DNA from: Pseudomonas sp. HMWF032
Lineage (GTDB): Bacteria > Pseudomonadota > Gammaproteobacteria > Pseudomonadales > Pseudomonadaceae
Length of the DNA: 64,000 bases
Assembly: GCF_003060885.1 (NCBI RefSeq)
Contig: NZ_QAIG01000005.1
Location: forward strand, 953,093-1,017,092
Direction of reading: 5' to 3'
The notes beneath the pieces were generated by a model that did no database searches, was not told the origin of the DNA, and saw only the letters and a program-made list of their open reading frames with translations. Made by a program: the position numbers and the translations under genes. Below are positions 1 through 64,000 of the stretch, one piece after another; position 1 is the stretch's first letter; the number at the start of each line of letters is the position of its first letter.

Positions 1-573
1 GCAGGCCGGGTCCATGACCTTTTCGTCCAGCTTGGGGTCGACCATGCGCACCATAAATTCGGTGACCGGGCGCGGGGTGTAGAACTCGCCCGCATTGCCG
101 GCGTTTTGCAGGTCGCGCAGCAGTTGCTCGTAGAGGTTGCCGAACTCGTGGCGCTCCTGAGCTTTGTTGAAGTCCACGCCTTCCTGAATCTTGTTGATCA
201 CCTGGCGCAGCAGCTGCCCGGATTTCATGTAGTTGTAGGCGTCTTCAAACACGCTGCGCACCACAAAGGCCGACGGCGTGTTGCTGTACTCATGCAGGTT
301 CTGCAGCTGAGGGAACAGGTTGTTGTCGATAAAGTCCTTCAGCGCATCGCCGGTCATGCCTTCCGGGTCGGCGGCCCAGGTGCGCCAGCGGCAGCTGTCG
401 GGGATGGGCGACGTGTAGTTATCGTCCATCAGCTCCCATTCCAGCTCGCGGTCATCGAAGATCTTGAGGAACAGCAGCCAGACCAGCTGACCGATGCGCT
501 GGGCGTCGCCATCGACGCCAACGTCTTTGCGCATGATGTCCTGGATGGATTTGATGGTGGAGCTGATGGACAT
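1..573 (-). CDS. hsdM: Type I restriction-modification DNA methyltransferase subunit, N-terminal part (runs off the window)
   Basis: This is the first 191 codons of an HsdM subunit, the N6-adenine methyltransferase of a type I restriction-modification complex; the rest lies beyond base 1. The visible part has the helical N-terminal domain starting MSISSTIKSIQDIMRKD, then the typical EFYTPRPV stretch, and stops at the DPAC of the SAM-binding motif I. The ATG at 571-573 was chosen because it gives the family's usual start; no strong ribosome site precedes it. It lies 99 bp downstream of hsdR on the same strand, so R and M are probably cotranscribed, with hsdS expected further along outside the window. 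Confidence 0.93.
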   Translation of the reverse strand, partial: MSISSTIKSIQDIMRKDVGVDGDAQRIGQLVWLLFLKIFDDRELEWELMDDNYTSPIPDSCRWRTWAADPEGMTGDALKDFIDNNLFPQLQNLHEYSNTPSAFVVRSVFEDAYNYMKSGQLLRQVINKIQEGVDFNKAQERHEFGNLYEQLLRDLQNAGNAGEFYTPRPVTEFMVRMVDPKLDEKVMDPAC

Positions 574-630
574 AACAAATTCTCGATAGGTGCGGCAAAG
601 CGGGGGATTGTAATGATGTTGGCGGCTCAG

Positions 631-656
631 GTGGGCAAGGCTGCGCCGTTGCCCAC
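631..656. repeat. REP-like inverted repeat between hsdR and hsdM
   Basis: GTGGGCAA (631-638) and TTGCCCAC (649-656) form a perfect 8-bp stem around a GC-rich loop containing CTGCGCC. The adjoining CCTACG makes it look like the GTAGGGTGGG-type palindromic repeats common between Pseudomonas genes. It lies in the 99-bp gap of the hsdR-hsdM transcript and could modulate RNA stability or expression between the two genes; that role is inferred. Confidence 0.55.
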
Positions 657-672
657 CCTACGCTAGCGCGGG

Positions 673-3036
673 CTAACTGGCGTAAAGCGCGTCTTCCAGT
701 TCATGGATGGCCTTGTTGTAACCGACCTTACCGCCAAAGGCGTTGACCAACTCCATAGGGGCACCAAGCTGGCTGAACGGGTCGAGCTGGAGGATTTTGA
801 TGTCCTCGATATGCTCGATGCCGGTGTCGGCGTATTTATCCAGCAGGGCTTCCAGCACCTGGCGGGCTGCGCCGGAATACTTGGCGAAGTAGTTGCGCTT
901 TTTCACCTGCTCGGCGCGCTCTTTACGCGACAGCGGCGGTTGGTCGAAGGCGACGTGGCAAATCAAATCGAAGGGGTCGAGGGGCTTGCCCTGTTTCTTT
1001 TCCACTTCTTCGGCCAGGGCTTCCCACATCACGCCCTGGGCGGCCATTTCGTCGATGATGGCTTTCTTCTGCTCGGCATCGCTCCAGCGGCGCAGGAAGT
1101 CATCCAGCGAGGCGAACTGCTTTTGCACGCAGGCGCGGGTGTAGTCGTGCAGCGATTCGGTGATCAGCCGGCCATCCGGGCCGTAGTACTGCACGCGCTC
1201 GGCGATGACGTAGATGGGGATGCTGTCGATGACGTACTTGATGCGTTTTTTGCCGCCGTCTTCGCCGGTAAATTCCAGATCATCGCCTTCGCCATCGCTG
1301 CCGGCGCTGATGCCGTCGCTTTCCAGTAAGTCATCGGGCGGCACGGGTGGTTCGCTGCCTTCGGGGGCGTAGATCACCACCGGGTCACCGTCAAAGGCCG
1401 GGTCGGCAAACAGCTCGGTGGCCTTTTTGAAGTCCATGATGGTGAACCAGTATTTGCCGTAGTCCTCATTGACGCGGGTGCCGCGACCGATGATCTGCTT
1501 GAACTCGGTCATGGATTTGATGTGCTGGTCGAGCACGATCAGCTTGCAGGTTTGCGAGTCGACGCCGGTGGTCATCAGCTTGCTGGTGGTGGCAATCACC
1601 GGGTAGCGCTCTTCCGGGTTGATGAAGTTGTCCAGCTCGGCCTTGCCTTCTTGCTCATCGCCGGTGATGCGCATGACGTACTTGCGGTTCTCGGCCACGC
1701 GCTCCGGGTTGAGGTTGACCAGGGCCTGGCGCATGCGCTCGGCGTGGTTGATGTCGTCGCAGAAAACGATGGTTTTCTGGAACGGGTCGGTGGCCTTGAG
1801 GAACTCGGTGACCTTCTGCGCCACCAGCTGGGTGCGCGCCTCGATGACCAGGGTGCGATCCATGTCTTTGAGGTTATAGATGCGGTCTTCGATCAGCTCG
1901 CCGTTCTTATCGAGCATGCCCTTGGGCGGCCGCCAGCCTTGCAGGTCTTTGTCAAAATCAATACGCACCACTTTGTAGGGCGCAAGGAAGCCGTCTTCGA
2001 TGCCTTGCTTGAGGGTGTAGCTGTACACCGGCTCACCGAAATAGGTGATGCTGGACACCTCTTTGGTTTCCTTCGGCGTGGCGGTGAGGCCGACGTGGGT
2101 GGCGCTGGAGAAGTAGTCGAGAATCTCGCGCCAGGCGGAATCCTCGGCGGCGCTGCCCCGGTGGCATTCGTCGATGACGATCAGGTCGAAGAAATCGCGG
2201 GAGAACTGCTTGTAGATGTTCATCTCTTCTTCAGCGCCGGTGACGGCCTGATAGAGCGACAGGTAGATCTCGTAGGATTTGTCGATCTGGCGTTTGGCGA
2301 TTTTGGTCATCACCGGGCCGAACGGCTTGAAATCGCCGGTTTGGGTCTGGTCGACCAGGATGTTGCGGTCGGCCAGGAAGAGGATGCGTTTCTTCTGCTT
2401 GGACTTCCACAGCCGCCAGATGATCTGGAACGCGGTGTAGGTTTTGCCGGTGCCGGTGGCCATGACCAGCAACACGCGAGATTGCCCGCGCGCCACGGCC
2501 TCAACCGTGCGGTTGATGGCATTCATCTGGTAGTAGTGCGGAGTACGGCTGGAGCCGTCGTCGTAGTAGGGCGCGGCGATCTTATGTTTGGCTTGATCGT
2601 CCAAGCCCTTCCATTGGCAGTAGCGTTGCCAGAGTTCATCCGGGCTGGGGAATTGGTCGAGGCGCAGTTCGGTTTCGACCTGCGCACCGGTGCCGCTGCG
2701 GTCATGGAACAGAAAACCATCGCCATTGCTGGAGAACACAAAGGGCACATCCAGCGCTTCGGCATAGCCCAGGGCTTGCTGCATGCCGGAGCCAATGGAG
2801 TGCTTGTTGTCCTTCGCTTCGATCACGGCGATGGGCAGGTTCTTCTGGTAGCTGAGGACGTAGTCGGCGCGCTTGTGCTCGCCACGGCTGTGCAGCTTGC
2901 CGCGGACGATGATGCGGCCTTTGGTAAAGCCAAATTCTTCGAGCACTTGCTTGTGCATGTCCCAGCCGGCTTGCTGGATAGCGGGGGCGATGTACTTGCT
3001 GCAGATGTCCCGTTCGGAAAGCGACTTTTTGTCCAT
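673..3036 (-). CDS. hsdR: Type I restriction endonuclease subunit R
   Basis: This 787-residue protein is the ATP-dependent translocase and nuclease subunit of a type I restriction system. The N-terminal PD-(D/E)xK nuclease site is visible as D58, then E73-A-K75, with a downstream Q87. The SF2 helicase follows: Walker A ATGTGKT near 193-199, DECH at 289-292, TATP at 318-321 and motif [10 protein letters not shown] near 514-521. The length suits the shorter HsdR class. The start [10 protein letters not shown] follows AAGGGAATTGGGG. It is first in an hsdR-hsdM order. Its first 52 or so codons and its promoter region are duplicated at 29196-29373, where they form a broken copy. Confidence 0.95.
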
Positions 3037-3120
3037 AACCCCAATTCCCTTTCAAGCCGGCCTGGTCGCTCCATGCCGGCACTGCTGATGGTGCGCGATG
3101 GGCGTAAATGTACCTTGTTT
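2943..3120 (-). repeat. 178-bp duplication of hsdR 5' end and promoter region, copy A
   Basis: This stretch aligns without gaps, with scattered substitutions, to 29196-29373. It covers the first codons of hsdR and about 84 bp upstream of the start. Both copies have the same orientation and are about 26 kb apart. Copy A belongs to the intact hsdR; copy B heads the remnant in front of the reverse transcriptase. Confidence 0.88.
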
Positions 3121-3236
3121 GCGCTGGGTTGTGGCTCGGGGCGTGCTGGGGGATTGAAGCCAAGGACGGTTGCCGGCACCCTTGGCGCACGCTGCGGGCG
3201 TGCCGCGCCTGTGCCATTCACTTGTTGGAGCTTTGT

Positions 3237-3314
3237 ATGCAGAACGCTCAGCCTGCGCTAATCCGCGAAACCTTTCCTGTCGGGCCGTTGCAGTGCAACT
3301 GCAATCTTAGGTGA
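3237..3314 (+). pseudogene. 5' fragment of the MBL-fold hydrolase gene, cut off at the element end
   Basis: The reading frame starts at ATG 3237 after a good GGAG and encodes MQNAQPALIRETFPVGPLQC before running out of homology and stopping at 3312-3314. Residues IRETFPVGPLQCNC are identical to the start of the intact metallo-beta-lactamase-fold protein at 34735. It is best read as the original 5' end of that gene (or one supplied by an older element), separated from its body by integration at the 25-bp core. Its upstream region may still be the native promoter of the hydrolase gene. Confidence 0.8.
3279..3303 (+). repeat. Left attachment-site core (attL)
   Basis: This is a 25-bp sequence identical to 34777-34801. 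It contains GTTGCAGTGCAAC, two 6-bp arms around a single base, which is the symmetry expected at a tyrosine-recombinase crossover core. It lies in codons for the conserved VGPLQCNC of the hydrolase, so conservation of the target protein explains conservation of the site. Confidence 0.75.
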
Positions 3315-3906
3315 AACTGTAAGTATTTGGCTGGGAACGGGTTTTTAATTTTTTATCTTTTTAATCAAGTGTTTAGGTCGCTGCGATATGTTGCGTTGAT
3401 ATGCGTTTTTTTGCAGTGTTTCGTATACGTGGTGTGCCAAATTTGTGCCGTTTTTTTCGCCCAGCCCCCGGTCGTACGCGCGCACTTTAACTGCTCAAAA
3501 TCGCATTCATCTGTGATAGTGTGCGAACCAATTGCACCGAGGTACGTACGAAAGAGCGACGCATTACTAAGAAGCGCCCATGTAAGGCATACACGGGTGA
3601 CTTAAAAAGCGAAGCCTACGGAATCGTTCGGTACTGAGTCAGGTGAAAGCGTACGCACTTGAATTCAGAAGAAAGGATGCCTGTGAAGGGCTATCGCCAA
3701 GGGTCAGTGCGTTACCGGTTTTGATGAGGCCGGATCTCAAACGACGCATTGCCTTGGAGAGCAAGGGGAACTGAGGGTACAACCCCGCCATAGGGCGATC
3801 ACACTCGTATCAAGCTTGCCAGGCCAACGAGTGATTAACGAACTGTGTTATGGCTGTCGCGGACTCATCCAAACCTAGCAGTTTGCTGCTGGGGGAGGAT
3901 CCGTTC
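3304..3906. other. Left-end non-coding region of the element
   Basis: No convincing gene was found in these 600 bp. The first 170 bp are AT-rich with several T runs and hold the candidate arm site. The part from about 3490 to 3840 is of mixed composition and leads up to the AlpA-like gene. It could be a long leader or an excision-control region. A 15-codon frame at 3678 (ATG directly after GAAAG) is too short to support. Confidence 0.5.
3433..3450 (+). promoter_or_regulatory. Candidate integrase arm-type site, left end
   Basis: TGTGCCAAATTTGTGCCG holds two TGTGCC motifs whose starts are 11 bp apart, one helical turn. The right end carries TGTGACAAAATTGTGCCA at 34697-34714 with the same spacing and orientation, 15 of 18 bases matching. 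This is what arm-binding sites of a tyrosine integrase look like, but the role is inferred. Confidence 0.5.
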
Positions 3907-4242
3907 ATGCCTGCTTCTCCTTTGCTCACCGTCGAAGATCTAGCCAAGTATCTCCATAAATCCGTGACTACCATCCGAAGCGATGTGTCGCGCAATCCCC
4001 AATGTCTTCCCCCCATTTGCAGGCTTCCTGGCACTAAGCGCCTGCTATGGCGTTTAGAGGATGTCGAACGATGGTTGGCTGGCTACGTCATGGACCCTTT
4101 CCCTCTAGGCATAGAAGGAAAGGGCGGAGCGTTTTCTGCCGTCCGCGGTCGCCCAACCAAGGCGCAGCAGGTTGCTGCGCAGCGGAAGCATGTCAGAACC
4201 TCAGAGCAATTGGAGGCGCAGCGCCCTAGAGGTGCTAAATGA
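3907..4242 (+). CDS. AlpA/excisionase-like helix-turn-helix protein
   Basis: This small protein of 111 residues has a MerR/AlpA-type winged helix: LLTVEDLAKYLHKSVTTIRS followed by a P-x-x-C-R-L-P-G-T-K-R-x-L-W wing and VERWL. Such proteins act as regulators or excisionases of integrated elements. The start at 3907 was preferred over an ATG at 3850 because GGGGAGGAT lies just upstream. Its position next to the left end and its coupling to the next gene (ATGA overlap at 4239-4242) support an element-maintenance role. The C-terminal 45 residues are basic and low in structure. Confidence 0.7.
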   Translation: MPASPLLTVEDLAKYLHKSVTTIRSDVSRNPQCLPPICRLPGTKRLLWRLEDVERWLAGYVMDPFPLGIEGKGGAFSAVRGRPTKAQQVAAQRKHVRTSEQLEAQRPRGAK

Positions 4243-4826
4243 GCATGCTGCTAAATGTTGACGGTGCTGCTCAGAACTCAACTCTTGAGGCAGAACCACA
4301 TTGGTTCCATATGTTCGTGACGATGATTCGCGGCGGTGATGTGGCGAAGCTCGGGCCGCATGCGACAACAGTTTATTTAGTCATCAAGGCCTATGCGAAC
4401 TACACGACAGGGGATTCGTATCCTGGACTTGAATTGATCGCTGAGAAGTCTGGTGTCTCAATTGCCCAGGTGAAGCGGGAGCTTAAGACCCTGGAGTCGC
4501 ATGGATATGTCTGCAAGGAAAGGCGGGGTCGGTCAAATCACTATCAGCTCAGAGAGAAAATAGAGATCCGTGACGACGTGGGGCGACCTACGGCAGTTGC
4601 GAGCTGGGACTACCTTCCCTGTGCCATCAGGCACGCTGTGGAAGAGCTCAAAAACGTTCTTGTTACTGGGGATCCCGCTAGTGCAAGGATCATCCAGATT
4701 GAACGTTTGCAGGTGAATGTGAACCACCTGCACGATAACGCCACCAACTTTAATGTGCAGCAATACCTCGCCGCCCTTGACGGCTTACCAGCCAACCTTC
4801 GGAGCAATTTGAAGCGTAACCGCTAG
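4239..4826 (+). CDS. Replication-type helix-turn-helix protein
   Basis: The product is 195 residues with a central winged helix at roughly residues 45-105: TTVYLVIKAYANYTTGDSYP, then LELIAEKSGVS and VKRELKTLESHGYV. This arrangement resembles the DNA-binding domain of phage and plasmid replication initiators. No catalytic motif is visible, so it may be an initiator, a replication accessory factor or a regulator. It overlaps the AlpA-like gene by 4 bp (ATGA), which implies translational coupling. A cluster of GAGCTGT/ACAGCTC repeats and a DnaA-box-like TTATACACA follow immediately downstream. Confidence 0.6.
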   Translation: MSMLLNVDGAAQNSTLEAEPHWFHMFVTMIRGGDVAKLGPHATTVYLVIKAYANYTTGDSYPGLELIAEKSGVSIAQVKRELKTLESHGYVCKERRGRSNHYQLREKIEIRDDVGRPTAVASWDYLPCAIRHAVEELKNVLVTGDPASARIIQIERLQVNVNHLHDNATNFNVQQYLAALDGLPANLRSNLKRNR

Positions 4827-4829
4827 CAC

Positions 4830-4960
4830 TTATACACAGCTCCCTCTGATCCGTATCAGGGTGAGCTGTGTCTTCTTGGAAAACGGATCTGACTGAGCTG
4901 TTTGAGTGGGTAATACAGCTCAGGGTGAGCCACTAAAAAGAAAGATAAAAGATTAAAAAG
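4830..4960. other. Candidate replication origin of the element
   Basis: TTATACACA at 4830-4838 fits the DnaA-box pattern TTATNCACA. It is followed by a long hairpin (4835-4871, outer arms ACACAGCTC and GAGCTGTGT), a third GAGCTGT at 4895 and a fourth inverted ACAGCTC at 4915. A purine/AT-rich tract follows at about 4934-4960. A DnaA box, iteron-like repeats and an AT-rich stretch next to a replication-type gene are the usual parts of an origin. The long hairpin could instead just terminate the upstream gene. Confidence 0.4.
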
Positions 4961-5221
4961 ATCTTCCCCGTGTGTTCGTAAACTCCCTGCACAGCAGGCG
5001 CGGGTGCTGCAGGTGAATGTTTCAACGTACTGGGGTCATAGCTGCGTACTTGCATCGCACTTGACCGCAGAGTGGCATTGCCGCCGACCAGCGTTTGCCT
5101 TCAGGTTGACCAGTAGGCGGCAAAATCACGACTGGCAGAAATCGGCCAAAAGCGGTCGTTCGTAACGGGCCAATTTCGACCCAAGGCTGTCAGTGATTCC
5201 AATACAATGTCGTACTCTGCT
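4961..5221. other. Intergenic stretch without a recognisable gene
   Basis: No reading frame with credible codon use or start was seen. Near 5134 the sequence GGCAGAAATCGGCCAAAAGC resembles GGCAGGAATCGGCCAAAAAA at 22959, possibly two copies of a decayed intergenic repeat. Confidence 0.45.
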
Positions 5222-5632
5222 TCAGCTTCCACGCATCGCTTTAGCCATCGCTTGATCAACATGATCCCGCCAGTCGCGGTCGCGTCTATCGTTGTCTCGC
5301 AGTTCTAGTTCAATGGCACTTTCCAGGCCCTCTTTGCATTGGCGGAAGCCGTCGTCCCAACCTTGTGCGTATTGGGGTTGTTGCAGATAGCGCGGCACAT
5401 CCTTGCGAAAGCTTTCGAGCGCTCCCGCAGCTTGTCTGCCGCTGCTGCAACCCGCCTCGAAGCGGTCAATAAAGGGGGCTGGATAACCCTCAGCCATCAT
5501 CTGCTCGCGGGTACTTTGGCAGCCACCTAACAAGATTGCGACGAGGCCCATGGCAATCAGCGCTGGCCAGGCAGACAAGCTTTTACCTGGCTTGGCTGAG
5601 TAGTCGAACGGCATGCTTGTAGTACCGTTCAT
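5222..5632 (-). CDS. Small lipoprotein
   Basis: This 136-residue protein has a hydrophobic signal segment ending in a lipobox, ILLGGC, so it should be a lipid-anchored envelope protein with a signal peptide cleaved before the Cys. The mature part is short, charged and rich in Asp and Arg near the C-terminus (DNDRRDRDWRDH); no known domain was recognised. The start at 5632 was chosen because its ATG overlaps the stop codon of the PAP2 gene (ATGA), implying translational coupling. It is the last gene of a sulfatase-PAP2-lipoprotein operon. Confidence 0.75.
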   Translation of the reverse strand: MNGTTSMPFDYSAKPGKSLSAWPALIAMGLVAILLGGCQSTREQMMAEGYPAPFIDRFEAGCSSGRQAAGALESFRKDVPRYLQQPQYAQGWDDGFRQCKEGLESAIELELRDNDRRDRDWRDHVDQAMAKAMRGS

Positions 5633-6387
5633 GCTGCATCTTCGCGCAAGCGATGCACTGCCTGCGCTACTTGTTCGGCATCGCAGGACTGTATTGGCCG
5701 ATATAGCAACCAGCGGTAGAAAAGCGTGCAGATCAGCCAATCGAACAACAGTGTCCACAGGTTATGCGAGAGAAAATGTGCGCCCTGCATCATGCGCCCT
5801 ATGGAAAACAGCGTGCCCAGTCCCAAGGCGACAGCTAGTGCGATACGGGCGGTTCGCGGGCGTCTATCACGTAGCGCAAAAAACAATGCGATCAGTGAAA
5901 ACCCGGCCGACGCATGGCCGCCCGGCCAGCAGCTGCCAGGGTTGTCGGTTGCTGCGCGCTCACCGAGCAGCGGGCTGAAGGCCTCTGTTCCACCGAATTC
6001 GCTCAGGCTCCATGGGCATTGCATGGCGGTAAGTTTTTTCAGCGGCGTGACGATGCTGGTCGATACGGCTAACGAGAGCACCAGATAGCCCAGCGGGCGA
6101 CGCCAAGTCCGCCATTTGACGGTGAGCAGGCTGAGCAAAAAGCCGGCAATGGCCAGTACGCCCAGAACAATTACTGCTTGTTTGGCGCGGTCATGCAGAA
6201 TGTCTTCCAGCCAGAAATTATGCCGTCCGACAAAGCCTAAGCCGGGCTCATAAAACAGATGCGCCAGGGCGAAGTCCACGCCGCTGGGGTCAAGTAACAG
6301 GAGCAACGCCATCAGGGCCAGGGGAATCCCCAGACCAAGGCGGAAATCAAAGTAGCGATAGATGCTGGGGGCGAGTACTTCAGCCAT
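5629..6387 (-). CDS. PAP2-family membrane phosphatase
   Basis: This 252-residue multi-pass membrane protein has the three acid-phosphatase motifs: KKLTAMQCPWSL, PGGHASAG and a G-R-x(6)-H-F-L-S-H motif followed by LWTLLFDW. The family removes phosphates from lipid phosphates such as phosphatidylglycerol phosphate, undecaprenyl pyrophosphate or lipid A. Which substrate is used here cannot be read from the sequence. It starts 41 bp after the sulfatase gene and overlaps the lipoprotein gene by 4 bp, so the three are one operon. It lies divergent from colRS, whose system is known to control envelope functions in pseudomonads. Confidence 0.85.
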   Translation of the reverse strand: MAEVLAPSIYRYFDFRLGLGIPLALMALLLLLDPSGVDFALAHLFYEPGLGFVGRHNFWLEDILHDRAKQAVIVLGVLAIAGFLLSLLTVKWRTWRRPLGYLVLSLAVSTSIVTPLKKLTAMQCPWSLSEFGGTEAFSPLLGERAATDNPGSCWPGGHASAGFSLIALFFALRDRRPRTARIALAVALGLGTLFSIGRMMQGAHFLSHNLWTLLFDWLICTLFYRWLLYRPIQSCDAEQVAQAVHRLREDAA

Positions 6388-6428
6388 AACTGAACTCCAG
6401 TAAGGGCACTGCCTGAACAGTGCCGGGA

Positions 6429-8387
6429 TTAGCGTTTGCTGAGCCGCTCGTCAGGCAAGGGCGTGGGATGCCAGGCAATCAAGTGTTTCTGGAAGGCATG
6501 GCTGGCGCCCTGGTAATAGGCGATATCACGGCGCAACAAGCTGTCGCTGGCGGAGCTTGAATACTCATGACTCAGTCCGAGCGCATCGTCGTGCCGACGC
6601 ATACCGCGACGCGGACTGAGAATGGCCAGGTCGGTGCCATCGAACAGGCCCAAGTGCTGGTAATTGCCAATCAGCGCGCGACCAGGTGCGTGGTCTTCGC
6701 GCAGCACGTTGCGGCCAAAGAAGGTTGAGCTGTAGTCGACATTCAGCAGGCCCAACAAGGTCGGTGCCAGGTCGATCTGGCTAGCTACCTCGCTGAACTC
6801 ACGCGGCTCGATCAACGCTGGCGCGTAGATAAACAGCGGAATGTGATAGTTGGCCACCGGTAGGTCTTCATGGCCGGCGCTACCCGCCGTATGATCCGCC
6901 ACGAAGACGAACACGGTCTGTTTGAACCAGGCCTTCTCTCGGGCCTGCTGGAGGAACTGGCCAATCGCGTAGTCGGTGTACTTCACAGCGCCTTCGCGGC
7001 CATCACCAGACGGGATGTCGATACGCCCTTCGGGGTAGGTATATGGCCGGTGGTTGGAGGTGGTCATCAGTTGCAGGAAGAAGGGTTTGCCTTGGGCATG
7101 GTCAGCGTCGGCGACCTTGATGGTTTGCTGGTAGATGTCTTCATCGGACATGCCCCAGGCGTTCTTAAACACCATGTCGCTTTCGGCCACGCTGCTCTGA
7201 TCGACGATGCGGTAGCCATTACCACCGAAGAAGGCATTCATGTTGTCGAAATAACCGCGTCCGCCGTAGATGAATACGCTGTCATAGCCGAGGGCATTGA
7301 ACTGCTGGCCAAGGCTGCCATAACCAGACTCACGGCCAATGCGCTTGACGATGGAGCGCCCCGGCGTCGGTGGTATGGATAAGGTAATCGCCTCCAGGCC
7401 GCGGTCGGTACGTGTACCGGTGGCGTAGAAGTTACTGAAGCTCAGGCTCCGCTGGCGCAACTCATCCAGATTTGGGGTCAGACCTCTCGTATCACCGAAG
7501 CTGCCGAGGTATTTGGCACTCAGGCTTTCGATGGTCACCAACACCACATTCAGGGGCTGTGGCTTACCTGGGTTGTCGATCAGCCGGCGAATGTCCTGCG
7601 GGTCGCTGCCAATAAAGCGGGCATTGGGCTCACGCACTTCATCGCGCAGCAGGTTGGCCACTTCTTGCTTGGGCAGAGTTGCGTAGAACTGCTGGTAGTT
7701 CAGTTCGTTATTGCGGAAGGCGGCGAAGAACTGGAAAGGACCGTTGCTGGCCAACTCCCGCTGGTAGGTGTTGCCACCCAGACCGCGCGGCGTGTCCTGA
7801 CCAATCGACAGGCCGTTCAGTCCGGTCAGCAAACACAGTAGCGCGAGGCTTGTAAACGCACGACCTCGGGGCAAAAGAGGTGCGTTAAATGCAGCTTCCA
7901 AAAGCTTATTCAGTGCAACGCTGGTACCTGTGGCGATAACCGCGAGCAGCGCAATCAGGGGGTAGATCGGGTAGGACTCTAGGATGTTGTTGATCACTTC
8001 TTCTGAGTAGACCAGGTAATCCACGGCGATAAAGTTGAAGCGCACACCGAACTCATCCCAGAACAACCATTCGGCCACCGCAGTGAACAACATCGCGAAC
8101 AGGCTGATGCCCACCAGCCCAATGAGCAGCCGTTGGTGCCAGCGCCGCCGCCATAAACTGGCCGGACACATGAACAGATACAGCGCCAAGGGCAAGATGG
8201 CGTAAAGCAGAAAACCCAGGTCGTAGATCAGGCCAATGCCATAAACGCCGGCCAGCTGCAGCAGGCTTACGTTGGCATCAGCAAGGTGGCTGGCCAGCAA
8301 TAAGCAGCGGGTCAGGAAGAACACCGCTAGCCATGACAGCACGATGATGGACAGGTAGCGAAGTTGAGCGTAATGAAGCTGAGGCAT
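6429..8387 (-). CDS. LTA synthase-like sulfatase-family membrane enzyme
   Basis: The protein (652 residues) has about five N-terminal membrane helices followed by a periplasmic alkaline-phosphatase-superfamily domain starting VVLVTIESLSAKYLGSFGD. The catalytic threonine region is TGTRTDRGLEA, and a late VADHTAG supplies metal ligands. Relatives transfer phosphoglycerol or phosphoethanolamine groups to envelope polymers; the exact donor and acceptor are unknown here. The start at 8387 was chosen for its AAGGATC ribosome site and the hydrophobic N-terminus. It is first in the operon with the PAP2 enzyme and the lipoprotein. It is transcribed away from colR across a gap of about 107 bp, so shared control by ColR is plausible. 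Confidence 0.85.
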   Translation of the reverse strand: MPQLHYAQLRYLSIIVLSWLAVFFLTRCLLLASHLADANVSLLQLAGVYGIGLIYDLGFLLYAILPLALYLFMCPASLWRRRWHQRLLIGLVGISLFAMLFTAVAEWLFWDEFGVRFNFIAVDYLVYSEEVINNILESYPIYPLIALLAVIATGTSVALNKLLEAAFNAPLLPRGRAFTSLALLCLLTGLNGLSIGQDTPRGLGGNTYQRELASNGPFQFFAAFRNNELNYQQFYATLPKQEVANLLRDEVREPNARFIGSDPQDIRRLIDNPGKPQPLNVVLVTIESLSAKYLGSFGDTRGLTPNLDELRQRSLSFSNFYATGTRTDRGLEAITLSIPPTPGRSIVKRIGRESGYGSLGQQFNALGYDSVFIYGGRGYFDNMNAFFGGNGYRIVDQSSVAESDMVFKNAWGMSDEDIYQQTIKVADADHAQGKPFFLQLMTTSNHRPYTYPEGRIDIPSGDGREGAVKYTDYAIGQFLQQAREKAWFKQTVFVFVADHTAGSAGHEDLPVANYHIPLFIYAPALIEPREFSEVASQIDLAPTLLGLLNVDYSSTFFGRNVLREDHAPGRALIGNYQHLGLFDGTDLAILSPRRGMRRHDDALGLSHEYSSSASDSLLRRDIAYYQGASHAFQKHLIAWHPTPLPDERLSKR

Positions 8388-8494
8388 CGTATGATCCTTG
8401 TTGGATGAACGTGCCGCAGTCTGTTGTGGGGCCTGTGAGCCGCGCGTCAACGCGATGTGAAAAAAGTGTCAAACCCAGAGAAAGAGATAACCCT

Positions 8495-9178
8495 GTGCGC
8501 ATCCTAGTCATCGAAGATAACCGCGACATCCTCGCCAACGTGCTCGACTATCTGCAGCTCAAGGGCTTCAGCGTCGATTGCGCGCAGGATGGTCTGACCG
8601 GTCTGCACCTGGCCAGCACTGGGCATTACGACCTAATCGTGCTGGACATCATGCTGCCGGGCATCGATGGCTATCAGGTGTGCAAGCGTCTGCGCGAAGA
8701 TGGCCGTAATGAGGTGCCGATCCTGATGCTCACCGCCCGCGACGCACTGGATGACCGCCTGCAGGGCTTGCAGGCAGGGGCCGACGATTACCTGATCAAG
8801 CCGTTTGCGCTGTCTGAGCTGGTGGCGAGGATCGAGGCGATCCTGCGCCGCAGCCAGGGCAGCCGGAAACGCCAGCTGAAAGTCTCCGACCTGACCTATG
8901 ACCTCGACACACTGCATGTCAGTCGCGCAGGCCAGCCACTCAAACTCAACCCGCTGGGTCTCAAACTGTTGGCGGTGCTGATGCAGAAAAGTCCGGCCGT
9001 GGTGCGCCGTGAAGCCTTGGAGGAAGCGCTGTGGGGCGACGACTGCCCTGACAGCGACAGCCTACGCAGCCATATCCACCAGCTACGCCAGGTACTCGAC
9101 AAGCCCTTCGCATACCCGTTGTTACACACCCTACATGGCGTCGGCTACCGCCTGGCGGAGCAGACCGATGGTGTCTAA
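8495..9178 (+). CDS. colR: ColR-type OmpR-family response regulator
   Basis: A 227-residue OmpR/PhoB-type regulator. The receiver domain begins VRILVIEDNRD and has the phospho-acceptor Asp in VLDIMLPGIDG and the conserved Lys in LIKPFAL. The C-terminal winged helix ends with SLRSHIHQLRQVLDKPF and LHTLHGVGYRL. The start is a GTG at 8495, which gives the standard regulator N-terminus; the frame is open further upstream but has no family homology. It overlaps the sensor gene by 11 bp. The gene order colR-colS-methyltransferase-inaA, from memory the arrangement in other pseudomonads, supports the name. ColRS is known to respond to excess metals and to regulate outer-membrane genes. Confidence 0.85.
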   Translation: MRILVIEDNRDILANVLDYLQLKGFSVDCAQDGLTGLHLASTGHYDLIVLDIMLPGIDGYQVCKRLREDGRNEVPILMLTARDALDDRLQGLQAGADDYLIKPFALSELVARIEAILRRSQGSRKRQLKVSDLTYDLDTLHVSRAGQPLKLNPLGLKLLAVLMQKSPAVVRREALEEALWGDDCPDSDSLRSHIHQLRQVLDKPFAYPLLHTLHGVGYRLAEQTDGV

Positions 9179-10439
9179 GCAGCCGTTTGCCCGCCGCATT
9201 CTGATTGCCTTCGTGCTCATGACCACGCTGGTCAGCGGCCTATTCTCGTTGAGCATCGTGGCGGTGGTGCATTTCATCGAAGAGAACCTGGTTTCCGAGG
9301 AACTGGGCCGTGAGTTGAGCAAAGTGCTGGAGGAGGATATCCAGCATGGGCGACCACCCAGGCTCGATTCAATGACCCGATTCTTTAGCTCGGAACAACC
9401 GCAGTACGCGATTCCTAAACTGTTTTCCGGGTTACCTGAAGGCTTTACCGAAGTGGTCGACGGCAAGGACGCGTTCTATGTCTACAGCCGAAAAAACAAT
9501 GGTCAGACCTATTTGCTGGCACAGGAGCAGCACGAGTTCGAGGCACACGAACAGGCGTTGTTCGATGTGGTATTGGCGGGCTTTCTGCTGACAGTGGTGG
9601 GTGCCTGGGGACTGGGGCTGATCATGGCCAGAAAGGTCATGGCCCCGGTCAGCCGCCTGGCGCAGCAGGTACGCCATCGCGACCAGCTGCATCCGCTGGC
9701 GCCACCACTTGCCCCCGAATACCCCGACGATGAAGTGGGCCAACTGGCAGCAGCCTTCGACAGCACCCTGGGCCAAGTTCGCCAGTCACTGGAGCGCGAG
9801 CGCTTATTTACCAGTGACGTCAGCCATGAATTGCGTACCCCGCTGATGGTTATTGCGACTTCGTGCGAGCTATTGGCTGAAGGTGATTTGCAGCCACGCC
9901 AGCGCGAGCAAATTGAGCGCATCGGCCGCGCCAGCGAAGAAATGCGTGACCTGGTGCAGACGTTTCTGCAACTGGCGCGGGATAAAGCCAACGAGAGCGC
10001 ATTTGTTGGCAACAGCAGCCTGGCACAAGTGGCTGCCGAACAAACCAGCCGTTGGGAACCTCTGCTGCACGAGAAGGGCCTGGATTTCCAACGCAGCGAG
10101 GAAGGGGCTGATCATGGTCTTTACAACCCAGTATTGCTCAACACAGTGATGGCCAACCTGCTGCGCAATGCGCTGCATTACACCGAGCGTGGCTTTGTCC
10201 GCCTGGTGCTGGCCACGGATGGTTTTCGCGTAGAAGACAGCGGCATGGGCATTGCGCCTGAGCAGCACGAGCAGATCTTTCAGCCTTTTGTGCGCGGCTC
10301 CGAAGCGCGCGGCGAAGGCTTGGGGCTGGGCCTCTCGCTGGTGAAGCGGATCTGCAGTAAACAGGGCTGGACGATCTCGGTGCACAACCTGGCCGATGGC
10401 GGCAGCTGTTTCACCGTGGCATTCAATAGCGGCAAATAA
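9168..10439 (+). CDS. colS: ColS-type sensor histidine kinase
   Basis: The protein (423 residues) has a first membrane helix at about residues 11-33, a periplasmic loop of about 100 residues, a second helix near 131-150, a HAMP linker, a HisKA box (VSHELRTPL) and an HATPase domain with GLGLGLSLVKRI. The periplasmic part contains H35/E38 and ExxE-type pairs (E120-QH-E123, E125-AH-E128), as described for metal sensing by ColS proteins. The start ATG at 9168 overlaps the end of colR, showing tight coupling. It phosphorylates ColR; the Zn/Fe signal is known for the family and inferred here. Confidence 0.85.
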   Translation: MVSKQPFARRILIAFVLMTTLVSGLFSLSIVAVVHFIEENLVSEELGRELSKVLEEDIQHGRPPRLDSMTRFFSSEQPQYAIPKLFSGLPEGFTEVVDGKDAFYVYSRKNNGQTYLLAQEQHEFEAHEQALFDVVLAGFLLTVVGAWGLGLIMARKVMAPVSRLAQQVRHRDQLHPLAPPLAPEYPDDEVGQLAAAFDSTLGQVRQSLERERLFTSDVSHELRTPLMVIATSCELLAEGDLQPRQREQIERIGRASEEMRDLVQTFLQLARDKANESAFVGNSSLAQVAAEQTSRWEPLLHEKGLDFQRSEEGADHGLYNPVLLNTVMANLLRNALHYTERGFVRLVLATDGFRVEDSGMGIAPEQHEQIFQPFVRGSEARGEGLGLGLSLVKRICSKQGWTISVHNLADGGSCFTVAFNSGK

Positions 10440-10521
10440 CGAATTTTTCACATCCTTTTGACAGAGCCTTGATGCCCAGCTCTCTAGTGTGGCGAGCGTA
10501 TCCTCCTACGGACGCCTCGCC

Positions 10522-11205
10522 ATGCCCAGCACCATTGAACTCGAGTTCTCGCGTAAGTACGACCGCGCACACGCTTACGAATACCTACACAAGCACCAGG
10601 ACGGCCTGTCCCGACGCCTCTCGCATTGGCGCGATGAGCAGATGGCCCGTCACGCGTTGAAACTGGCTGGCGATCCTGGCCTGGTGCTGGATCTACCGTG
10701 TGGAGCCGGGCGCTTCTGGCCGCTGTTGGCTGAAAACCCCAATCGATTGATCTTTGCAGCAGACAACTCTGCCGACATGCTCGACATCGCCGAAGCCTCA
10801 CAACCAATGGAGGTACTGAAGCAGGTCGAAACCTTCCGCACTTCGGCGTTCGCCATCGATCTGACTGCCAATGCCGTCGATTGCATCTTCTGCATCCGCC
10901 TGCTGCACCACATCGAACAACCTGAACACCGCCTGGCTATCCTGCGCGAATTCCACCGCGTCAGTCGCGACACGGTGATTCTCTCGCTCTGGGTCGACGG
11001 CAACTACAAGGCCTGGAAACGCAAACGTCTTGAGCAACGCCGCGCGGCCGAGGGACGCGCCGAGCAGAACCAGAATCGCTTTGTCGTCGCCCGCGACGTC
11101 ATCGAAAACGAATTCCGACAAGCTGGCTTCAACATCATCGGCCAACAGGATTTTCTTCCGGGCTACGCCATGTGGCGAACCTACGTACTGCGTAAGGAGG
11201 ACTGA
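10522..11205 (+). CDS. Class I SAM-dependent methyltransferase of the colRS locus
   Basis: A 227-residue Rossmann-type methyltransferase: motif I is VLDLPCGAGRF, motif II includes FAADNSADML, and motif IV is DCIFCIRLLHH. The substrate is unknown; its place downstream of colRS suggests an envelope or lipopolysaccharide-linked role. The start at 10522 was preferred over an in-frame ATG 33 bp upstream because family proteins begin at about this point; the ribosome site is weak. It ends 2 bp before the kinase gene, which starts after AGGAGG, so the two are cotranscribed. A TTGACA at 10458 could be a -35 element for these two genes. Confidence 0.8.
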   Translation: MPSTIELEFSRKYDRAHAYEYLHKHQDGLSRRLSHWRDEQMARHALKLAGDPGLVLDLPCGAGRFWPLLAENPNRLIFAADNSADMLDIAEASQPMEVLKQVETFRTSAFAIDLTANAVDCIFCIRLLHHIEQPEHRLAILREFHRVSRDTVILSLWVDGNYKAWKRKRLEQRRAAEGRAEQNQNRFVVARDVIENEFRQAGFNIIGQQDFLPGYAMWRTYVLRKED

Positions 11206-11207
11206 GC

Positions 11208-11912
11208 ATGGTCGCACTTACCAATGGTGCATCCGTACAGCCCTTCATCACGCATTTTGATCGCTGGTGGAACAGCGCAGGGGCTTGGGTCGAACCGGTC
11301 AATCAGCGCCGTGGTGGGGAGAGCGGTGTGCAGCTACTAACCCGCAGCGATCCCAGTCAGCTGCCTTTGTATTGCAAACGACAAGTCGGGCATCTCTATC
11401 GTTCTATCCGATATCCTTTCGGCCGTCCCACCGTGCTACGTGAGTGCGATGCATATCGGACACTCGCGCGTTTGGGCATCAAGACGCCAAACATCGTCTA
11501 CTGCGCCACTCGCCGAAAAGACCAGCAGTGGCAGTCCCTTCTGGTGACCGAGTCACTGCGCGGCTTTGTGAGCCTCACCCAATGGTACGAGGAGAGTGAT
11601 TCCCCGGAACTCAATCAACGTGTGCTGCGGCAGGTCGCCGTCACACTGGCACGCATGCACCAGAGCGGCTTTCAACATGGTTGCTGCTACCCCAAGCACA
11701 TCTTTGTGAAGCTTCAGCCGGGTATCGCGAGCAAAGCAGATATAGAGATAGCCCTGCTCGACTTAGAGAAAAGTCGGCATCGCTGGCGTGCCAAGGATGC
11801 ATCCAGACACGATCTGCGTCAGTTGATGCGTCACCGAGGAACGATACCAGAGGCTGATGTGCTGTTTGTTAATCAGATCCATCAGCTAGTTCTTCAAGGG
11901 ACTATGGAGTGA
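11208..11912 (+). CDS. inaA: InaA-type lipopolysaccharide kinase family protein
   Basis: This is a 234-residue member of the Kdo/WaaP-like small kinase family. The RPTVLRECDAYRTL region provides the nucleotide-binding lobe, and GFQHGCCYPKHIFV corresponds to the catalytic loop. The canonical HxD aspartate is replaced by Gly or Cys there, as I recall for InaA relatives, so activity is uncertain. A later ALLDLEKSR fits the metal-binding Asp. It follows the methyltransferase gene by 2 bp with an AGGAGG ribosome site. Members of this locus are known ColR targets and contribute to membrane integrity. Confidence 0.75.
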   Translation: MVALTNGASVQPFITHFDRWWNSAGAWVEPVNQRRGGESGVQLLTRSDPSQLPLYCKRQVGHLYRSIRYPFGRPTVLRECDAYRTLARLGIKTPNIVYCATRRKDQQWQSLLVTESLRGFVSLTQWYEESDSPELNQRVLRQVAVTLARMHQSGFQHGCCYPKHIFVKLQPGIASKADIEIALLDLEKSRHRWRAKDASRHDLRQLMRHRGTIPEADVLFVNQIHQLVLQGTME

Positions 11913-12246
11913 GTAGTCTTTGGCTCCATTGAGCATCGGAGGAAAACTTTTGGCCGAGGCTGTGTAAAAACGTTTTCAAGGGCAGCAAAAACCAAAGTAC
12001 GTGCTGAAAAATGCGGTTCTACGCAAAACTCATATCTGCTGACCTACCGATAAATTTCAAATTTCTCGTAGACGTGAGCACTTCAATTTTGGCACAGCGT
12101 TTTTACACACTCTGGGCCAGAAGTGGCCGGTGAAAGGGTAGAGGCTTAGAGGTTTTGCCGCAGCTGCTCCCCCTGGAGCGCTATCCCTATAGAATCGAAG
12201 CGTTCATACCTTACTTGGTATACCCCGGATCACTCTTAGGACTCCT
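11913..12246. other. Intergenic region holding a small inverted-repeat element
   Basis: No gene is supported in these 334 bp. Positions 11961-12109 are a MITE-like unit (listed separately). Upstream of the next gene, ATACC-TTACTT-GGTAT forms a small inverted repeat near 12207-12222. Confidence 0.6.
11961..12109. mobile_element. MITE-like non-autonomous element with 12-bp terminal inverted repeats
   Basis: TGTGTAAAAACG at 11961-11972 is the exact reverse complement of CGTTTTTACACA at 12098-12109. The 149-bp unit has no reading frame and is more AT-rich than its surroundings. The compact size and perfect ends fit a miniature element mobilised by a transposase elsewhere, or the paired ends of a deleted insertion sequence. 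No clear target-site duplication was seen. Confidence 0.5.
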
Positions 12247-12663
12247 ATGCGGCACGTGATCGACAGCTTGCGGATGTGGGCGCGGAGCTTAAAACGGGAA
12301 GTTATGGTGCTTTGGTTCTGTTGCAGGCACCCAAAAACGCCATGGTTCGTAAAAGCTCTGGCGGTCTGCGTGGTCGCGTACGCGCTCAGCCCTATCGATC
12401 TGATACCGGACTTCATCCCCGTTCTAGGGTATCTGGACGACTTAGTCCTTCTACCGCTCGGAATTCTTCTCGTAGTGCGACTGATGCCTAAAGAAGCGCT
12501 TAGAGAGTGCAGAGTTCAAGCCGATGAGTGGGAAAAACTCCAAGCGCCGCGCCCAATCAGCCGGATAGCTGCGGGGTTGATTGTGATGATCTGGTTAATG
12601 GCGCTGTTATGCAGTTGGTGGTTGTTAGCCCACTACTTCGCGCACGAGTCCTTACTGCAATGA
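12247..12663 (+). CDS. YkvA-family (DUF1232) membrane protein
   Basis: A 138-residue protein with the diagnostic DUF1232 core, ALSPIDLIPDFIPVLGYLDD, flanked by hydrophobic segments and followed by a C-terminal membrane helix (LIVMIWLMALLCSWWLLAHY). The biochemical role of this family is not established. The start at 12247 has GGACTCCT upstream. It is a stand-alone gene between the MITE-like element and the YwlC-type gene. Confidence 0.8.
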   Translation: MRHVIDSLRMWARSLKREVMVLWFCCRHPKTPWFVKALAVCVVAYALSPIDLIPDFIPVLGYLDDLVLLPLGILLVVRLMPKEALRECRVQADEWEKLQAPRPISRIAAGLIVMIWLMALLCSWWLLAHYFAHESLLQ

Positions 12664-12768
12664 GGCCTAGAGGTCTCTACGAAACTAGGGGCGATTCAAA
12701 GTCTCGATGATCAATGCGCGACAGAATATGATCATTCAGACTCATTCAGACCCTGCACGTACCGCGCT

Positions 12769-13710
12769 ATGCCCCTTATCACAATCGATGTTCACGAATG
12801 CGCGGCCCGCTTGCGCGCCGGCCATCTGGTCGCCATGCCTACAGAAACCGTCTATGGCCTGGCGGCCGACGCGCGCCAGGATGCAGCCATCCAGCAGGTA
12901 TTCGCACTAAAGGGACGCCCGAGCAGCAACCCGCTGATCGTCCATTTGCAGCATGCTGAGCAGGTCATCGAGTGGGCCGCACAGGTGCCAGCTGCCGCCC
13001 AGCGCCTGATGGAGGCCTGCTGGCCAGGCCCGCTGACCCTGGTGTTACCCGCCCGTGACGAGGTGTCACGCAGCGTCACCGCCGGCCAAGACAGTGTGGC
13101 GCTAAGGGTGCCTGCCCATCCGGATGCGCAGGCCCTGCTGGCGGCCTTCGGCAGTGGCCTGGTGGCGCCGTCAGCCAATCGCTATATGTCGATCAGCCCC
13201 ACCAGCGCCGCGCACGTGGCCCAGCAGTTTGCCGACAGTGATCTGTGGATTCTCGATGGCGGCGCCTGCCAGGTAGGTCTGGAGTCGAGCATCGTCAGCT
13301 TGCTGCCAGGTGATAGCCCTCGCCTGCTGCGGCGCGGCATGCTCAGCCAGAGCCTGCTGGAGGCTGTGCTTGGGGAGCCACTGGAAGGCAAGGACGGTGG
13401 CGTGCGCGCACCCGGCCAGCACCATCGCCACTACGCCCCCAGCACCATGACACTGGCTTTCGTGCATGCACCTGCAGAGGCGCTGGCCTCGCCACGTTAC
13501 GGCTGGCTCTGGTGCGGTAACGCGCAACCCAGCCAGGGCCCGGCACTGGATCTCGGGGGTGAGCCGCAGGCCTATGCGGCCGGCCTTTATGCCGCACTCT
13601 ATCAACTCGACGCCCAGGGGCTGGAACGTCTGTACATCCAGCTGCCTCCGAAACAGGATGCCTGGGCGGCGGTACACGACCGCCTGGCCCGTGCCAGTCA
13701 ACGAATTTAA
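12769..13710 (+). CDS. Sua5/YwlC-type threonylcarbamoyl-AMP synthase
   Basis: The 313-residue protein has the YrdC fold signatures MPTETVYGLAADA, LKGRPSSNPLIVH and WPGPLTLVL, plus the later SSIVSL, and a C-terminal Sua5 domain after a GQHHRHYAP linker. It makes L-threonylcarbamoyl-AMP from threonine, bicarbonate and ATP for the t6A modification of tRNA at position 37. Use of bicarbonate is notable because a DabAB bicarbonate-uptake cluster follows. No strong ribosome site precedes the ATG. Its 3' end converges with a LysR gene 4 bp away. As a long form it may be a second copy alongside a short housekeeping TsaC; that is inference. Confidence 0.85.
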   Translation: MPLITIDVHECAARLRAGHLVAMPTETVYGLAADARQDAAIQQVFALKGRPSSNPLIVHLQHAEQVIEWAAQVPAAAQRLMEACWPGPLTLVLPARDEVSRSVTAGQDSVALRVPAHPDAQALLAAFGSGLVAPSANRYMSISPTSAAHVAQQFADSDLWILDGGACQVGLESSIVSLLPGDSPRLLRRGMLSQSLLEAVLGEPLEGKDGGVRAPGQHHRHYAPSTMTLAFVHAPAEALASPRYGWLWCGNAQPSQGPALDLGGEPQAYAAGLYAALYQLDAQGLERLYIQLPPKQDAWAAVHDRLARASQRI

Positions 13711-13714
13711 GGCT

Positions 13715-14638
13715 TCACTCCGGCAGTGTTGGGGTCTCCAGCGGCACTTCGGCAAAGCGACTGAAGGCCTGCGCCGCCGGTGACGGATTCTTGGTCCGCC
13801 AGCGCACCAGGTACCAGCGGTTGGGGATTGGAAACCCCTCTACATCCAGTTCGACCAGATTGCCCGGTGCGGTGTGGATCAGGGTATGCCGCGACAGGAT
13901 GGCAATACCCAGCCCCGCCGCGACGGACTCTTTGATCGCCTCATTGCTCTCGATGGTCATCTGCGGTTTTAGCGCCCAACCAAAGCGGGCAAAGTGCTCC
14001 TCAATAGCCAGGCGCGTACCGGAACCTGGCTCACGGCTGAGAAACGGCTCCGCCGCCAGTTGCTCCCAGCGAATACGTTGACCGGTGAAACGATGGCCGG
14101 CCGGCGCAATCACCACCAGCGGATTATCGGCCAGCGGCATGGCGTCCAGATCCAGATGGCGCGGCGGCTGGCTGAACACATAGAGGTCGTCCCGATTGTC
14201 TTCCAGGCGGCGAATCACTTCCGAGCGGTTTGCGATGTTCAGCTCGACCTCAACCTGCGGGTACTGCCGGCAAAAGGGCCCCAGCAGGCGTGGCACCAGG
14301 TACTTGGCCGTGGTCACCGCTCCCAGCCTGAGCTGCCCGGCAGTCAGGCCATTGAGCTGGGCCAGGCGCATTTCCAGGTGATCGAGGGCATCGAAGATTT
14401 CCCGTGCCCCGGCCTGCACCTCGCGCCCGGCATCGGTCAGGTGTAAGCGCTTGCCCAGTTGCTCGAACAGGTTCATGCCCAGCGCCTGCTCAAGTTTGGC
14501 GACCTGCGTCGACACTGAGGGCTGGGCCAGGTGCAGGGCACGGGCTGCTTCTGTCACGCTGAGACGCTCGGCCACGGCGAGAAAGGTTTCCAGCTGGCGA
14601 AACGTGGTCTGACGGGTATGGAAGCGCGGTCTCTGCAT
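13715..14638 (-). CDS. CbbR-like LysR transcription regulator
   Basis: A 307-residue LysR regulator. The N-terminal helix-turn-helix is RQLETFLAVAERLSVTEAAR followed by LHLAQPSVSTQVAKLE. The effector domain has AVTTAKYLVPRLLGPF and SNEAIKESVAAGLGIAILS, a pattern close to CbbR regulators of carbon-fixation genes. It is divergent from the DUF6671-cysD pair; the 95-bp gap holds TAGA-N7-TCTA (14659-14673), a T-N11-A LysR box. With the dabBA genes nearby, a role in sensing inorganic-carbon status is likely but inferred. Confidence 0.85.
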   Translation of the reverse strand: MQRPRFHTRQTTFRQLETFLAVAERLSVTEAARALHLAQPSVSTQVAKLEQALGMNLFEQLGKRLHLTDAGREVQAGAREIFDALDHLEMRLAQLNGLTAGQLRLGAVTTAKYLVPRLLGPFCRQYPQVEVELNIANRSEVIRRLEDNRDDLYVFSQPPRHLDLDAMPLADNPLVVIAPAGHRFTGQRIRWEQLAAEPFLSREPGSGTRLAIEEHFARFGWALKPQMTIESNEAIKESVAAGLGIAILSRHTLIHTAPGNLVELDVEGFPIPNRWYLVRWRTKNPSPAAQAFSRFAEVPLETPTLPE

Positions 14639-14658
14639 TGCTAAATACCGATGGTTTT

Positions 14659-14673
14659 TAGACTCATAATCTA
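14659..14673. promoter_or_regulatory. LysR-type binding box between the CbbR-like gene and DUF6671
   Basis: TAGACTCATAATCTA has inverted arms TAGA and TCTA around 7 bases, matching the T-N11-A pattern of LysR operators. It sits in the divergent gap, 61 bp upstream of the DUF6671 start. Confidence 0.45.
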
Positions 14674-14733
14674 TTTTTGACTATATCAAGTACTGGAGAA
14701 AATGCCTGTGTCGTAATTTCAGGGATTCTCGCC

Positions 14734-15591
14734 ATGTCTGCCGCTCTCGCCCCGCATGGGCACCCCGCTGCGTTGAACCAGGTGCAACCCGTTGCCTTCC
14801 TCACCTGCCATGACAAGGGCCGGTTAGTCACCGACGCCTTGGCTCCTCTGGGCTTGTGCATCGAATCGATCAGCAGCTACGACACCGACCACTTTGGCAC
14901 CTTCAGCCGCGACGTCGCGCGTACGGGCAGCGCCCACGACACTGCGCTGAGCAAAGCCAAACTGGCCTGTGCACTAGGCGGGGTGCGCTACGGACTGGGC
15001 AGTGAAGGCAGCTTCGGCCGTGATCCGCACCTGGGCTGGATGCCCTGGGACTACGAAATTCTCTGCCTGTGGGATGCAGAATTGCAGTACCCGGTCTTTG
15101 CCTTGGCAGGCTCGGGAGCGACCAACTATGCCCAGGTCGAGGTCGACAGCCTGGAAGGCGCCGAGATTTTTATGCAGCGCGCCCGCTTTCCCGAACATGC
15201 CCTGATTCTCGGGCGTCCCGGCGAAGCTTGGTTCCGTAAGGGTATTCGCGAGCGCGACTGGCTGCTCGCTCAACTGGACTGGCTGCTGGCGCGCGAACCG
15301 AAGATCTGGCTGGAGACCGACATGCGCGCCCATCTGAACCCGCTACGCCAGACGGTGATCCGTGATGCCGCGGGGCAACTGGCGAAGCGCCTGAGCAGCC
15401 ACTGCCCGAGCTGTCAGGCATGCGGTTTCGCCGTGGCGCGCAGCGAGCCCGGCCTGCTATGCGTGGACTGTGGTCTGAGCACCCCATTAGCGGCCGCACA
15501 CATCTGGGTGTGCCCGGCCTGTCAGCATGAAGAACGACATTCCGTGACCCAACTAGCCAGTGCCGGCCAATGTGAGCAATGTAACCCATGA
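14734..15591 (+). CDS. DUF6671-type protein with C-terminal zinc ribbons
   Basis: A 285-residue protein whose main domain runs from [20 protein letters not shown] to [16 protein letters not shown], resembling DUF6671 proteins, whose function is unknown. The last 60 residues carry paired cysteines ([25 protein letters not shown]), predicted to bind two zinc ions. The start at 14734 has AGGGA upstream; a longer frame from 14677 lacks support. It overlaps cysD by 4 bp (ATGA). The coupling to an ATP-sulfurylase subunit beside bicarbonate transporter genes gives no obvious pathway, so the role remains open. Confidence 0.7.
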
Positions 15592-16523
15592 ATGCTTTCG
15601 TCCCTGCAAATCAGCGCTTGAGTCACCTGCGCGCGCTCGAAGCCGAAGCCATGCACATCCTGCGCGAGGTGGTGGCCGTGATGCGCACCCCCTGCCTGTT
15701 CTATTCGATCGGCAAGGACTCCACCGTGCTGCTGCACCTGGCGCGCAAGGCATTCTTTCCGGGGCCGCTGCCGTTCCCGCTGCTGCACGTGGACACCGGC
15801 TGGGAGTTTGCCGAAATGGGCCAGTTCCGCGACCGCCTGGCCGCGCGTCTGGGGCTGGACATGCGCGTACACATCAACCCGGATGGGCAGCGCCTGAACA
15901 TCACCCCGTTCTCCGTGGGTTCGGCCAAGTACACCGACATCATGAAGACCGAGGCGCTGAAGCAGGCGCTGGCGCAGTACGGTTTCGATGCCTGTTTTGG
16001 CGGGGCGCGCCGCGACGAAGAGAAGTCACGGGCTAAGGAGCGCGTCTGCTCGTTCCGCGACGCGCACCAACGCTGGGACCCCAAGCAGCAACGGCCGGAA
16101 CTCTGGCAGCTGTACAACACGCGGATCAACGCCGGCGAGAGCCTGCGGGTATTTCCCCTGTCGAACTGGACCGAACTGGACATCTGGCAGTACATCCACC
16201 TCGAAGGGATCGAGATCGTCGACCTCTATCGCGCGGCGCCGCGTCCGGTGGTCGAGCTGCACGGCACGCTGATCTGCGTGGACGACGAGCGCCTGCTGGC
16301 GCACCTCACCCCGGAGCAACGCGCGGGCATCCAGACCCGCTGGGTACGTTTCCGCACACTCGGCTGCTACCCGCTGACCGGCGCCGTAGAGTCGAAGGCG
16401 CAATCGCTGCCAGAGATCATCCAGGAAATGCTGCTGACCCGGACCTCCGAACGCCAGGGCAGGATCATCGACCATGACCAGGATGGTTCGATGGAGAAGA
16501 AGAAAATCGAGGGGTACTTCTAG
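15588..16523 (+). CDS. cysD: Sulfate adenylyltransferase small subunit, without a cysN partner here
   Basis: The 311-residue protein has the PP-loop of the ATP pyrophosphatase superfamily ([19 protein letters not shown]), the [17 protein letters not shown] stretch and the C-terminal [10 protein letters not shown] typical of CysD. CysD normally works with the GTPase CysN to activate sulfate to adenosine 5'-phosphosulfate. No cysN or cysC is present in this window, so it either pairs with a CysN encoded elsewhere or has been recruited to the DUF6671/Dab cluster. It overlaps the DUF6671 gene by 4 bp and is followed by a strong bidirectional terminator. Confidence 0.9.
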
Positions 16524-16544
16524 TCCGTTCGCAGCGCTGAATAA

Positions 16545-16574
16545 AAAAGCCGCATGAATCAACAGGCGGCTTTT
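16545..16574. terminator. Bidirectional terminator between cysD and dabA
   Basis: AAAAGCCGC (16545-16553) and GCGGCTTTT (16566-16574) make a perfect 9-bp stem with T runs on both strands. It ends both the DUF6671-cysD and the dabB-dabA transcripts. Confidence 0.85.
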
Positions 16575-16655
16575 CGTTTGCGCTACGCGTATCCGGCGGC
16601 GTGGTCCGGCTGGGGATGCGACAAGGCCGCGCCGTATACGCGCGGTCCTGATCGA

Positions 16656-19103
16656 TCAGGTCCCCGGCAGCGGTTGCCAGCCTGCTGCGGTGCGCCGCTC
16701 CAGGTGGGCGGGTTGACCATCCATGCGCAACAGGTACAGCCAGCCATGCTGGACCAAGTCGCGCACCACGGCGTGGTTATCGATTACACGGTCGATCATG
16801 GCCTGCGGCGCTTCGATCACCACATGCAGGCGCAGCGGGCGATGCATCCACTGCTGACCATCGTGCAGCGACTGGCGGGCCAGGCCGATGCGCAGATCGC
16901 CACCGTTGCCCTCGAACACGCCGATATGCCCGCCCACTACGTTGTGCAGCAACTTGTTGCCGCTGCCAAAGCGCGCATTGTCGGTGGTCGAGGTGAAGTA
17001 CTGCAGGTTGATCCAGTGCGCCACCACCATGGGCGCGGTCATGATCAATTCCAGCACCGCGCCCTCGGCATCCTCGCGCCAGTCGTAGTCGTGCAGGAAG
17101 GCGCGGCCCTGCAGGTCGACGCCGCGAGTGCGCGCGCGCGGCGCGGCGATAAACGCGGCGTTATTGGCCAAGCCCCACTCGGGCCGTGTCTGCGACCAGT
17201 CACGGGCACGCCGGCGCAGCCAATCGAGCAATTTGACCGGCTGCTCCCCGATCGCCGCCAGACCCAGTCCGTCCGCGCGCTCCTGTCGGACCTGAGCAGC
17301 GGCCTGATCCAGTGCGTGACGCACGCGCAGCCAATCCTTTTGCAGGGTGGCCGGAATGGCCTCATGGGCAAACACCTGCACCTCGTCGGTGGTGGTGTTG
17401 TGCAGGCCGGCCAGCACATGGCAGTGAGCCGGCAGATCATGGCCGCGCTGGCGCAGTTCGGTGCGCACCTCGCGGTCGTTGAGCAGGCCAGCCAACAGGC
17501 GCGCATTGACCTCGCCGCTCTGGCCGCAGCAGGCACCGCAGTCGAGCCCCGCCGCCTGGGGGTTGTTGGCACTCTGGCTGCCGTGCCCGAGCAGCACCAG
17601 CAGCGCCGGGACCGGGCCGTTAAGCCCCATGGCCTGGAGAATGCGCGCGGCAAGATCGGTCTTCTGGGTCAGCGACAGAGCTGGCAATTGCGGGTGCAAC
17701 TGCTGCCACTCGGCAGTGCGCCAGCCGCTGCGATGTGCCTCTTGAGTACCCGAGGAGAGGCCACAGGTACGCCCGAGCAGCGCACCGGCATAGCCCAGGC
17801 CCACACTCTCGACCAGGGTAAAGGTCGACGCCGGCAGGCGTTCGAACAGACGCCAGCGTCCCTGACGGGCCAGCCGCGCCTGGCGGCGCTGCGCCAGATG
17901 GTCATCCTGCGCGGCATCACCGCTGCTATCGCTGACCTGCAACTGCGGTGCCAGCAACCCTGGTAACTGCGGGCGAGTGGCGGCGGTGCCCAGCGGCGTG
18001 TAGGCAATGGGCAGACCGAAGAAGCCGGCAAAACCACCGGTCTCAAGCTCGGGGCAGACTTGCTCCAGGGCCCGGCGCAGGGGTTCGGAGCGCACATCGA
18101 TGCAGAAGAACAGCTTAGCCAGCGGCGCCTGCAGCGGTGCTACCGATTCCGCCCGGCAAAGTTTCTGTTGCAGCTGTTCCTGCCAGGCCAGCTCGTCGGC
18201 CCGTTGCCACACTTGCAAGGCCTGCCAGGCGGCTGAGGGGGGCTGCTGCAAACCGTTCTGCCAGGCCGATCGCCAACGCCGCCAGTGGCTCTGCGCATCG
18301 CGCTGGCGATCATCCACCAGCCACTCCCAGGCGGCGCGGATGGCCAACAGCTCCAGAGTAGTCTGGTCATCCTGGCCCTGCAGGTTGGCCTGCCAGCGCT
18401 TGTACGCACACCAGGAGGCCCACCCCAGGCTGCGCAGCAACAGGCAGTCGAACCAGGGCGCCCAGTCATCAGCGCTCAGCCCGAGGCGCTGCACCGCGAC
18501 CTCAAGCGCCCCGTGGGGCTGCAACGGCAGCTCGGCAATGCGCCCGTGCAGGTCGCGGCAGTCACTGAGTACGCTCAACCCTCTGTCTGCCAGCATGCTG
18601 CTGCGCCAGGTCTGGTACAGCCCGGTGCCGGCTTCCGGGCGCCAGTCGGCCTGTTCGTGGTCGAACCAAGCGGCGCAGCACTGGCCAATCTGCTGGGTGA
18701 TCAGCACCGGCCAACCCGGCAGCGGGATGCCGGGATCGGCCAGGTCTTCCAGCAGAGGCAGCCCGTTTTTTACCTCCGGCGGCATCTCCAGGGCCTGTAG
18801 CAACTGCGCGGTTGTCCAAGTGTCAGCCTGTTCCGCCAGGGCCTGCTGTAGGTGATGTGCGCCAATGCGGCCCTCCTGCCAGGCGTTCCGGTAGTCTGAG
18901 GCGCTTAGCGTCAGCTGGCTGCCGGCACGTTGCCAGAGTTCTGCGGCAACGGTTGACCAGGCGTGTTCACGCCGCTCCCACAGCGGGTTGACGGCAATCA
19001 TGCGGTCCAGTGGCCAGGTCGGGGCGATGCGCGCACAGGCCTGACGCGCAGCCTCGTGCAGCGCATCCCGGTCGAGGCTGGCGAAGTGTTCGAGCGCAGT
19101 CAT
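16656..19103 (-). CDS. dabA: DabA, carbonic-anhydrase-like subunit of the DAB inorganic-carbon transporter
   Basis: This 815-residue protein belongs to the UPF0753/DUF2309 family. The zinc-site motifs are visible: FFCIDVRSEPLRRALE (Cys and Asp ligands), and LLGHGSQSANNPQAAGLDCG with CGQSGEVNAR (His and Cys ligands). DabA is thought to hydrate CO2 to bicarbonate vectorially when held at the membrane by DabB. The start at 19103 overlaps the dabB stop codon (ATGA); a longer frame to 19154 would run through the end of dabB. Expressed as dabB-dabA from the promoter facing the second LysR gene. Confidence 0.9.
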   Translation of the reverse strand: MTALEHFASLDRDALHEAARQACARIAPTWPLDRMIAVNPLWERREHAWSTVAAELWQRAGSQLTLSASDYRNAWQEGRIGAHHLQQALAEQADTWTTAQLLQALEMPPEVKNGLPLLEDLADPGIPLPGWPVLITQQIGQCCAAWFDHEQADWRPEAGTGLYQTWRSSMLADRGLSVLSDCRDLHGRIAELPLQPHGALEVAVQRLGLSADDWAPWFDCLLLRSLGWASWCAYKRWQANLQGQDDQTTLELLAIRAAWEWLVDDRQRDAQSHWRRWRSAWQNGLQQPPSAAWQALQVWQRADELAWQEQLQQKLCRAESVAPLQAPLAKLFFCIDVRSEPLRRALEQVCPELETGGFAGFFGLPIAYTPLGTAATRPQLPGLLAPQLQVSDSSGDAAQDDHLAQRRQARLARQGRWRLFERLPASTFTLVESVGLGYAGALLGRTCGLSSGTQEAHRSGWRTAEWQQLHPQLPALSLTQKTDLAARILQAMGLNGPVPALLVLLGHGSQSANNPQAAGLDCGACCGQSGEVNARLLAGLLNDREVRTELRQRGHDLPAHCHVLAGLHNTTTDEVQVFAHEAIPATLQKDWLRVRHALDQAAAQVRQERADGLGLAAIGEQPVKLLDWLRRRARDWSQTRPEWGLANNAAFIAAPRARTRGVDLQGRAFLHDYDWREDAEGAVLELIMTAPMVVAHWINLQYFTSTTDNARFGSGNKLLHNVVGGHIGVFEGNGGDLRIGLARQSLHDGQQWMHRPLRLHVVIEAPQAMIDRVIDNHAVVRDLVQHGWLYLLRMDGQPAHLERRTAAGWQPLPGT

Positions 19104-20626
19104 GGGCGATCTCCAGTAGACGAAGTCAGGGGCTGGGGCGAACGTACCGGCCACAGGCGGAAGGTCAAACGGGTGAAGTGCTCATCCAGGTAGAAGCCGG
19201 CAAAGGCCAGCGGATACAGGCGCTGGGCCAGTGCGCCCTGGGGGCGCGCCAGGATCAGCGCCTGCAGCAGGTACAGGCCGACAAACAGCAGCAGGGCCAG
19301 CCCGATCAGCAGCAGCGGCGCGTGCGTTAACGGGGTATCCAGAATCCAGGCGGCGGCCTGGTGCCAGAGCAGGTAGGCCGCCAACAGCAGCACGAACATG
19401 CTCAGCCCCTGCAACACCTGCCCGCGGCGCAGGCACCAGGGAGCCAGACCGATGGCGAGAATGGCCAGGGCCACCAGAGGCAGCTCATGGCCCGGCTGTA
19501 GCCAGGTCCACATACCCTGCAGCAGCGCCAGGGTCAGGCCGGCCAGCAACAGGGCCCAGAGCAAATCACCTAAACCTGGCCGCGCAACAGCGGGCTGCAG
19601 GGCATGTTGGCGCGCCTGGGCAACCGTCTCGCCAGCGGCGAGGAAGGCGTGGGCCTTGTACAGCGAGTGTGCCAACAGGTGCACCAGGGCCAGTTCGTAC
19701 AGCCCCAGGCCACACTCCAGCAGCATCAAGCCCATCTGCGCGCAGGTCGACCAGGCCAGGCGGACCTTGATGCTGATGCGCGTCATCATCACCAACGCGG
19801 CGAGCACTGCGGTCAGGCCGCCGACCACGACCAGCACGCTTTGCGCCGGCACGGCGGCAGAAAACAGCGGGGCAAAGCGCAGCAGCAGGAAGCCACCCAA
19901 ATTGACCAGCCCGGCGTGCAGCAGCGCCGACACCGGCGTCGGCGCTTCCATCACCTGAATCAGCCAGCCATGCACCGGCAGCTGCGCCGACTTCAATATC
20001 ACTGCCAGGGCCAGCAGCAGCGCCGCCAGTTGCAGGTCCCAGCCGAGCTGCCCGCTGGCCTGCAGGCGGCTGTTCACGGCGTCGAGAATCACCGCGATGC
20101 TGCTGTCACCGCCGGCGCGTACCAGCAACCCGGTGGCCAGCAACAAACAGACATCAGCTAGGCGACTGGCGAGGAATTTCTTGTGCGCCACCACCAGGGC
20201 TTGCGGACGGTCGCGGTAAAACGTGAGCAGCTGATGCAGGCACAGGCTTGAGAAAATCCAGGCACCGACCAGTACAAGCAGATCGGTGCTGGTGACCACC
20301 GTGGCCACTGCCGCCAGAGTACCGAGCAGGGCCAGCACATAGCGCTGCTGCCCCGGCTCGCCCTCCAGATAGCGCCGGGAATAGTCGATGATCACCAACG
20401 CCAGCAGGCTGATCAGACCCGCCATCGCCAGGCCAAGTCGATCATTGGCCTGTTGGTTCAGAGCCGCCTGCAGCCAGGCCGCCAGGACCAGGCTCAAACC
20501 GAGGTAGCCCCCGACTCGAGCCGACCACCAGAAACGCTCACGAGTGTCCAAGAGGCTGGCCGGAATCAGCGCCAGGGCATACACCCACGGCAACAGTTCG
20601 ACCAGAGGCGGAAGAGTGATCAGCAC
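19100..20626 (-). CDS. dabB: DabB, NuoL-like membrane subunit of the DAB inorganic-carbon transporter
   Basis: The 508-residue protein has about a dozen hydrophobic segments and the proton-translocation signature of complex I antiporter-like subunits, including LPVHGWLIQVMEAPTPVSAL. With DabA it couples cation flow to CO2 hydration, raising cytoplasmic bicarbonate. The start is GTG at 20624-20626 with TAGGAG 8 bp upstream. The ATGA overlap with dabA and the absence of other nuo genes separate it from respiratory complex I. Confidence 0.88.
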   Translation of the reverse strand: MLITLPPLVELLPWVYALALIPASLLDTRERFWWSARVGGYLGLSLVLAAWLQAALNQQANDRLGLAMAGLISLLALVIIDYSRRYLEGEPGQQRYVLALLGTLAAVATVVTSTDLLVLVGAWIFSSLCLHQLLTFYRDRPQALVVAHKKFLASRLADVCLLLATGLLVRAGGDSSIAVILDAVNSRLQASGQLGWDLQLAALLLALAVILKSAQLPVHGWLIQVMEAPTPVSALLHAGLVNLGGFLLLRFAPLFSAAVPAQSVLVVVGGLTAVLAALVMMTRISIKVRLAWSTCAQMGLMLLECGLGLYELALVHLLAHSLYKAHAFLAAGETVAQARQHALQPAVARPGLGDLLWALLLAGLTLALLQGMWTWLQPGHELPLVALAILAIGLAPWCLRRGQVLQGLSMFVLLLAAYLLWHQAAAWILDTPLTHAPLLLIGLALLLFVGLYLLQALILARPQGALAQRLYPLAFAGFYLDEHFTRLTFRLWPVRSPQPLTSSTGDRP

Positions 20627-20675
20627 AGGCGTAGCTCCTAATCCAACGAATGGCCTTAGTCTCCCGTAGCGGTTG

Positions 20676-20692
20676 ATCTATTAAAAATAGAT
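20676..20692. promoter_or_regulatory. Palindromic operator between dabB and the second LysR gene
   Basis: ATCTATTAAAAATAGAT has perfect 7-bp arms around AAA. It lies in the 103-bp divergent gap, 38 bp upstream of the LysR start, the usual place for a LysR operator controlling both directions. Confidence 0.6.
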
Positions 20693-20729
20693 TGATATGA
20701 ATGGATCATTCTGTTTTTAGGAATTCAGC

Positions 20730-21602
20730 GTGCGTCGACTCAACTTTCACCACCTGCACTACTTCTGGGCCGTGGCCAAGGAAGGCAACCTGACGCGTGC
20801 CGCCCACTCGCTGCATGTGTCGCAATCGGCGCTGTCGACGCAAATCCGTACCCTGGAGGACGAGCTGGGCCACGCGCTGTTTATTCGCAACGGACGCAGC
20901 CTGGTGCTGACCGAAGCGGGACGCCTGGTGCTGGACTATGCCGAGAGCATCTTTGCCCTGGGCAGCGAGTTGCAGATGACTCTGCAGGGCGCGCAGCAGG
21001 ACATCCAGCCATTGCGCATCGGCGCAGTGGCAACCCTGTCGCGTAACTTTCAGGAAAACCTGCTGCGGCCCTTTCTCGGCCGTGCGCAGGTGCGCATCAC
21101 CCTTGAGTCCGGCAGCCTGGATGAGTTGCTGGAACGTCTGGCCTTACACAAACTGGATGTGGTGCTGACCAACCAGGCGGTCAGTGGCGATGGCCAAAGG
21201 GCCTGGCGTTGCCGCCTGCTGGACCGGCAAAGCGTGTGCCTGGTGGGGCCGCCCCGGACGGGGCTTGCGCCGTTCACCTTGCCCGCTGATCTGCAGCAGG
21301 CCCGCCTGATCGTGCCGGGGCGCAGCAGCGATATTCGCAGCCAGTTCGAGGTCTACTGCAACAGCCACGGCCTGAGCCCGCATATCTGTGCCGAGGTGGA
21401 TGATATGGCCATGCTGCGCCTGCTGGCCCGCGACTCCGGCGACATCGCCTTGCTGCCCGCCGTGGTGGTTCAGGACGAGCTGCTCAACGGCACCCTGCAG
21501 CTGTATGCCGAACTGCCGGACATCGCCGAGCAGTTCTTTGCGGTCACGCTGCAGCGCCACTTTGGCCTTGGCATTCTGGATGAACTGCTGAACCCGTCTT
21601 GA
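20730..21602 (+). CDS. NhaR-like LysR transcription regulator of the dab operon
   Basis: A 290-residue LysR protein starting RRLNFHHLHYFWAVAKEGNL with recognition helix VSQSALSTQIRTLEDELG. The start and the short effector domain are like the NhaR subgroup. It begins with GTG at 20730 after TAGGA and is divergent from dabB. The perfect palindrome between them suggests it controls dabBA and its own gene. This cluster thus has two LysR regulators, one per transcript. Confidence 0.85.
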   Translation: MRRLNFHHLHYFWAVAKEGNLTRAAHSLHVSQSALSTQIRTLEDELGHALFIRNGRSLVLTEAGRLVLDYAESIFALGSELQMTLQGAQQDIQPLRIGAVATLSRNFQENLLRPFLGRAQVRITLESGSLDELLERLALHKLDVVLTNQAVSGDGQRAWRCRLLDRQSVCLVGPPRTGLAPFTLPADLQQARLIVPGRSSDIRSQFEVYCNSHGLSPHICAEVDDMAMLRLLARDSGDIALLPAVVVQDELLNGTLQLYAELPDIAEQFFAVTLQRHFGLGILDELLNPS

Positions 21603-21856
21603 TCGCAATGGATGAAACATCAACACGGAGCTAAGAGTCATTGGACTCTGGTCGCGCTCACAAATACTCAACGGCCGCTTCTGTACCGAGCCCGACGGTG
21701 GCCTCCAAAAATGAAACAATTTGCAACTCTTGTGTGATTGAGAAGCTCCACACACACCTCTACATTTCGCCGGCAACGCCGGGCCCCTCTGACAGCTAAC
21801 CGCTGCCATGTCGGAGTTGCAGTTTGTATAACTTCGACACTTAGAGGAGGGGGCTC
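21603..21856. other. Leader region of the TerC/Alx gene
   Basis: These 254 bp contain no gene. A short GC hairpin (CGCCGGCAACGCCGG, near 21768) lies 75 bp upstream of the TerC start. Such genes are often preceded by a manganese (yybP-ykoY) riboswitch, but I could not match its conserved core here. Confidence 0.4.
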
Positions 21857-22849
21857 ATGACTGCCCTAGAACCGTTCTTCCTAGCCGAGTTCCTCGGCAC
21901 TGCCACCTGGTTGTGGCTCGTTTTTATCAGTATCGTCGTCAGCCTGTTGGTCTTCGACCTCGGGGTGCTGCACCGTGAGCATCGAGAAATCGGCGTTCGC
22001 GAAAGTCTATTGTTGTCCGCTGGCTATATCACGGCTGGCTTGCTGTTTGGCCTCTGGGTCTGGCAGGTCAAGGGCGGTGACGCCGGTATGGATTTCTACA
22101 CCGGCTTTCTGATCGAGAAATCGTTGTCGATGGACAACGTATTCCTCATGGCGATGATCTTCAGCTTCCTGGCCATCCCGCGTAAGTACCAGCACGAGGT
22201 GCTGTTCTGGGGCATCCTCGGGGTGATCGTGCTGCGCGCGATCATGATTGGCTTGGGTGCGGCGCTGATCGCCGAGTTCAGCTGGATTCTCTACGTGTTC
22301 GGCATCTTCCTGCTGCTGACCGGGGTGAAGATGCTGTTCAGCAAGGTCGATGCCCACCCTGACCTCAGCGAAAACCCACTGGTGAAGTTCCTGCGTAAAC
22401 ACATGCGGGTGACCGATCGTCTACATGAAGGGCGGTTCTTCGTCCGTCAGGTGGATGCCAGTGGTAAATCCGTGCTTTGGGCGACGCCGTTGTTCCTGGC
22501 CCTGGTGCTGATCGAGTGTGCCGACTTGGTGTTCGCGGTGGACAGCGTGCCGGCGATCTTCGCCATTACCCAGGATCCTTTCATCGTCTACACCTCGAAC
22601 ATCTTTGCCATCCTTGGTCTGCGTGCTTTGTACTTCGCCTTGGCGGCGATGATTCACCGCTTCGCCTACCTCAAGTACGCCCTGGCATTAGTGCTGGTGT
22701 TTATCGGCGGCAAGATCTTTCTGGTTGGCATCATCGGCAAGATTCCGGCCGTCATTTCCTTGAGCGTGACCCTGGGTCTACTGCTGGGCGGTGTGCTGCT
22801 TTCGCTTTGGAAAACCCGTTATCAGCCCCCAGCTAGCCCACAGGACTGA
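21857..22849 (+). CDS. TerC/Alx-family membrane protein
   Basis: The 330-residue protein has about nine membrane helices and the family motif EKSLSMDNVFLMAMIF, plus a second acidic site, ECADLVFAVDSVPAIF. Family members (Alx, TerC) export manganese or support metalation of exported enzymes. The start has GAGGAGGGGG just upstream. It is monocistronic, and is followed by a GC hairpin (22859-22885). Telluride-resistance genes are absent nearby, so a manganese-related role is more likely than tellurite resistance. Confidence 0.88.
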   Translation: MTALEPFFLAEFLGTATWLWLVFISIVVSLLVFDLGVLHREHREIGVRESLLLSAGYITAGLLFGLWVWQVKGGDAGMDFYTGFLIEKSLSMDNVFLMAMIFSFLAIPRKYQHEVLFWGILGVIVLRAIMIGLGAALIAEFSWILYVFGIFLLLTGVKMLFSKVDAHPDLSENPLVKFLRKHMRVTDRLHEGRFFVRQVDASGKSVLWATPLFLALVLIECADLVFAVDSVPAIFAITQDPFIVYTSNIFAILGLRALYFALAAMIHRFAYLKYALALVLVFIGGKIFLVGIIGKIPAVISLSVTLGLLLGGVLLSLWKTRYQPPASPQD

Positions 22850-22858
22850 ATCCAAATG

Positions 22859-22885
22859 GGTGGCGGCCTTCAGTCGGCTGCCACC
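22859..22885 (+). terminator. Possible terminator after the TerC/Alx gene
   Basis: GGTGGC-G-GCC and GGC-T-GCCACC pair around TTCAGTC, making a stable interrupted stem 9 bp after the stop. The following T run is poor, so termination may be partial. Confidence 0.4.
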
Positions 22886-23002
22886 TATCTAATTCAATTG
22901 CCGGGGTTTTTATAGATCCCAGATGACTGCTCTTGGCCGACAGCTGCCGGCCACGGAGGGCAGGAATCGGCCAAAAAAAGCCGCTCGAATATGTCGACGA
23001 AA

Positions 23003-23191
23003 CTAGGAGGATTCAGTCAAGCCCGTTTCCTTGGCTAGCTCTGCCGTCCTTTTGGTGCGGGCAACCACTCCCACAGCCTTTTCGATATAGGCGGCGTCTT
23101 CAGTGCCTCTGGCATCCGCGATGAACACTTCTATTGCTTCCTCATCTTCCAGCGCTCGCGCAGGATCGTAGCCATAGATTGGCTCTGTCAT
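23003..23191 (-). pseudogene. Truncated HigA-like antitoxin
   Basis: The 62-residue frame starts MTEPIYGYDPARALEDEEAI and continues to KETGLTESS, then stops. Full-length addiction-module antidotes of this type continue at this point with the recognition helix and about 35 more residues, so the DNA-binding half is missing. No toxin gene lies next to it. It is probably a decayed toxin-antitoxin remnant marking the edge of the accessory region. Confidence 0.65.
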
Positions 23192-23705
23192 TGCAGTCTC
23201 CCGCCATGTGCCAGGCGCCTGGGTTTGCAGCACCTATCTCCACCACATGATGACTGCTACCGTCTCGCCTGCTGAAAGCGCATCCGAATCGGCGAATATC
23301 TCAAGGCAGCTGCGTTGTGTCACTTTTCTGCAGCTTTCTTGCAGCTGTTGTGCGGTTTTTGCAGTAATGCTGCGTTTATCGTGTATTTCTGAGCAAGCTG
23401 CACGATAACGTCACTCTGACAACAGGTGGGTGCACTTTAACCGCCAGCGCGTTGTGCGAAGAGCTAAGGCAAGATGTGTGAAGTTAGCTAACCTCGCGAG
23501 CGGAGGTTGCAAACATTCACGAGCATTATTCGCACCGATGGTGCTCAACTCTGGGTAGCTGCCGCTATGAGGTTGGTCGTTGTGATTTAGCAGCTAAATC
23601 GAAACTCTGGTTCTTCCTGCCCTGTACCTAATTCAGCATCTGCAGCGTTGTCTTACTATTTTCAGATAGCTAATGAATCAACTACGCGCTGCTTGGCCAT
23701 CTGAA
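23192..23705. other. Gene-free region between two broken antitoxin genes
   Basis: No credible gene is seen. Two inverted repeats stand out: AACCTC-N7-GAGGTT (23490-23508), whose arms resemble MqsA operators, and GATTTAGC-A-GCTAAATC (23584-23600). The 23310-23400 part is rich in CTGCAG/GCAGC words. Confidence 0.5.
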
Positions 23706-23930
23706 TCAATCCAGGTCACGATGTGAGGTGTTCACCTCATTTTTGAATGCCTGCATCGCTGCAAAAACACGCTTAGATTCGTCTGCTTCAAGAATGGCCT
23801 CACTACAGGCCGGGCAGAAGTCTCCCTGCACTGCAGCCATTACGAGTGTTTCGCCTTTGTAGGAGTAGGGCAGGTCACGGGTGTCGTGAATGAGTTCGGC
23901 AGCACCACAAATAGGACATTTCATGCTCAT
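23706..23930 (-). pseudogene. MqsA/YgiT-type zinc-finger antitoxin, truncated
   Basis: The 74 residues start MSMKCPICGAAELIHDTRDL and keep the second CxxC (FCPACSEAILE), so the zinc-binding N-terminal domain is complete. MqsA antitoxins are about 130 residues; the C-terminal helix-turn-helix is absent and the frame ends NEVNTSHRDLD. No MqsR-like toxin is found upstream. Some stand-alone short YgiT-type proteins exist, so it could still make a small zinc protein. AGGAG precedes the start. Confidence 0.6.
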
Positions 23931-24031
23931 GGCTCCTGAAGGGGCGGTGGACCTTTCGTAACCCTAGGGCACTCTGGGCTGAGTGCCGATGTACTACCAG
24001 CGTAGGTGGGCAGGTGTGACGCCAGGGGCGG

Positions 24032-24059
24032 TTGACGGGAAGTCACAGCTGCATATAAT
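24032..24059 (+). promoter_or_regulatory. Strong sigma-70 promoter for a small RNA
   Basis: TTGACG (24032-24037) and a perfect TATAAT (24054-24059) are 16 bp apart. No reading frame follows; instead a hairpin and a T run end the unit about 57 bp after the expected start near 24066. This is among the closest matches to the sigma-70 consensus in the window. Confidence 0.7.
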
Positions 24060-24065
24060 TGGCTA

Positions 24066-24122
24066 CAACACGGCCCCTGTCGGTTGATGCGCTTCGGCGC
24101 GGAGATTGCTCAGGGGTTTTTT
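24066..24122 (+). ncRNA. Candidate structured small RNA next to the Abi_2 gene
   Basis: Transcription from the promoter at 24032-24059 would give an RNA of about 57 nt. It folds into an outer stem CCCCTG (24074-24079) with CAGGGG (24111-24116), an asymmetric internal loop and an inner stem GCGC (24089-24092) with GCGC (24097-24100). The inner stem is closed by a UUCG tetraloop with the stabilising C-G pair. Six T residues follow (24117-24122), so the outer stem doubles as an intrinsic terminator. It converges on the end of the Abi_2 gene 12 bp away. From memory, an Rfam motif called abiF RNA occurs near Abi_2-family genes; whether this is that motif needs a covariance search. Confidence 0.65.
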
Positions 24123-24134
24123 ATTGCCTGCGTT

Positions 24135-25142
24135 TTACCAATCTCGGGCCTTCCAGCCATCATCTACACCCATCCGATCTAAGCCAAGATCCAGGTGTGT
24201 CAGGTCTGGAAAGTCATTTTCCAGCAACGTTTTCAGCCGTGCCCCCCAGCTTGATGAGGGATTGATGATCTTCATCAGGTGCTGAGTCATGCACAGCAGC
24301 ATGAATGGGCGAGCCTGGCGCTGAGGGTCGTTGTGAAACGCAGCCAGTGACGGTGCTTGAGCTACTGGCGGCAGTTTCGGCTGGTCAACGATGTTGCGAT
24401 TCCAAAGCCGGCTGTGGTGCGCGCACACGTTGCGCAGGTAGTTCAGGCTACGCAGCCAGCTAGCAAAGATACGGCCATTGCTGATGTTGTACTGCGATGA
24501 AATGGTGTCTTGATCCGCTTCGGTCATGCCATCGAATAGCGTCGACAGAGTGCCAAAATCCCAAACCTCGCATGCCACCCAAACGGCCAAGGGCAGGCCG
24601 TACTTGTCTTTGTTATGGCGTATGAAATCCTCTTTGGAGCGGTTGATCAGCGTCGCATGCTTGCTCAGCCAGCCGTGATGTTTGGTCAAGCCTGTTTTGC
24701 CATCCAGCTTGCTGGAGAAGCTCTCGTGAAATAGCTCCGGTTGTAGATAGGCGAACTTGTGGTGCTTACCCAGACCATGAGAGATATCGACACGCAGGGC
24801 GATTTCAATGCGCTCCAGCGCGTCCAGGACGAGCAGCCGCAGTTTCTTATCGAACACATACAGGTCGACAGCGTTCTGGAAGGTCGTCCCTGGGCGGAAG
24901 TCGTCGAGCGGTAGCCGGTCTTGTTTGATCTTTTTGGGTTTTTTCCCGTTTTGCGGATCGAGCACGCAGCAGAGTTCTGTTCGCTCGCGGAAGGCAAACC
25001 AATAACCGCTCAGCCGGTAATAGCCGATGCGCTCCAGGTAATCCAATGCCTTGGCAGTGTCCGTGACGGTCATGCCACGAGCTGTTAGCTGATCGAGCTG
25101 TTCCTGGTAGCTTTTCCAGGGTTTTGGATAGGTCTGACTCAT
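24135..25142 (-). CDS. Abi_2-family (AbiD/AbiF-like) abortive infection protein
   Basis: This 335-residue protein has the Abi_2 signature near the N-terminus, ALDYLERIGYYRLSGYWFAF, and a C-terminal RNVCAHHSRLWNR that fits the RX4H motif of HEPN-type ribonucleases. Family members block phage growth by killing or arresting the infected cell, probably by cutting RNA. Its ATG overlaps the stop of the reverse-transcriptase gene (ATGA at 25139-25142), so it is translated from the same message. A small structured RNA is encoded convergently 12 bp beyond its end and could act as its antitoxin or guide; that is inference. Confidence 0.85.
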   Translation of the reverse strand: MSQTYPKPWKSYQEQLDQLTARGMTVTDTAKALDYLERIGYYRLSGYWFAFRERTELCCVLDPQNGKKPKKIKQDRLPLDDFRPGTTFQNAVDLYVFDKKLRLLVLDALERIEIALRVDISHGLGKHHKFAYLQPELFHESFSSKLDGKTGLTKHHGWLSKHATLINRSKEDFIRHNKDKYGLPLAVWVACEVWDFGTLSTLFDGMTEADQDTISSQYNISNGRIFASWLRSLNYLRNVCAHHSRLWNRNIVDQPKLPPVAQAPSLAAFHNDPQRQARPFMLLCMTQHLMKIINPSSSWGARLKTLLENDFPDLTHLDLGLDRMGVDDGWKARDW

Positions 25143-28100
25143 GCTCCTGTGCGTCCTTTGAAGCCCGCAGGTGCCGCTTTCTTCTCTTTGGGCACATCGA
25201 CTTTACGCGTGTTCTTGAACGCCAGTAGATCCACCTCAAAGATGCTGATCACTGCCTGGTTGTTGCCATGGACATGAGCGATCTGTCGCTCATAGTGGGC
25301 TTTCCAGGGGGCATGGGCACTGGAGCCACCATATTGCCCTGTATTGGCCAGCATTACGGGCTGATACATATGGAACTGTAGGGCTGCAGTCATGTTGTCA
25401 AAGGTGTTGATATCTGGATTCAAGGCCGCGATAACAAACCCATCACTGATGTCACGCATATCTGCGCTCAGCTTGAGGTCTGTTGCGTCATAGCAGACTG
25501 CCCCAGTCAGGTGTGCTTCGGCACCTGAATGATCCTTGAGCTGGATAATCACTTGATAGGGGCGGTGCCCCTCAACACCAGAGGATAGTTCCCACGGGAT
25601 GCCATGCTGCTTGCCCTGATAAGCGCGGATGATCTGTCTACCAGCTGCGCTTTCCTGTCGTAACAGCCACACCGCGCGGTTGATGGGCTTTTTCAGGTAG
25701 GGGTGTTCAACAAATGTTTGCCCCGCGAAGATTAAGGCTCCCGTGCTGTCTGAAAGACGATGAAGTAGCCACATGTCGTCCGGATGAATAGCAAGTTCTG
25801 GAAAGACGATGAGATCAAGTTGGTTCTTCTGTTGCGCTGATGTCTTACGATTTGCGAAGCGGCTTGCTGCCAGTTGCTGTCCAAGTAACCGGCACATGGC
25901 TGCTAGGTGTGCTCTATGCCTAGCCCGGTAGGATGCAGTCCACATCAGCGGGTCGCCACTGGAGAAGTCGCTGTCGCGAGGCATTAGCGTCTGCACCAAC
26001 GCAACCTTTAACTCACGCAGGTTGGATTTTGGGGAGCAGTCAACAGGCAACAAGTAGGCTGGCAGATTAGACTGTCTGCCGTATATGCGGCCCTGCTCAG
26101 CCAGGCGAGCTTTAACTAGTTTGAGTAAGTCTGATGGCTGGCGAACTGCAGCAAAGCCCTCAATATCCGTCCTATTGATCTCTAGCCCAGGCCACTGCAA
26201 AAGACGCATGACCAGTTCATTGAGCCATGGCGAAATTGGGGTCGGCTCCTCACCTAAACCACGGCTCAGCGGCATCAGCCCCATGCGACGTTTATACCAG
26301 CTGCTTTGCAGGCCGCGATAACGATCAAACTGCTCTTCTCGTACTGGGAAAAAGCGAGTTGTGAAGTCACTTTCGCCGATGATGGCTGAGCGCAATAGAC
26401 GTCCTAAACGGTAGGCCCAAGCCATTTCCTCTGAGCACCATGATGGTTTCTCATTCCATGGGTGCACGATCTTGTTCGGAGCTTTGACGATCAAAGCCAG
26501 TGGCGTATCTGGATGCTGAATCTTGTTCCAGTCACCACAGTCGACTGATAGCCAATCCAAGCCCAGTCCATCGTTATAAAGACAGCCGGAGTGCTCAGTT
26601 TTTAACAGTTCAGCGGCCAGTTTGAGCAATGCGTTTTCCTGAACAAACGGGTTTTCAGGATGAGCCACGATTGCCGGCAACGAGCGTTTGCCCTTGGGCC
26701 AATCTATTAATCGTGCGGATGTGTCCTGAGCATGGCCTTTAGGCAAATAGCGCTCTAGATGCTTGACCCATCCAGCTTTTCCGCTGCCCTGCCATGAGCT
26801 GTGCAGCTCTCCAAGAAGCCTCGCCTCGATCATGGCAACATCGTCAATCAGCGCATTGGCTTCGTTGACCGTTAGCCTTTGCAGCCAGTTACCCAGCCAG
26901 ATAACGAACTTATCCCGCTGTCCGGTAATTCTCATCACAAGCAGCCCGGCTGTGAGTGCGTTGTGAGCATTCGCGGTGGTTGGCGGCGTAAGGCGTAGGG
27001 CGTCATGCAATGCGCTATAGGAGGCCAGTTCTGTAGAGAGAGGCAAAGCCACTGGGTACTGCATGACAGCCAGAAAGAGAGCAGCCTGCTGATGCAGATA
27101 CCACGGGAGTGTTTCGTTCTCAGTTACCTCTAGTGCTGCCTGCAGCAGCTCTTTGCGGTAGCCCGTTATGTCCGCCGACTCTGGGTAGCTTTCTGGACGA
27201 TGCAGTCCTGTTTCTACTGCGCCGGCCCTGAGCAGATCAGCAAGCACAAACAACGCGACTTCCCGCTCGGATTGTGGGGCGGCTGGCTCTAGCTTCAGCA
27301 TCAGTGCCTGAAGAACCGGCCGCAGCAGTTTGGCAGAAGGAAATATGTCCAAGCCGCAGCGCAGAACGCTGGCCAGGGCAGGATTGCGTGACCAGCAAGC
27401 GATCAACTTACGGGCAATCGTTTCCATTTCATGATCAAGTGCCTGTCGCTCACTGACTTCAATATTAGTCAGCGCATCCTCGGCAGGTAGCTCGGGATCA
27501 GCCATGCTGCGGCGCATGCGTAATACTTGGCGTAATCGATTGGCCGCAAAGCGCTTGACGGTATCGTCACGCACGTCCGCTCGGGGCAGGGAGATACGGG
27601 CCAGCGATAAGGGGTTCTCATCGACATCGTTGGCATCATCCAGTGCGTCTGCAAGCCAAAGTAAGTGATCCAGGCTTCCAGTAGCCTGCAGCAAAGTCGC
27701 GGGGTCGGGGGCTGTGCTGATTTGCCCGTTCACCCCTCGCATAAAGCGGGAGGTACTGCCCTGAACGGCGAAGTCTTCCCAGGCGACTGCTTCTGACTTT
27801 TCCTTCTTGGTTTCCAGGCCATTCGCTGCATCTTTAAAGCAGACTCCGATGAGCATGTTTGCCCAACTGCTCATGTCTCCCGCAAGAGTTTCAAGCGCTA
27901 AGTTTTGCGCCGACTCGGTTGGAATAGCCACGACTAAGCGCATGTCATCGACATAGCGGCAGTAGTCCAGCAGCCTGGCCGAGACTGTAACGCCATTGAT
28001 TTGGATAGGAATGCCGATACCTTGGCGTAAGCTTCCAACCACCATCTGGTCGAAATCATGCATGTAAGCGTTGGCAAAGAAGCCGCTTGCTACCAAGCCC

Positions 28101-29005
28101 TGGGGGAGGCCTAGTTTGAGCTCGCTACGGCCGGCTGAATCGCTGGGGTTCCATTGCCAGCTAACGATCTTCTCAACTGCTTGCCAAAAAGGTTCGGCTT
28201 CAACCTCGGAGTAGGGGATGGCGAATTCGCTGGCATAACGTTGGTACAGCGTGCGCAAGCGGCTGACCACAGCGGACTGATTAACACAGTCATAAAACTT
28301 GGCCAGATCAAGCTTGACCACAAACAGATGCTCGTCATGCAGGCTGGGCAGTGCTTCGCGACAAACTTCTGAGGGGCGCTCCAGAAAACGCTCATAGTCC
28401 ACAAAAAACTGCGAATAGGTGGTGGCATTGCCCCAGCGAAAGCGCCCGTGCTGTTTGCCATCAGACTCTTCAAGCCAGTCGCAGAACAGCCGATTACCGT
28501 AGCTACAAACTCGCTGTCTGGCTTGGGCCTTGCTGTCGTAGCTCGCGGGGTCTGTATTGCCTTGCAGTGTTTCTACTGCGTCCGCGAGACATAGCATGAC
28601 GGCAGAAGCCAAAACCTGCTCACGAATGCTGACATGGGCTAGTGGACGTAAATCGGGCTCTGCTTGTTGAATTTCGCCATCTTTATTGACTATGGCTTTG
28701 AATTTCCAGTCGCCGCCTTCAGCTTTAGCTTTCGATGGAAAGTACCACTTGCCATTCTTTGGGGCCGGCACCAGGCGCAAAGGGCTTACTGCGCTATGGT
28801 CGTTAGTGGAAACCTGCCGCTGCCACTCTTTTAGTGTCTGCGGTAGCAGCAGGGAAACCTGCTCCAGCTCCAGAATGTCGGCATACCAATTATGTCGGCG
28901 AATGTAGGCGTCGGACTTTTTCCAAGCCTGAGCCAGAACTGCCTCATCGGCTAGCAGGTCAAGTGATGGCATCAAACGCTCATAGCGGGCATCAACAATG
29001 GTCAT
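25139..29005 (-). CDS. Reverse transcriptase-nitrilase fusion, DRT1/UG1-like defence protein
   Basis: This is a 1288-residue fusion. The reverse-transcriptase domain (about residues 120-450) has motif A FVVKLDLAKFYD (D233), motif B GLPQGLVASGFFANAYM (near 299-315) and catalytic YVDD at 351-354. A helical region of about 500 residues without recognised motifs follows. The C-terminal carbon-nitrogen hydrolase domain (about 995-1270) keeps its active site: E1070 in VFPELAI, K1132 and E1139 in YQGKQHGIPWE, and C1171 in GAVCYDATD. RT-nitrilase fusions form the UG1 group of defence-associated reverse transcriptases (DRT1). Both active sites look intact. It overlaps the remnant upstream (ATGA) and the Abi_2 gene downstream (ATGA), so the three are coupled. 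Confidence 0.9.
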   Translation of the reverse strand: MTIVDARYERLMPSLDLLADEAVLAQAWKKSDAYIRRHNWYADILELEQVSLLLPQTLKEWQRQVSTNDHSAVSPLRLVPAPKNGKWYFPSKAKAEGGDWKFKAIVNKDGEIQQAEPDLRPLAHVSIREQVLASAVMLCLADAVETLQGNTDPASYDSKAQARQRVCSYGNRLFCDWLEESDGKQHGRFRWGNATTYSQFFVDYERFLERPSEVCREALPSLHDEHLFVVKLDLAKFYDCVNQSAVVSRLRTLYQRYASEFAIPYSEVEAEPFWQAVEKIVSWQWNPSDSAGRSELKLGLPQGLVASGFFANAYMHDFDQMVVGSLRQGIGIPIQINGVTVSARLLDYCRYVDDMRLVVAIPTESAQNLALETLAGDMSSWANMLIGVCFKDAANGLETKKEKSEAVAWEDFAVQGSTSRFMRGVNGQISTAPDPATLLQATGSLDHLLWLADALDDANDVDENPLSLARISLPRADVRDDTVKRFAANRLRQVLRMRRSMADPELPAEDALTNIEVSERQALDHEMETIARKLIACWSRNPALASVLRCGLDIFPSAKLLRPVLQALMLKLEPAAPQSEREVALFVLADLLRAGAVETGLHRPESYPESADITGYRKELLQAALEVTENETLPWYLHQQAALFLAVMQYPVALPLSTELASYSALHDALRLTPPTTANAHNALTAGLLVMRITGQRDKFVIWLGNWLQRLTVNEANALIDDVAMIEARLLGELHSSWQGSGKAGWVKHLERYLPKGHAQDTSARLIDWPKGKRSLPAIVAHPENPFVQENALLKLAAELLKTEHSGCLYNDGLGLDWLSVDCGDWNKIQHPDTPLALIVKAPNKIVHPWNEKPSWCSEEMAWAYRLGRLLRSAIIGESDFTTRFFPVREEQFDRYRGLQSSWYKRRMGLMPLSRGLGEEPTPISPWLNELVMRLLQWPGLEINRTDIEGFAAVRQPSDLLKLVKARLAEQGRIYGRQSNLPAYLLPVDCSPKSNLRELKVALVQTLMPRDSDFSSGDPLMWTASYRARHRAHLAAMCRLLGQQLAASRFANRKTSAQQKNQLDLIVFPELAIHPDDMWLLHRLSDSTGALIFAGQTFVEHPYLKKPINRAVWLLRQESAAGRQIIRAYQGKQHGIPWELSSGVEGHRPYQVIIQLKDHSGAEAHLTGAVCYDATDLKLSADMRDISDGFVIAALNPDINTFDNMTAALQFHMYQPVMLANTGQYGGSSAHAPWKAHYERQIAHVHGNNQAVISIFEVDLLAFKNTRKVDVPKEKKAAPAGFKGRTGA

Positions 29006-29289
29006 GCTACAGCCTGCTCAACTAGGGTGTTGGCCAGTTGTTCATTAAGCTGACTGAGTCGGTTTAGGCGGGCTTTCAGTCGGTCGCAGAGGGTCGGCCC
29101 CTTCCATTGGCAGTAGCGTTGCCCTGGTTCGTCAGGGCTGTGCAGTTTGCCTCTGGCTATGATGCCGCCCTTAGTAAAGCTGACTTTCTCCTCGCGCACT
29201 TGCTTGTGCATGTCCCAGCCCGCTTGCCTGACAGCAGGGGCGATGTACTTGCTGCAGATGTCCCGCTCGGAAAGCGACTTTTTGTCCAT
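29002..29289 (-). pseudogene. Chimeric hsdR-hsdS remnant heading the RT operon
   Basis: The 95-residue frame joins three pieces. Residues 1-51 match HsdR from its start to RGKLHS. A short middle piece [13 protein letters not shown] matches HsdR residues 132-144. The end, LCDRLKARLNRLSQLNEQLA to VEQAVA, looks like the C-terminus of an HsdS specificity subunit. Deletions therefore fused the start of hsdR to the end of hsdS, removing everything between. Its stop codon overlaps the RT start (ATGA), so translation of this leader could feed the RT gene. It suggests that the RT-Abi genes once lay downstream of hsdS in a type I restriction operon. Confidence 0.8.
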
Positions 29290-29373
29290 AACCCCAATTC
29301 CCTTTCAAGCCGGCCTGGTCGCTCCAATCCGGCACTGCTGATCGTGCTCGATTGGCGTAAATGTACCTTGTTT
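29196..29373 (-). repeat. 178-bp duplication of hsdR 5' end and promoter region, copy B
   Basis: This copy aligns without gaps to 2943-3120 and has the same orientation. It supplies the start, ribosome site and presumed promoter of the remnant-RT-Abi operon. Similarity ends at GTACCTTGTTT on both sides. Confidence 0.88.
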
Positions 29374-29539
29374 GGCGTTAATTGGGGGCTGGCAGGGCAG
29401 TCAGATTTTGCGACTAAAGTTCGAGGGTTTGCCGATTTGGAGCAGGCGGGAGTAGGTTTCGCCTGTCGTGTTCCCAGAAGGGTCAATGATTGGCCAGTTC
29501 GAGCAGCAGTGGATGGGGCAAAAATAGTTCTGCCCCCCG
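29374..29539. other. Gap between the nuclease-NTPase gene and the RT operon
   Basis: No gene is seen. GGGGCA (29515-29520) and TGCCCC (29531-29536) form a hairpin directly after the end of the nuclease-NTPase gene and might reduce read-through into the RT operon; it has no T run on the minus strand. Confidence 0.4.
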
Positions 29540-32500
29540 TTACTGTACTTGGACTGAAGTCTCTCTCGCGCGAAATGCGGCACTCTCCATCAGTGCTAGC
29601 CGCACACAGAGAGACTCTACCGCTAGATCGCTCATAGTTCCCGCAAGGCTGCTAGATAGCTCCGAGGCCAACGCTCCATGGTTTTCCTCCTCAATCTCGC
29701 TCTTAAAACGATCGAATGCACGAGCAAGAGAGTTAGCGACTTCGATTAATAACCCTTCGTCTGGCGCATCCGTTAAGTTTTTCTCAATAAGTTGGATGTT
29801 CTGGCTGTAGCGCTCGAGGAGACTGGTTAAGAGCTCTAGTTCTGTGGAGTTAAGTTCCCTTCCTGACTCCGCACAGACTGCGGACATGGTGCTGATAGCA
29901 TCGAATGTTTCGTTATAGAGATTTAGGCTTTGATCTCTTATTGGTTGGTAAGGCAGGTCGTCTGCCCATTCGTTAGCAAAGTCTAGGCTGGGGAAAGTTG
30001 AAGAGATAAATGTCACCCCCATGGGGGCTAGATGGCCACAGATCACAGCGCCGTAACTGATTTTAGAAATGTTCTGCAAATCGGTTGCTACAGAGGTGAA
30101 GATCGCTTCAGTTGCGAGCCAGTCGGCCAGAGCATCTACCTTTAACAGAACAGCGAACTCAGCATTTGGCCAATAAATCCCTCTGTTTTCAGCCCTCGGG
30201 CGCGAGTAGACCTCTACATCGAGGCCATGCACAGCCATTGCTATTTGAATCTCTTTTCGACGGGCAGCTAGCGTGCTCTCTGCCCTTAGGTGGGCTTCAA
30301 TGGCAGCGCGTCGCAAAATGGAGTTGTGACGGCTCATAGTGCGGAAGCGGGTTGCTGCGCTGGATCGTCTTTCCGGGGCCGTTGCGGTATCGGCCAACAC
30401 CGCGTGTATATCCCAAAGGGTGTCTCGCACGTGCACCAGCGTTTCAAGGGGAGGTTCACTAGTCATGCGCCATGTCTCGGGACGTAATAGTGCTTCTGCG
30501 TCGCGTGCAAGATCGGCTGTCCTTGCCGCCATGAGCAGCGGTTTTTCAGAAACGCCATTGGTAAGTTCGTCCATGAGTTGCTGCAGGCCGGTGACGAAGC
30601 TATGAGGCTTGTCGCTATCGCTTAACTGGCCCATTTCTAACGGGCCTGAAATAGCATCTTCGATGCTAGGAGGCTGAATAAACGTTGTGAGCCAGTTGCG
30701 TACTTGGAGAAATAGTTTCCACTTCTGCCCTGGGGTTTCCATTCGGCAATAAAAGTCGCCAGCCTCTTGTAGTTTGAGTCCAATCTCCTTGATGGCTTGA
30801 GCAAGTGAGGTTGCCCGCTGAGTTTCTGTTGGGGCGGCTATCAATCTATGTATCGCCCGCCCCTGAGCACGGTTCCATGCAACCCTAGCTGGCGCAACCA
30901 ATGCCTGACGAGGCATGCGCTTCCTGTTTATAGACTGGTCTCTATAGCCTACGGGGTGTCCGTTGGGGAAAAGTGCATCCGAGATCAGGAGCTCGGCGTT
31001 AGGGACTGCTGCTGCCATGGCAGCGCAGAGGCCCACCACTTCGGCGTTTAGGTCTGGTTGAATCTCAGGGTGAATAAAGCGGATGTAGCCTGTGACACTG
31101 CATTTGCCCTCAACCTGCCCGATCACTGGGCGGGTCACCCAAGGGGTTTCGTTGTATATCCGATCAAGAAGAACCTCCGATCCGCCAGCCGCATCCACCA
31201 CCTTTTGGGCCGTCTCTAGATCAACCTCCCTTAATGTCGTTAGAAGGGCAATTAACTCATCCAAAGGCTCGTCAGCCAGACTGCCTTCTGGGATGCAGCT
31301 GACAGATGGTGGGAGCTTACAACCCGTTATTGGTAGAAGTGCTGCAGTCAGCTCATTTATGTCATTAACGTCGAGAGGTGATGGACACCAGCTACCAGCC
31401 ATCTTCTCGAAGAGTGTTTTGCGTAAGTCAGGAACGTCGACCTTGGCGAAGGCAGTCTGGGCTTCGATGACTTTTGCGAACATATCGAGACCACCCAGCT
31501 CTGGCTTTGCAAGGGTGAGCATGAAAGTGAAACTGCTAAGGCGATCATCGATCCCTGTTGATCGAGAGATTTCTAGCCATCGCTCGGCAATCCGGTCAGC
31601 AGTTGCGAGCCCTAGGCCATAGACAATCGGGATCCAGCAGTCTTTCTGGGTCGGCCTAAATCGAGCAGCCAGCCCTTCTAAGAGTGCTGTTTCTTCTTCA
31701 GGCCACCGCCTTAAAACCCTTACGATAAAGGCTGCGAATGTGCTGGCCGAAAGCGTTTCAGCGGCTGCTGCGACTGCTTTGCTGCGGGGCTCGTACAGGA
31801 TTTTTCGGATCGCTTCGTCAAGATATGTGGAGCGAATCTCATGTAGCCCTGACAATGTCCCGTTGGGCTGTGCGCGCACTGCGTGTTCGTCGATCAGTCG
31901 CTGAAGTGCTGTTGCAAATTGAAACTCATCCAGCCCAGAAAGTGTTTGGAGCAGATGCGGGTCTACAGCTGCCCCTTGTGCTGCGGCAAAAGAGATAGTT
32001 CGTAGGAGCGTTAGCTCGCCGCTACGCCCTTCTGCCAGGCGACGCCGCACTTGTTCGCGAATTGTTTCCTCAAGACGCTGACCGGCAGTAAGGAGATGGG
32101 TGTATTCGAGAAGCAAGCCCTTGCTAAGCTCAAAGGGCTCCTGCCAGTGACTGAAGGCTACTGAATCGGATGCCTGAAGCGTCTTCCAGATACGATTTGC
32201 TAAGTCTTCAGTCAGAGTGGGGCGAACCGTGGGTGTGCGGGCTGCGGTTGAGAGGGTGAAAAGGTCCTCCTCCCGAACTGTTCCAATAGCAAGGATACCG
32301 GCGTGCGCTTCTATCTCTCGAACCAGCGTATCCCACCCCACGGTTTCCTGGCGCCCCACGTCATCAATCACGAAGCCTACAGGACGGTTGGGTTCTGCCT
32401 CCAAGAGCTTTGCGAGCTGAACTAGTTTTGCTACATCGGTGGATTGCAGCTCTCGAACACGGTACCAGCGCACCGCGTGACGTGTGTGGTGCGCCGACAG

Positions 32501-33445
32501 CCAGGCCAGTGCCGACTTACCGGCTCCGGAGGGGCCTGCAACTAGTGCAAATCTTTTAGCTTCAAGGCCACCCAGGACGTCAGTCATTAGCTCCGGTCGG
32601 GCAAAGACCAAGCCGCTTCCGACATGCCCCGGAGCAACATTGATACCTTTGTAGAAGCCAGCGGCTGGCATGGGGGCGCTAAAGTCGGCTAGCTCTGCCA
32701 GGCCGGCTGTCAGTGCTAAATATCCGTTAGGATCGATGACTCCGTGGACCCCATCAATCCGCATTTGAACATCACTGCGATCTAGCGTTATCGGAGCATC
32801 GCTGGAGGCAGAATAGTTGCTATCAGCCGCATGCCCGGCCTTTTCCCTGAGTTGCTGGAGCGCGAGCCTTACGCCGGCGGGGGGCAACGGCGCATTGGTT
32901 AGAGCCTTGCAGCCCTGCTCCAGTGGATCGGTCTCTACTACAAGGTGGATGTGCGCAAGCAACGCTTCGACTAGGCCTGTGTCGTGAGGGCCTAGGGCGT
33001 CTGATAAGAGTCTCTCGAACTTACTCAGCTCTTGACCGCTATCTGCGAGCGAGACTTGCCAACCGGTATGCTCTATGCCTTCAAGTGGTCGTTCCAGCAC
33101 CAGGGCCAGCCGAATTGTGGGCTTTTTAAGCCAGTCAGATGGTAGATCTTTGGCGCTTTTGGCTAGGTGTCTGGCTGCTTCAAGTTGAGTGAAGGTGCCG
33201 TGAGGATCGTGCCGGGCCTTGAGCTGGGCCCTAAATTCATATTCCGGACCATGTAAGGTTAGATCATCGATGCCTTCTGGTATGAGATGCGTCCAAGCTG
33301 CATCGCCGCGCCAGGCCAGCACTGTGAGCCAGGTAGCGACCGCATCTTGATATCGAAAGCCGCGGCCGGAGCGGGCTCCTGATCGTGTTTTCTTCCAAAG
33401 CTCTGCATCAATCAAAAATGGCTGGGTTGAACCAGTAGCTGCCAT
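29540..33445 (-). CDS. Large predicted nuclease-NTPase defence protein
   Basis: The protein has 1301 residues. Its N-terminus carries a Cap4/DUF4297-like restriction-endonuclease pattern: GRGFRYQDAVATWL (28-41), E57-x-x-D60-D61 and Q74-L-K76. A P-loop NTPase core follows, with Walker A GPSGAGKSALAWL (304-316), Walker B PVGFVIDD (355-362) and an arginine-bearing TVREEDLF. The remaining 900 residues are helical with no recognised repeats. The architecture is that of STAND-type phage sensors in which target binding switches on a DNA-cutting domain, as in Avs proteins, but the match to a named type is uncertain. GAGGAAA precedes the start. It is 126 bp downstream of the integrase gene on the same strand. 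Confidence 0.75.
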   Translation of the reverse strand: MAATGSTQPFLIDAELWKKTRSGARSGRGFRYQDAVATWLTVLAWRGDAAWTHLIPEGIDDLTLHGPEYEFRAQLKARHDPHGTFTQLEAARHLAKSAKDLPSDWLKKPTIRLALVLERPLEGIEHTGWQVSLADSGQELSKFERLLSDALGPHDTGLVEALLAHIHLVVETDPLEQGCKALTNAPLPPAGVRLALQQLREKAGHAADSNYSASSDAPITLDRSDVQMRIDGVHGVIDPNGYLALTAGLAELADFSAPMPAAGFYKGINVAPGHVGSGLVFARPELMTDVLGGLEAKRFALVAGPSGAGKSALAWLSAHHTRHAVRWYRVRELQSTDVAKLVQLAKLLEAEPNRPVGFVIDDVGRQETVGWDTLVREIEAHAGILAIGTVREEDLFTLSTAARTPTVRPTLTEDLANRIWKTLQASDSVAFSHWQEPFELSKGLLLEYTHLLTAGQRLEETIREQVRRRLAEGRSGELTLLRTISFAAAQGAAVDPHLLQTLSGLDEFQFATALQRLIDEHAVRAQPNGTLSGLHEIRSTYLDEAIRKILYEPRSKAVAAAAETLSASTFAAFIVRVLRRWPEEETALLEGLAARFRPTQKDCWIPIVYGLGLATADRIAERWLEISRSTGIDDRLSSFTFMLTLAKPELGGLDMFAKVIEAQTAFAKVDVPDLRKTLFEKMAGSWCPSPLDVNDINELTAALLPITGCKLPPSVSCIPEGSLADEPLDELIALLTTLREVDLETAQKVVDAAGGSEVLLDRIYNETPWVTRPVIGQVEGKCSVTGYIRFIHPEIQPDLNAEVVGLCAAMAAAVPNAELLISDALFPNGHPVGYRDQSINRKRMPRQALVAPARVAWNRAQGRAIHRLIAAPTETQRATSLAQAIKEIGLKLQEAGDFYCRMETPGQKWKLFLQVRNWLTTFIQPPSIEDAISGPLEMGQLSDSDKPHSFVTGLQQLMDELTNGVSEKPLLMAARTADLARDAEALLRPETWRMTSEPPLETLVHVRDTLWDIHAVLADTATAPERRSSAATRFRTMSRHNSILRRAAIEAHLRAESTLAARRKEIQIAMAVHGLDVEVYSRPRAENRGIYWPNAEFAVLLKVDALADWLATEAIFTSVATDLQNISKISYGAVICGHLAPMGVTFISSTFPSLDFANEWADDLPYQPIRDQSLNLYNETFDAISTMSAVCAESGRELNSTELELLTSLLERYSQNIQLIEKNLTDAPDEGLLIEVANSLARAFDRFKSEIEEENHGALASELSSSLAGTMSDLAVESLCVRLALMESAAFRARETSVQVQ

Positions 33446-33571
33446 TGCATTTCCTCATTCCCTGAATACGCTAATCAATGCGTTGTACCGGCCCAGAGTC
33501 GATAATTTGCAATCCGGGATGGTGCTTTGCTTTGGAGTCAAAGCTTGGGTTGTGCGTGATTTAAGATGGTC

Positions 33572-34684
33572 TCAGCGCAATTTTTTAGCTAGATCTTCCA
33601 TCCTCGGATGGTAATAACGCATCAGCATGCGCGTGTCCTGGTGTCCGGTGATTTTGGTCAGCTCATGCAACGGAAAAATCTCGGCCAGACACGAGGTGGC
33701 TTCATGGCGTAGGTCATGAAAGCGCAGGCTCATCAGGTACGGATCGTCGTTTATGCGCTTGTCGATCTTCTCCTGGGAGAGCTTTTTCTGTTTGAGGTGA
33801 AGCGTTAGCCCTTCTACGTAAGCACTGCGGGCACCGGCGACAGCGTCCGCGAATGCTTTGGTGATTGAGTCCGGTCGGCTCTTAAAGTAACGGCCATCGT
33901 CGCGCTCGGCGAGACTTTCCAGTATGTGCACAGCCTTGCTGGAAAGGGGTACGCCACGTGCGGAGCCGTTCTTGGTCACAGGCAGAAGGGCGACCCGTTT
34001 GTCCCGGTTTACGTTGGCGCGAAGCAGGCCGGTTATCTCACTGCGGCGCATTGCTGTTTCTACGGCGAAGGCGACGATTTTCGGCAGCTCGGCCGAGCGT
34101 GAGTGCCGGCAGATCATTTCCAGCTCGTCTAGGTGCTCGCAAACCAGTTCATCGTTCTGAAGCGTCCATACATCTGCGCTGAGGATTCGCCGCTTTCGGG
34201 CGTCATCGACGCTCGGTTGGCGGATCAACTCGACGGGGTTGCTCAGTGACTCCATGCGCCACTCTTTGCGGGCGATGGTGAAGACGTGTGAGATCAGGGC
34301 AAGCTCGCGGCGCACGGTGGAGGGGGCCATGCCCTCTTCGAGGCGCATGTCACGGTAAGTGGCCATGTCGGAGCCGCGAATGCTGGCAAGCGAGCGAAGG
34401 GCGAGAGGGTGGCGTTGCATGGCCTGGATGCGCGATAGCTCAGAGGCGCTACTGCGCTTCTTGCTCGTCACCTCCTTGGCGTACAACTCCAGCGCGCTGG
34501 AGAACGAGGTGGTCTCGGCCTCGTTTCGACTGACGAAAATTCCGGCGTCCATCTCGCGTTCGATCATGGTCGCCCAGGTCTTGGCTTCGGCCTGGGTATT
34601 GAACGTCTTGGTTTGCAGGGGCCATCCTTTACGTCTGACTTGCACTTGCCATTGGGATGGGCCCCGCTTGCGAAAGGTCGCCAT
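33572..34684 (-). CDS. Tyrosine-type site-specific integrase
   Basis: A 370-residue phage-type integrase. The N-terminal arm-binding part begins MATFRKRGPSQWQVQVRRKG, followed by a core-binding SAM-like domain. The catalytic residues are visible: Arg in ETAMRRSEITGLL, HxxR in FHDLRHEATSCL, the second His in KITGHQDTRMLMRYYHP and the Tyr in the same stretch. The start at 34684 gives the standard arm-type N-terminus; a frame from 34747 would overlap the hydrolase gene. It lies just inside attR and recombines attP with the site in the MBL-fold gene. Confidence 0.93.
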   Translation of the reverse strand: MATFRKRGPSQWQVQVRRKGWPLQTKTFNTQAEAKTWATMIEREMDAGIFVSRNEAETTSFSSALELYAKEVTSKKRSSASELSRIQAMQRHPLALRSLASIRGSDMATYRDMRLEEGMAPSTVRRELALISHVFTIARKEWRMESLSNPVELIRQPSVDDARKRRILSADVWTLQNDELVCEHLDELEMICRHSRSAELPKIVAFAVETAMRRSEITGLLRANVNRDKRVALLPVTKNGSARGVPLSSKAVHILESLAERDDGRYFKSRPDSITKAFADAVAGARSAYVEGLTLHLKQKKLSQEKIDKRINDDPYLMSLRFHDLRHEATSCLAEIFPLHELTKITGHQDTRMLMRYYHPRMEDLAKKLR

Positions 34685-34696
34685 TTCTAATCTCGG

Positions 34697-34714
34697 TGTG
34701 ACAAAATTGTGCCA
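34697..34714 (+). promoter_or_regulatory. Candidate integrase arm-type site, right end
   Basis: TGTGACAAAATTGTGCCA carries two TGTG(A/C)C words 11 bp apart, like 3433-3450 at the other end. It lies between the divergent integrase and MBL-hydrolase starts, so integrase bound here could also regulate both genes. Confidence 0.5.
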
Positions 34715-34734
34715 AATATCATAAAGGAATACCC

Positions 34735-35379
34735 ATGGAAGCCGCAAAGAACCAGTTAATACGCGAAACCTTCCCCGTCGGGCCGTTGCAGTGCAACTGC
34801 ACGATCATCGGTGACCCTGTGACCAAGAAGGCGATTGTGGTCGATCCAGGTGGCAATCCTGATCTGATCATGGCGCGTCTGGAGGCGCACGGGTTGAAGG
34901 TGGTGAGCATCATCCATACCCACGCGCATCTGGATCACTTTCTCGCCTCGGGGCAGATGAAGGAGAAGACCGGCGCGACGCTGCATTTGCATAAAGAGGA
35001 TCAGTTCCTCTGGGACAACCTGGAGATGCAGTGCCGCATGTTCGGTGTGCCTTACACGCCGGTGCCCGCCCCGGATCAGTGGCTCAGTGATGACGAAGCG
35101 TTGGCCTGCGGCTGTGGTGTGGCATTGCACACGCCTGGGCATACGCCGGGGTCGATGAGTTTCTGGTTTGCCGATGCCAAGCTGCTGATTGCCGGCGACA
35201 CCTTGTTCAAGCGCGGCATTGGTCGGACGGATTTGTGGGGCGGGGATTATTCGACCATCGAACGTTCGATCAAGCAGCGCTTGTATTGCCTGGATGAGGA
35301 TGCCACGGTGGTCACCGGCCACGGTCCGGATACTCGGCTGGGCGATGAAATGCGTGAAAATCCGTTTGTTCGCGCATGA
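34735..35379 (+). CDS. MBL-fold hydrolase, glyoxalase II/YcbL-like
   Basis: This 214-residue metallo-beta-lactamase-fold enzyme has HTHAHLDH, a later HTPGHTPGS, the bridging Asp in AGDTLF and the last His in TGHGPD, all needed for two metal ions. It is close in length to YcbL-type glyoxalase II proteins, which hydrolyse S-lactoylglutathione. The first 22 codons come from the integrated element: the core at 34777-34801 lies within codons 15-23, and the displaced 5' end is at 3237. AAGGA precedes the start. The reading frame is fully restored by the element. Confidence 0.9.
   Translation: MEAAKNQLIRETFPVGPLQCNCTIIGDPVTKKAIVVDPGGNPDLIMARLEAHGLKVVSIIHTHAHLDHFLASGQMKEKTGATLHLHKEDQFLWDNLEMQCRMFGVPYTPVPAPDQWLSDDEALACGCGVALHTPGHTPGSMSFWFADAKLLIAGDTLFKRGIGRTDLWGGDYSTIERSIKQRLYCLDEDATVVTGHGPDTRLGDEMRENPFVRA
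34777..34801 (+). repeat. Right attachment-site core (attR)
   Basis: This 25-bp sequence is identical to 3279-3303 and includes the palindrome GTTGCAGTGCAAC. Flanking similarity to the left copy extends upstream in the same codons (RETFPVGPLQCNC) with silent differences and ends right after the core. Confidence 0.75.
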
Positions 35380-35492
35380 GCAGGCCGTGTGTACCGGGCG
35401 TTGACGGTGGGTCGGGAAGGAACTTTCGTAGGGCTTTCTGCTCTCACCTGCGGGTGAAAACCTTGTACTCGAATTGGATGAAGGAAGCGCAC

Positions 35493-36149
35493 ATGAAGCT
35501 GTGGCGAAATCTGCCGGTTGCATTACTCGGGCTGAGTGTATTGGCCGGCTGTACCACCAACCCCTATACCGGTGAGCGTGAGGCGGGCAAGGCGGGCATC
35601 TACGGCGGAATTGGTGCGGTGACTGGCGCGGTGATTGGTGCGGCCACCTCAAGCAAGAAGGATCGTGGCAAAGGTGCCCTGATCGGCGCGGCCGTCGGTG
35701 GTGCAGCCGGTGGTGGTTATGGCTATTACGTTGATACTCAGGAAGCCAAGTTGCGCCAGACCCTGCAGGGCACGGGTGTACAGGTGCAGCGCAATGGGGA
35801 TGACCTGAAGCTGATCATGCCGGGCAATATCACCTTCGCCAGTAACTCGGCGGATATTTCCAGCAGCTTCTATCCGACGCTTAACTCGCTGGTCACGGTA
35901 TTCAAGGAGTTCAACAAGAACGGCGTGAACATCGTTGGCCATACGGACAGCACCGGCTCGTTCGAGTTGAATCAGAACCTGTCCAACCGGCGTGCACAGA
36001 GTGTTGCCTCTTATCTGAGTGCCAATGGTGTTGCCGGTTCGCGCTTGTCGGCCTACGGTGCGGGTCCGAGTCAGCCAATTGCCAGCAATGCCAATGAAGC
36101 TGGCCGCGCGCAGAACCGCCGCGTCGAGATCAACCTGCGTCCGCTATAA
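35493..36149 (+). CDS. OmpA-family lipoprotein (YiaD-like)
   Basis: The 218-residue protein has a signal peptide ending in the lipobox VLAGC. A glycine-zipper stretch rich in GxxxG (residues 34-75, GGIGAVTGAVIGAATSS) follows, then an OmpA peptidoglycan-binding domain with NIVGHTDSTGSFELNQNLS and AQNRRVEINLRPL. It anchors the outer membrane to peptidoglycan. The start at 35493 has AAGGA upstream. From memory, it sits beside an acyltransferase and pta-ackA in P. aeruginosa; here two signalling genes lie between. Confidence 0.88.
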   Translation: MKLWRNLPVALLGLSVLAGCTTNPYTGEREAGKAGIYGGIGAVTGAVIGAATSSKKDRGKGALIGAAVGGAAGGGYGYYVDTQEAKLRQTLQGTGVQVQRNGDDLKLIMPGNITFASNSADISSSFYPTLNSLVTVFKEFNKNGVNIVGHTDSTGSFELNQNLSNRRAQSVASYLSANGVAGSRLSAYGAGPSQPIASNANEAGRAQNRRVEINLRPL

Positions 36150-36166
36150 GCGCAGGCGTTTACAAG

Positions 36167-36198
36167 GCCGTGCAGTCTCCAGGCTGCGCGGCTTTTTT
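36167..36198 (+). terminator. Intrinsic terminator after the OmpA-family gene
   Basis: GCCGTGCAG (36167-36175) pairs with CTGCGCGGC (36184-36192) and is followed by six T residues. Confidence 0.85.
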
Positions 36199-36322
36199 AT
36201 GCCGGCGATTTGGGCCCGGCTACCTGTTCAAATCGTGACTAGACTGCTGGCAATGGTTCACTTCTACCTTGCCGTCGCAGTGCCCCAGTCTGCGCCGGAC
36301 ATGGACGATGACTGGAGATTCC

Positions 36323-39300
36323 ATGGACGACCACCTCGCGTTTCCTGCCCGGAAAATCTGGCTGCCACTTTGGGCCACCCTGTTTGTGTTGATCAGCCTG
36401 GTCAGTTTGTCGCTCTGGCAATGGCAGGCACTGACGCAGCGTGACAATCAGCAGCGCCAACAACGTTTTGAGCTCGAAGCGCAGGACATCAGTCAGCGTG
36501 TGATTAGCCGTATGCAGGGCTACGAGATGGTTTTGCGCGGTGTTTCGGGTTTGATGACGGGCAATGAGCATGTGGCGCGCGAAGAGTGGGAGCGGGCCGT
36601 TGATCAGCTGCAACTGCAGGATCGTTATCCCGGCATTCAAGGGCTGGCGTGGTCCCGCTATTTGGCAGCTGATCAGCTTGAGGCCTTTATTGCCGACGAG
36701 CGTGCTGGCGGCCGCGAGGATTTCCGCCTGTATCCCCCTGGTCAGCGTGAACATTATCTGCTGATCGACTACATCAGCCCGCTGGATTGGCGCAATCGCC
36801 GGGTTTTGGGCTTCGACATGCTCAGTGAGGCGGTGCGCCGGGCGGCTGTTGAACAGGCGATGGACACCGGTGTAGCGACCCTGAGTGCGCCGGTCATTCT
36901 GCGTCAGGAAACTGCAGAGAATGTGCAGGCCGGTGTGCTGTTGTACCTGCCGGTGTATCAGCCCGGTAAACCATTGAGCACCCGTGAGGAGCGCCGTGCA
37001 GCGGTACTCGGCATGCTCCACGCCGCTTTTCGCAGCCATGATCTGATGGCCGGGATTCTGGGAGCGCAATCCAGTCGATTTTCCATTCGCCTGAGGGATC
37101 AGCAGGCCCCTGATACCGTGCTGCTCAGCGGGGAAGAACAACCGGCAGGTTTACCCGCTTCGTTCCGCCATGTGATCGAGCTGCCCCTGTATGGGCGTAA
37201 CTGGTTACTGGAGGTGAGCAGCACCGACATCTATGACGCTACGCGGATCAATCCGGACGGGCATGCCAGTTTGTGGCTGGGGTTGCTGGTCGCTGTGCTG
37301 CTGGCATTGTTGGTGGGCGGCTATCTCTACTGGCGCGAGCGCGAAGCGCATAGCAGCCTGCTGGCCACCGAGCGTTTGCGTGAGCGAGAGGAGCGCTTTC
37401 GATTACTGCTGGAACGGCTGCCGGTTGCAACACTGCTGTGCAATGCACAGGGGCGCATCGAGATGGCCAATCGCAGTGCTGCGGAACTGCTGGATTGTCC
37501 TGCTGATAGCCTGATCGGCGAACGAATGAAGCGCTTTCTGCCGACGGTTGATCAGCTCAGTGAACTGGTCAGTGGCGAGGGGGCTGCGGAGTTGGCCAGC
37601 GAATATCAGGCTCGCCGCGACCTGGGTGATGACATACCGGTGACGTTGAGCCTTAGCGTGTTGGACGACTCCAGCGGCGTCAGCTATCTGATCAACCTGA
37701 TTGACCTGCGCGCCCGTAAAGGTGCGGAAGAGCGCTTTCGCCGGGTAGTTGAGGCTTCGCCCAATGCGATTGTGCTGGTGGATGCCAACGGTTGCATTGC
37801 CATGGTCAATCGCCAGGCAGAAAAGTTGTTCGGCTATTCACGCGACCAGCTGCTTGCCCAGCCAGTGGAACTGCTGTTGCCCGAACCCTTGCGTACCAGT
37901 CACGCGCCTATGCGCATGGCATTTCAGAGTGCCCCGGTGCAACGCCAGATGGGCCGTAACCGCGAGCTGTTCGGCCAGCACAGTGATGGTCGGTTGATCC
38001 CTCTGGAGGTCGGTCTGTCGGCCATTCTGGGCGGCGAGGATGCTCTGGTACAGGCGGTTATCATCGACATCAGTGAGCGCAAAGCCGCCGAGCAGCGGCT
38101 GCGAGAGCAAGCCGAGCAGTTGATTCTGGCCAATCGCTATAAGTCGGAGTTTCTTGCCAACATGTCCCATGAGCTGCGCACGCCGCTCAACAGCATCCTG
38201 ATTCTCAGTGACCAACTCCGCCTGAATAGTGCCGGCAACCTGACGGAGAAGCAGGCCAGGCATGCGGACATCGTGCACCGTGCGGGCACTGACCTGTTGC
38301 AGCTGATCAATGATGTACTGGATCTGGCCAAGGTCGAATCCGGGCGTATGCAACTCAAGCTCGAAGCGCTGAATATGCAGGATATTCTGGTGGAGCTGGA
38401 TGCCAGCCTGAGGCCGATGGCTGAGCTCAAGGGCTTGCATCTGCACACGCAGTTGGAAGCCGGCGTTCCTCGCATCGTTCATTGCGACCGTATTCGGTTG
38501 CATCAGATTTTGCGCAATCTGCTGTCAAATGCCTTGAAGTTTACCGAGCAGGGGGCGGTCAGCCTGACTGTCAGCTGTGCCAGTGGTGAGCCGCCAGCCG
38601 GTCATGAGTTACTCGATTTCAGCGTGCGCGATACGGGTATTGGTATCGCGGCGGATAAACACGAGCAGATCTTTCAGGCCTTTCAACAAATCGATGGTTC
38701 TACCAGCAGACGTTTTGGCGGCACGGGACTTGGGCTGGCGATTACCCGTCAGCTGGTGCTGGCAATGGACGGCGAGATCAGCCTGCAGAGTGCGCCGGGC
38801 GAAGGTTCCTGCTTCAGTGTGCGTCTGCCGGTACGCGTCGTGCCTCAGGTGGCGGATGAACCATTGCCGGATGCGCCGCAGCGCAGTGGCAGCGGCCCGG
38901 CTGTCCTGATTGTCGAGGACGATGTGAACTTTGCGGCCGTGCTGGCCGAAGAAGCGCAGGCCCGTGGCTTCACCAGCGTGCACTGCCGCAGTGGTGTGCA
39001 GGCACTCAATCTGCTGCAGAGCGAGCATTTCAGCGCCGTCATCCTGGATATTCTGCTGCCGGATATCAGTGGCTGGCAGCTGTTCCGGCGGCTGCGTGGG
39101 CAGGCCAGCTATCGTCTGACGCCGGTGCATATCATTTCCTGCGTACCGCAACCGATTGACTGGACTGATGACGGCACTCGGTATCTGGTCAAGCCCATTC
39201 AACGCGCCGATCTGGAGCAGGTATTTGCTGAGTTGCAGCACAGCCCCCTGCCGGTGCAGCGCCTGCTTCTGGTTGAGGATGTTGAGGTGGAGCGCGAGCA

Positions 39301-40084
39301 TTATCGCGAGCACCTGCAGCAACTGGGGTTCACGGTGCGCGCCTGTGCCCGTGCGGATGAGGCGCGTAGCGTTTACAGCAAAGAGCAGTTCAGTGCGCTG
39401 GTGATCGATCTTGATCTACCGGACCAGGATGGCTTCGAGTTGCTTGAAAGTCTGGATCGTCTGAGCCCTCTGCTCGGCAAACGCGTGGTGATCAACACCG
39501 GGGTGGACGTCACGCGTCAGGCGCTACAGCGTTTGCGTCGTTTCAGCGCTGTGGTAGTGCATAAGCATGGCGAAAATATGCAGGGTTTGAGCGAGGCTGT
39601 GCAGGGCTTTCTGGGCGGTGTGTGTGATGACCCAGTCCGCCAGGAGGTGGTTCATCTGGACAACCCGTTGGAAGGACGGCGCGTGCTGCTGGTTGATGAT
39701 GATGTGCGCAATGTCTACGCCATGAGTGCTTTGCTCGACGAATTGGGGCTGGTGATTGGCTCTGCCAAGGACGGAGTGGAGGCTATTGCCTGCTATGAGC
39801 GCGAGCCCTTTGATCTGATTCTGATGGACATGGCCATGCCCGTGATGGATGGCTACACCGCCACCCGCCTACTGAAAGGCGAGCATGCCTGTGCCATCCC
39901 GATCATCGCCCTGACGGCCCACGCAATGAACGGCGATCGGGAAAAGTGCATCGCTGCGGGAGCCGACGATTACCTGGCCAAACCGGTCAGTCGTGAGGCC
40001 TTACTCGACATGCTGGTGCGCTGGTTGGCCTATGCGCCGGGGTCGGGTGCAACGGCAGGTGGTTCAACGGCAGCGTTCCGGTAG
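36323..40084 (+). CDS. CHASE-domain hybrid sensor histidine kinase with three receiver domains
   Basis: The 1253-residue inner-membrane protein has an N-terminal helix (residues 12-32), a periplasmic CHASE domain (about 50-250), a second helix near 315-335 and two PAS domains. A HisKA box LANMSHELRTPLNSIL and an HATPase with FGGTGLGLAITRQLV follow. Then come three receiver domains, starting VLIVEDDVNF, RLLLVEDVEV and RVLLVDDDVR, each with its phospho-acceptor Asp (ILDILLPD, VIDLDLPDQDG, LMDMAMPVMDG). The start at 36323 follows GGAG. The next gene, a REC-GGDEF-EAL protein, lies 66 bp downstream and may be the phosphorelay target. Confidence 0.88.
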   Translation: MDDHLAFPARKIWLPLWATLFVLISLVSLSLWQWQALTQRDNQQRQQRFELEAQDISQRVISRMQGYEMVLRGVSGLMTGNEHVAREEWERAVDQLQLQDRYPGIQGLAWSRYLAADQLEAFIADERAGGREDFRLYPPGQREHYLLIDYISPLDWRNRRVLGFDMLSEAVRRAAVEQAMDTGVATLSAPVILRQETAENVQAGVLLYLPVYQPGKPLSTREERRAAVLGMLHAAFRSHDLMAGILGAQSSRFSIRLRDQQAPDTVLLSGEEQPAGLPASFRHVIELPLYGRNWLLEVSSTDIYDATRINPDGHASLWLGLLVAVLLALLVGGYLYWREREAHSSLLATERLREREERFRLLLERLPVATLLCNAQGRIEMANRSAAELLDCPADSLIGERMKRFLPTVDQLSELVSGEGAAELASEYQARRDLGDDIPVTLSLSVLDDSSGVSYLINLIDLRARKGAEERFRRVVEASPNAIVLVDANGCIAMVNRQAEKLFGYSRDQLLAQPVELLLPEPLRTSHAPMRMAFQSAPVQRQMGRNRELFGQHSDGRLIPLEVGLSAILGGEDALVQAVIIDISERKAAEQRLREQAEQLILANRYKSEFLANMSHELRTPLNSILILSDQLRLNSAGNLTEKQARHADIVHRAGTDLLQLINDVLDLAKVESGRMQLKLEALNMQDILVELDASLRPMAELKGLHLHTQLEAGVPRIVHCDRIRLHQILRNLLSNALKFTEQGAVSLTVSCASGEPPAGHELLDFSVRDTGIGIAADKHEQIFQAFQQIDGSTSRRFGGTGLGLAITRQLVLAMDGEISLQSAPGEGSCFSVRLPVRVVPQVADEPLPDAPQRSGSGPAVLIVEDDVNFAAVLAEEAQARGFTSVHCRSGVQALNLLQSEHFSAVILDILLPDISGWQLFRRLRGQASYRLTPVHIISCVPQPIDWTDDGTRYLVKPIQRADLEQVFAELQHSPLPVQRLLLVEDVEVEREHYREHLQQLGFTVRACARADEARSVYSKEQFSALVIDLDLPDQDGFELLESLDRLSPLLGKRVVINTGVDVTRQALQRLRRFSAVVVHKHGENMQGLSEAVQGFLGGVCDDPVRQEVVHLDNPLEGRRVLLVDDDVRNVYAMSALLDELGLVIGSAKDGVEAIACYEREPFDLILMDMAMPVMDGYTATRLLKGEHACAIPIIALTAHAMNGDREKCIAAGADDYLAKPVSREALLDMLVRWLAYAPGSGATAGGSTAAFR

Positions 40085-40150
40085 TTTCACTGGGTACTGC
40101 TACCCTGAACCAGAGCGAGGGACGGTAGGGCCAGGGGCAAGGGAGGACAC

Positions 40151-42298
40151 ATGGCACAACTACAGATGAAGGTTGCGGCACCGACTCAGATTCTGCTGGT
40201 GGTTGATGATCGCCCGGAGAACCTTGAAGCCATGGAGGCCTTGCTCGACGATGGCGACTGGCAGTTGCGCTGTGTGGGGTCGGGCGAGGAGGCGTTGCAG
40301 TGCCTGCTTGAGAACGATGTCGGGCTGGTACTGCTCGACGTACAGATGCCGCAGATGGACGGTTTTGAAGTGGCGCGCCTGATGCGCGGCAATCCGCGCA
40401 CCCGCTACACCCCGATCATATTCGTGTCTGCCATTGCCCAGACTCAGGACTCGGTGCTCAAGGGCTATGCCACTGGGGCCGTGGACTTCATGCTCAAACC
40501 GTTCGAACCCAGTGTGCTGCGGTACAAGATTCACGCCCTGCTTGAGCACGAGCGCAATCGCAGTGAGCTGCTGCAACTCAGTCAGCAATTGGACAATGCA
40601 CGTGCGTTCAATGCCTCGGTACTGGATAACGCTGCTGAGGGCATCATGGTGGTGGGGGAAGATGGCCGTATCCAGTTCGCCAATCCGGCCATGGCGCGCA
40701 TGCTCGACAGTTCTGTGCGCGACCTGGAGGGCAGTGAAATGCTTTCTTACCTGGTGGCGCCCCAGGTCACCTGCGAGTGGCGCATGTCCGAGTTCTATCA
40801 GCAATGGCGGCGTGGTGAAGCCTATCGTCTACATGATGCCAATTTGCGTACCCTGAGCGGTGGTCAGGTGCCAGTGGCATTGTCCTGTTCGCCCTTGCCG
40901 CGCCTGCAACATGCCATGGTGGTCATGGCGCTGGATATGTCGGTGGTGCGCAACCTGCACCAACAGCTGGAGTCGCAGGCCATCACCGATGCGCTGACGG
41001 GCCTGCTCAATCGCCGTGGGTTCTATCAAGCGGTGGATGCGGCACTGGCGCGCATCGATCGGAGTGGTCAGCGCATGGCGGTGCTTTATCTCGATCTGGA
41101 TGGGTTCAAACGCATCAATGACTCTTTGGGGCACGACGCCGGTGATCAGTTGCTCAAGCGCGTGGGGGAGCAGCTCAAGACCAGTCTGCGTCCCTACGAC
41201 AGTCTGGCGCGGATCGGCGGCGATGAGTTTACCGCGCTGCTCGATAGCCTGGAGCACCCTGAGGATGCTGCCCGCATTGCCGAGAAACTGATTGAGCAGG
41301 TTTCAGTGCGGCATACCATAGAAGGCGTGGATGTGACCCTGGGGGCCAGTGTTGGCATTGCCTGCTTCCCTGAGTGTGGACAGACTGTTGAGGGATTGTT
41401 GCGTGCGGCGGACATGGCCATGTACGAGGCCAAGCGTTCCGGGCGGCAGCAATACCGCTTCTTTTCAGCGGAGATGAACGGCCGTGCGCGCTCGCGGCTG
41501 ATGCTCGAAGAAAGCCTGCGCAACGCCATCGAGAATGATGACTTTGTTCTGGTCTACCAGCCGCAGATTTACCTCGATAGCGGTCGCTTGCGTGGTTTCG
41601 AGGCGCTGCTGCGCTGGCAGCATCGGGTGGCTGGGACGGTCGCGCCGGGGGTGTTTATTCCGTTGCTGGAAGAAACCCGGTTGATCAACCGCTTGGGCAG
41701 TTGGATTTTTAAGGCCGGTGTAGAACAGTGCCGGCAGATGAGCCAGCTGCATGGCTCTCAGCTGGTTGTCAGTCTCAACGTCAGCCCGGTGCAGTTCAGT
41801 ATGCCGCAGCTGGTCGATGACTTGCGCCGGGTGCTGGATGAGCACCAGTTGGCGGCACAGCAGTTGGAGGTGGAAGTCACCGAGAGTGCGCTGATGCAGG
41901 ATCTGGAGACCAGTCGCGAACAGCTGCGTCAGCTGCGCCAGCTGGGGGTGAAAATTGCCATCGACGATTTTGGTACCGGCTACTCATCCCTGGCCTATCT
42001 GCGCCATTTCGAGTTGGATACGCTGAAGATCGACCGCCTGTTTATTGCCAATATGCTCGACTCACCGCGCGATGCGGCGGTGGTCAGTACCATTATTGAT
42101 TTGGGCCGCCACCTGGGCCTGGAAGTGATCGCCGAAGGGGTGGAAACCATGGCCCAGCGTGACTGGCTGGCCCAGCACCACTGCGCGATCATGCAGGGCT
42201 TTCTGGTGGCACCGGGGCTGAGCGTGGAGCAGGCCAGGGCGTTTCCTGCGCAGCTGGACTGGCACAACCTGCCGCGCAACGAAAAGCCCGCCGGATAG
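40151..42298 (+). CDS. Response regulator with PAS, GGDEF and EAL domains
   Basis: The 715-residue protein begins with a receiver domain (ILLVVDDRPENLEAMEALL, Asp in LVLLDVQMPQMDG, Lys in FMLKPFEP). A PAS domain follows, then a GGDEF domain with RIGGDEFTALL and an EAL domain with GFEALLRWQHR and IAIDDFGTGYSSL. It can in principle make and degrade cyclic di-GMP; both active sites keep their key residues. It lies 66 bp downstream of the hybrid kinase gene on the same strand and is probably controlled by it. Its stop codon lies inside the terminator hairpin. Confidence 0.88.
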   Translation: MAQLQMKVAAPTQILLVVDDRPENLEAMEALLDDGDWQLRCVGSGEEALQCLLENDVGLVLLDVQMPQMDGFEVARLMRGNPRTRYTPIIFVSAIAQTQDSVLKGYATGAVDFMLKPFEPSVLRYKIHALLEHERNRSELLQLSQQLDNARAFNASVLDNAAEGIMVVGEDGRIQFANPAMARMLDSSVRDLEGSEMLSYLVAPQVTCEWRMSEFYQQWRRGEAYRLHDANLRTLSGGQVPVALSCSPLPRLQHAMVVMALDMSVVRNLHQQLESQAITDALTGLLNRRGFYQAVDAALARIDRSGQRMAVLYLDLDGFKRINDSLGHDAGDQLLKRVGEQLKTSLRPYDSLARIGGDEFTALLDSLEHPEDAARIAEKLIEQVSVRHTIEGVDVTLGASVGIACFPECGQTVEGLLRAADMAMYEAKRSGRQQYRFFSAEMNGRARSRLMLEESLRNAIENDDFVLVYQPQIYLDSGRLRGFEALLRWQHRVAGTVAPGVFIPLLEETRLINRLGSWIFKAGVEQCRQMSQLHGSQLVVSLNVSPVQFSMPQLVDDLRRVLDEHQLAAQQLEVEVTESALMQDLETSREQLRQLRQLGVKIAIDDFGTGYSSLAYLRHFELDTLKIDRLFIANMLDSPRDAAVVSTIIDLGRHLGLEVIAEGVETMAQRDWLAQHHCAIMQGFLVAPGLSVEQARAFPAQLDWHNLPRNEKPAG

Positions 42299-42306
42299 GC
42301 GGGCTT
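42284..42306. terminator. Terminator overlapping the stop of the GGDEF-EAL gene
   Basis: AAGCCCGCC (42284-42292) and GGCGGGCTT (42298-42306) form a perfect 9-bp stem. The TAG stop (42296-42298) is in the loop edge. It may serve both the GGDEF-EAL gene and the convergent acyltransferase gene. Confidence 0.75.
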
Positions 42307-42326
42307 GAGCGCAGTGTGGGCGAGTA

Positions 42327-43232
42327 TCAGCGCGCGGGGAAGCGCTGTTTCAGCTCATCGAGCTGCGCATCCTTGTCCAGCCACAACTGGTTCACCCACT
42401 GCTGGAACTGCAGGCGATAGGCTTCGTCCTGATCATAGTTGCCACCGATGAATTCAGCCGGAATCTGCAACTCCTCGAAGCGCACCACCACCTGGCTGAC
42501 CCTGCCACACAGCAGGTCCCAGAAACCAGGATTGCCCTGTGGGTAGTGGATGGTGACATTGACCATGCTGTGCAGTTGCTCGCCCATGGCGTCGAGTACA
42601 AAGGCGATCCCGCCGGCCTTGGGTTTGAGCAGGTGCTTGAATGGTGACTGCTGCTGCGCGTGCTTGGCGGGCGACAGGCGCGTGCCTTCGAGGAAGTTGA
42701 ACACCGAAACCGGGTTGGTCTTGTAGCGTGCGCAGGCCTTGCGCGTGGTGGCCAGGTCCTGGCCGCGTTTCTCTGGGTACTTGGCCAGGTACTCCTTGCT
42801 GAAACGCTTCATGAACGGGAATTCCAGCGCCCACCAGCACAGGCCAATCACCGGGACCCAGATCAGCTCCTGCTTGAGGAAGAATTTCAGCAGCGGCATA
42901 CGCCGGTTGAGCAGGTACTGCAGGACCAGAATATCCACCCAGCTCTGGTGGTTACTGGTCACCAGGTAGGAGTGCTGTTTGTCGAAGCCGCTCAGGCCGG
43001 CGACATCCCAGTGGGTCTTGCCGACCTGTTTCATCCAGAATTTGTTGGTGCTGATCCAGAACTCGGCAATGCCATGCATGACAAAACGCAGCGCCCGTTG
43101 GATCGGGGCAATCGGCAGCAACAGCTTGAGCAGCGCCACGGCGAACAGCGGCCAGCAGCAGATCAGGGTGTTCAGGGCAAGAAGCAGGCTGGCCAGCAGG
43201 CCGCGTAGTGGGGCAGGCAGAAAATACAGCAT
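42327..43232 (-). CDS. PlsC-like lysophospholipid acyltransferase (YihG-type)
   Basis: The 301-residue membrane-associated acyltransferase has the HX4D motif in SNHQSWVDIL and a downstream FLEGTRLSP motif. An N-terminal hydrophobic segment (LRGLLASLLLALNTLICCWP) anchors it. Family members acylate lysophosphatidic acid or related lysolipids. The start at 43232 was chosen over an in-frame ATG at 43292 because GGAGG lies just upstream. From memory, its neighbourhood with pta is conserved in Pseudomonas. Confidence 0.83.
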   Translation of the reverse strand: MLYFLPAPLRGLLASLLLALNTLICCWPLFAVALLKLLLPIAPIQRALRFVMHGIAEFWISTNKFWMKQVGKTHWDVAGLSGFDKQHSYLVTSNHQSWVDILVLQYLLNRRMPLLKFFLKQELIWVPVIGLCWWALEFPFMKRFSKEYLAKYPEKRGQDLATTRKACARYKTNPVSVFNFLEGTRLSPAKHAQQQSPFKHLLKPKAGGIAFVLDAMGEQLHSMVNVTIHYPQGNPGFWDLLCGRVSQVVVRFEELQIPAEFIGGNYDQDEAYRLQFQQWVNQLWLDKDAQLDELKQRFPAR

Positions 43233-43460
43233 TGGGGCAGGTGCCTCCAGAAAATGGGGCCGGCTGTTTGTGGCCACAGTTGTGGCGCTCAAGCGGCCTT
43301 AGCCCCCGACTTATCTACGCCTGCGGTTTTGTACCGCAGATCGGTCGGCGCACAGGTTAACGCCTGTACACCGAACTGCAACCCCCTCGAAACGCTGGTG
43401 ATCGCAGCGTTTCGTGGATATTTACCGCTGATCCAGGGGTGGTGCGGCTCCCGTTGCCGC

Positions 43461-45554
43461 TTATTGCGGCAGATTGGCGGCCTGAATGGCGGTCAGGGCA
43501 ATGGTGTAGACGATGTCGTCGACCAGTGCACCGCGTGACAGGTCATTCACCGGCTTGCGCAGGCCTTGCAGCATGGGCCCGACGCTGACGCAGTCGGCGC
43601 TGCGTTGCACCGCCTTGTAGGTGGTGTTGCCGGTATTCAGGTCGGGGAAGATAAACACCGTGGCGCGGCCGGCTACCTGGCTGTTGGGGGCCTTTTGCCG
43701 GCCAACACTTTCAATCGCTGCGGCGTCGTATTGCAGCGGGCCATCGAGCAATAGTTGAGGGTCGATGGCCCGCGCCAGGCGCGTGGCCTCACGGACTTTC
43801 TCGACTTCTTCGCCGCTGCCGGAATCACCGGTGGAGTAGCTGAGCATGGCCACCCGTGGGGTGATACCGAAGGCGCTGGCTGAGGCTGCGCTTTGCAGGG
43901 CGATTTCTGCCAGCTCCACGGCGCTTGGGTCGGGGTTTACCGCGCAGTCGCCATACACCAGCACTTGGTCAGGCAGCAGCATAAAGAACACCGAGGACAC
44001 CAGTTTGTACCCCGGTGCGGTCTTGATCAGCTGCAGGGCCGGGCGGATGGTGTTGGCCGTGGTGTTGATGGCCCCGGATACCAGGCCGTCGACTTCATCC
44101 AGCGCCAGCATCATGGTGCCCAGCACCACCGTGTCTTCCAGCTGCGCGGCAGCCATTGGCGCGTTCAGTCCTTTGCCTTTGCGTAACTCGACCATGGGCT
44201 CGACATAACGCTCGCGGATCAGGTCCGGGTCGAGGATTTCCAGCCCTTCTGGCAGCTCGATGCCATGGGCGCGGGCCACCGCGTGGACGTCATCCGGCTT
44301 GGCCAGCAGCACGCAGCGTGCGATGCCGCGTGCCTGGCAGATGGCCGCAGCCTGCACGGTGCGCGGCTCGCTACCTTCGGGTAGAACGATGCGTTTGTTG
44401 GCCGCTTTGGCGCGCTGCACCAATTGATAGCGAAAGGCGGGTGGCGACATGCGCAGCTCGCGTGGCTGGCCGCAGCGGGCGAACAGCCATTCGTGGTCGA
44501 TATGGCTGGCGACGAAATCAGCGACCTTCTCCGCGCGCTCCTTGTCGTCGACCGGGATTTCCTTGTTCAGGCGGTTGAGGTTGGTGGCGGTGTCATAGGA
44601 ACCGGTGCTGACCGTCATTACCGGCAAGCCACTCTGCAATGCTCCGCGGCACAGCTCCATGATCCGTGGGTCCGGGGCAAAATCGCTGCACAACAGCAGG
44701 CCGGCCAGCGGCATGCCGTTCATGGCGGCCAGACTGGCCGCGAGGATGATGTCGTCACGATCTCCAGGTGTGACCACCAATGTACCGGGCTTGAGCAGTT
44801 GTACGGTGTTGGCCACCGCACGGGCGCAGAGTACGATTTTCAGCATGCGCCGCTGCTCGTAATCGCCGGCATTCAGCACCCGCGCGCCGAGCAGGTCGGC
44901 GATGTCGCGGGTGCGCGGGGCGTTCAGTTCGTCCTGCCAGGGAATGCAGCCGAGCAGGCGGAAGTCATCGGTCTTGAGCAGTGGGGAGAGTTCCTTCAGG
45001 CGACTGGCGAACGCCTCGGTGCCGTCTTCGCTGGGTACCTTGTTGAGGATCACGCCGAGTACTTTCTCGTCTTTGGGGCCGCCAAACAGCTGCGCCTGGA
45101 TCTCCACCCGATCGCTCAGTTCGCTGAGGCTTTCCTGTTCCGGGGCGGAGACCAGAATTACCTCGGCATCCAGACTTTTGGCCAGATGGAAGTTGACCCG
45201 TGCGGCATAGCTGGCCTGGCGGGTTGGCACCATGCCCTCAACGATAACCACATCTTTGCCGGCAGCAGCCTGTTGGTAGAGGCTGATAATTTCTTCCAGC
45301 AGCTCATCCAGCTGACCGTCACCCAGCATGCGCTCGACATGCGCCAGTGCCAGGGGCTTGGGCGAATGCAGGCCGTGGGTGCGGGCGACCAGCTCGCTGG
45401 AGCGCTCTGGGCCCAGGTCTCCCTGATGCGGCTGGGCGATGGGTTTGAAAAAACCGACCTTGAGCCCGGAACGCTCCAGAGCGCCGACCAGACCCAGGCT
45501 GATTGAGGTCAGGCCGACACCGAAGCCGGTCGGGGCGATAAAGAAGGTGTGCAT
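43461..45554 (-). CDS. pta: Phosphate acetyltransferase, long form
   Basis: The 697-residue long-form Pta has an N-terminal P-loop-like domain (FFIAPTGFGVGLTS), a central DRTGG domain (about 215-330) and the C-terminal phosphotransacetylase domain beginning RYQLVQRAKAANKRIVLPEG. It converts acetyl-CoA and phosphate to acetyl phosphate. It is 62 bp downstream of ackA on the same strand, so both enzymes of the acetate overflow pathway are made together. Confidence 0.95.
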   Translation of the reverse strand: MHTFFIAPTGFGVGLTSISLGLVGALERSGLKVGFFKPIAQPHQGDLGPERSSELVARTHGLHSPKPLALAHVERMLGDGQLDELLEEIISLYQQAAAGKDVVIVEGMVPTRQASYAARVNFHLAKSLDAEVILVSAPEQESLSELSDRVEIQAQLFGGPKDEKVLGVILNKVPSEDGTEAFASRLKELSPLLKTDDFRLLGCIPWQDELNAPRTRDIADLLGARVLNAGDYEQRRMLKIVLCARAVANTVQLLKPGTLVVTPGDRDDIILAASLAAMNGMPLAGLLLCSDFAPDPRIMELCRGALQSGLPVMTVSTGSYDTATNLNRLNKEIPVDDKERAEKVADFVASHIDHEWLFARCGQPRELRMSPPAFRYQLVQRAKAANKRIVLPEGSEPRTVQAAAICQARGIARCVLLAKPDDVHAVARAHGIELPEGLEILDPDLIRERYVEPMVELRKGKGLNAPMAAAQLEDTVVLGTMMLALDEVDGLVSGAINTTANTIRPALQLIKTAPGYKLVSSVFFMLLPDQVLVYGDCAVNPDPSAVELAEIALQSAASASAFGITPRVAMLSYSTGDSGSGEEVEKVREATRLARAIDPQLLLDGPLQYDAAAIESVGRQKAPNSQVAGRATVFIFPDLNTGNTTYKAVQRSADCVSVGPMLQGLRKPVNDLSRGALVDDIVYTIALTAIQAANLPQ

Positions 45555-45616
45555 GGGGCTTCCTTTGTGGCTGGGGCGGGTATGCCCGCGAAAACAGGGT
45601 GCTGGCCGCTTGCGGC

Positions 45617-46804
45617 TCAGGCGTCAAGCAGGGCCAGGGTGTCGAGGGCGATCTGCCGTTCCTCGTTGGTCGGCACCACCATGATCCGTGGATGACCCGG
45701 TGCCTGGATGGGGCCGGCTGCGCCGCGCACGGTGCGGGCATTGGCCGGCTCGTCGAGGGCCAGGTTGAGCAGTTTCAGATGGGCAACGGTCTGGCTGCGA
45801 ATCAGTGCCGAGTTCTCGCCGATACCGCCGGTAAAGACCAGCCCGTCGAGTTGTGGCAACGCGCAACTCATGGCCGCCAGGGATTTGGCCAGGCGGTAGC
45901 AGAACACCTCGATGGCCAGGGTGGCGCCGGCATGCCCCTGTCCGCGGGCCTGCTCTAAGGTGCGCATGTCGTTGGACAGGCCGGACAAGCCCAGAAGGCC
46001 ACTGTCCTTATTGAGCATGGTTTCGATCTGCTCCAGGCTCCACCCCAGGGTGCGGGCCAGGTGGCTGTGCAGGTTGGGGTCGACATCGCCGCTGCGCGTG
46101 CCCATCACCACGCCTTCCAGAGGGGTCAGGCCCATGCTGGTGTCGCGGCTTTGCCCGTCGACGATGGCGCAGGTCGAGCAGCCATTGCCCAGGTGCGCCA
46201 CCAGCCAGCTACTGGCACTGACCGGCAGGCCGGCCAGCTCGGCAGCGCGCTGGCTGACAAACCGGTGGCTGGTGCCGTGGAAACCATAACGGCGTACGCC
46301 GTGTTCGCGGTACAGGTGTTCGGGCAGGGCATAGCGGTAGGCGTGCTCGGGCAGGGTCTGGTGAAAGGCCGTATCGAACACCGCCACCTGAGTCAGGTCG
46401 GGGAACAGCTTGATCGCCGCTTCGATGCCCAGCAGATTGGCCGGGTTATGCAGGGGCGCCAGTGGCGCGGTGGCGCGAATTGCCGCAAGGCTGGGGGTAT
46501 CCAGGCGGCAGGCCGCAGTGAAATGCTCACCGCCATGCACCACACGATGGCCAATACCGTGCAACTGCCCGCCAGCGGCGGCCTGCACCAGGGGCAATAC
46601 CTGGGCGAGAGCTGCACGGTGATCGGCATGGGGCAGGATCAGGCTGTCTTTTTTGTCGCCTTGTTGCCAGTGAATTTGTGCATCCGGGCCGCCCAGACGC
46701 TCAGCCAGACCGCTGAGGATAAAGCCATCTTGCGCTTCGTTGATCAGGGCAAACTTGATCGACGAGCTGCCGCAGTTGATCACCAGAATATTGCGTGCGG
46801 GCAT
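45617..46804 (-). CDS. ackA: Acetate kinase
   Basis: The 395-residue kinase starts [17 protein letters not shown] and has [13 protein letters not shown] and [12 protein letters not shown], the signatures of the acetate/propionate kinase family. It interconverts acetyl phosphate and acetate with ADP/ATP. Its ATG follows directly on the stop of the DUF3565 gene (TAGATG), so the two are coupled, and pta follows. Confidence 0.96.
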
Positions 46805-47053
46805 CTACCACTCCTTGTTCAAATCTTGGGTCGGGCGTTCTATCGTCGCCTCGCTTGCGCCATTTTCAGCTGCGCACCATCCGCAGGCAAAGGCTTTGTC
46901 CAGTTGCGCCTGACGCTGTTGGGCATCCAGCACCCAGGCGCGATTTTGCCAGGGCGGCTGGTGGCGCAGGTGCTGGGTATGGCCGCAGGACAAAACGGCC
47001 ACCCAGTGGCCGTGCTCATCCTGACGAAAATCAAGCAGGCGCGCTGAGGCCAC
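46805..47053 (-). CDS. DUF3565 small zinc-ribbon-like protein
   Basis: About 82 residues, with the diagnostic FRQDEHGHWVAVLSCGHTQH followed by LRHQPPWQNRAWVLD and a final CGWCAAENG, so it is probably a small metal-binding protein of unknown function. No ATG fits; a GTG at 47051-47053 is the likely start, after GGACGGGC. The frame stays open upstream only because it runs antisense to slyD. It ends directly against the ackA start. From memory, it accompanies ackA-pta in related genomes. Confidence 0.7.
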   Translation of the reverse strand: MASARLLDFRQDEHGHWVAVLSCGHTQHLRHQPPWQNRAWVLDAQQRQAQLDKAFACGWCAAENGASEATIERPTQDLNKEW

Positions 47054-47143
47054 GCTTGCCCGTCCGTCTGTGTCCGGTTCGCTTTCGCGCGTGCCCTTGG
47101 GTAAACTTGCCCGCTCTTTATTTCCAAGCAAAGGTCTCGCCCC

Positions 47144-47629
47144 ATGCTGATCGCCGCCAATAAGGCTGTCTCCATCGACTATACCCTGACTAACGATGCC
47201 GGTGAGGTGATCGACAGTTCCGCAGGCGGCGCGCCGCTGGTTTATCTGCACGGTGCCGGCAACATCATCGGCGGCCTGGAAAAAGCCCTGCTGGGCAAGC
47301 AGGTTGGCGACGAACTGGACGTTGCCGTTGAGCCGGAAGATGCCTACGGCGAATACAGCGCCGAGCTGGTAGCCACTCTCAACCGTTCGATGTTCGAAGG
47401 TGTGGATGAGCTGGAAGTGGGTATGCAGTTCCACGCCTCCGGCCCGGACGGCGGTATGCAGATCGTGACCATCCGTGAACTGGATGGCGACGACGTGATC
47501 GTTGACGGCAATCATCCGCTGGCGGGTCAGCGCCTGAACTTCAAGGTCAAGGTTGTTAACGTACGTGATGCCAGCGAAGAAGAAGTTGCCCATGGCCATA
47601 TCCATGGCGAAGGCGGTCACCATCATTGA
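47144..47629 (+). CDS. slyD: SlyD-type FKBP peptidyl-prolyl isomerase
   Basis: The 161-residue protein has the FKBP core (SIDYTLTNDAGEVIDSS, GLEKALLGKQVGDEL), the inserted IF chaperone domain and a histidine-rich tail (HGHIHGEGGHHH) that would bind nickel. It catalyses proline isomerisation and supports metalloprotein assembly. It is divergent from the DUF3565-ackA-pta operon and is followed by a terminator at 47710. Confidence 0.92.
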   Translation: MLIAANKAVSIDYTLTNDAGEVIDSSAGGAPLVYLHGAGNIIGGLEKALLGKQVGDELDVAVEPEDAYGEYSAELVATLNRSMFEGVDELEVGMQFHASGPDGGMQIVTIRELDGDDVIVDGNHPLAGQRLNFKVKVVNVRDASEEEVAHGHIHGEGGHHH

Positions 47630-47709
47630 TGGTTTAGCCTTATGTGAGAGCCGCGAGTCGACTTATGGTCGTATCAGCCGCTGGTTCCACTGCTAAGCTG
47701 CAAAAGAAG

Positions 47710-47738
47710 AAAGGCGCCTTCATATAGGCGCCTTTTTT
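47710..47738. terminator. Intrinsic terminator downstream of slyD
   Basis: AAAGGCGCCT (47710-47719) and AGGCGCCTTT (47726-47735) form a perfect 10-bp stem followed by T residues up to 47738. Confidence 0.88.
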
Positions 47739-47854
47739 ATGACCCGCCATCCTCGGCGGTCACCCTGCGGGCCGTCGCGATGCGACGTTAAGAATGGCTC
47801 CCGGCCATTTTTTGTCTGCTACACGCAACCTGTGTGTTCTCAAGGAGTTAGACC

Positions 47855-48337
47855 ATGAGTGCCTTTCACGACCTCAACCTGCGTGCACTGGATGGCCAAG
47901 AGCTGCCGCTGGCACCCTTCAAGGGGCAGGTGGTGCTGGTGGTTAATGTGGCTTCCAAGTGTGGCCTGACACCCCAGTATGCTGGCCTGGAAAAGCTCTA
48001 TCAGCACTATAAGAGTCAGGGCTTCAGCGTGTTGGGATTGCCGTGCAATCAGTTTGCCGGGCAGGAGCCTGACAGCGAAGAAGCCATTGCTACGTTTTGC
48101 AGCCTCAACTACGGCGTGACCTTCCCGTTAGGCAGCAAGCTTGAGGTGAATGGGCCGGACCGCCATCCGCTGTATCGCCTGCTGGCAGGTGAGGGGGCCG
48201 AATTCCCGGGGGATATCACCTGGAATTTCGAGAAATTCCTCGTCGGCCATGACGGCCGTGTGCTGGCGCGCTTCTCGCCGCGCACCACGCCGGATGATCC
48301 GAGCATTATCCAGGCGATCGAAAAAGCCCTGGGATAA
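47855..48337 (+). CDS. gpx: Glutathione peroxidase family thiol peroxidase
   Basis: The 160-residue enzyme has the peroxidatic Cys in VVNVASKCGLTPQ, LGLPCNQFAGQEP with the second conserved Cys region, and WNFEKFLV. It reduces hydroperoxides using glutathione or thioredoxin; it uses cysteine rather than selenocysteine. The start follows AAGGAG. It is monocistronic and lies next to slyD as, from memory, in P. aeruginosa. Confidence 0.93.
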   Translation: MSAFHDLNLRALDGQELPLAPFKGQVVLVVNVASKCGLTPQYAGLEKLYQHYKSQGFSVLGLPCNQFAGQEPDSEEAIATFCSLNYGVTFPLGSKLEVNGPDRHPLYRLLAGEGAEFPGDITWNFEKFLVGHDGRVLARFSPRTTPDDPSIIQAIEKALG

Positions 48338-48433
48338 GGCCATTTGCGCCAAGGCTGCGGACTAAGCCGGTATACAGCTTGTTCGCAGCCAGGCATCGCG
48401 GCTTAATCGGTTGATCTGCCGAGGATGCCCCCG

Positions 48434-49171
48434 ATGAGCCTGTTTCCCGCTGACACTGCTATTGCCCCCGCTACCCCTGCCGCACTGCGCGAGCTGATCG
48501 AGAGTCGTCGCGCGGTACGGCGCTTTACGGCCGAAGTGGTGCCTGATGAGGTGGTGCGTGATTGTCTGGAGCTGGCGGTGCTCGCCCCCAACTCCTGCAA
48601 CCTGCAACCCTGGAGCTTTCAGGTGATTCGCGACCCGGCGTTGCTGGCCCGTTTGCATCCGGTGTGCATGAGTCAGAACGCCGCCAAGGCGCCGCTGATC
48701 ATTGCCGTGCTGGCGCGCCCGGATACCTGGAAACAGGCTTGCCAGAACATCATCGACTACTGGCCGGAGCCTGAAGTGCCTGCGCGGATTCGCCGCTTCT
48801 ACAACAAGACCGCTCCCTTTCAGTACAACCAGGGCCCATTCGGTCTGTTTGGGCTGTTCAAACGTCAGCTGCTGCGGGTGGCTGCCTGGCGCAAACCGCT
48901 GATGCGCGCGCCCAACAGCCAGGCGCAGATGCGCATCTGGGCGGTGAAATCCACGGCGTTGGCGGCGCAGAACCTGATGCTGGCCTTCCAGAGCCATGGC
49001 TATGCCACCTGCCCGATGGAAGGTTTTGATGAGGTGCGCCTGCGCAAGACCCTGAACATCCCGCGCCAGGCGTTACCGATCATGTTGCTGGCGGTGGGCA
49101 AGCAGGATGAAAAGGGCGTGTATAACCCGCGCCTGCGTTTTCCGTTGGAGCAGCACGTGACATGGCTATAG
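48434..49171 (+). CDS. Nitroreductase-family flavoprotein
   Basis: The 245-residue protein has the N-terminal RRAVRRFTAEVVPDEVV and APNSCNLQPWSFQVI that bind FMN, plus a C-terminal GYATCPMEGFDEVRLRKTL typical of nitroreductases. Its natural substrate is not evident. Of two close ATGs (48425 and 48434), the second was chosen because GAGG lies at a normal distance before it. Confidence 0.85.
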   Translation: MSLFPADTAIAPATPAALRELIESRRAVRRFTAEVVPDEVVRDCLELAVLAPNSCNLQPWSFQVIRDPALLARLHPVCMSQNAAKAPLIIAVLARPDTWKQACQNIIDYWPEPEVPARIRRFYNKTAPFQYNQGPFGLFGLFKRQLLRVAAWRKPLMRAPNSQAQMRIWAVKSTALAAQNLMLAFQSHGYATCPMEGFDEVRLRKTLNIPRQALPIMLLAVGKQDEKGVYNPRLRFPLEQHVTWL

Positions 49172-49176
49172 CCGTA

Positions 49177-49243
49177 GGTTGAGGAGCAGAGCGATGAAGC
49201 CGCCAATGCCAGTTGGGCTTCGCTGCGCTCAACGCCAACCTAC
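49177..49243. repeat. REP-like inverted repeat after the nitroreductase gene
   Basis: CGTAGGTTG at the left and CAACCTAC at the right are inverted, and the right half includes TGGGCTTCGCTGCGCTCAAC, a form often seen in Pseudomonas palindromic intergenic repeats. It lies between convergent genes. Confidence 0.55.
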
Positions 49244-49260
49244 CCATGCTTCTATCAGCT

Positions 49261-50592
49261 TTACAGCACGCCGGCTTTTTTCCAGGCCAAATAACTGCTC
49301 ACCAGTTGCGGTCCCAATTCACTAGGCCGCGCATCCAGTACCGGCACCCTGTTGGCTATCAGGCGTTCGTGCAGGCCGGCGCGGGCGTTCAGGTAGTCCA
49401 GTGTGCCGCAGTAATCCAGGGCGCTGGAGAGGTCCTGCACCGGGGTGTGGCGTAGGGTATCCAACACTTCTTCACGCAGGCTGGCGACCAGCACGCGGTG
49501 TTGGCGGCTCAGGCGTTTGACCGCGCCGAGCAGCGCCTGGTCATCCTCATCGCGCAGGTTGGTGACCAGCACCACCAGGGCGCGGCGTCGTTGACGGCTG
49601 AGCAGGTTTTCCACGGCGGCCGTGAAATCGGCCGGTTGCTGGGTGCTGCGCAGGTCGTACAGCGCATTGAGCAGCACACTCAGCTGCGCCTGACCTTTGA
49701 CCGGCGCGAGGAAGCGGTTCTGCTCGCTGGCAAAGGTCGACAGGCCGACCGCATCGCCCTGGCGCAGCGCCACGTAGCTCAGCAGCAGCGACGCGTTGAG
49801 GGCGTGATCGAAATGCGACAGCTCGCCATCCTGGCTGCGCATGCGGCGGCCGCAGTCGAGCAGGAAGACGATCTGCTGGTCGCGCTCATCTTGATACTCG
49901 CGGGCAATCGGTGTGCGTTTGCGCGCGGTGGCCTTCCAGTCGATCTGCCGCAGGGTGTCGCCGTCGCGGAATTCGCGCAGCTGATGAAATTCCTGACCCA
50001 GGCCGCGGCGTTGTTGCTGGCGTACGCCAAGCTGGCTGAGCCAGTCATCCACCGCCATCAGTTGCGCGCCGTACAGCCGGGCGAAATCCGGGTAGACGCG
50101 GGTTTCACCGGCCACTGGCAGATAACGGCGGGCGTGCCACAGGCCCATGGGGCTGGGCAGGCTGACTTCGCACTGCGGGAAATGGAAATGCCCGCGCAGT
50201 AGCGGGCGCACGCGGTAGCTGACCTGCGTCTGCTCACCGGGGTGCAGATCGACCTTGAGTGGCAGGTGCTCGAAGGCCATCTCGCCGGGCAGATGGTCGA
50301 ACACCTCCACTTGTAGCGCACGTGGGTAGCGGTGGTGCAGATCCAGCCGCACTTCGCTCCAGCGCCCCAGCGGCAGGTTGCCGGGTAGCTGGCGCTCGAT
50401 GCGCGGCGAGGGCACTTGGCGCAGCAGCAGGGCGTCGATCAGCGTCAGGCCGAGCAGGACCAGCAGCAGGCCCCAGTAAATCGGGGTGAAGCTGCGCGGC
50501 ACGGCAACGCCCAGGGCGCTGCAGATACCCAGGGCAATGCTGAGAAGGAACAGACCGGCGAGCAGCGCCAGCAGCGTGCGCGCGGGCTTCAT
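49261..50592 (-). CDS. DUF58 domain protein of the moxR cluster
   Basis: The 443-residue protein has two N-terminal membrane helices and a DUF58 core with the typical GQEFHQLREFRDGDTLRQID and WKATARKR, followed by a von Willebrand-like fold (QQIVFLLDCGRRM). Such proteins are thought to act with MoxR ATPases in folding or activating membrane-associated partners. The start at 50592 was preferred because upstream codons have no homology and an RBS-like GAGAGG lies before it. It ends the six-gene cluster. Confidence 0.85.
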   Translation of the reverse strand: MKPARTLLALLAGLFLLSIALGICSALGVAVPRSFTPIYWGLLLVLLGLTLIDALLLRQVPSPRIERQLPGNLPLGRWSEVRLDLHHRYPRALQVEVFDHLPGEMAFEHLPLKVDLHPGEQTQVSYRVRPLLRGHFHFPQCEVSLPSPMGLWHARRYLPVAGETRVYPDFARLYGAQLMAVDDWLSQLGVRQQQRRGLGQEFHQLREFRDGDTLRQIDWKATARKRTPIAREYQDERDQQIVFLLDCGRRMRSQDGELSHFDHALNASLLLSYVALRQGDAVGLSTFASEQNRFLAPVKGQAQLSVLLNALYDLRSTQQPADFTAAVENLLSRQRRRALVVLVTNLRDEDDQALLGAVKRLSRQHRVLVASLREEVLDTLRHTPVQDLSSALDYCGTLDYLNARAGLHERLIANRVPVLDARPSELGPQLVSSYLAWKKAGVL

Positions 50593-50632
50593 GCGGAGGC
50601 GCCTCTCAATGCGGGCTTTTGCCAAGTACGGG

Positions 50633-51735
<1,103 letters not shown>

Positions 51736-51739
<4 letters not shown>

Positions 51740-52983
51740 AGGGCATTCCTGAGGGTTTGCAGGTTGGCGACCTGGCGGGTGAAGTCGGCGGCGGCCAGGC
51801 GCTGCTTGGGCAACGGCCGCATGGCTTGGCTGATAACGCTGGAAGGCTGGCGGGTCAGGCGGCTCAGCACCTGCCACTGCTCGGCCACCGCGAGGCGTTC
51901 GAAACCGGGGTGACGATGCCGCGCGCGGCGCTGGATGTCTTGTTGCAAGCCTTGTAGCAGGCTGTGCTGACCGTTGTGGCGCAGGAGGAAGTCAGCGCTA
52001 CCACGCAGGTGTTCCTGCAGCTGGCGGCGATTGCGACTGGCGGGCAACAGCAGCGGGCCTTGGCGCATGCCCAGATGCCATAGGCCGAATGCCAGCAACA
52101 GCGTGAGTGCAGCCAATGCCTGCGGGAAGTGTTCGAGCAGCAGGCTGAACAGGTCGTCGCGGTCGGCGCGGTAGAGCAGGGTAACCTGGCTGTCCTGGGT
52201 CATGTACCAGAGCAACCAGGCGTTGTCGTATTCGCCGATGCTCTGGTTCTGCCAGATCCAGCTGTCGCTGACCACGCTGATCAGGCCGTCACCATGGTAG
52301 AGCTGCAACAGATGGGTGGCTGCGTCGCTGTTGGCCCAGGCGTGGGCGCGGTTCTCGGAGTCGTAGAGGTGAAAGTCGGTGTCGAAGTTGAAGTAGGCCG
52401 GCGCCTCTTCGTTTTCCAGATACAGCTGGGTCAGCTCCGGGTAGGCATTGTCTGACTCAGTGGTTGCATCTGCCGCAGCCTCCGGTTCGGCTTGTGGCTC
52501 AGCGTCAGTCGTGTTCTCTGCTGAGGCGTCTTCTTCCGCTGCTTCGCTGGCGTCCTCGTCAAGCTCTTCACTTTCGTATTGCTGGATGCCCAGGCTGTCG
52601 AGCAGCAGATCGCCGCTTTTGCCTTCCTCTTCATCCCACAGCCGCTCGGCGACAAACAGCAGGTGGCCGCCTTTGGCCGTCCAGGCCAGCAGGCGTTCGG
52701 CCTGCTTGGGCGTCATGCGGTTGCGGTCGCCGAGCAGCAATAGGGTCTGGCCGGCGCTCGGCAGGTTCTGCATGACCTCCAGGCCATCGGCGCGTTGTAC
52801 CTGCAGGCCCTGTTTACGCAGAAAGTGCTCGGCGGCGAGGTACGGGTTGGCTTGGGCCTCGGGTGAGGGGCCGTGTTCGAGGGTTTCCTCATAGGGCGTG
52901 AGTTTACCCAGCAGGTAGATGCCCAGCAGGCCGAGCACCAGCAATAGTCCGGCACCGAGGAGAAACTGAATGCGCCGGTTCAT
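51736..52983 (-). CDS. DUF4350 membrane protein
   Basis: The 415-residue protein has one N-terminal membrane helix (IQFLLGAGLLLVLGLLGIYL), a periplasmic DUF4350 domain with LLLLGDRNRMT and GGHLLFVAERLW, and a second helix near 310-328 (ALTLLLAFGLWHLGM). A run of about 45 acidic residues (EDASEAAEEDASAENTTDAE) splits the domain. The function is unknown; it is a fixed member of this cluster, with ATGA overlaps on both sides. Confidence 0.8.
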
Positions 52984-54569
52984 GCCTGCGCCCCTTGTTC
53001 GAATAGGCGTCGCCAGGCATTGCACAGGCCCTGTTTGAGTGCCGCGGGCGGTAGTCGATGGCCGTAGGCGAGGTTCTGCCAGTGGCGGGTCAGGGCCTGG
53101 CTGAAGTGGCTGAGGTCTTTTTGTTGCAGCGCCTGCACCATTTGCAGCACTTCGGCTTCGGTGTGCGAGCTTTTCAGCGGCAGGCGCTGTTCGTGCAACA
53201 TGCGGCTGAGCAGGGCGCGGTAAAGCAGGCCGAGTGCGGCGCGTGGCTGTTCATCCCAGAGTCGTTCCACTTCACCGGGGATATCCGCGGGCAGGCTTTG
53301 TGGCGCCACTTCCAGGCCAAACAGCTGCTCAGGTGACTGATAGGTGCGGGCTTGCGGCAAACGCAGGCGACCGGCAAAGGCGCTCAGCCAGTCGCGGTAG
53401 CGCCACAGCAACCAGGCGATCAGGCTGAACAGTGCCGCCCACAGCAGCACCTCGAAGAACAGCGCCACAGCATCGACGCTTTTCCAGAATTCGGTAAGTT
53501 TGAAGAACTTTTCCAGCAGTTCGATCAGGGCCTTGGCGTCTTCTTCGCTCGGCTCCTTGGGCTCTTCGCCGAGGCGCCAACGGGTGACGGTTTCACGGTG
53601 CTCGAAGGGCGGCTGATCGAGCAGCTGGCCGATGCTTTTTTGGGCTTCGGCGCTGGTCAGCGGTTGCTTGAGCAGGCGGTCGGCTTCTGGCCCCATGGGG
53701 TCTTCAACCGGCAGCGGGCAGCTGCTTGCGGTTGCGGTTGCGGTATCGGAGGCCATGGCGCTGTTTGGCAGCTGCATCAGCAGCAGGCCGCAGCCTAGCA
53801 GCAGGGCATAAGCCATGCCCGTCAGGCGCTGGCGCAGCTGGCGGAAGACCAGTTCGATGTCCCAGGCTTCCAGAGCGGTACGGCGATTCAGGTAGAGGGT
53901 GAAGCCGCAGGCGACGTAGATCGGTTCCCAGAGGATCAGCAGCAGAACGTAGGTCAGGTTGGACAGATGCTCGAGCCACAGCCACTCGCCTGAGGCCGCA
54001 TTGATCAGGCTGTCCCAGGTCCAGTCCAGCTCCATCTGCGCCGGCAGCAGCATGTAGACGAAGCTGATGATGCCAAACCACAGCGCCATTTCCAGGTGCA
54101 TGCCGACGATGGTGAGCCAGCTGGCACCACCGGCATCACGCTGGCCGAGGACGATCAGACGCTGGCTGCGCGGCTTTCCGGACAGGCCTTCCAGCTGCAT
54201 CACCGGCAGGTCGAAGCTGCGTGTGGGGCTTAGCCGACGCCAGGTCAGGCTGGCCAGCAGTTGCGGTTTGAGCAGGCCGGGCAAGGCTTTTAGCGCCTGC
54301 TTGAGGCTCGGCGTAGCGCCGAACAGGGCATGCGAGAGGATATACAGTGGAAGGCGTTCGTAAGCCGGTTTCAGCCACCAGAAAATCAGTACGGCGATGC
54401 TGGGGTAATCCCACAGCAGCAGGCACAGCAGGGCGAAAATCGGCACGGTGACCAAGGCCCAACTGAGCATCAACAGGCCGGCATGCTGTTTGGCCAGCAA
54501 CACGCCGAGGTCGACGGCTTCCCAGGCGCTACGGGGGCGGATGGCGACGCTGGCATCAGTCAGGCGCAT
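52980..54569 (-). CDS. DUF4129-domain membrane protein
   Basis: The 529-residue protein has several membrane helices in its first 260 residues and a last one near 375-400, then a soluble C-terminal DUF4129 domain with AALGLLYRALLSRML and HTEAEVLQMVQA. The start at 54569 gives a 14-bp overlap with the SpoIIM-like gene; a longer frame upstream is unlikely. It is a membrane partner in the moxR cluster. Confidence 0.78.
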   Translation of the reverse strand: MRLTDASVAIRPRSAWEAVDLGVLLAKQHAGLLMLSWALVTVPIFALLCLLLWDYPSIAVLIFWWLKPAYERLPLYILSHALFGATPSLKQALKALPGLLKPQLLASLTWRRLSPTRSFDLPVMQLEGLSGKPRSQRLIVLGQRDAGGASWLTIVGMHLEMALWFGIISFVYMLLPAQMELDWTWDSLINAASGEWLWLEHLSNLTYVLLLILWEPIYVACGFTLYLNRRTALEAWDIELVFRQLRQRLTGMAYALLLGCGLLLMQLPNSAMASDTATATASSCPLPVEDPMGPEADRLLKQPLTSAEAQKSIGQLLDQPPFEHRETVTRWRLGEEPKEPSEEDAKALIELLEKFFKLTEFWKSVDAVALFFEVLLWAALFSLIAWLLWRYRDWLSAFAGRLRLPQARTYQSPEQLFGLEVAPQSLPADIPGEVERLWDEQPRAALGLLYRALLSRMLHEQRLPLKSSHTEAEVLQMVQALQQKDLSHFSQALTRHWQNLAYGHRLPPAALKQGLCNAWRRLFEQGAQA

Positions 54570-55536
54570 GTGCACCTCGGCCAGCCAGGAGGAGATAAGC
54601 CAGCACCAGCAGCCAAAGACCAGCGCCGACTGCATATTTGATCGCGGGGCTGGCCAGGTCCATGGATGACCAGTAGGCCTCGATAAACGCCGCCAGCAGC
54701 AGAAATACGATCACCCCACCGACCAGCCGTACGCTGCTGCCGGCCGCGACCCGCAGCGCCTCGCCGCGTGGCAGGCGGCCGGGAACCAGCAGCGCCCAGC
54801 CGAGCTTCAGGCCGGCCGCGCCGGCCAGGGCAATGGCCGTGAGTTCGAAAGAACCGTGGCCGATGACGAACGACCAGAAGGTTTCACCGTAGCCGATCTG
54901 CGTTAGATGGCCGGCCACAGCGCCAATCATCAGGCCGTTGAACAGCAGGAAGAACAGGCTGCCCAGGCCAAACAGCAAGCCGCTGGCAAAGGTCTGAAAG
55001 GCGATGCCGATGTTGTTCATGATGTAGTAGCCGAACATCATCCAGTCATCACCGGAGTCGCGTTCGCTGAAGCGGCCGATGCGCCTGGCGTCGGGGTCAT
55101 ACATCTTTTCCATCTCGCCGACCTGGTCAGGCGCCATCACCCCGTAGACCAGGTCAGGGAAGTGATACACCAGCGTGCCCATCAACAGCAGGCTGCCGAA
55201 GAACAGCAGGCTGGCGGCCACGACAAAACGCCACTCGGCACGCACCAGGCGTGGAAATCCAGCCAGGATAAACCCGAGCAGTTGTGCCCCCAGTGGGCTG
55301 CGATGGCGATAGAACTGCTGATGGCCACGCATGGCCAGCAGCTGCAGTTTCTCGATCAGGTGGCTGCTATAGCCCCGGCTCTGGGCCAGGGCCAGGTGCT
55401 GGCACAGGCTGCGGTAGTTGGCGGCAAAGGCCTTGCATTGCTGGCTATCGGCCTTGCCGCGCTCAAGGGCTTCGAGCTGCGCATTGAAGGCGTGCCACTC
55501 GGCTTGGTGCTGGTGTTCAAACAGGCTCTGTTTCAT
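54556..55536 (-). CDS. SpoIIM/DUF95-like membrane protein
   Basis: A 326-residue protein with about six membrane helices and a soluble N-terminal region (to residue 90). It belongs to the stage II sporulation M/DUF95 family, shown by GYYIMNNIGIAFQTFASGLL and HGSFELTAIALAGAAGLKLG. Its role in non-sporulating bacteria is unknown. It overlaps the RDD gene (ATGA) upstream and the DUF4129 gene downstream. Confidence 0.82.
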   Translation of the reverse strand: MKQSLFEHQHQAEWHAFNAQLEALERGKADSQQCKAFAANYRSLCQHLALAQSRGYSSHLIEKLQLLAMRGHQQFYRHRSPLGAQLLGFILAGFPRLVRAEWRFVVAASLLFFGSLLLMGTLVYHFPDLVYGVMAPDQVGEMEKMYDPDARRIGRFSERDSGDDWMMFGYYIMNNIGIAFQTFASGLLFGLGSLFFLLFNGLMIGAVAGHLTQIGYGETFWSFVIGHGSFELTAIALAGAAGLKLGWALLVPGRLPRGEALRVAAGSSVRLVGGVIVFLLLAAFIEAYWSSMDLASPAIKYAVGAGLWLLVLAYLLLAGRGAHAPD

Positions 55537-56255
55537 GTCTGCCCCAACAAGCCACGGGCAATCCCGTGGATCTGCTGTTCGGCCTGCTCAGCAGGTACCT
55601 GCAAGGGCTCGGCAAGAATGCTTGCCAGCTCCTGACGCCGTGCACTGGATAGACTCTGCGCTCGCTCGGCAAAGCTGAGCAGGGCGCGTTGCTCACTCAG
55701 GCTCATGCTAAACGGTGCACGAATAGGCTCGGCTTGCGGCAGCTCGGGTGCTGTCGGGGCGTTATCGCGGTACACCACCAAGGTGCCGGCGGCGATATCG
55801 CCGAGGCGTTTGAACGCTGGGTGATTCAGGCAGCTGAGAATGCCCAGGGTGTAGCCAAACGGCAGGATGTCGACGAAACGCAGCAGGTTGCGCGTGAGCG
55901 AGGCGGCCCAGCCAATCGGCGTGCCGTCATCATGAATCACCCGCAAGCCCATCATCTGTTTGCCGGGCGAGCGGCCCTGGTTGAGCACTTCAAACAGCAC
56001 CATGTACCACCAGGTCACCAAAAACAGCAGGATGGTGCCCAGGCCCATACCGAATTGGCCGAGCAACGCCAGCACGGCAAACAATGCGCCGAGCAGCGCA
56101 CCGCGAATCAGCAGGTCGATGCTGAAAGCCAGCGCGCGCGGCACTACACCGGCTGGACGCAGGATCAGGTCGATGCCTTCCGGCGTTTCCACCTTATAGC
56201 GGGTATCCAGCAGCGGGCGGGCGGCGACTGAAACAGAGGTTGGCGTGGGCGACAT
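55533..56255 (-). CDS. RDD-family membrane protein, first gene of the moxR cluster
   Basis: The 240-residue protein has an RDD domain: RALAFSIDLLIRGALLGAL with the family Arg-Asp pair, a second helix, and GRSPGKQMMGLRVIHDDGTP. The C-terminal tail (about 185-240) is soluble. It starts the run of six overlapping genes RDD, SpoIIM-like, DUF4129, DUF4350, moxR, DUF58 on the minus strand. Confidence 0.85.
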   Translation of the reverse strand: MSPTPTSVSVAARPLLDTRYKVETPEGIDLILRPAGVVPRALAFSIDLLIRGALLGALFAVLALLGQFGMGLGTILLFLVTWWYMVLFEVLNQGRSPGKQMMGLRVIHDDGTPIGWAASLTRNLLRFVDILPFGYTLGILSCLNHPAFKRLGDIAAGTLVVYRDNAPTAPELPQAEPIRAPFSMSLSEQRALLSFAERAQSLSSARRQELASILAEPLQVPAEQAEQQIHGIARGLLGQT

Positions 56256-56347
56256 CGGCAGACTGCGTCGAGGAAAGCCCGATGCTAGCCAGCAGCAGGC
56301 GGGGAAGCAACCGGCTCAAACGTTTGAGCCGGTGCAAAGAGAGTTAT

Positions 56348-57109
56348 TTATTGCGGTGCCGGCAGTACCCCGAAGATGGTGCGGTAGAGCACACCGATGG
56401 CGATGGTGAACAGCGGGATGGTCCAGACCAGGCCGATACCCAGCGGGATGGCACTGATACCGGTGATCAGACCGAGCAACAGGAACAGGCCGAAGACCTT
56501 GAACCAGTGCTGGGTAATTGCCTTGCGTGAGACTTCCAGGGCTTGCCAGGGGCTCAGACCGCGCTCGACCACCAGAGGAATGGCCAGCATATAGGCGATG
56601 GCCAGATACAGACCGGGAATGATCAGCAGAATCATGCCGAGGTAGATCAGCAGCATGCTGATAATGGCGGTGATTACCAGCGGTATGGTGCGGCCGAAGT
56701 GACTGAAAATATCGTTGAAGCTGATCGGTTGGTCGGCAGCGCGACGGATGCCAATCATGTTTATCCCGGCCATGAAGGGGTAGGCCAGTGCTGAGGCGAA
56801 GATCCCGACGACCATTTCGACCACGACGGCCAGCATCGGACTGTCACTGACCAGGCCCAGGATGCCGAAGAAGCCGCCAATCAGAAATGACGCCGCTAGA
56901 AGTACAACGTAAAAAACCAGGAAACCACCGATGATGATGCCTTTGGTGCCTTTTACCCGTTGCCAGGCTTCGCTGAGCAAGTCGCTGATGGTGAAGTCAT
57001 AGCCACGGCTCAGGGCTTCTTCGATGCTCGGCACCTGGCTGTCGCGTGGCGCTTCCTGCAGTGCGCTGGCAGGAGCAGCGTAGGGATTGCTGGGGTTGAT
57101 CTCACTCAT
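56348..57109 (-). CDS. Multi-pass membrane protein, unknown function
   Basis: The 253-residue protein begins with a soluble NPYAAPASALQE stretch and has about five to six membrane helices; ERGLSPWQALEVSRKAITQHW and LYLAIAYMLAIPLV resemble conserved proteins of the glycerophosphoryl-diester/DUF975-like membrane families. No function is assigned. AAGGACGCCCC precedes the start at 57109. It is separated from the RDD gene by 92 bp and may be a separate unit. Confidence 0.7.
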   Translation of the reverse strand: MSEINPSNPYAAPASALQEAPRDSQVPSIEEALSRGYDFTISDLLSEAWQRVKGTKGIIIGGFLVFYVVLLAASFLIGGFFGILGLVSDSPMLAVVVEMVVGIFASALAYPFMAGINMIGIRRAADQPISFNDIFSHFGRTIPLVITAIISMLLIYLGMILLIIPGLYLAIAYMLAIPLVVERGLSPWQALEVSRKAITQHWFKVFGLFLLLGLITGISAIPLGIGLVWTIPLFTIAIGVLYRTIFGVLPAPQ

Positions 57110-57274
57110 GGGGCGTCCTTGTGCAGAGTGGTTAATTGAGTTTCCCACTTTAGTCGTCGCCAGGGCGCCCTACAAGGCGCAGACCCCAAGCGGGGCGTGC
57201 GCTGGTGCAAGGTTCTGTGCTTGTCTGCGTGATGGCGGTGGGGTGCTAGACTGCTCGCGCCTCAGCATCAGGAC

Positions 57275-58711
57275 ATGACAGTGACTTCCAGCCTCTTTTG
57301 GTACGACTACGAAACCACCGGTATTGACCCGCGGCGCGACCGGCCGCTGCAGGTAGCGGGGATTCGTACCGATGAAGACCTCAATGAAATTGCCGAGCCG
57401 CTGAACATCTACTGCCAGCCCAGCGACGACATCCTGCCGCATCCGGCAGCCTGCCTGGTGACCGGGATTACCCCGAGCAAGCTGGCGCTGCATGGCCTGG
57501 ATGAAGCCGAATTTATGGGCCGTGTGCATGTCGAGCTTTCGCAGCCTGGTACCTGCGGGGTGGGCTACAACAGCTTGCGTTTTGATGATGAAGTGACCCG
57601 CTACAGCCTGTACCGCAATTTCTTCGACCCCTATGCCCGTGAGTGGCAGGGGGGTAATAGCCGTTGGGACCTGATCGATCTGGTGCGAACAGCTTATGCA
57701 TTGCGCCCTGAAGGCATCACCTGGCCAGAAGAAGAGGGCCGGGTGACGCTCAAACTGGAGCGCCTGACCACTGCCAACGGCATCGAGCACGGTCAGGCCC
57801 ACGACGCGTTATCCGACGTACGTGCGACCATTGCCCTGGCGCGCCTGCTGCGCAGCAAACAGCGTAAACTCTATGACTACCTGTATCAGCTGCGCAGTAA
57901 GCAGCGCGTGCAGGATCAAATACGCCTGCTGCAGCCATTGGTGCATATCTCCGGGCGCTATGCTGGAGCGCGGCATTTCCTGGCGGTGGTCTTGCCGTTG
58001 GCTTGGCATCCGCGTAACCGCAATGCGTTGATTGTCTGCGATCTGCAGGCCGACTGCGCGCCGCTGCTCAATGAGTCCGCCGAAACATTGCGTACGCGTC
58101 TTTATACGCGCCGCGAGCAGCTGGCTGAGGGTGAGTTACCCGTGCCGCTGAAGTTGCTGCATATCAATCGTTGCCCGGTTGTGGCTCCCATGAATGTACT
58201 GCGTGCGCAGGATATCCAGCGCTTGCAACTGGATCTTTCGGCATGTCAGGCACAGGCCAAGCAATTACAGACTAATGCAGCTGTTTGGCGGGACAAACTG
58301 GTGCAGGTATATGGCGAAGAACAATTCACGCCGAACGAAGATCCGGAACAGCAGTTGTACGATGGGTTTATTGGCGACCGCGATCGGCGTTTGTGCGAAC
58401 AGGTGCGGCGTGTGGATCCACAGCGTCTGGCTGATGCCGCTTGGCCATTTGATGATGGACGTTTGCCTGAGTTGCTGTTTCGTTACCGTGCGCGTAACTT
58501 TTCCACGACCTTGAGTGCGGATGAGCAGCAACGTTGGCGAACATTTTGCCAACAGCGCCTGAGTCGTCCGCAATATGGCGCACCGAATACGCTTGAACAA
58601 TTTGAGCAGGCGCTGGCTGAGGTATTGGCCGGAGTCGATGCTGCGCAGCATGCAGTTTTGCAAGAGTGGCGTGAATATGCTGAGCGCCTGCGTCAGCAAT
58701 ATGCCCTCTGA
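57275..58711 (+). CDS. sbcB: Exonuclease I, single-strand DNA 3'-5' exonuclease
   Basis: The 478-residue enzyme starts FWYDYETTGIDPRRDRPLQ, giving the DEDDh exonuclease motif I, has motif II in GYNSLRFDDEVTRYSLYRN and motif III in HGQAHDALSDVRATIALAR. The Exo I C-terminal domain (FSTTLSADEQQRW) is present. It degrades single-stranded DNA during repair and recombination. From memory, its place beside mvaT and purU is conserved in P. aeruginosa. Confidence 0.95.
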   Translation: MTVTSSLFWYDYETTGIDPRRDRPLQVAGIRTDEDLNEIAEPLNIYCQPSDDILPHPAACLVTGITPSKLALHGLDEAEFMGRVHVELSQPGTCGVGYNSLRFDDEVTRYSLYRNFFDPYAREWQGGNSRWDLIDLVRTAYALRPEGITWPEEEGRVTLKLERLTTANGIEHGQAHDALSDVRATIALARLLRSKQRKLYDYLYQLRSKQRVQDQIRLLQPLVHISGRYAGARHFLAVVLPLAWHPRNRNALIVCDLQADCAPLLNESAETLRTRLYTRREQLAEGELPVPLKLLHINRCPVVAPMNVLRAQDIQRLQLDLSACQAQAKQLQTNAAVWRDKLVQVYGEEQFTPNEDPEQQLYDGFIGDRDRRLCEQVRRVDPQRLADAAWPFDDGRLPELLFRYRARNFSTTLSADEQQRWRTFCQQRLSRPQYGAPNTLEQFEQALAEVLAGVDAAQHAVLQEWREYAERLRQQYAL

Positions 58712-58815
58712 TATGTACGGGTAATAGTCTGCTATTGCAGTGAAGTGCACCTGGAAAAATGACGGCGGCCATCTAGCGGCGCGCGTGGAGTGGCTGCCAT
58801 GGATGACCGCCCATT

Positions 58816-58842
58816 AAAAACGCCAGCAGGGCTGGCGTTTTT
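58816..58842. terminator. Bidirectional terminator between sbcB and mvaT
   Basis: AAAAACGCCAGC (58816-58827) and GCTGGCGTTTTT (58831-58842) form a perfect 12-bp stem with a three-base loop. Confidence 0.88.
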
Positions 58843-58869
58843 AGGTGCAGCAGGGTCAGCGTGTGCAGC

Positions 58870-59244
58870 TTAGCCCAGCAGGGTTGCCCAGCCTTCAACG
58901 ACATCACCGCCCCACTTGGCTTTCCACTCTTTCAGCGTTTTGTGGTTGCCGCCTTTGGTTTCGATAACTTCACCGGTGTTCGGGTTTTTGTACTGTTTAA
59001 CTTTGCGGGCGCGTTTGGTGCCAGTTGTTTTGGCGGCGCGGGTGATTTTGCTGCCTTTGGCTTCTGGGTCAAGCATGGCAATGATGTCACGCAGCGACTT
59101 CTGGTATTCGCCCATCAGTGCGCGCAGTTTGCCTTCGAATTCCAATTCTTTTTTCAGCTTGTCGTCTTGCGACAGATTTTTCAGGCGGTCTTGCAGTTCT
59201 TTGATGGCTTCTTCTGTGGCGCGGTATTCGTTGATCAACGACAT
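58870..59244 (-). CDS. mvaT: MvaT-family H-NS-like nucleoid protein
   Basis: The 124-residue protein has an N-terminal coiled coil (EYRATEEAIKELQDRLKNLS) and a C-terminal AT-hook-like binding domain with TGEVIETKGGNHKTLKEWK. MvaT proteins silence AT-rich foreign DNA in Pseudomonas and are a good genus marker. It may well silence the AT-rich ends of the element at 3.3-34.8 kb; that is inference. It lies convergent to sbcB. Confidence 0.96.
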   Translation of the reverse strand: MSLINEYRATEEAIKELQDRLKNLSQDDKLKKELEFEGKLRALMGEYQKSLRDIIAMLDPEAKGSKITRAAKTTGTKRARKVKQYKNPNTGEVIETKGGNHKTLKEWKAKWGGDVVEGWATLLG

Positions 59245-59548
59245 GTTGGGGTACCTTTATTCGGGGTTGGCGATTAAGTGATAACAATAGTAGTCAGGCA
59301 CTTTTCACAAGTAAACCGCTTTGTCGGTATTTTTCATGAATTGTATTGTTAAGTTGTGCGTACACGCGTGGACTAATTCTAGATTGCTGATTATTTGCGG
59401 TCATTCGGATTAGTTCCGCGCTGGCGCTTAGTTGCAGTTCTTTACATATGCTGAGCCGTGAGTGGCGCTAGCACGGCCCTGGCGGGTACTGCAGTTTTTC
59501 TGCGCAGTGACTAGAATGTGCGACTTTATTTGCGTGCTGGAGCCGCTG
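59245..59548. other. Divergent regulatory region between mvaT and purU
   Basis: These 304 bp hold no gene. They are AT-rich from about 59275 to 59400, as expected for the mvaT promoter, which often binds its own product. No confident -10/-35 pair was assigned. Confidence 0.5.
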
Positions 59549-60400
59549 ATGCGTACTTTTCGATTGGTCATTGCCTGTCCGGATCGGGTTGGGATTGTGG
59601 CTAAGGTCAGTAATTTTCTGGCCACTTATAACGGCTGGATTACTGAAGCGAGCCACCATTCGGATAATCAGAGTGGCTGGTTCTTTATGCGCCACGAGAT
59701 TCGCGCCGATTCTTTGCCTTTTGATCTGGATGGGTTTCGCCAGGCCTTTGCGCCGATTGCTCGCGAGTTCTCCATGGAGTGGCGTGTGACCGACTCCGCG
59801 CAGAAGAAACGCGTGGTGCTGATGGCCAGTCGCGAGTCACACTGCCTGGCCGATCTGCTGCACCGCTGGCACAGCGATGAGCTCGATTGCGATATCCCCT
59901 GCGTGATCTCCAACCATGATGATTTACGGAGCATGGTCGAATGGCACGACATCCCGTATTTCCATGTACCAGTCAATCCGCAGGACAAGCAGCCAGCGTT
60001 TGATGAAGTTGAGCGTCTGATCAACGTGCACAATGCCGATGTGATCGTTCTCGCTCGTTACATGCAGATACTTCCGGCGCAGTTGTGCGCGGAGTTCTCC
60101 CAGCGTGTGATCAACATCCATCACAGCTTTTTACCCTCTTTCGTCGGGGCCAAGCCCTATCACCAAGCCTCGCTACGTGGGGTCAAACTGATTGGTGCGA
60201 CCTCGCACTACGTTACTGAAGAACTGGACGCCGGACCGATCATCGAGCAAGACGTGGTACGCGTCAGCCACCGTGACAGCATCGAAGAGATGGTGCGCCT
60301 GGGTAAGGATGTGGAGAAGATGGTGCTGTCCCGTGGTCTACGCTATCACTTGGAGGATCGAGTGCTGGTGCACGACAACAAGACAGTGGTGTTCGACTGA
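59549..60400 (+). CDS. purU: Formyltetrahydrofolate deformylase
   Basis: The 283-residue protein has an N-terminal ACT domain (RLVIACPDRVGIVAKVSNFL) and a formyltransferase-type catalytic domain with VISNHDDLRSMVEWHDIPY, INIHHSFLPSFVGAKPYHQA and the catalytic Asp in TEELDAGPIIEQDV. It releases formate from 10-formyltetrahydrofolate. The start at 59549 follows CTGGAG. From memory, it is next to mvaT in P. aeruginosa. Confidence 0.95.
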   Translation: MRTFRLVIACPDRVGIVAKVSNFLATYNGWITEASHHSDNQSGWFFMRHEIRADSLPFDLDGFRQAFAPIAREFSMEWRVTDSAQKKRVVLMASRESHCLADLLHRWHSDELDCDIPCVISNHDDLRSMVEWHDIPYFHVPVNPQDKQPAFDEVERLINVHNADVIVLARYMQILPAQLCAEFSQRVINIHHSFLPSFVGAKPYHQASLRGVKLIGATSHYVTEELDAGPIIEQDVVRVSHRDSIEEMVRLGKDVEKMVLSRGLRYHLEDRVLVHDNKTVVFD

Positions 60401-60440
60401 GTGCTCACCGCGGTTCAGGGCACGCCAAGAGGATGTGCTG

Positions 60441-60844
60441 ATGCTCAAGTCAATCAAGGTGCGTGACTACATGACCCGTAATCTGATGACTTTTCGTCCG
60501 CCATCAATCGTTTATCGGAGCGCCGTATTTCCGGTGCTCCGATAGTCGACGGCCAGGGTCATCTGGTGGGGCTGTTGTCGGAAGGGGACTGTCTGCGCAG
60601 CATTTTATCCGGCGCTTATTACGAGTCGGCTGGTGGTGATGTCAGTGCGTACATGACCACGGATGTCGAGGTGATTTCGCCCGAGGCCGATATCATCGAG
60701 ATTTCCGAGCGTTTCCTGCGTGGCCGGCGGCGTCTTCCTGTAGTTGAGGGCGGGCGGCTGATCGGTCAGGTTAGCCGGAGCGGTGTATTGCGTGCAGTGA
60801 AGGAATTTGCCCAGCATGACGAGGGGCGTGTGTTGATTAGCTGA
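60441..60844 (+). pseudogene. CBS-pair protein gene broken by a small deletion
   Basis: The gene starts MLKSIKVRDYMTRNLMTFRP and then, at about 60499, jumps to another frame that continues AINRLSERRISGAPIVDGQG to VLIS. About seven residues (the usual DTDLFEA-like piece) are missing and the frame changes, so a deletion that is not a multiple of three is implied. Both CBS motifs are otherwise well kept, so the break is recent or a sequencing error. CBS pairs normally bind adenine nucleotides. Confidence 0.8.
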
Positions 60845-60856
60845 GGCGCGAGAGCC

Positions 60857-61033
60857 ATGAGTGATCCACTCGAAAGAGCTATTGCTGTTGCACCGCCGAT
60901 TCTGGGGGAGGGGTGTACTCAGCGTTACGACCCGCGGGCGCTGAGCGCGGAAGATGGTGCAGAGTTTGTCGATGCTGCCGAGTTGTGGCGCAAGCTGCAG
61001 CAACCATCTGAGGAAACCGATCAACAAGAATAA
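60857..61033 (+). CDS. Small conserved-looking protein, unknown function
   Basis: A 58-residue acidic protein, MSDPLERAIAVAPPILGEGC to QPSEETDQQE, starts 12 bp after the CBS gene; a GAGGCGCGAG ribosome site lies before it. No domain is recognised. The good codon use, spacing and strong terminator directly after the stop make it a real last gene of the purU-CBS transcript. Confidence 0.6.
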   Translation: MSDPLERAIAVAPPILGEGCTQRYDPRALSAEDGAEFVDAAELWRKLQQPSEETDQQE

Positions 61034-61066
61034 CTACGGGGCGCTGGATTGGCGCCCCGTAGTTTT
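61034..61066. terminator. Terminator after the purU-CBS transcript
   Basis: CTACGGGGCGC (61034-61044) and GCGCCCCGTAG (61052-61062) form a perfect 11-bp stem followed by TTTT. It may also serve the convergent chemoreceptor gene. Confidence 0.88.
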
Positions 61067-61076
61067 GCCCGAAGGG

Positions 61077-62954
61077 TCAAATACGGAAGCTGTCGACCAG
61101 ATGCTTGAGCCGCTGGGCCTGTTGTTCCAAGTCACCGCAAGCGCGCAGGGTGGCGTTAAGGTTTTCCACGCCCTCCTGGTTGAGGGTGTTAATTTCAGTA
61201 ATGTCCATGTTCAGCGCTTCGATGACTGAAGTCTGCTCTTCGGTGGCGGTCGCTACAGATTGGTTCATGCCATCGATCTCACCAATCCGCTCCGTGACGC
61301 TACTCAAGCGCGAACCGGCCTGATTGGCGATTTCGACGCTTTCTTCGCTGTAGCGCTGGCTCTCGGTCATGGTGATGACCGACTCGCGTGAGCCTACTTG
61401 CAGCTCTTCGATCATCTTCTCGATTTCCTGTGCTGATTCTTGGGTGCGGTGCGCGAGGTTGCGTACCTCGTCGGCGACCACCGCGAAGCCCCTGCCTGCC
61501 TCGCCGGCGCGGGCAGCCTCAATGGCCGCGTTGAGGGCCAGCAGGTTGGTTTGTTGGGAGATACTCTTGATCACTTCGAGAATCTGCCCGATGTTTACTG
61601 TCTTGCTGTTGAGTGTTTCGATATTGCCGCAGGAGGCGCTGATCTTGCCGGACAGCTCGTTCATTGCCTGAATGGTTTTTTCCACTACCTGGCGGCCGTC
61701 CTCGGCAAGCTGGCGGGCGTCAGATGCCTGATTGGAGGCATCAGCGGCATTACGCGCAATTTCCTGAGCCGCTGCGCCCAGCTCATTGATGGCGGCTGCA
61801 ACGCTGTTGGTCCGGCTGGCCTGTTCATCTGAGTTGATCATCGATGAGTTGGAGGCTCCTACCACCAGTTTGGCCACTTCGTTGACCTGGCTGGTTGCTG
61901 AGGACACCTCGCGAATCGAACTGTGGATACGTTCCACAAACTGGTTGAATGCGCTGGCCAGGCGGCCGAATTCGTCTTGCGATTGAATGCTTAGGCGTTT
62001 GGTCAGATCGCCCTCTCCCTGTGCTATGTCCTCCATGGCTTTACCCATCACATTCAGTGGCTGCATCAGAACGCTGATCAACATGCTGAGCAGCAACATG
62101 ATGAGAACTACCGCAATAAGGGTTGCAATGATGGCGGAGGCCCGAAATTCGCTGAGCATTGCATAGGCCTTGCCCTGATCGATCGACAGCCCCACATGCC
62201 AGTTCACGGACGGCAGTCCTTTTACCGGGGCGAACGTCAGAATTCTGCCTTCGCCGTCGAGTTCAGCCTCATTGACGTCGCCGCTGATGGTCGGCGTGTT
62301 TTGGGGATAGATATCGCTGAGGTTCTTCATTACCAAAGCTTTATCCGGGTGCACCAGAATCTTGCCGTCAGCGCTGATCAGAAAGGCATACCCCATGCCG
62401 GCAAAGTCCAGCGAGTTGATGATTTCGACCAGGGTGTTGAGGCTCAGGTCGCCACCCACCACGCCCGCTGACTTGGCCGGAGTGGCGATGGTGATGATCA
62501 GCTCGCCCGTGGCTGCATCGATATAGGGTTCGGTCAAGGTGCTGCCACCGGCAGCCATAGCGTCTTTGTACCAGGGGCGTTGGCGAGGGTCGTAGTCGGC
62601 CGGCATTTCTTCATTGGGGCGCATGGTGAAACTACCATCGGCGCTGCCCAGGTAGGTAAAGGCAAATGTGGAGGCCAGCACTTTCTGTTCCAGCAGGCTA
62701 ACCAGGCCCTCTTTCGAGGAGTCATTGGCTACCGATTGGGCAACGTTTTCCACTAACAGGATGCGACCGGACAACCAGTTGGCAATGTTGCTTGCCGTCA
62801 CATTGCCCATCTCTTTCAGGTAACTTTCCAGATCCTCTCGGATGGCATTGCGCTGCAGGTAGTCGTTGTAGAGGGTGAACAACGAGAATGCAGCGATGAC
62901 TACCAGTGAGGCTGCCAATAGGATCTTGTGGCTGAATTTCAGGTTGTTGGTCAT
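61077..62954 (-). CDS. Pct-type methyl-accepting chemotaxis protein
   Basis: The 625-residue receptor has an N-terminal helix, a periplasmic dCache domain (about 35-275), a second helix, HAMP and the signalling hairpin with the conserved tip [18 protein letters not shown] followed by [15 protein letters not shown]. The dCache ligand site has the amino-acid-binding pattern [18 protein letters not shown] and GGDLSLN. This and the PctA/B/C-like N-terminus ([20 protein letters not shown]) suggest that it senses amino acids. A HerA-like gene lies divergently, as, from memory, beside the pct genes of P. aeruginosa. Confidence 0.88.
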
Positions 62955-63080
62955 GGCTTCTTGCGTCCGTTAAGGTCTGGCATCAGTCTTGTGCTGATGC
63001 GGGCAATGCATGGCTGCTGAGAGCGCGTGCTCACTTTGTCGGCTTGATTGAAGTAAAGCTTTAACTTCGGAGATAACAAG

Positions 63081-64000
63081 ATGGCAGAAGGCGCTGAGTT
63101 CATTATTGGCGGAGATCCGCAGGGCCTGTCGGTCGGCCAGGCCCTGCGTCTGGCGAATCGTCACGGGCTGATTGCCGGTGCCACGGGCACCGGTAAAACC
63201 GTGACGTTGCAGCGCTTGATCGAAACCTTCAGCGATGCTGGCGTGGCGGTGTTTGCCGCCGATGTCAAAGGCGATCTCTGTGGCCTGGGGGCGGCCGGTA
63301 CACCTCAAGGTAAGGTGGCCGAGCGGATCGCCAGCATGCCCTGGCTCAATCATCGGCCGAGTGCTTATCCGGTAACCCTGTGGGATGTGCAAGGCAAGAG
63401 CGGCCACCCGCTGCGCACCACGCTCAGCGAGATGGGCCCGCTGCTGCTGGGCGCGCTGCTGGAGTTGACCGACAGCCAGCAGGCGGCCCTTTATGCGGCG
63501 TTCAAAGTGGCGGACCGCGAGGGCTTGCTGCTGCTTGATCTGAAAGACCTCAAGGCGTTGCTCGCGCACCTGAAAAATCACCCTGAAGTGCTTGGTGAAG
63601 ACAGTGCGCTGTTTACCGCGACCTCCTCACAGGCCCTGCTGCGCAAGCTGGCCGGGCTGGAGCAGCAAGGCGCCGAGGCGTTGTTTGGCGAGCCTGCGCT
63701 GCAGTTGGAAGACATTCTGCACCCTGACCGAGACGGTCGCGGGCGCATTCACCTGCTGGATGCCAGCCGCTTGGTGCATGAGGCACCGAAGGTCTATGCG
63801 ACCTTCCTGCTTTGGCTTCTGGCGGAACTGTTCGAGCAGCTGCCGGAGCGTGGCGATGCCGATAAGCCACTGCTGGTGCTGTTCTTCGATGAGGCGCACC
63901 TGCTGTTTGCCGACACACCCAAGGCCTTGCAGGAGCGCCTGGAGCAAGTGGTGCGCTTGATCCGCTCGAAGGGTGTGGGTGTCTACTTCGTCACTCAGTC
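63081..64000 (+). CDS. HerA-like (DUF853) ATPase, N-terminal part (runs off the window)
   Basis: The first 306 residues are visible. They have Walker A IAGATGTGKTVTLQRLIE, a FAADVKGDLCG motif and Walker B VLFFDEAHLLFADTP, characteristic of the HerA/DUF853 group of FtsK-like ATPases; the C-terminal part is cut by the window end. Its biological role is unknown; a DNA translocation or repair function is suggested by homology. GGAG lies 9 bases before the ATG at 63081. Confidence 0.85.
   Translation, partial: MAEGAEFIIGGDPQGLSVGQALRLANRHGLIAGATGTGKTVTLQRLIETFSDAGVAVFAADVKGDLCGLGAAGTPQGKVAERIASMPWLNHRPSAYPVTLWDVQGKSGHPLRTTLSEMGPLLLGALLELTDSQQAALYAAFKVADREGLLLLDLKDLKALLAHLKNHPEVLGEDSALFTATSSQALLRKLAGLEQQGAEALFGEPALQLEDILHPDRDGRGRIHLLDASRLVHEAPKVYATFLLWLLAELFEQLPERGDADKPLLVLFFDEAHLLFADTPKALQERLEQVVRLIRSKGVGVYFVTQ

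What the first reader, a model, noticed from the sequence alone, without database searches (positions are those of the whole stretch)
24066..24122. Hidden 57-nt RNA gene with near-consensus promoter and UUCG-capped hairpin
TTGACG-N16-TATAAT is followed by no reading frame but by an RNA with an outer stem, internal loop and a GCGC-UUCG-GCGC hairpin, ending in six Ts. Such compact units rarely arise by chance. Abi_2-family genes have a reported neighbouring RNA motif (abiF RNA, recalled from Rfam), but its usual orientation and structure should be compared. The RNA could be an antitoxin, a template or primer for the RT, or an antisense regulator of the abi 3' end.
Basis: partly seen in the sequence, partly recalled or inferred. 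Interest (0 to 1): 0.8.

Follow-up and report, generated by a model that had tools for sequence, protein, structure and literature searches.

The report
Convergent antitoxin RNA beside AbiF-type toxin
A 56-letter RNA gene with its own promoter sits tail-to-tail with a gene for a suicide-type RNA-cutting toxin and is very probably that toxin's RNA antidote; phages carry copies of the antidote without the toxin, perhaps to survive the host's suicide response.

Summary
TTGACG-N16-TATAAT (24032-24059) is followed after 7 nt by a 56-nt RNA (24067-24122, +) ending in six Ts, 12 nt short of the stop codon of a convergent Abi_2 (AbiD/F, HEPN) gene. It is not chance: the same RNA lies tail-to-tail with Abi_2 in 92 fetched records (69 distinct RNAs), always convergent; its stems show strong compensatory change (131 double-changed cells against 44 +/- 6 shuffled) and its promoter is conserved. 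Rfam's abiF model does not detect it, but the architecture matches: leader, long stem, 1-nt 5' bulge, short stem, 3' bulge, U-tract. In a tree of 60 Abi_2 proteins, those with a 3' convergent RNA separate from those with the known 5' abiF RNA (support 100/100, one outlier). Best explanation: RNA antitoxin of the adjacent HEPN ribonuclease, a divergent, relocated form of the type III-like AbiF/AbiFr module. It is not tied to the neighbouring reverse transcriptase. Unexpectedly, phage contigs carry the RNA without the toxin (20 of 21; also 99 of 99 phage copies of canonical abiF RNA), which suggests decoy antitoxins. Antitoxin and decoy activity are inferred, not shown.

The parts
24032..24059 (+). 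sigma-70 promoter: TTGACG (24032-24037) - 16 nt - TATAAT (24054-24059)
   Evidence: 11 of 12 consensus bases; TATAAT ending about 7 nt before AACAC is conserved: 75% of 79 abi-linked upstream regions score >=9/12 against 2% of shuffles
24067..24122 (+). small RNA gene (type A antitoxin RNA): AACAC leader, stem-bulge-stem-hairpin, six Ts
   Evidence: fold, covariation, R1 hit 24067-24121 at 75.8 bits (the window sequence is one of the 68 the model was built from)
24067..24071 (+). AACAC single-stranded leader at the presumed transcription start
   Evidence: fixed by the search pattern in A1, but also kept in loci chosen by the protein alone
24072..24118 (+). outer stem P1: 24072-24079 with 24111-24118
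   Evidence: the two inner pairs, free in the search pattern, covary
24080..24080 (+). 5' bulge U
24081..24108 (+). inner stem P2: 24081-24085 with 24104-24108; followed by the invariant 3' bulge CU (24109-24110)
   Evidence: GCT (end of P2 plus bulge) was not in the first search pattern yet is in 69/69 abi-linked, 35/36 genome-orphan and 17/18 viral distinct sequences
24088..24101 (+). apical hairpin P3, GCGC-UUCG-GCGC; variable, missing in the shortest phage copies
24117..24122 (+). six-T terminator run
   Evidence: sequence
24135..25142 (-). Abi_2/AbiD-family HEPN toxin gene, 335 aa, convergent to the RNA
   Evidence: Pfam PF07751 4e-55; PADLOC AbiD 3e-65; PbAbiF 8vz6 E=7e-35
24417..24434 (-). 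HEPN catalytic motif RNVCAH (R237...H242)
   Evidence: aligned with RNSCCH of PbAbiF; RNxCxH in 101 of 105 long homologues

Best explanation
The RNA is the cognate RNA antitoxin of the adjacent Abi_2 HEPN ribonuclease: a convergent, divergent form of the AbiF/AbiFr (type III-like) module. Transcription from its own sigma-70 promoter gives a short hairpin RNA that ends at its own U-tract. The RNA binds the Abi_2 dimer through the AACAC leader, the P1-P2 junction and its conserved bulges (U on the 5' side, CU on the 3' side) and keeps the ribonuclease silent. When a phage shuts off or degrades host transcripts, the short RNA would be lost first, the toxin freed, RNA cut and growth arrested. Shown here by computation: RNA gene, promoter conservation, covarying structure, strict convergent linkage to Abi_2, catalytic motif, architecture shared with abiF RNA. 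Inferred from homology: binding, inhibition, release on infection.
For: Linkage: wherever RNA and Abi_2 are adjacent the two are convergent, mostly 3-32 nt apart; in genomes chosen by protein alone, all 8 with Abi_2 at >=55% identity carry this RNA. Structure: 131 double-changed cells against 44.4 +/- 6.4 shuffled, 0/500; slid structures at most 24. Promoter 75% against 2%. Partner: the only good PDB relative is PbAbiF 8vz6, solved in complex with its ncRNA (PMC12373285, PMC12737573); HEPN motif kept. The abiF RNA RCd22 neutralises AbiFCd in trans by direct binding (PMC12373285). Same layout as RF03085: 6-bp stem, 1-nt 5' bulge, 3-bp stem, 6-nt 3' bulge against 8 bp, 1 nt, 4-5 bp, 2 nt here. 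Nearly every full-length Abi_2 inspected has either a 5' abiF-type RNA or a 3' convergent one; the two layouts are separate clades, one outlier.
Against: No expression or toxicity data. The Rfam abiF model gives no match to types A or B. Single copy, unlike the repeat array of ToxIN or the two motifs of RCd22. 36 of 116 genome copies lack Abi_2 in the stretch held (5 of these are cut off just after the RNA, so about 31 are real orphans): the RNA can persist without the toxin.
Confidence: 0.85

Rival explanations
1. The RNA acts mainly by antisense or transcriptional interference: it silences abi through complementarity to a read-through 3' UTR, as in type I-like regulation.
For: Convergent genes only 12 nt apart; the hairpin has no U-run on the minus strand, so abi mRNA probably reads through the RNA gene (sequence).
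Against: Antisense complementarity is perfect whatever the sequence and needs no covarying stems or invariant bulges; 20 of 21 viral copies have no abi yet keep the same bulges and stem pairs; related abiF RNA is on the sense strand 5' of the gene and works in trans (PMC12373285).
Confidence: 0.08
2. It is only an intrinsic terminator with a promoter in front, conserved through its neighbourhood.
For: Stem-loop plus T-run; in phages it often lies between genes or beside tRNA genes.
Against: A terminator does not need AACAC, the U/CU bulges or GCT; a permuted leader with the same stem found 0 viral copies against 21.
Confidence: 0.04
3. It is the template, primer or ncRNA partner of the neighbouring DRT1 reverse transcriptase (25139-29005).
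For: DRT1 overlaps abi by 4 bases; some DRT and retron systems use an ncRNA (e.g. DRT9, PMC12489045).
Against: No DRT1 homologue in the stretches held for the other type A loci; R1 finds no RNA at the DRT1 homologues of 18 other genomes of the order.
Confidence: 0.02

Closest known systems
AbiF/AbiFr type III-like toxin-antitoxin (PbAbiF, PDB 8vz6; proposed source of Cas13)
   Same: Abi_2 HEPN ribonuclease homologous over its full length (E=7e-35), catalytic RNxCxH, adjacent small structured RNA
   Different: RNA here is 3' of the gene and convergent with its own terminator; sequence outside the reach of the Rfam abiF model; extra covarying apical hairpin
RCd22-AbiFCd of C. difficile prophage phi027 (PMC12373285)
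   Same: Abi_2 toxin with a neighbouring small RNA, which there neutralises it
   Different: RCd22 is 5' of abiF on the same strand, carries two abiF motifs and also attenuates abiF transcription; here one motif on the opposite strand, so attenuation is not possible
Rfam RF03085 abiF RNA
   Same: long stem, 1-nt 5' bulge, short stem, 3' bulge, linkage to Abi_2
   Different: no match at E<=10; position and strand; 3' bulge of 2 nt instead of about 6
PhiTE pseudo-ToxI (PMC3475682) and Racr RNA anti-CRISPRs (PMC10651486)
   Same: phage-borne solitary copies of a host RNA component without the protein gene
   Different: those were tested against ToxN or Cas proteins; the phage copies found here are untested and resemble AbiF antitoxins

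Membership tests
Rfam RF03085 abiF RNA | covariance-model score at or above 37 bits | tested here: not met
   no abiF match in the window at gathering or at E<=10
Rfam RF03085 abiF RNA | stem / 1-nt 5' bulge / short stem / larger 3' bulge | tested here: met
   model structure against window fold and covarying alignment; same layout with different sizes
Rfam RF03085 abiF RNA | 5' of Abi_2 on the same strand | tested here: not met
   3' and convergent; canonical cases 5' same strand
Type III-like toxin-antitoxin, AbiF/AbiFr branch | Abi_2 HEPN ribonuclease with catalytic R...H | tested here: met
Type III-like toxin-antitoxin, AbiF/AbiFr branch | adjacent structured RNA gene with promoter | tested here: met
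Type III-like toxin-antitoxin, AbiF/AbiFr branch | RNA neutralises the toxin by direct binding | not testable with these tools
   needs co-expression and pull-down; shown only for relatives (PMC12373285)
Type III toxin-antitoxin (ToxIN-like) | antitoxin as tandem repeats | tested here: not met
   one convincing copy in the window genome
DRT/retron ncRNA | RNA co-occurs with the reverse transcriptase | tested here: not met

The most novel reading that the evidence does not exclude
Phages widely encode AbiF antitoxin RNAs without the toxin, as decoys that keep host AbiF ribonucleases silent during infection: an RNA counter-defence against the family from which Cas13 is thought to come, parallel to pseudo-ToxI and Racrs, with some phages stacking different antitoxin types (L166).
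Probability: 0.6. Interest if true: 0.82.

Novelty: new variant of a known kind. Interest (0 to 1): 0.66.

Why it matters
It adds to the AbiF toxin-antitoxin group an RNA family that the current Rfam model misses, and shows that the antitoxin gene can sit convergently behind the toxin gene, so that in this branch the RNA must work in trans and not by attenuation. It lets the Abi_2 genes of many Proteobacteria, often near type I restriction genes and here behind a DRT1 gene, be cloned together with their likely antidote. The phage copies make RNA decoys against AbiF directly testable.

Tried and rejected
Rfam scans of the window and 17 relatives: no abiF match for types A or B. blastn of the window stretch and of 23 phage elements to INPHARED: no match; one element alone gave only chance-level hits, so no named phage with type A RNA was found; tblastn of neighbours gave only remote relatives. 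A strict type B pattern found nothing in viral contigs. An alternative toxin next to genome orphans was looked for: no recurrent convergent gene. The Cell 2025 paper on AbiF and the 2017 paper that described abiF RNA are not held, so whether they already list convergent RNAs could not be checked. No structure prediction was run, since the protein has a full-length solved relative.

Full report
What is there. The window carries TTGACG-N16-TATAAT at 24032-24059 (11 of 12 consensus bases), then a 56-nt RNA at 24067-24122 whose fold is better than all 200 shuffles. It ends in six Ts, 12 nt before the stop codon of a convergent gene (24135-25142, minus strand) of Pfam family Abi_2 (AbiD in PADLOC). 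That gene overlaps by four bases the end of a 1288-aa DRT1 reverse transcriptase-nitrilase (25139-29005). The genome holds one convincing copy of the RNA.

It is conserved with Abi_2. A blastn of 23900-25150 against plasmids found Abi_2 genes in Methylomonas, Methylobacter, Sinorhizobium, Rhizobium and Xanthomonas; in the first five hits the similarity begins at 24054-24066, that is at the RNA. A pattern for its 5' part and terminator stem (AACACGGCCCCNNTCGN{20,45}GGGGTTNTT) matched 116 stretches of the genome collection. Of these, 80 have Abi_2 beside the RNA, always convergent, the stop codon mostly 3 to 32 nt away. With plasmid, the genome search and viral loci this makes 92 records and 69 distinct RNAs. 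Because a pattern chose most of those, I also took genomes by protein alone: all eight with an Abi_2 at 55% identity or more carry the same RNA in the same place.

It is a structured RNA. On 68 distinct abi-linked sequences the structure P1 (8 bp), bulge U, P2 (4 bp), P3, bulge CU has 93% of cells paired and 131 cells with both sides changed, against 44.4 +/- 6.4 in shuffles (0 of 500) and at most 24 when the partner is slid. Six P1 pairs and the leader were fixed by the search pattern and say nothing; the two inner P1 pairs, the inner pairs of P2 and P3 carry the signal. GCT (end of P2 plus the bulge) was not in the pattern and is present in 69 of 69. Three quarters of the upstream regions score at least 9 of 12 for a sigma-70 promoter with TATAAT about seven nt before AACAC, against 2% of shuffles.

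What kind of RNA. The only good PDB relative of the protein is PbAbiF, 8vz6, over its full length. Papers describe AbiF as a HEPN ribonuclease silenced by a neighbouring ncRNA that binds it (PMC12373285; review PMC12737573) and AbiD/F as the likely source of Cas13 (PMC12165695). The catalytic motif RNxCxH is kept in 101 of 105 homologues. The Rfam abiF model does not see the window RNA, but in the class sample it finds RNAs just 5' of more distant Abi_2 genes on the same strand. Its structure is a 6-bp stem, 1-nt 5' bulge, 3-bp stem, 6-nt 3' bulge, the same layout as here with other sizes. Abi_2 genes at about 41-52% identity carry a third form (type B, AACACGGCCCCCGCCTCTT...TACGCGGGGGTT and drifted versions), again 3' and convergent; the model R1, built on type A only, finds most of them at E 2e-5 to 2e-3. 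In a maximum-likelihood tree of 60 Abi_2 proteins the 27 with 3' convergent RNA plus one outlier (L223, long branch, 5' RNA of type B look) stand apart from 32 with 5' RNA, support 100/100 (RNA position of each row was assigned, partly by eye). So the antitoxin gene changed place between these branches and its sequence moved out of reach of RF03085. Common descent of the RNAs is inferred from shared partner, leader and layout, not proven by a model match between A/B and RF03085.

How it most likely works. By homology the RNA binds the HEPN dimer and silences it; loss of the RNA on infection would free the enzyme. The review reports that two nucleotides in a single-stranded bulge of AbiFr inhibit the enzyme (PMC12737573); the conserved bulges U and CU are natural counterparts here, but this is inference. 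RCd22 also attenuates transcription of its toxin gene (PMC12373285); in the convergent layout this cannot happen, so neutralisation in trans is left. Binding, inhibition and release were not tested.

Not the reverse transcriptase. No DRT1 homologue lies within the stretches held for the other type A loci, and R1 finds no RNA at the DRT1 homologues of 18 other genomes of the order. One type B Abi_2 (L212, G489) does lie about 0.9 kb from a DRT1 gene, so both kinds share defence islands. Abi_2 of this branch more often lies near type I restriction genes: 29 of 92 records have a protein of the HsdM/HsdS cluster within 2.5 kb (cluster named from its representatives), in line with 'embedded in R-M operons' (PMC3710099).

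Phages carry it without the toxin. In viral contigs the pattern hit 21 stretches; 20 lack Abi_2. A control with a permuted leader and the same stem hit none. The distinct viral copies keep GCT in 17 of 18 and form 35 of 36 of the P1 pairs left free by the pattern, against 19.2 in shuffles (0 of 2000). A looser pattern gives 31, some only about 35 nt long without P3, so the core is leader, P1, bulges and P2. Neighbours include terminases, a packaging protein, a GH19 lysin and tRNA genes. Seven of 27 have the T4-late-promoter-like ATAAATA within 25 nt upstream, background 0.002 per copy. L166 has a type B and a type A copy in tandem. A pattern for canonical abiF RNA hit 99 viral stretches, none with Abi_2 within 600 nt, 63 of them with over 1.3 kb on both sides, while 12 of 20 bacterial RF03085 loci do have Abi_2 by the same profile. 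One such phage RNA has been noted in cyanophage S-CREM1, without this reading. The simplest account is a decoy antitoxin, as for pseudo-ToxI (PMC3475682) and Racrs (PMC10651486). Caveats: no expression data, no host assignment, the Abi profile could miss remote members, and a phage copy could also serve as a terminator.

Verdict. A real RNA gene and almost certainly part of an Abi_2 toxin-antitoxin unit: a new variant of a known kind. The decoy reading is the more novel part and is open to a plain rescue test.

Noticed in passing
L154-L185 and L259-L357 (IMG/VR contigs): Phage contigs with type A or canonical abiF RNA and no Abi_2; L166 carries type B and type A copies in tandem (8172-8289, minus strand).
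   Followed up: partly
L039, L111, L124 (Halomonas) and L213: Type A and type B RNAs 0.1-1.9 kb apart on one strand; in the three Halomonas loci without Abi_2, near a HIRAN-domain gene (L124 also HipA_C).
   Followed up: no
36 genome loci, e.g. L052, L092, L106, L141 (Pseudomonas): RNA with promoter but no Abi_2 nearby: solitary antitoxins, remnants or anti-addiction copies.
   Followed up: partly
window 24123-24129 and relatives: ATTGCCT after the U-tract is common in abi-linked copies, beyond what a terminator needs; cause unknown.
   Followed up: no
L223: Abi_2 within the convergent clade but with a type-B-looking RNA 5' of the gene on the same strand; long branch, possible intermediate or reversal.
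   Followed up: no
window 21771-21823 (+): terC RNA (RF03067, 44.7 bits, above its cut-off) upstream of the gene at 21857.
   Followed up: no
window 23467-23574 (+): traJ-II-like structured RNA, 33.6 bits, below its cut-off of 40.
   Followed up: no
window 25139-29289 (-): DRT1 RT-nitrilase (Drt1a, 1380 bits) overlapping abi by 4 bases, preceded by a 95-aa ORF that joins an HsdR-like start to an HsdS-like end, perhaps a scar of a lost type I restriction operon.
   Followed up: partly
window 29540-33445 (-): 1301-aa protein with only a weak nSTAND match and no PADLOC family; possible unrecognised defence protein.
   Followed up: no
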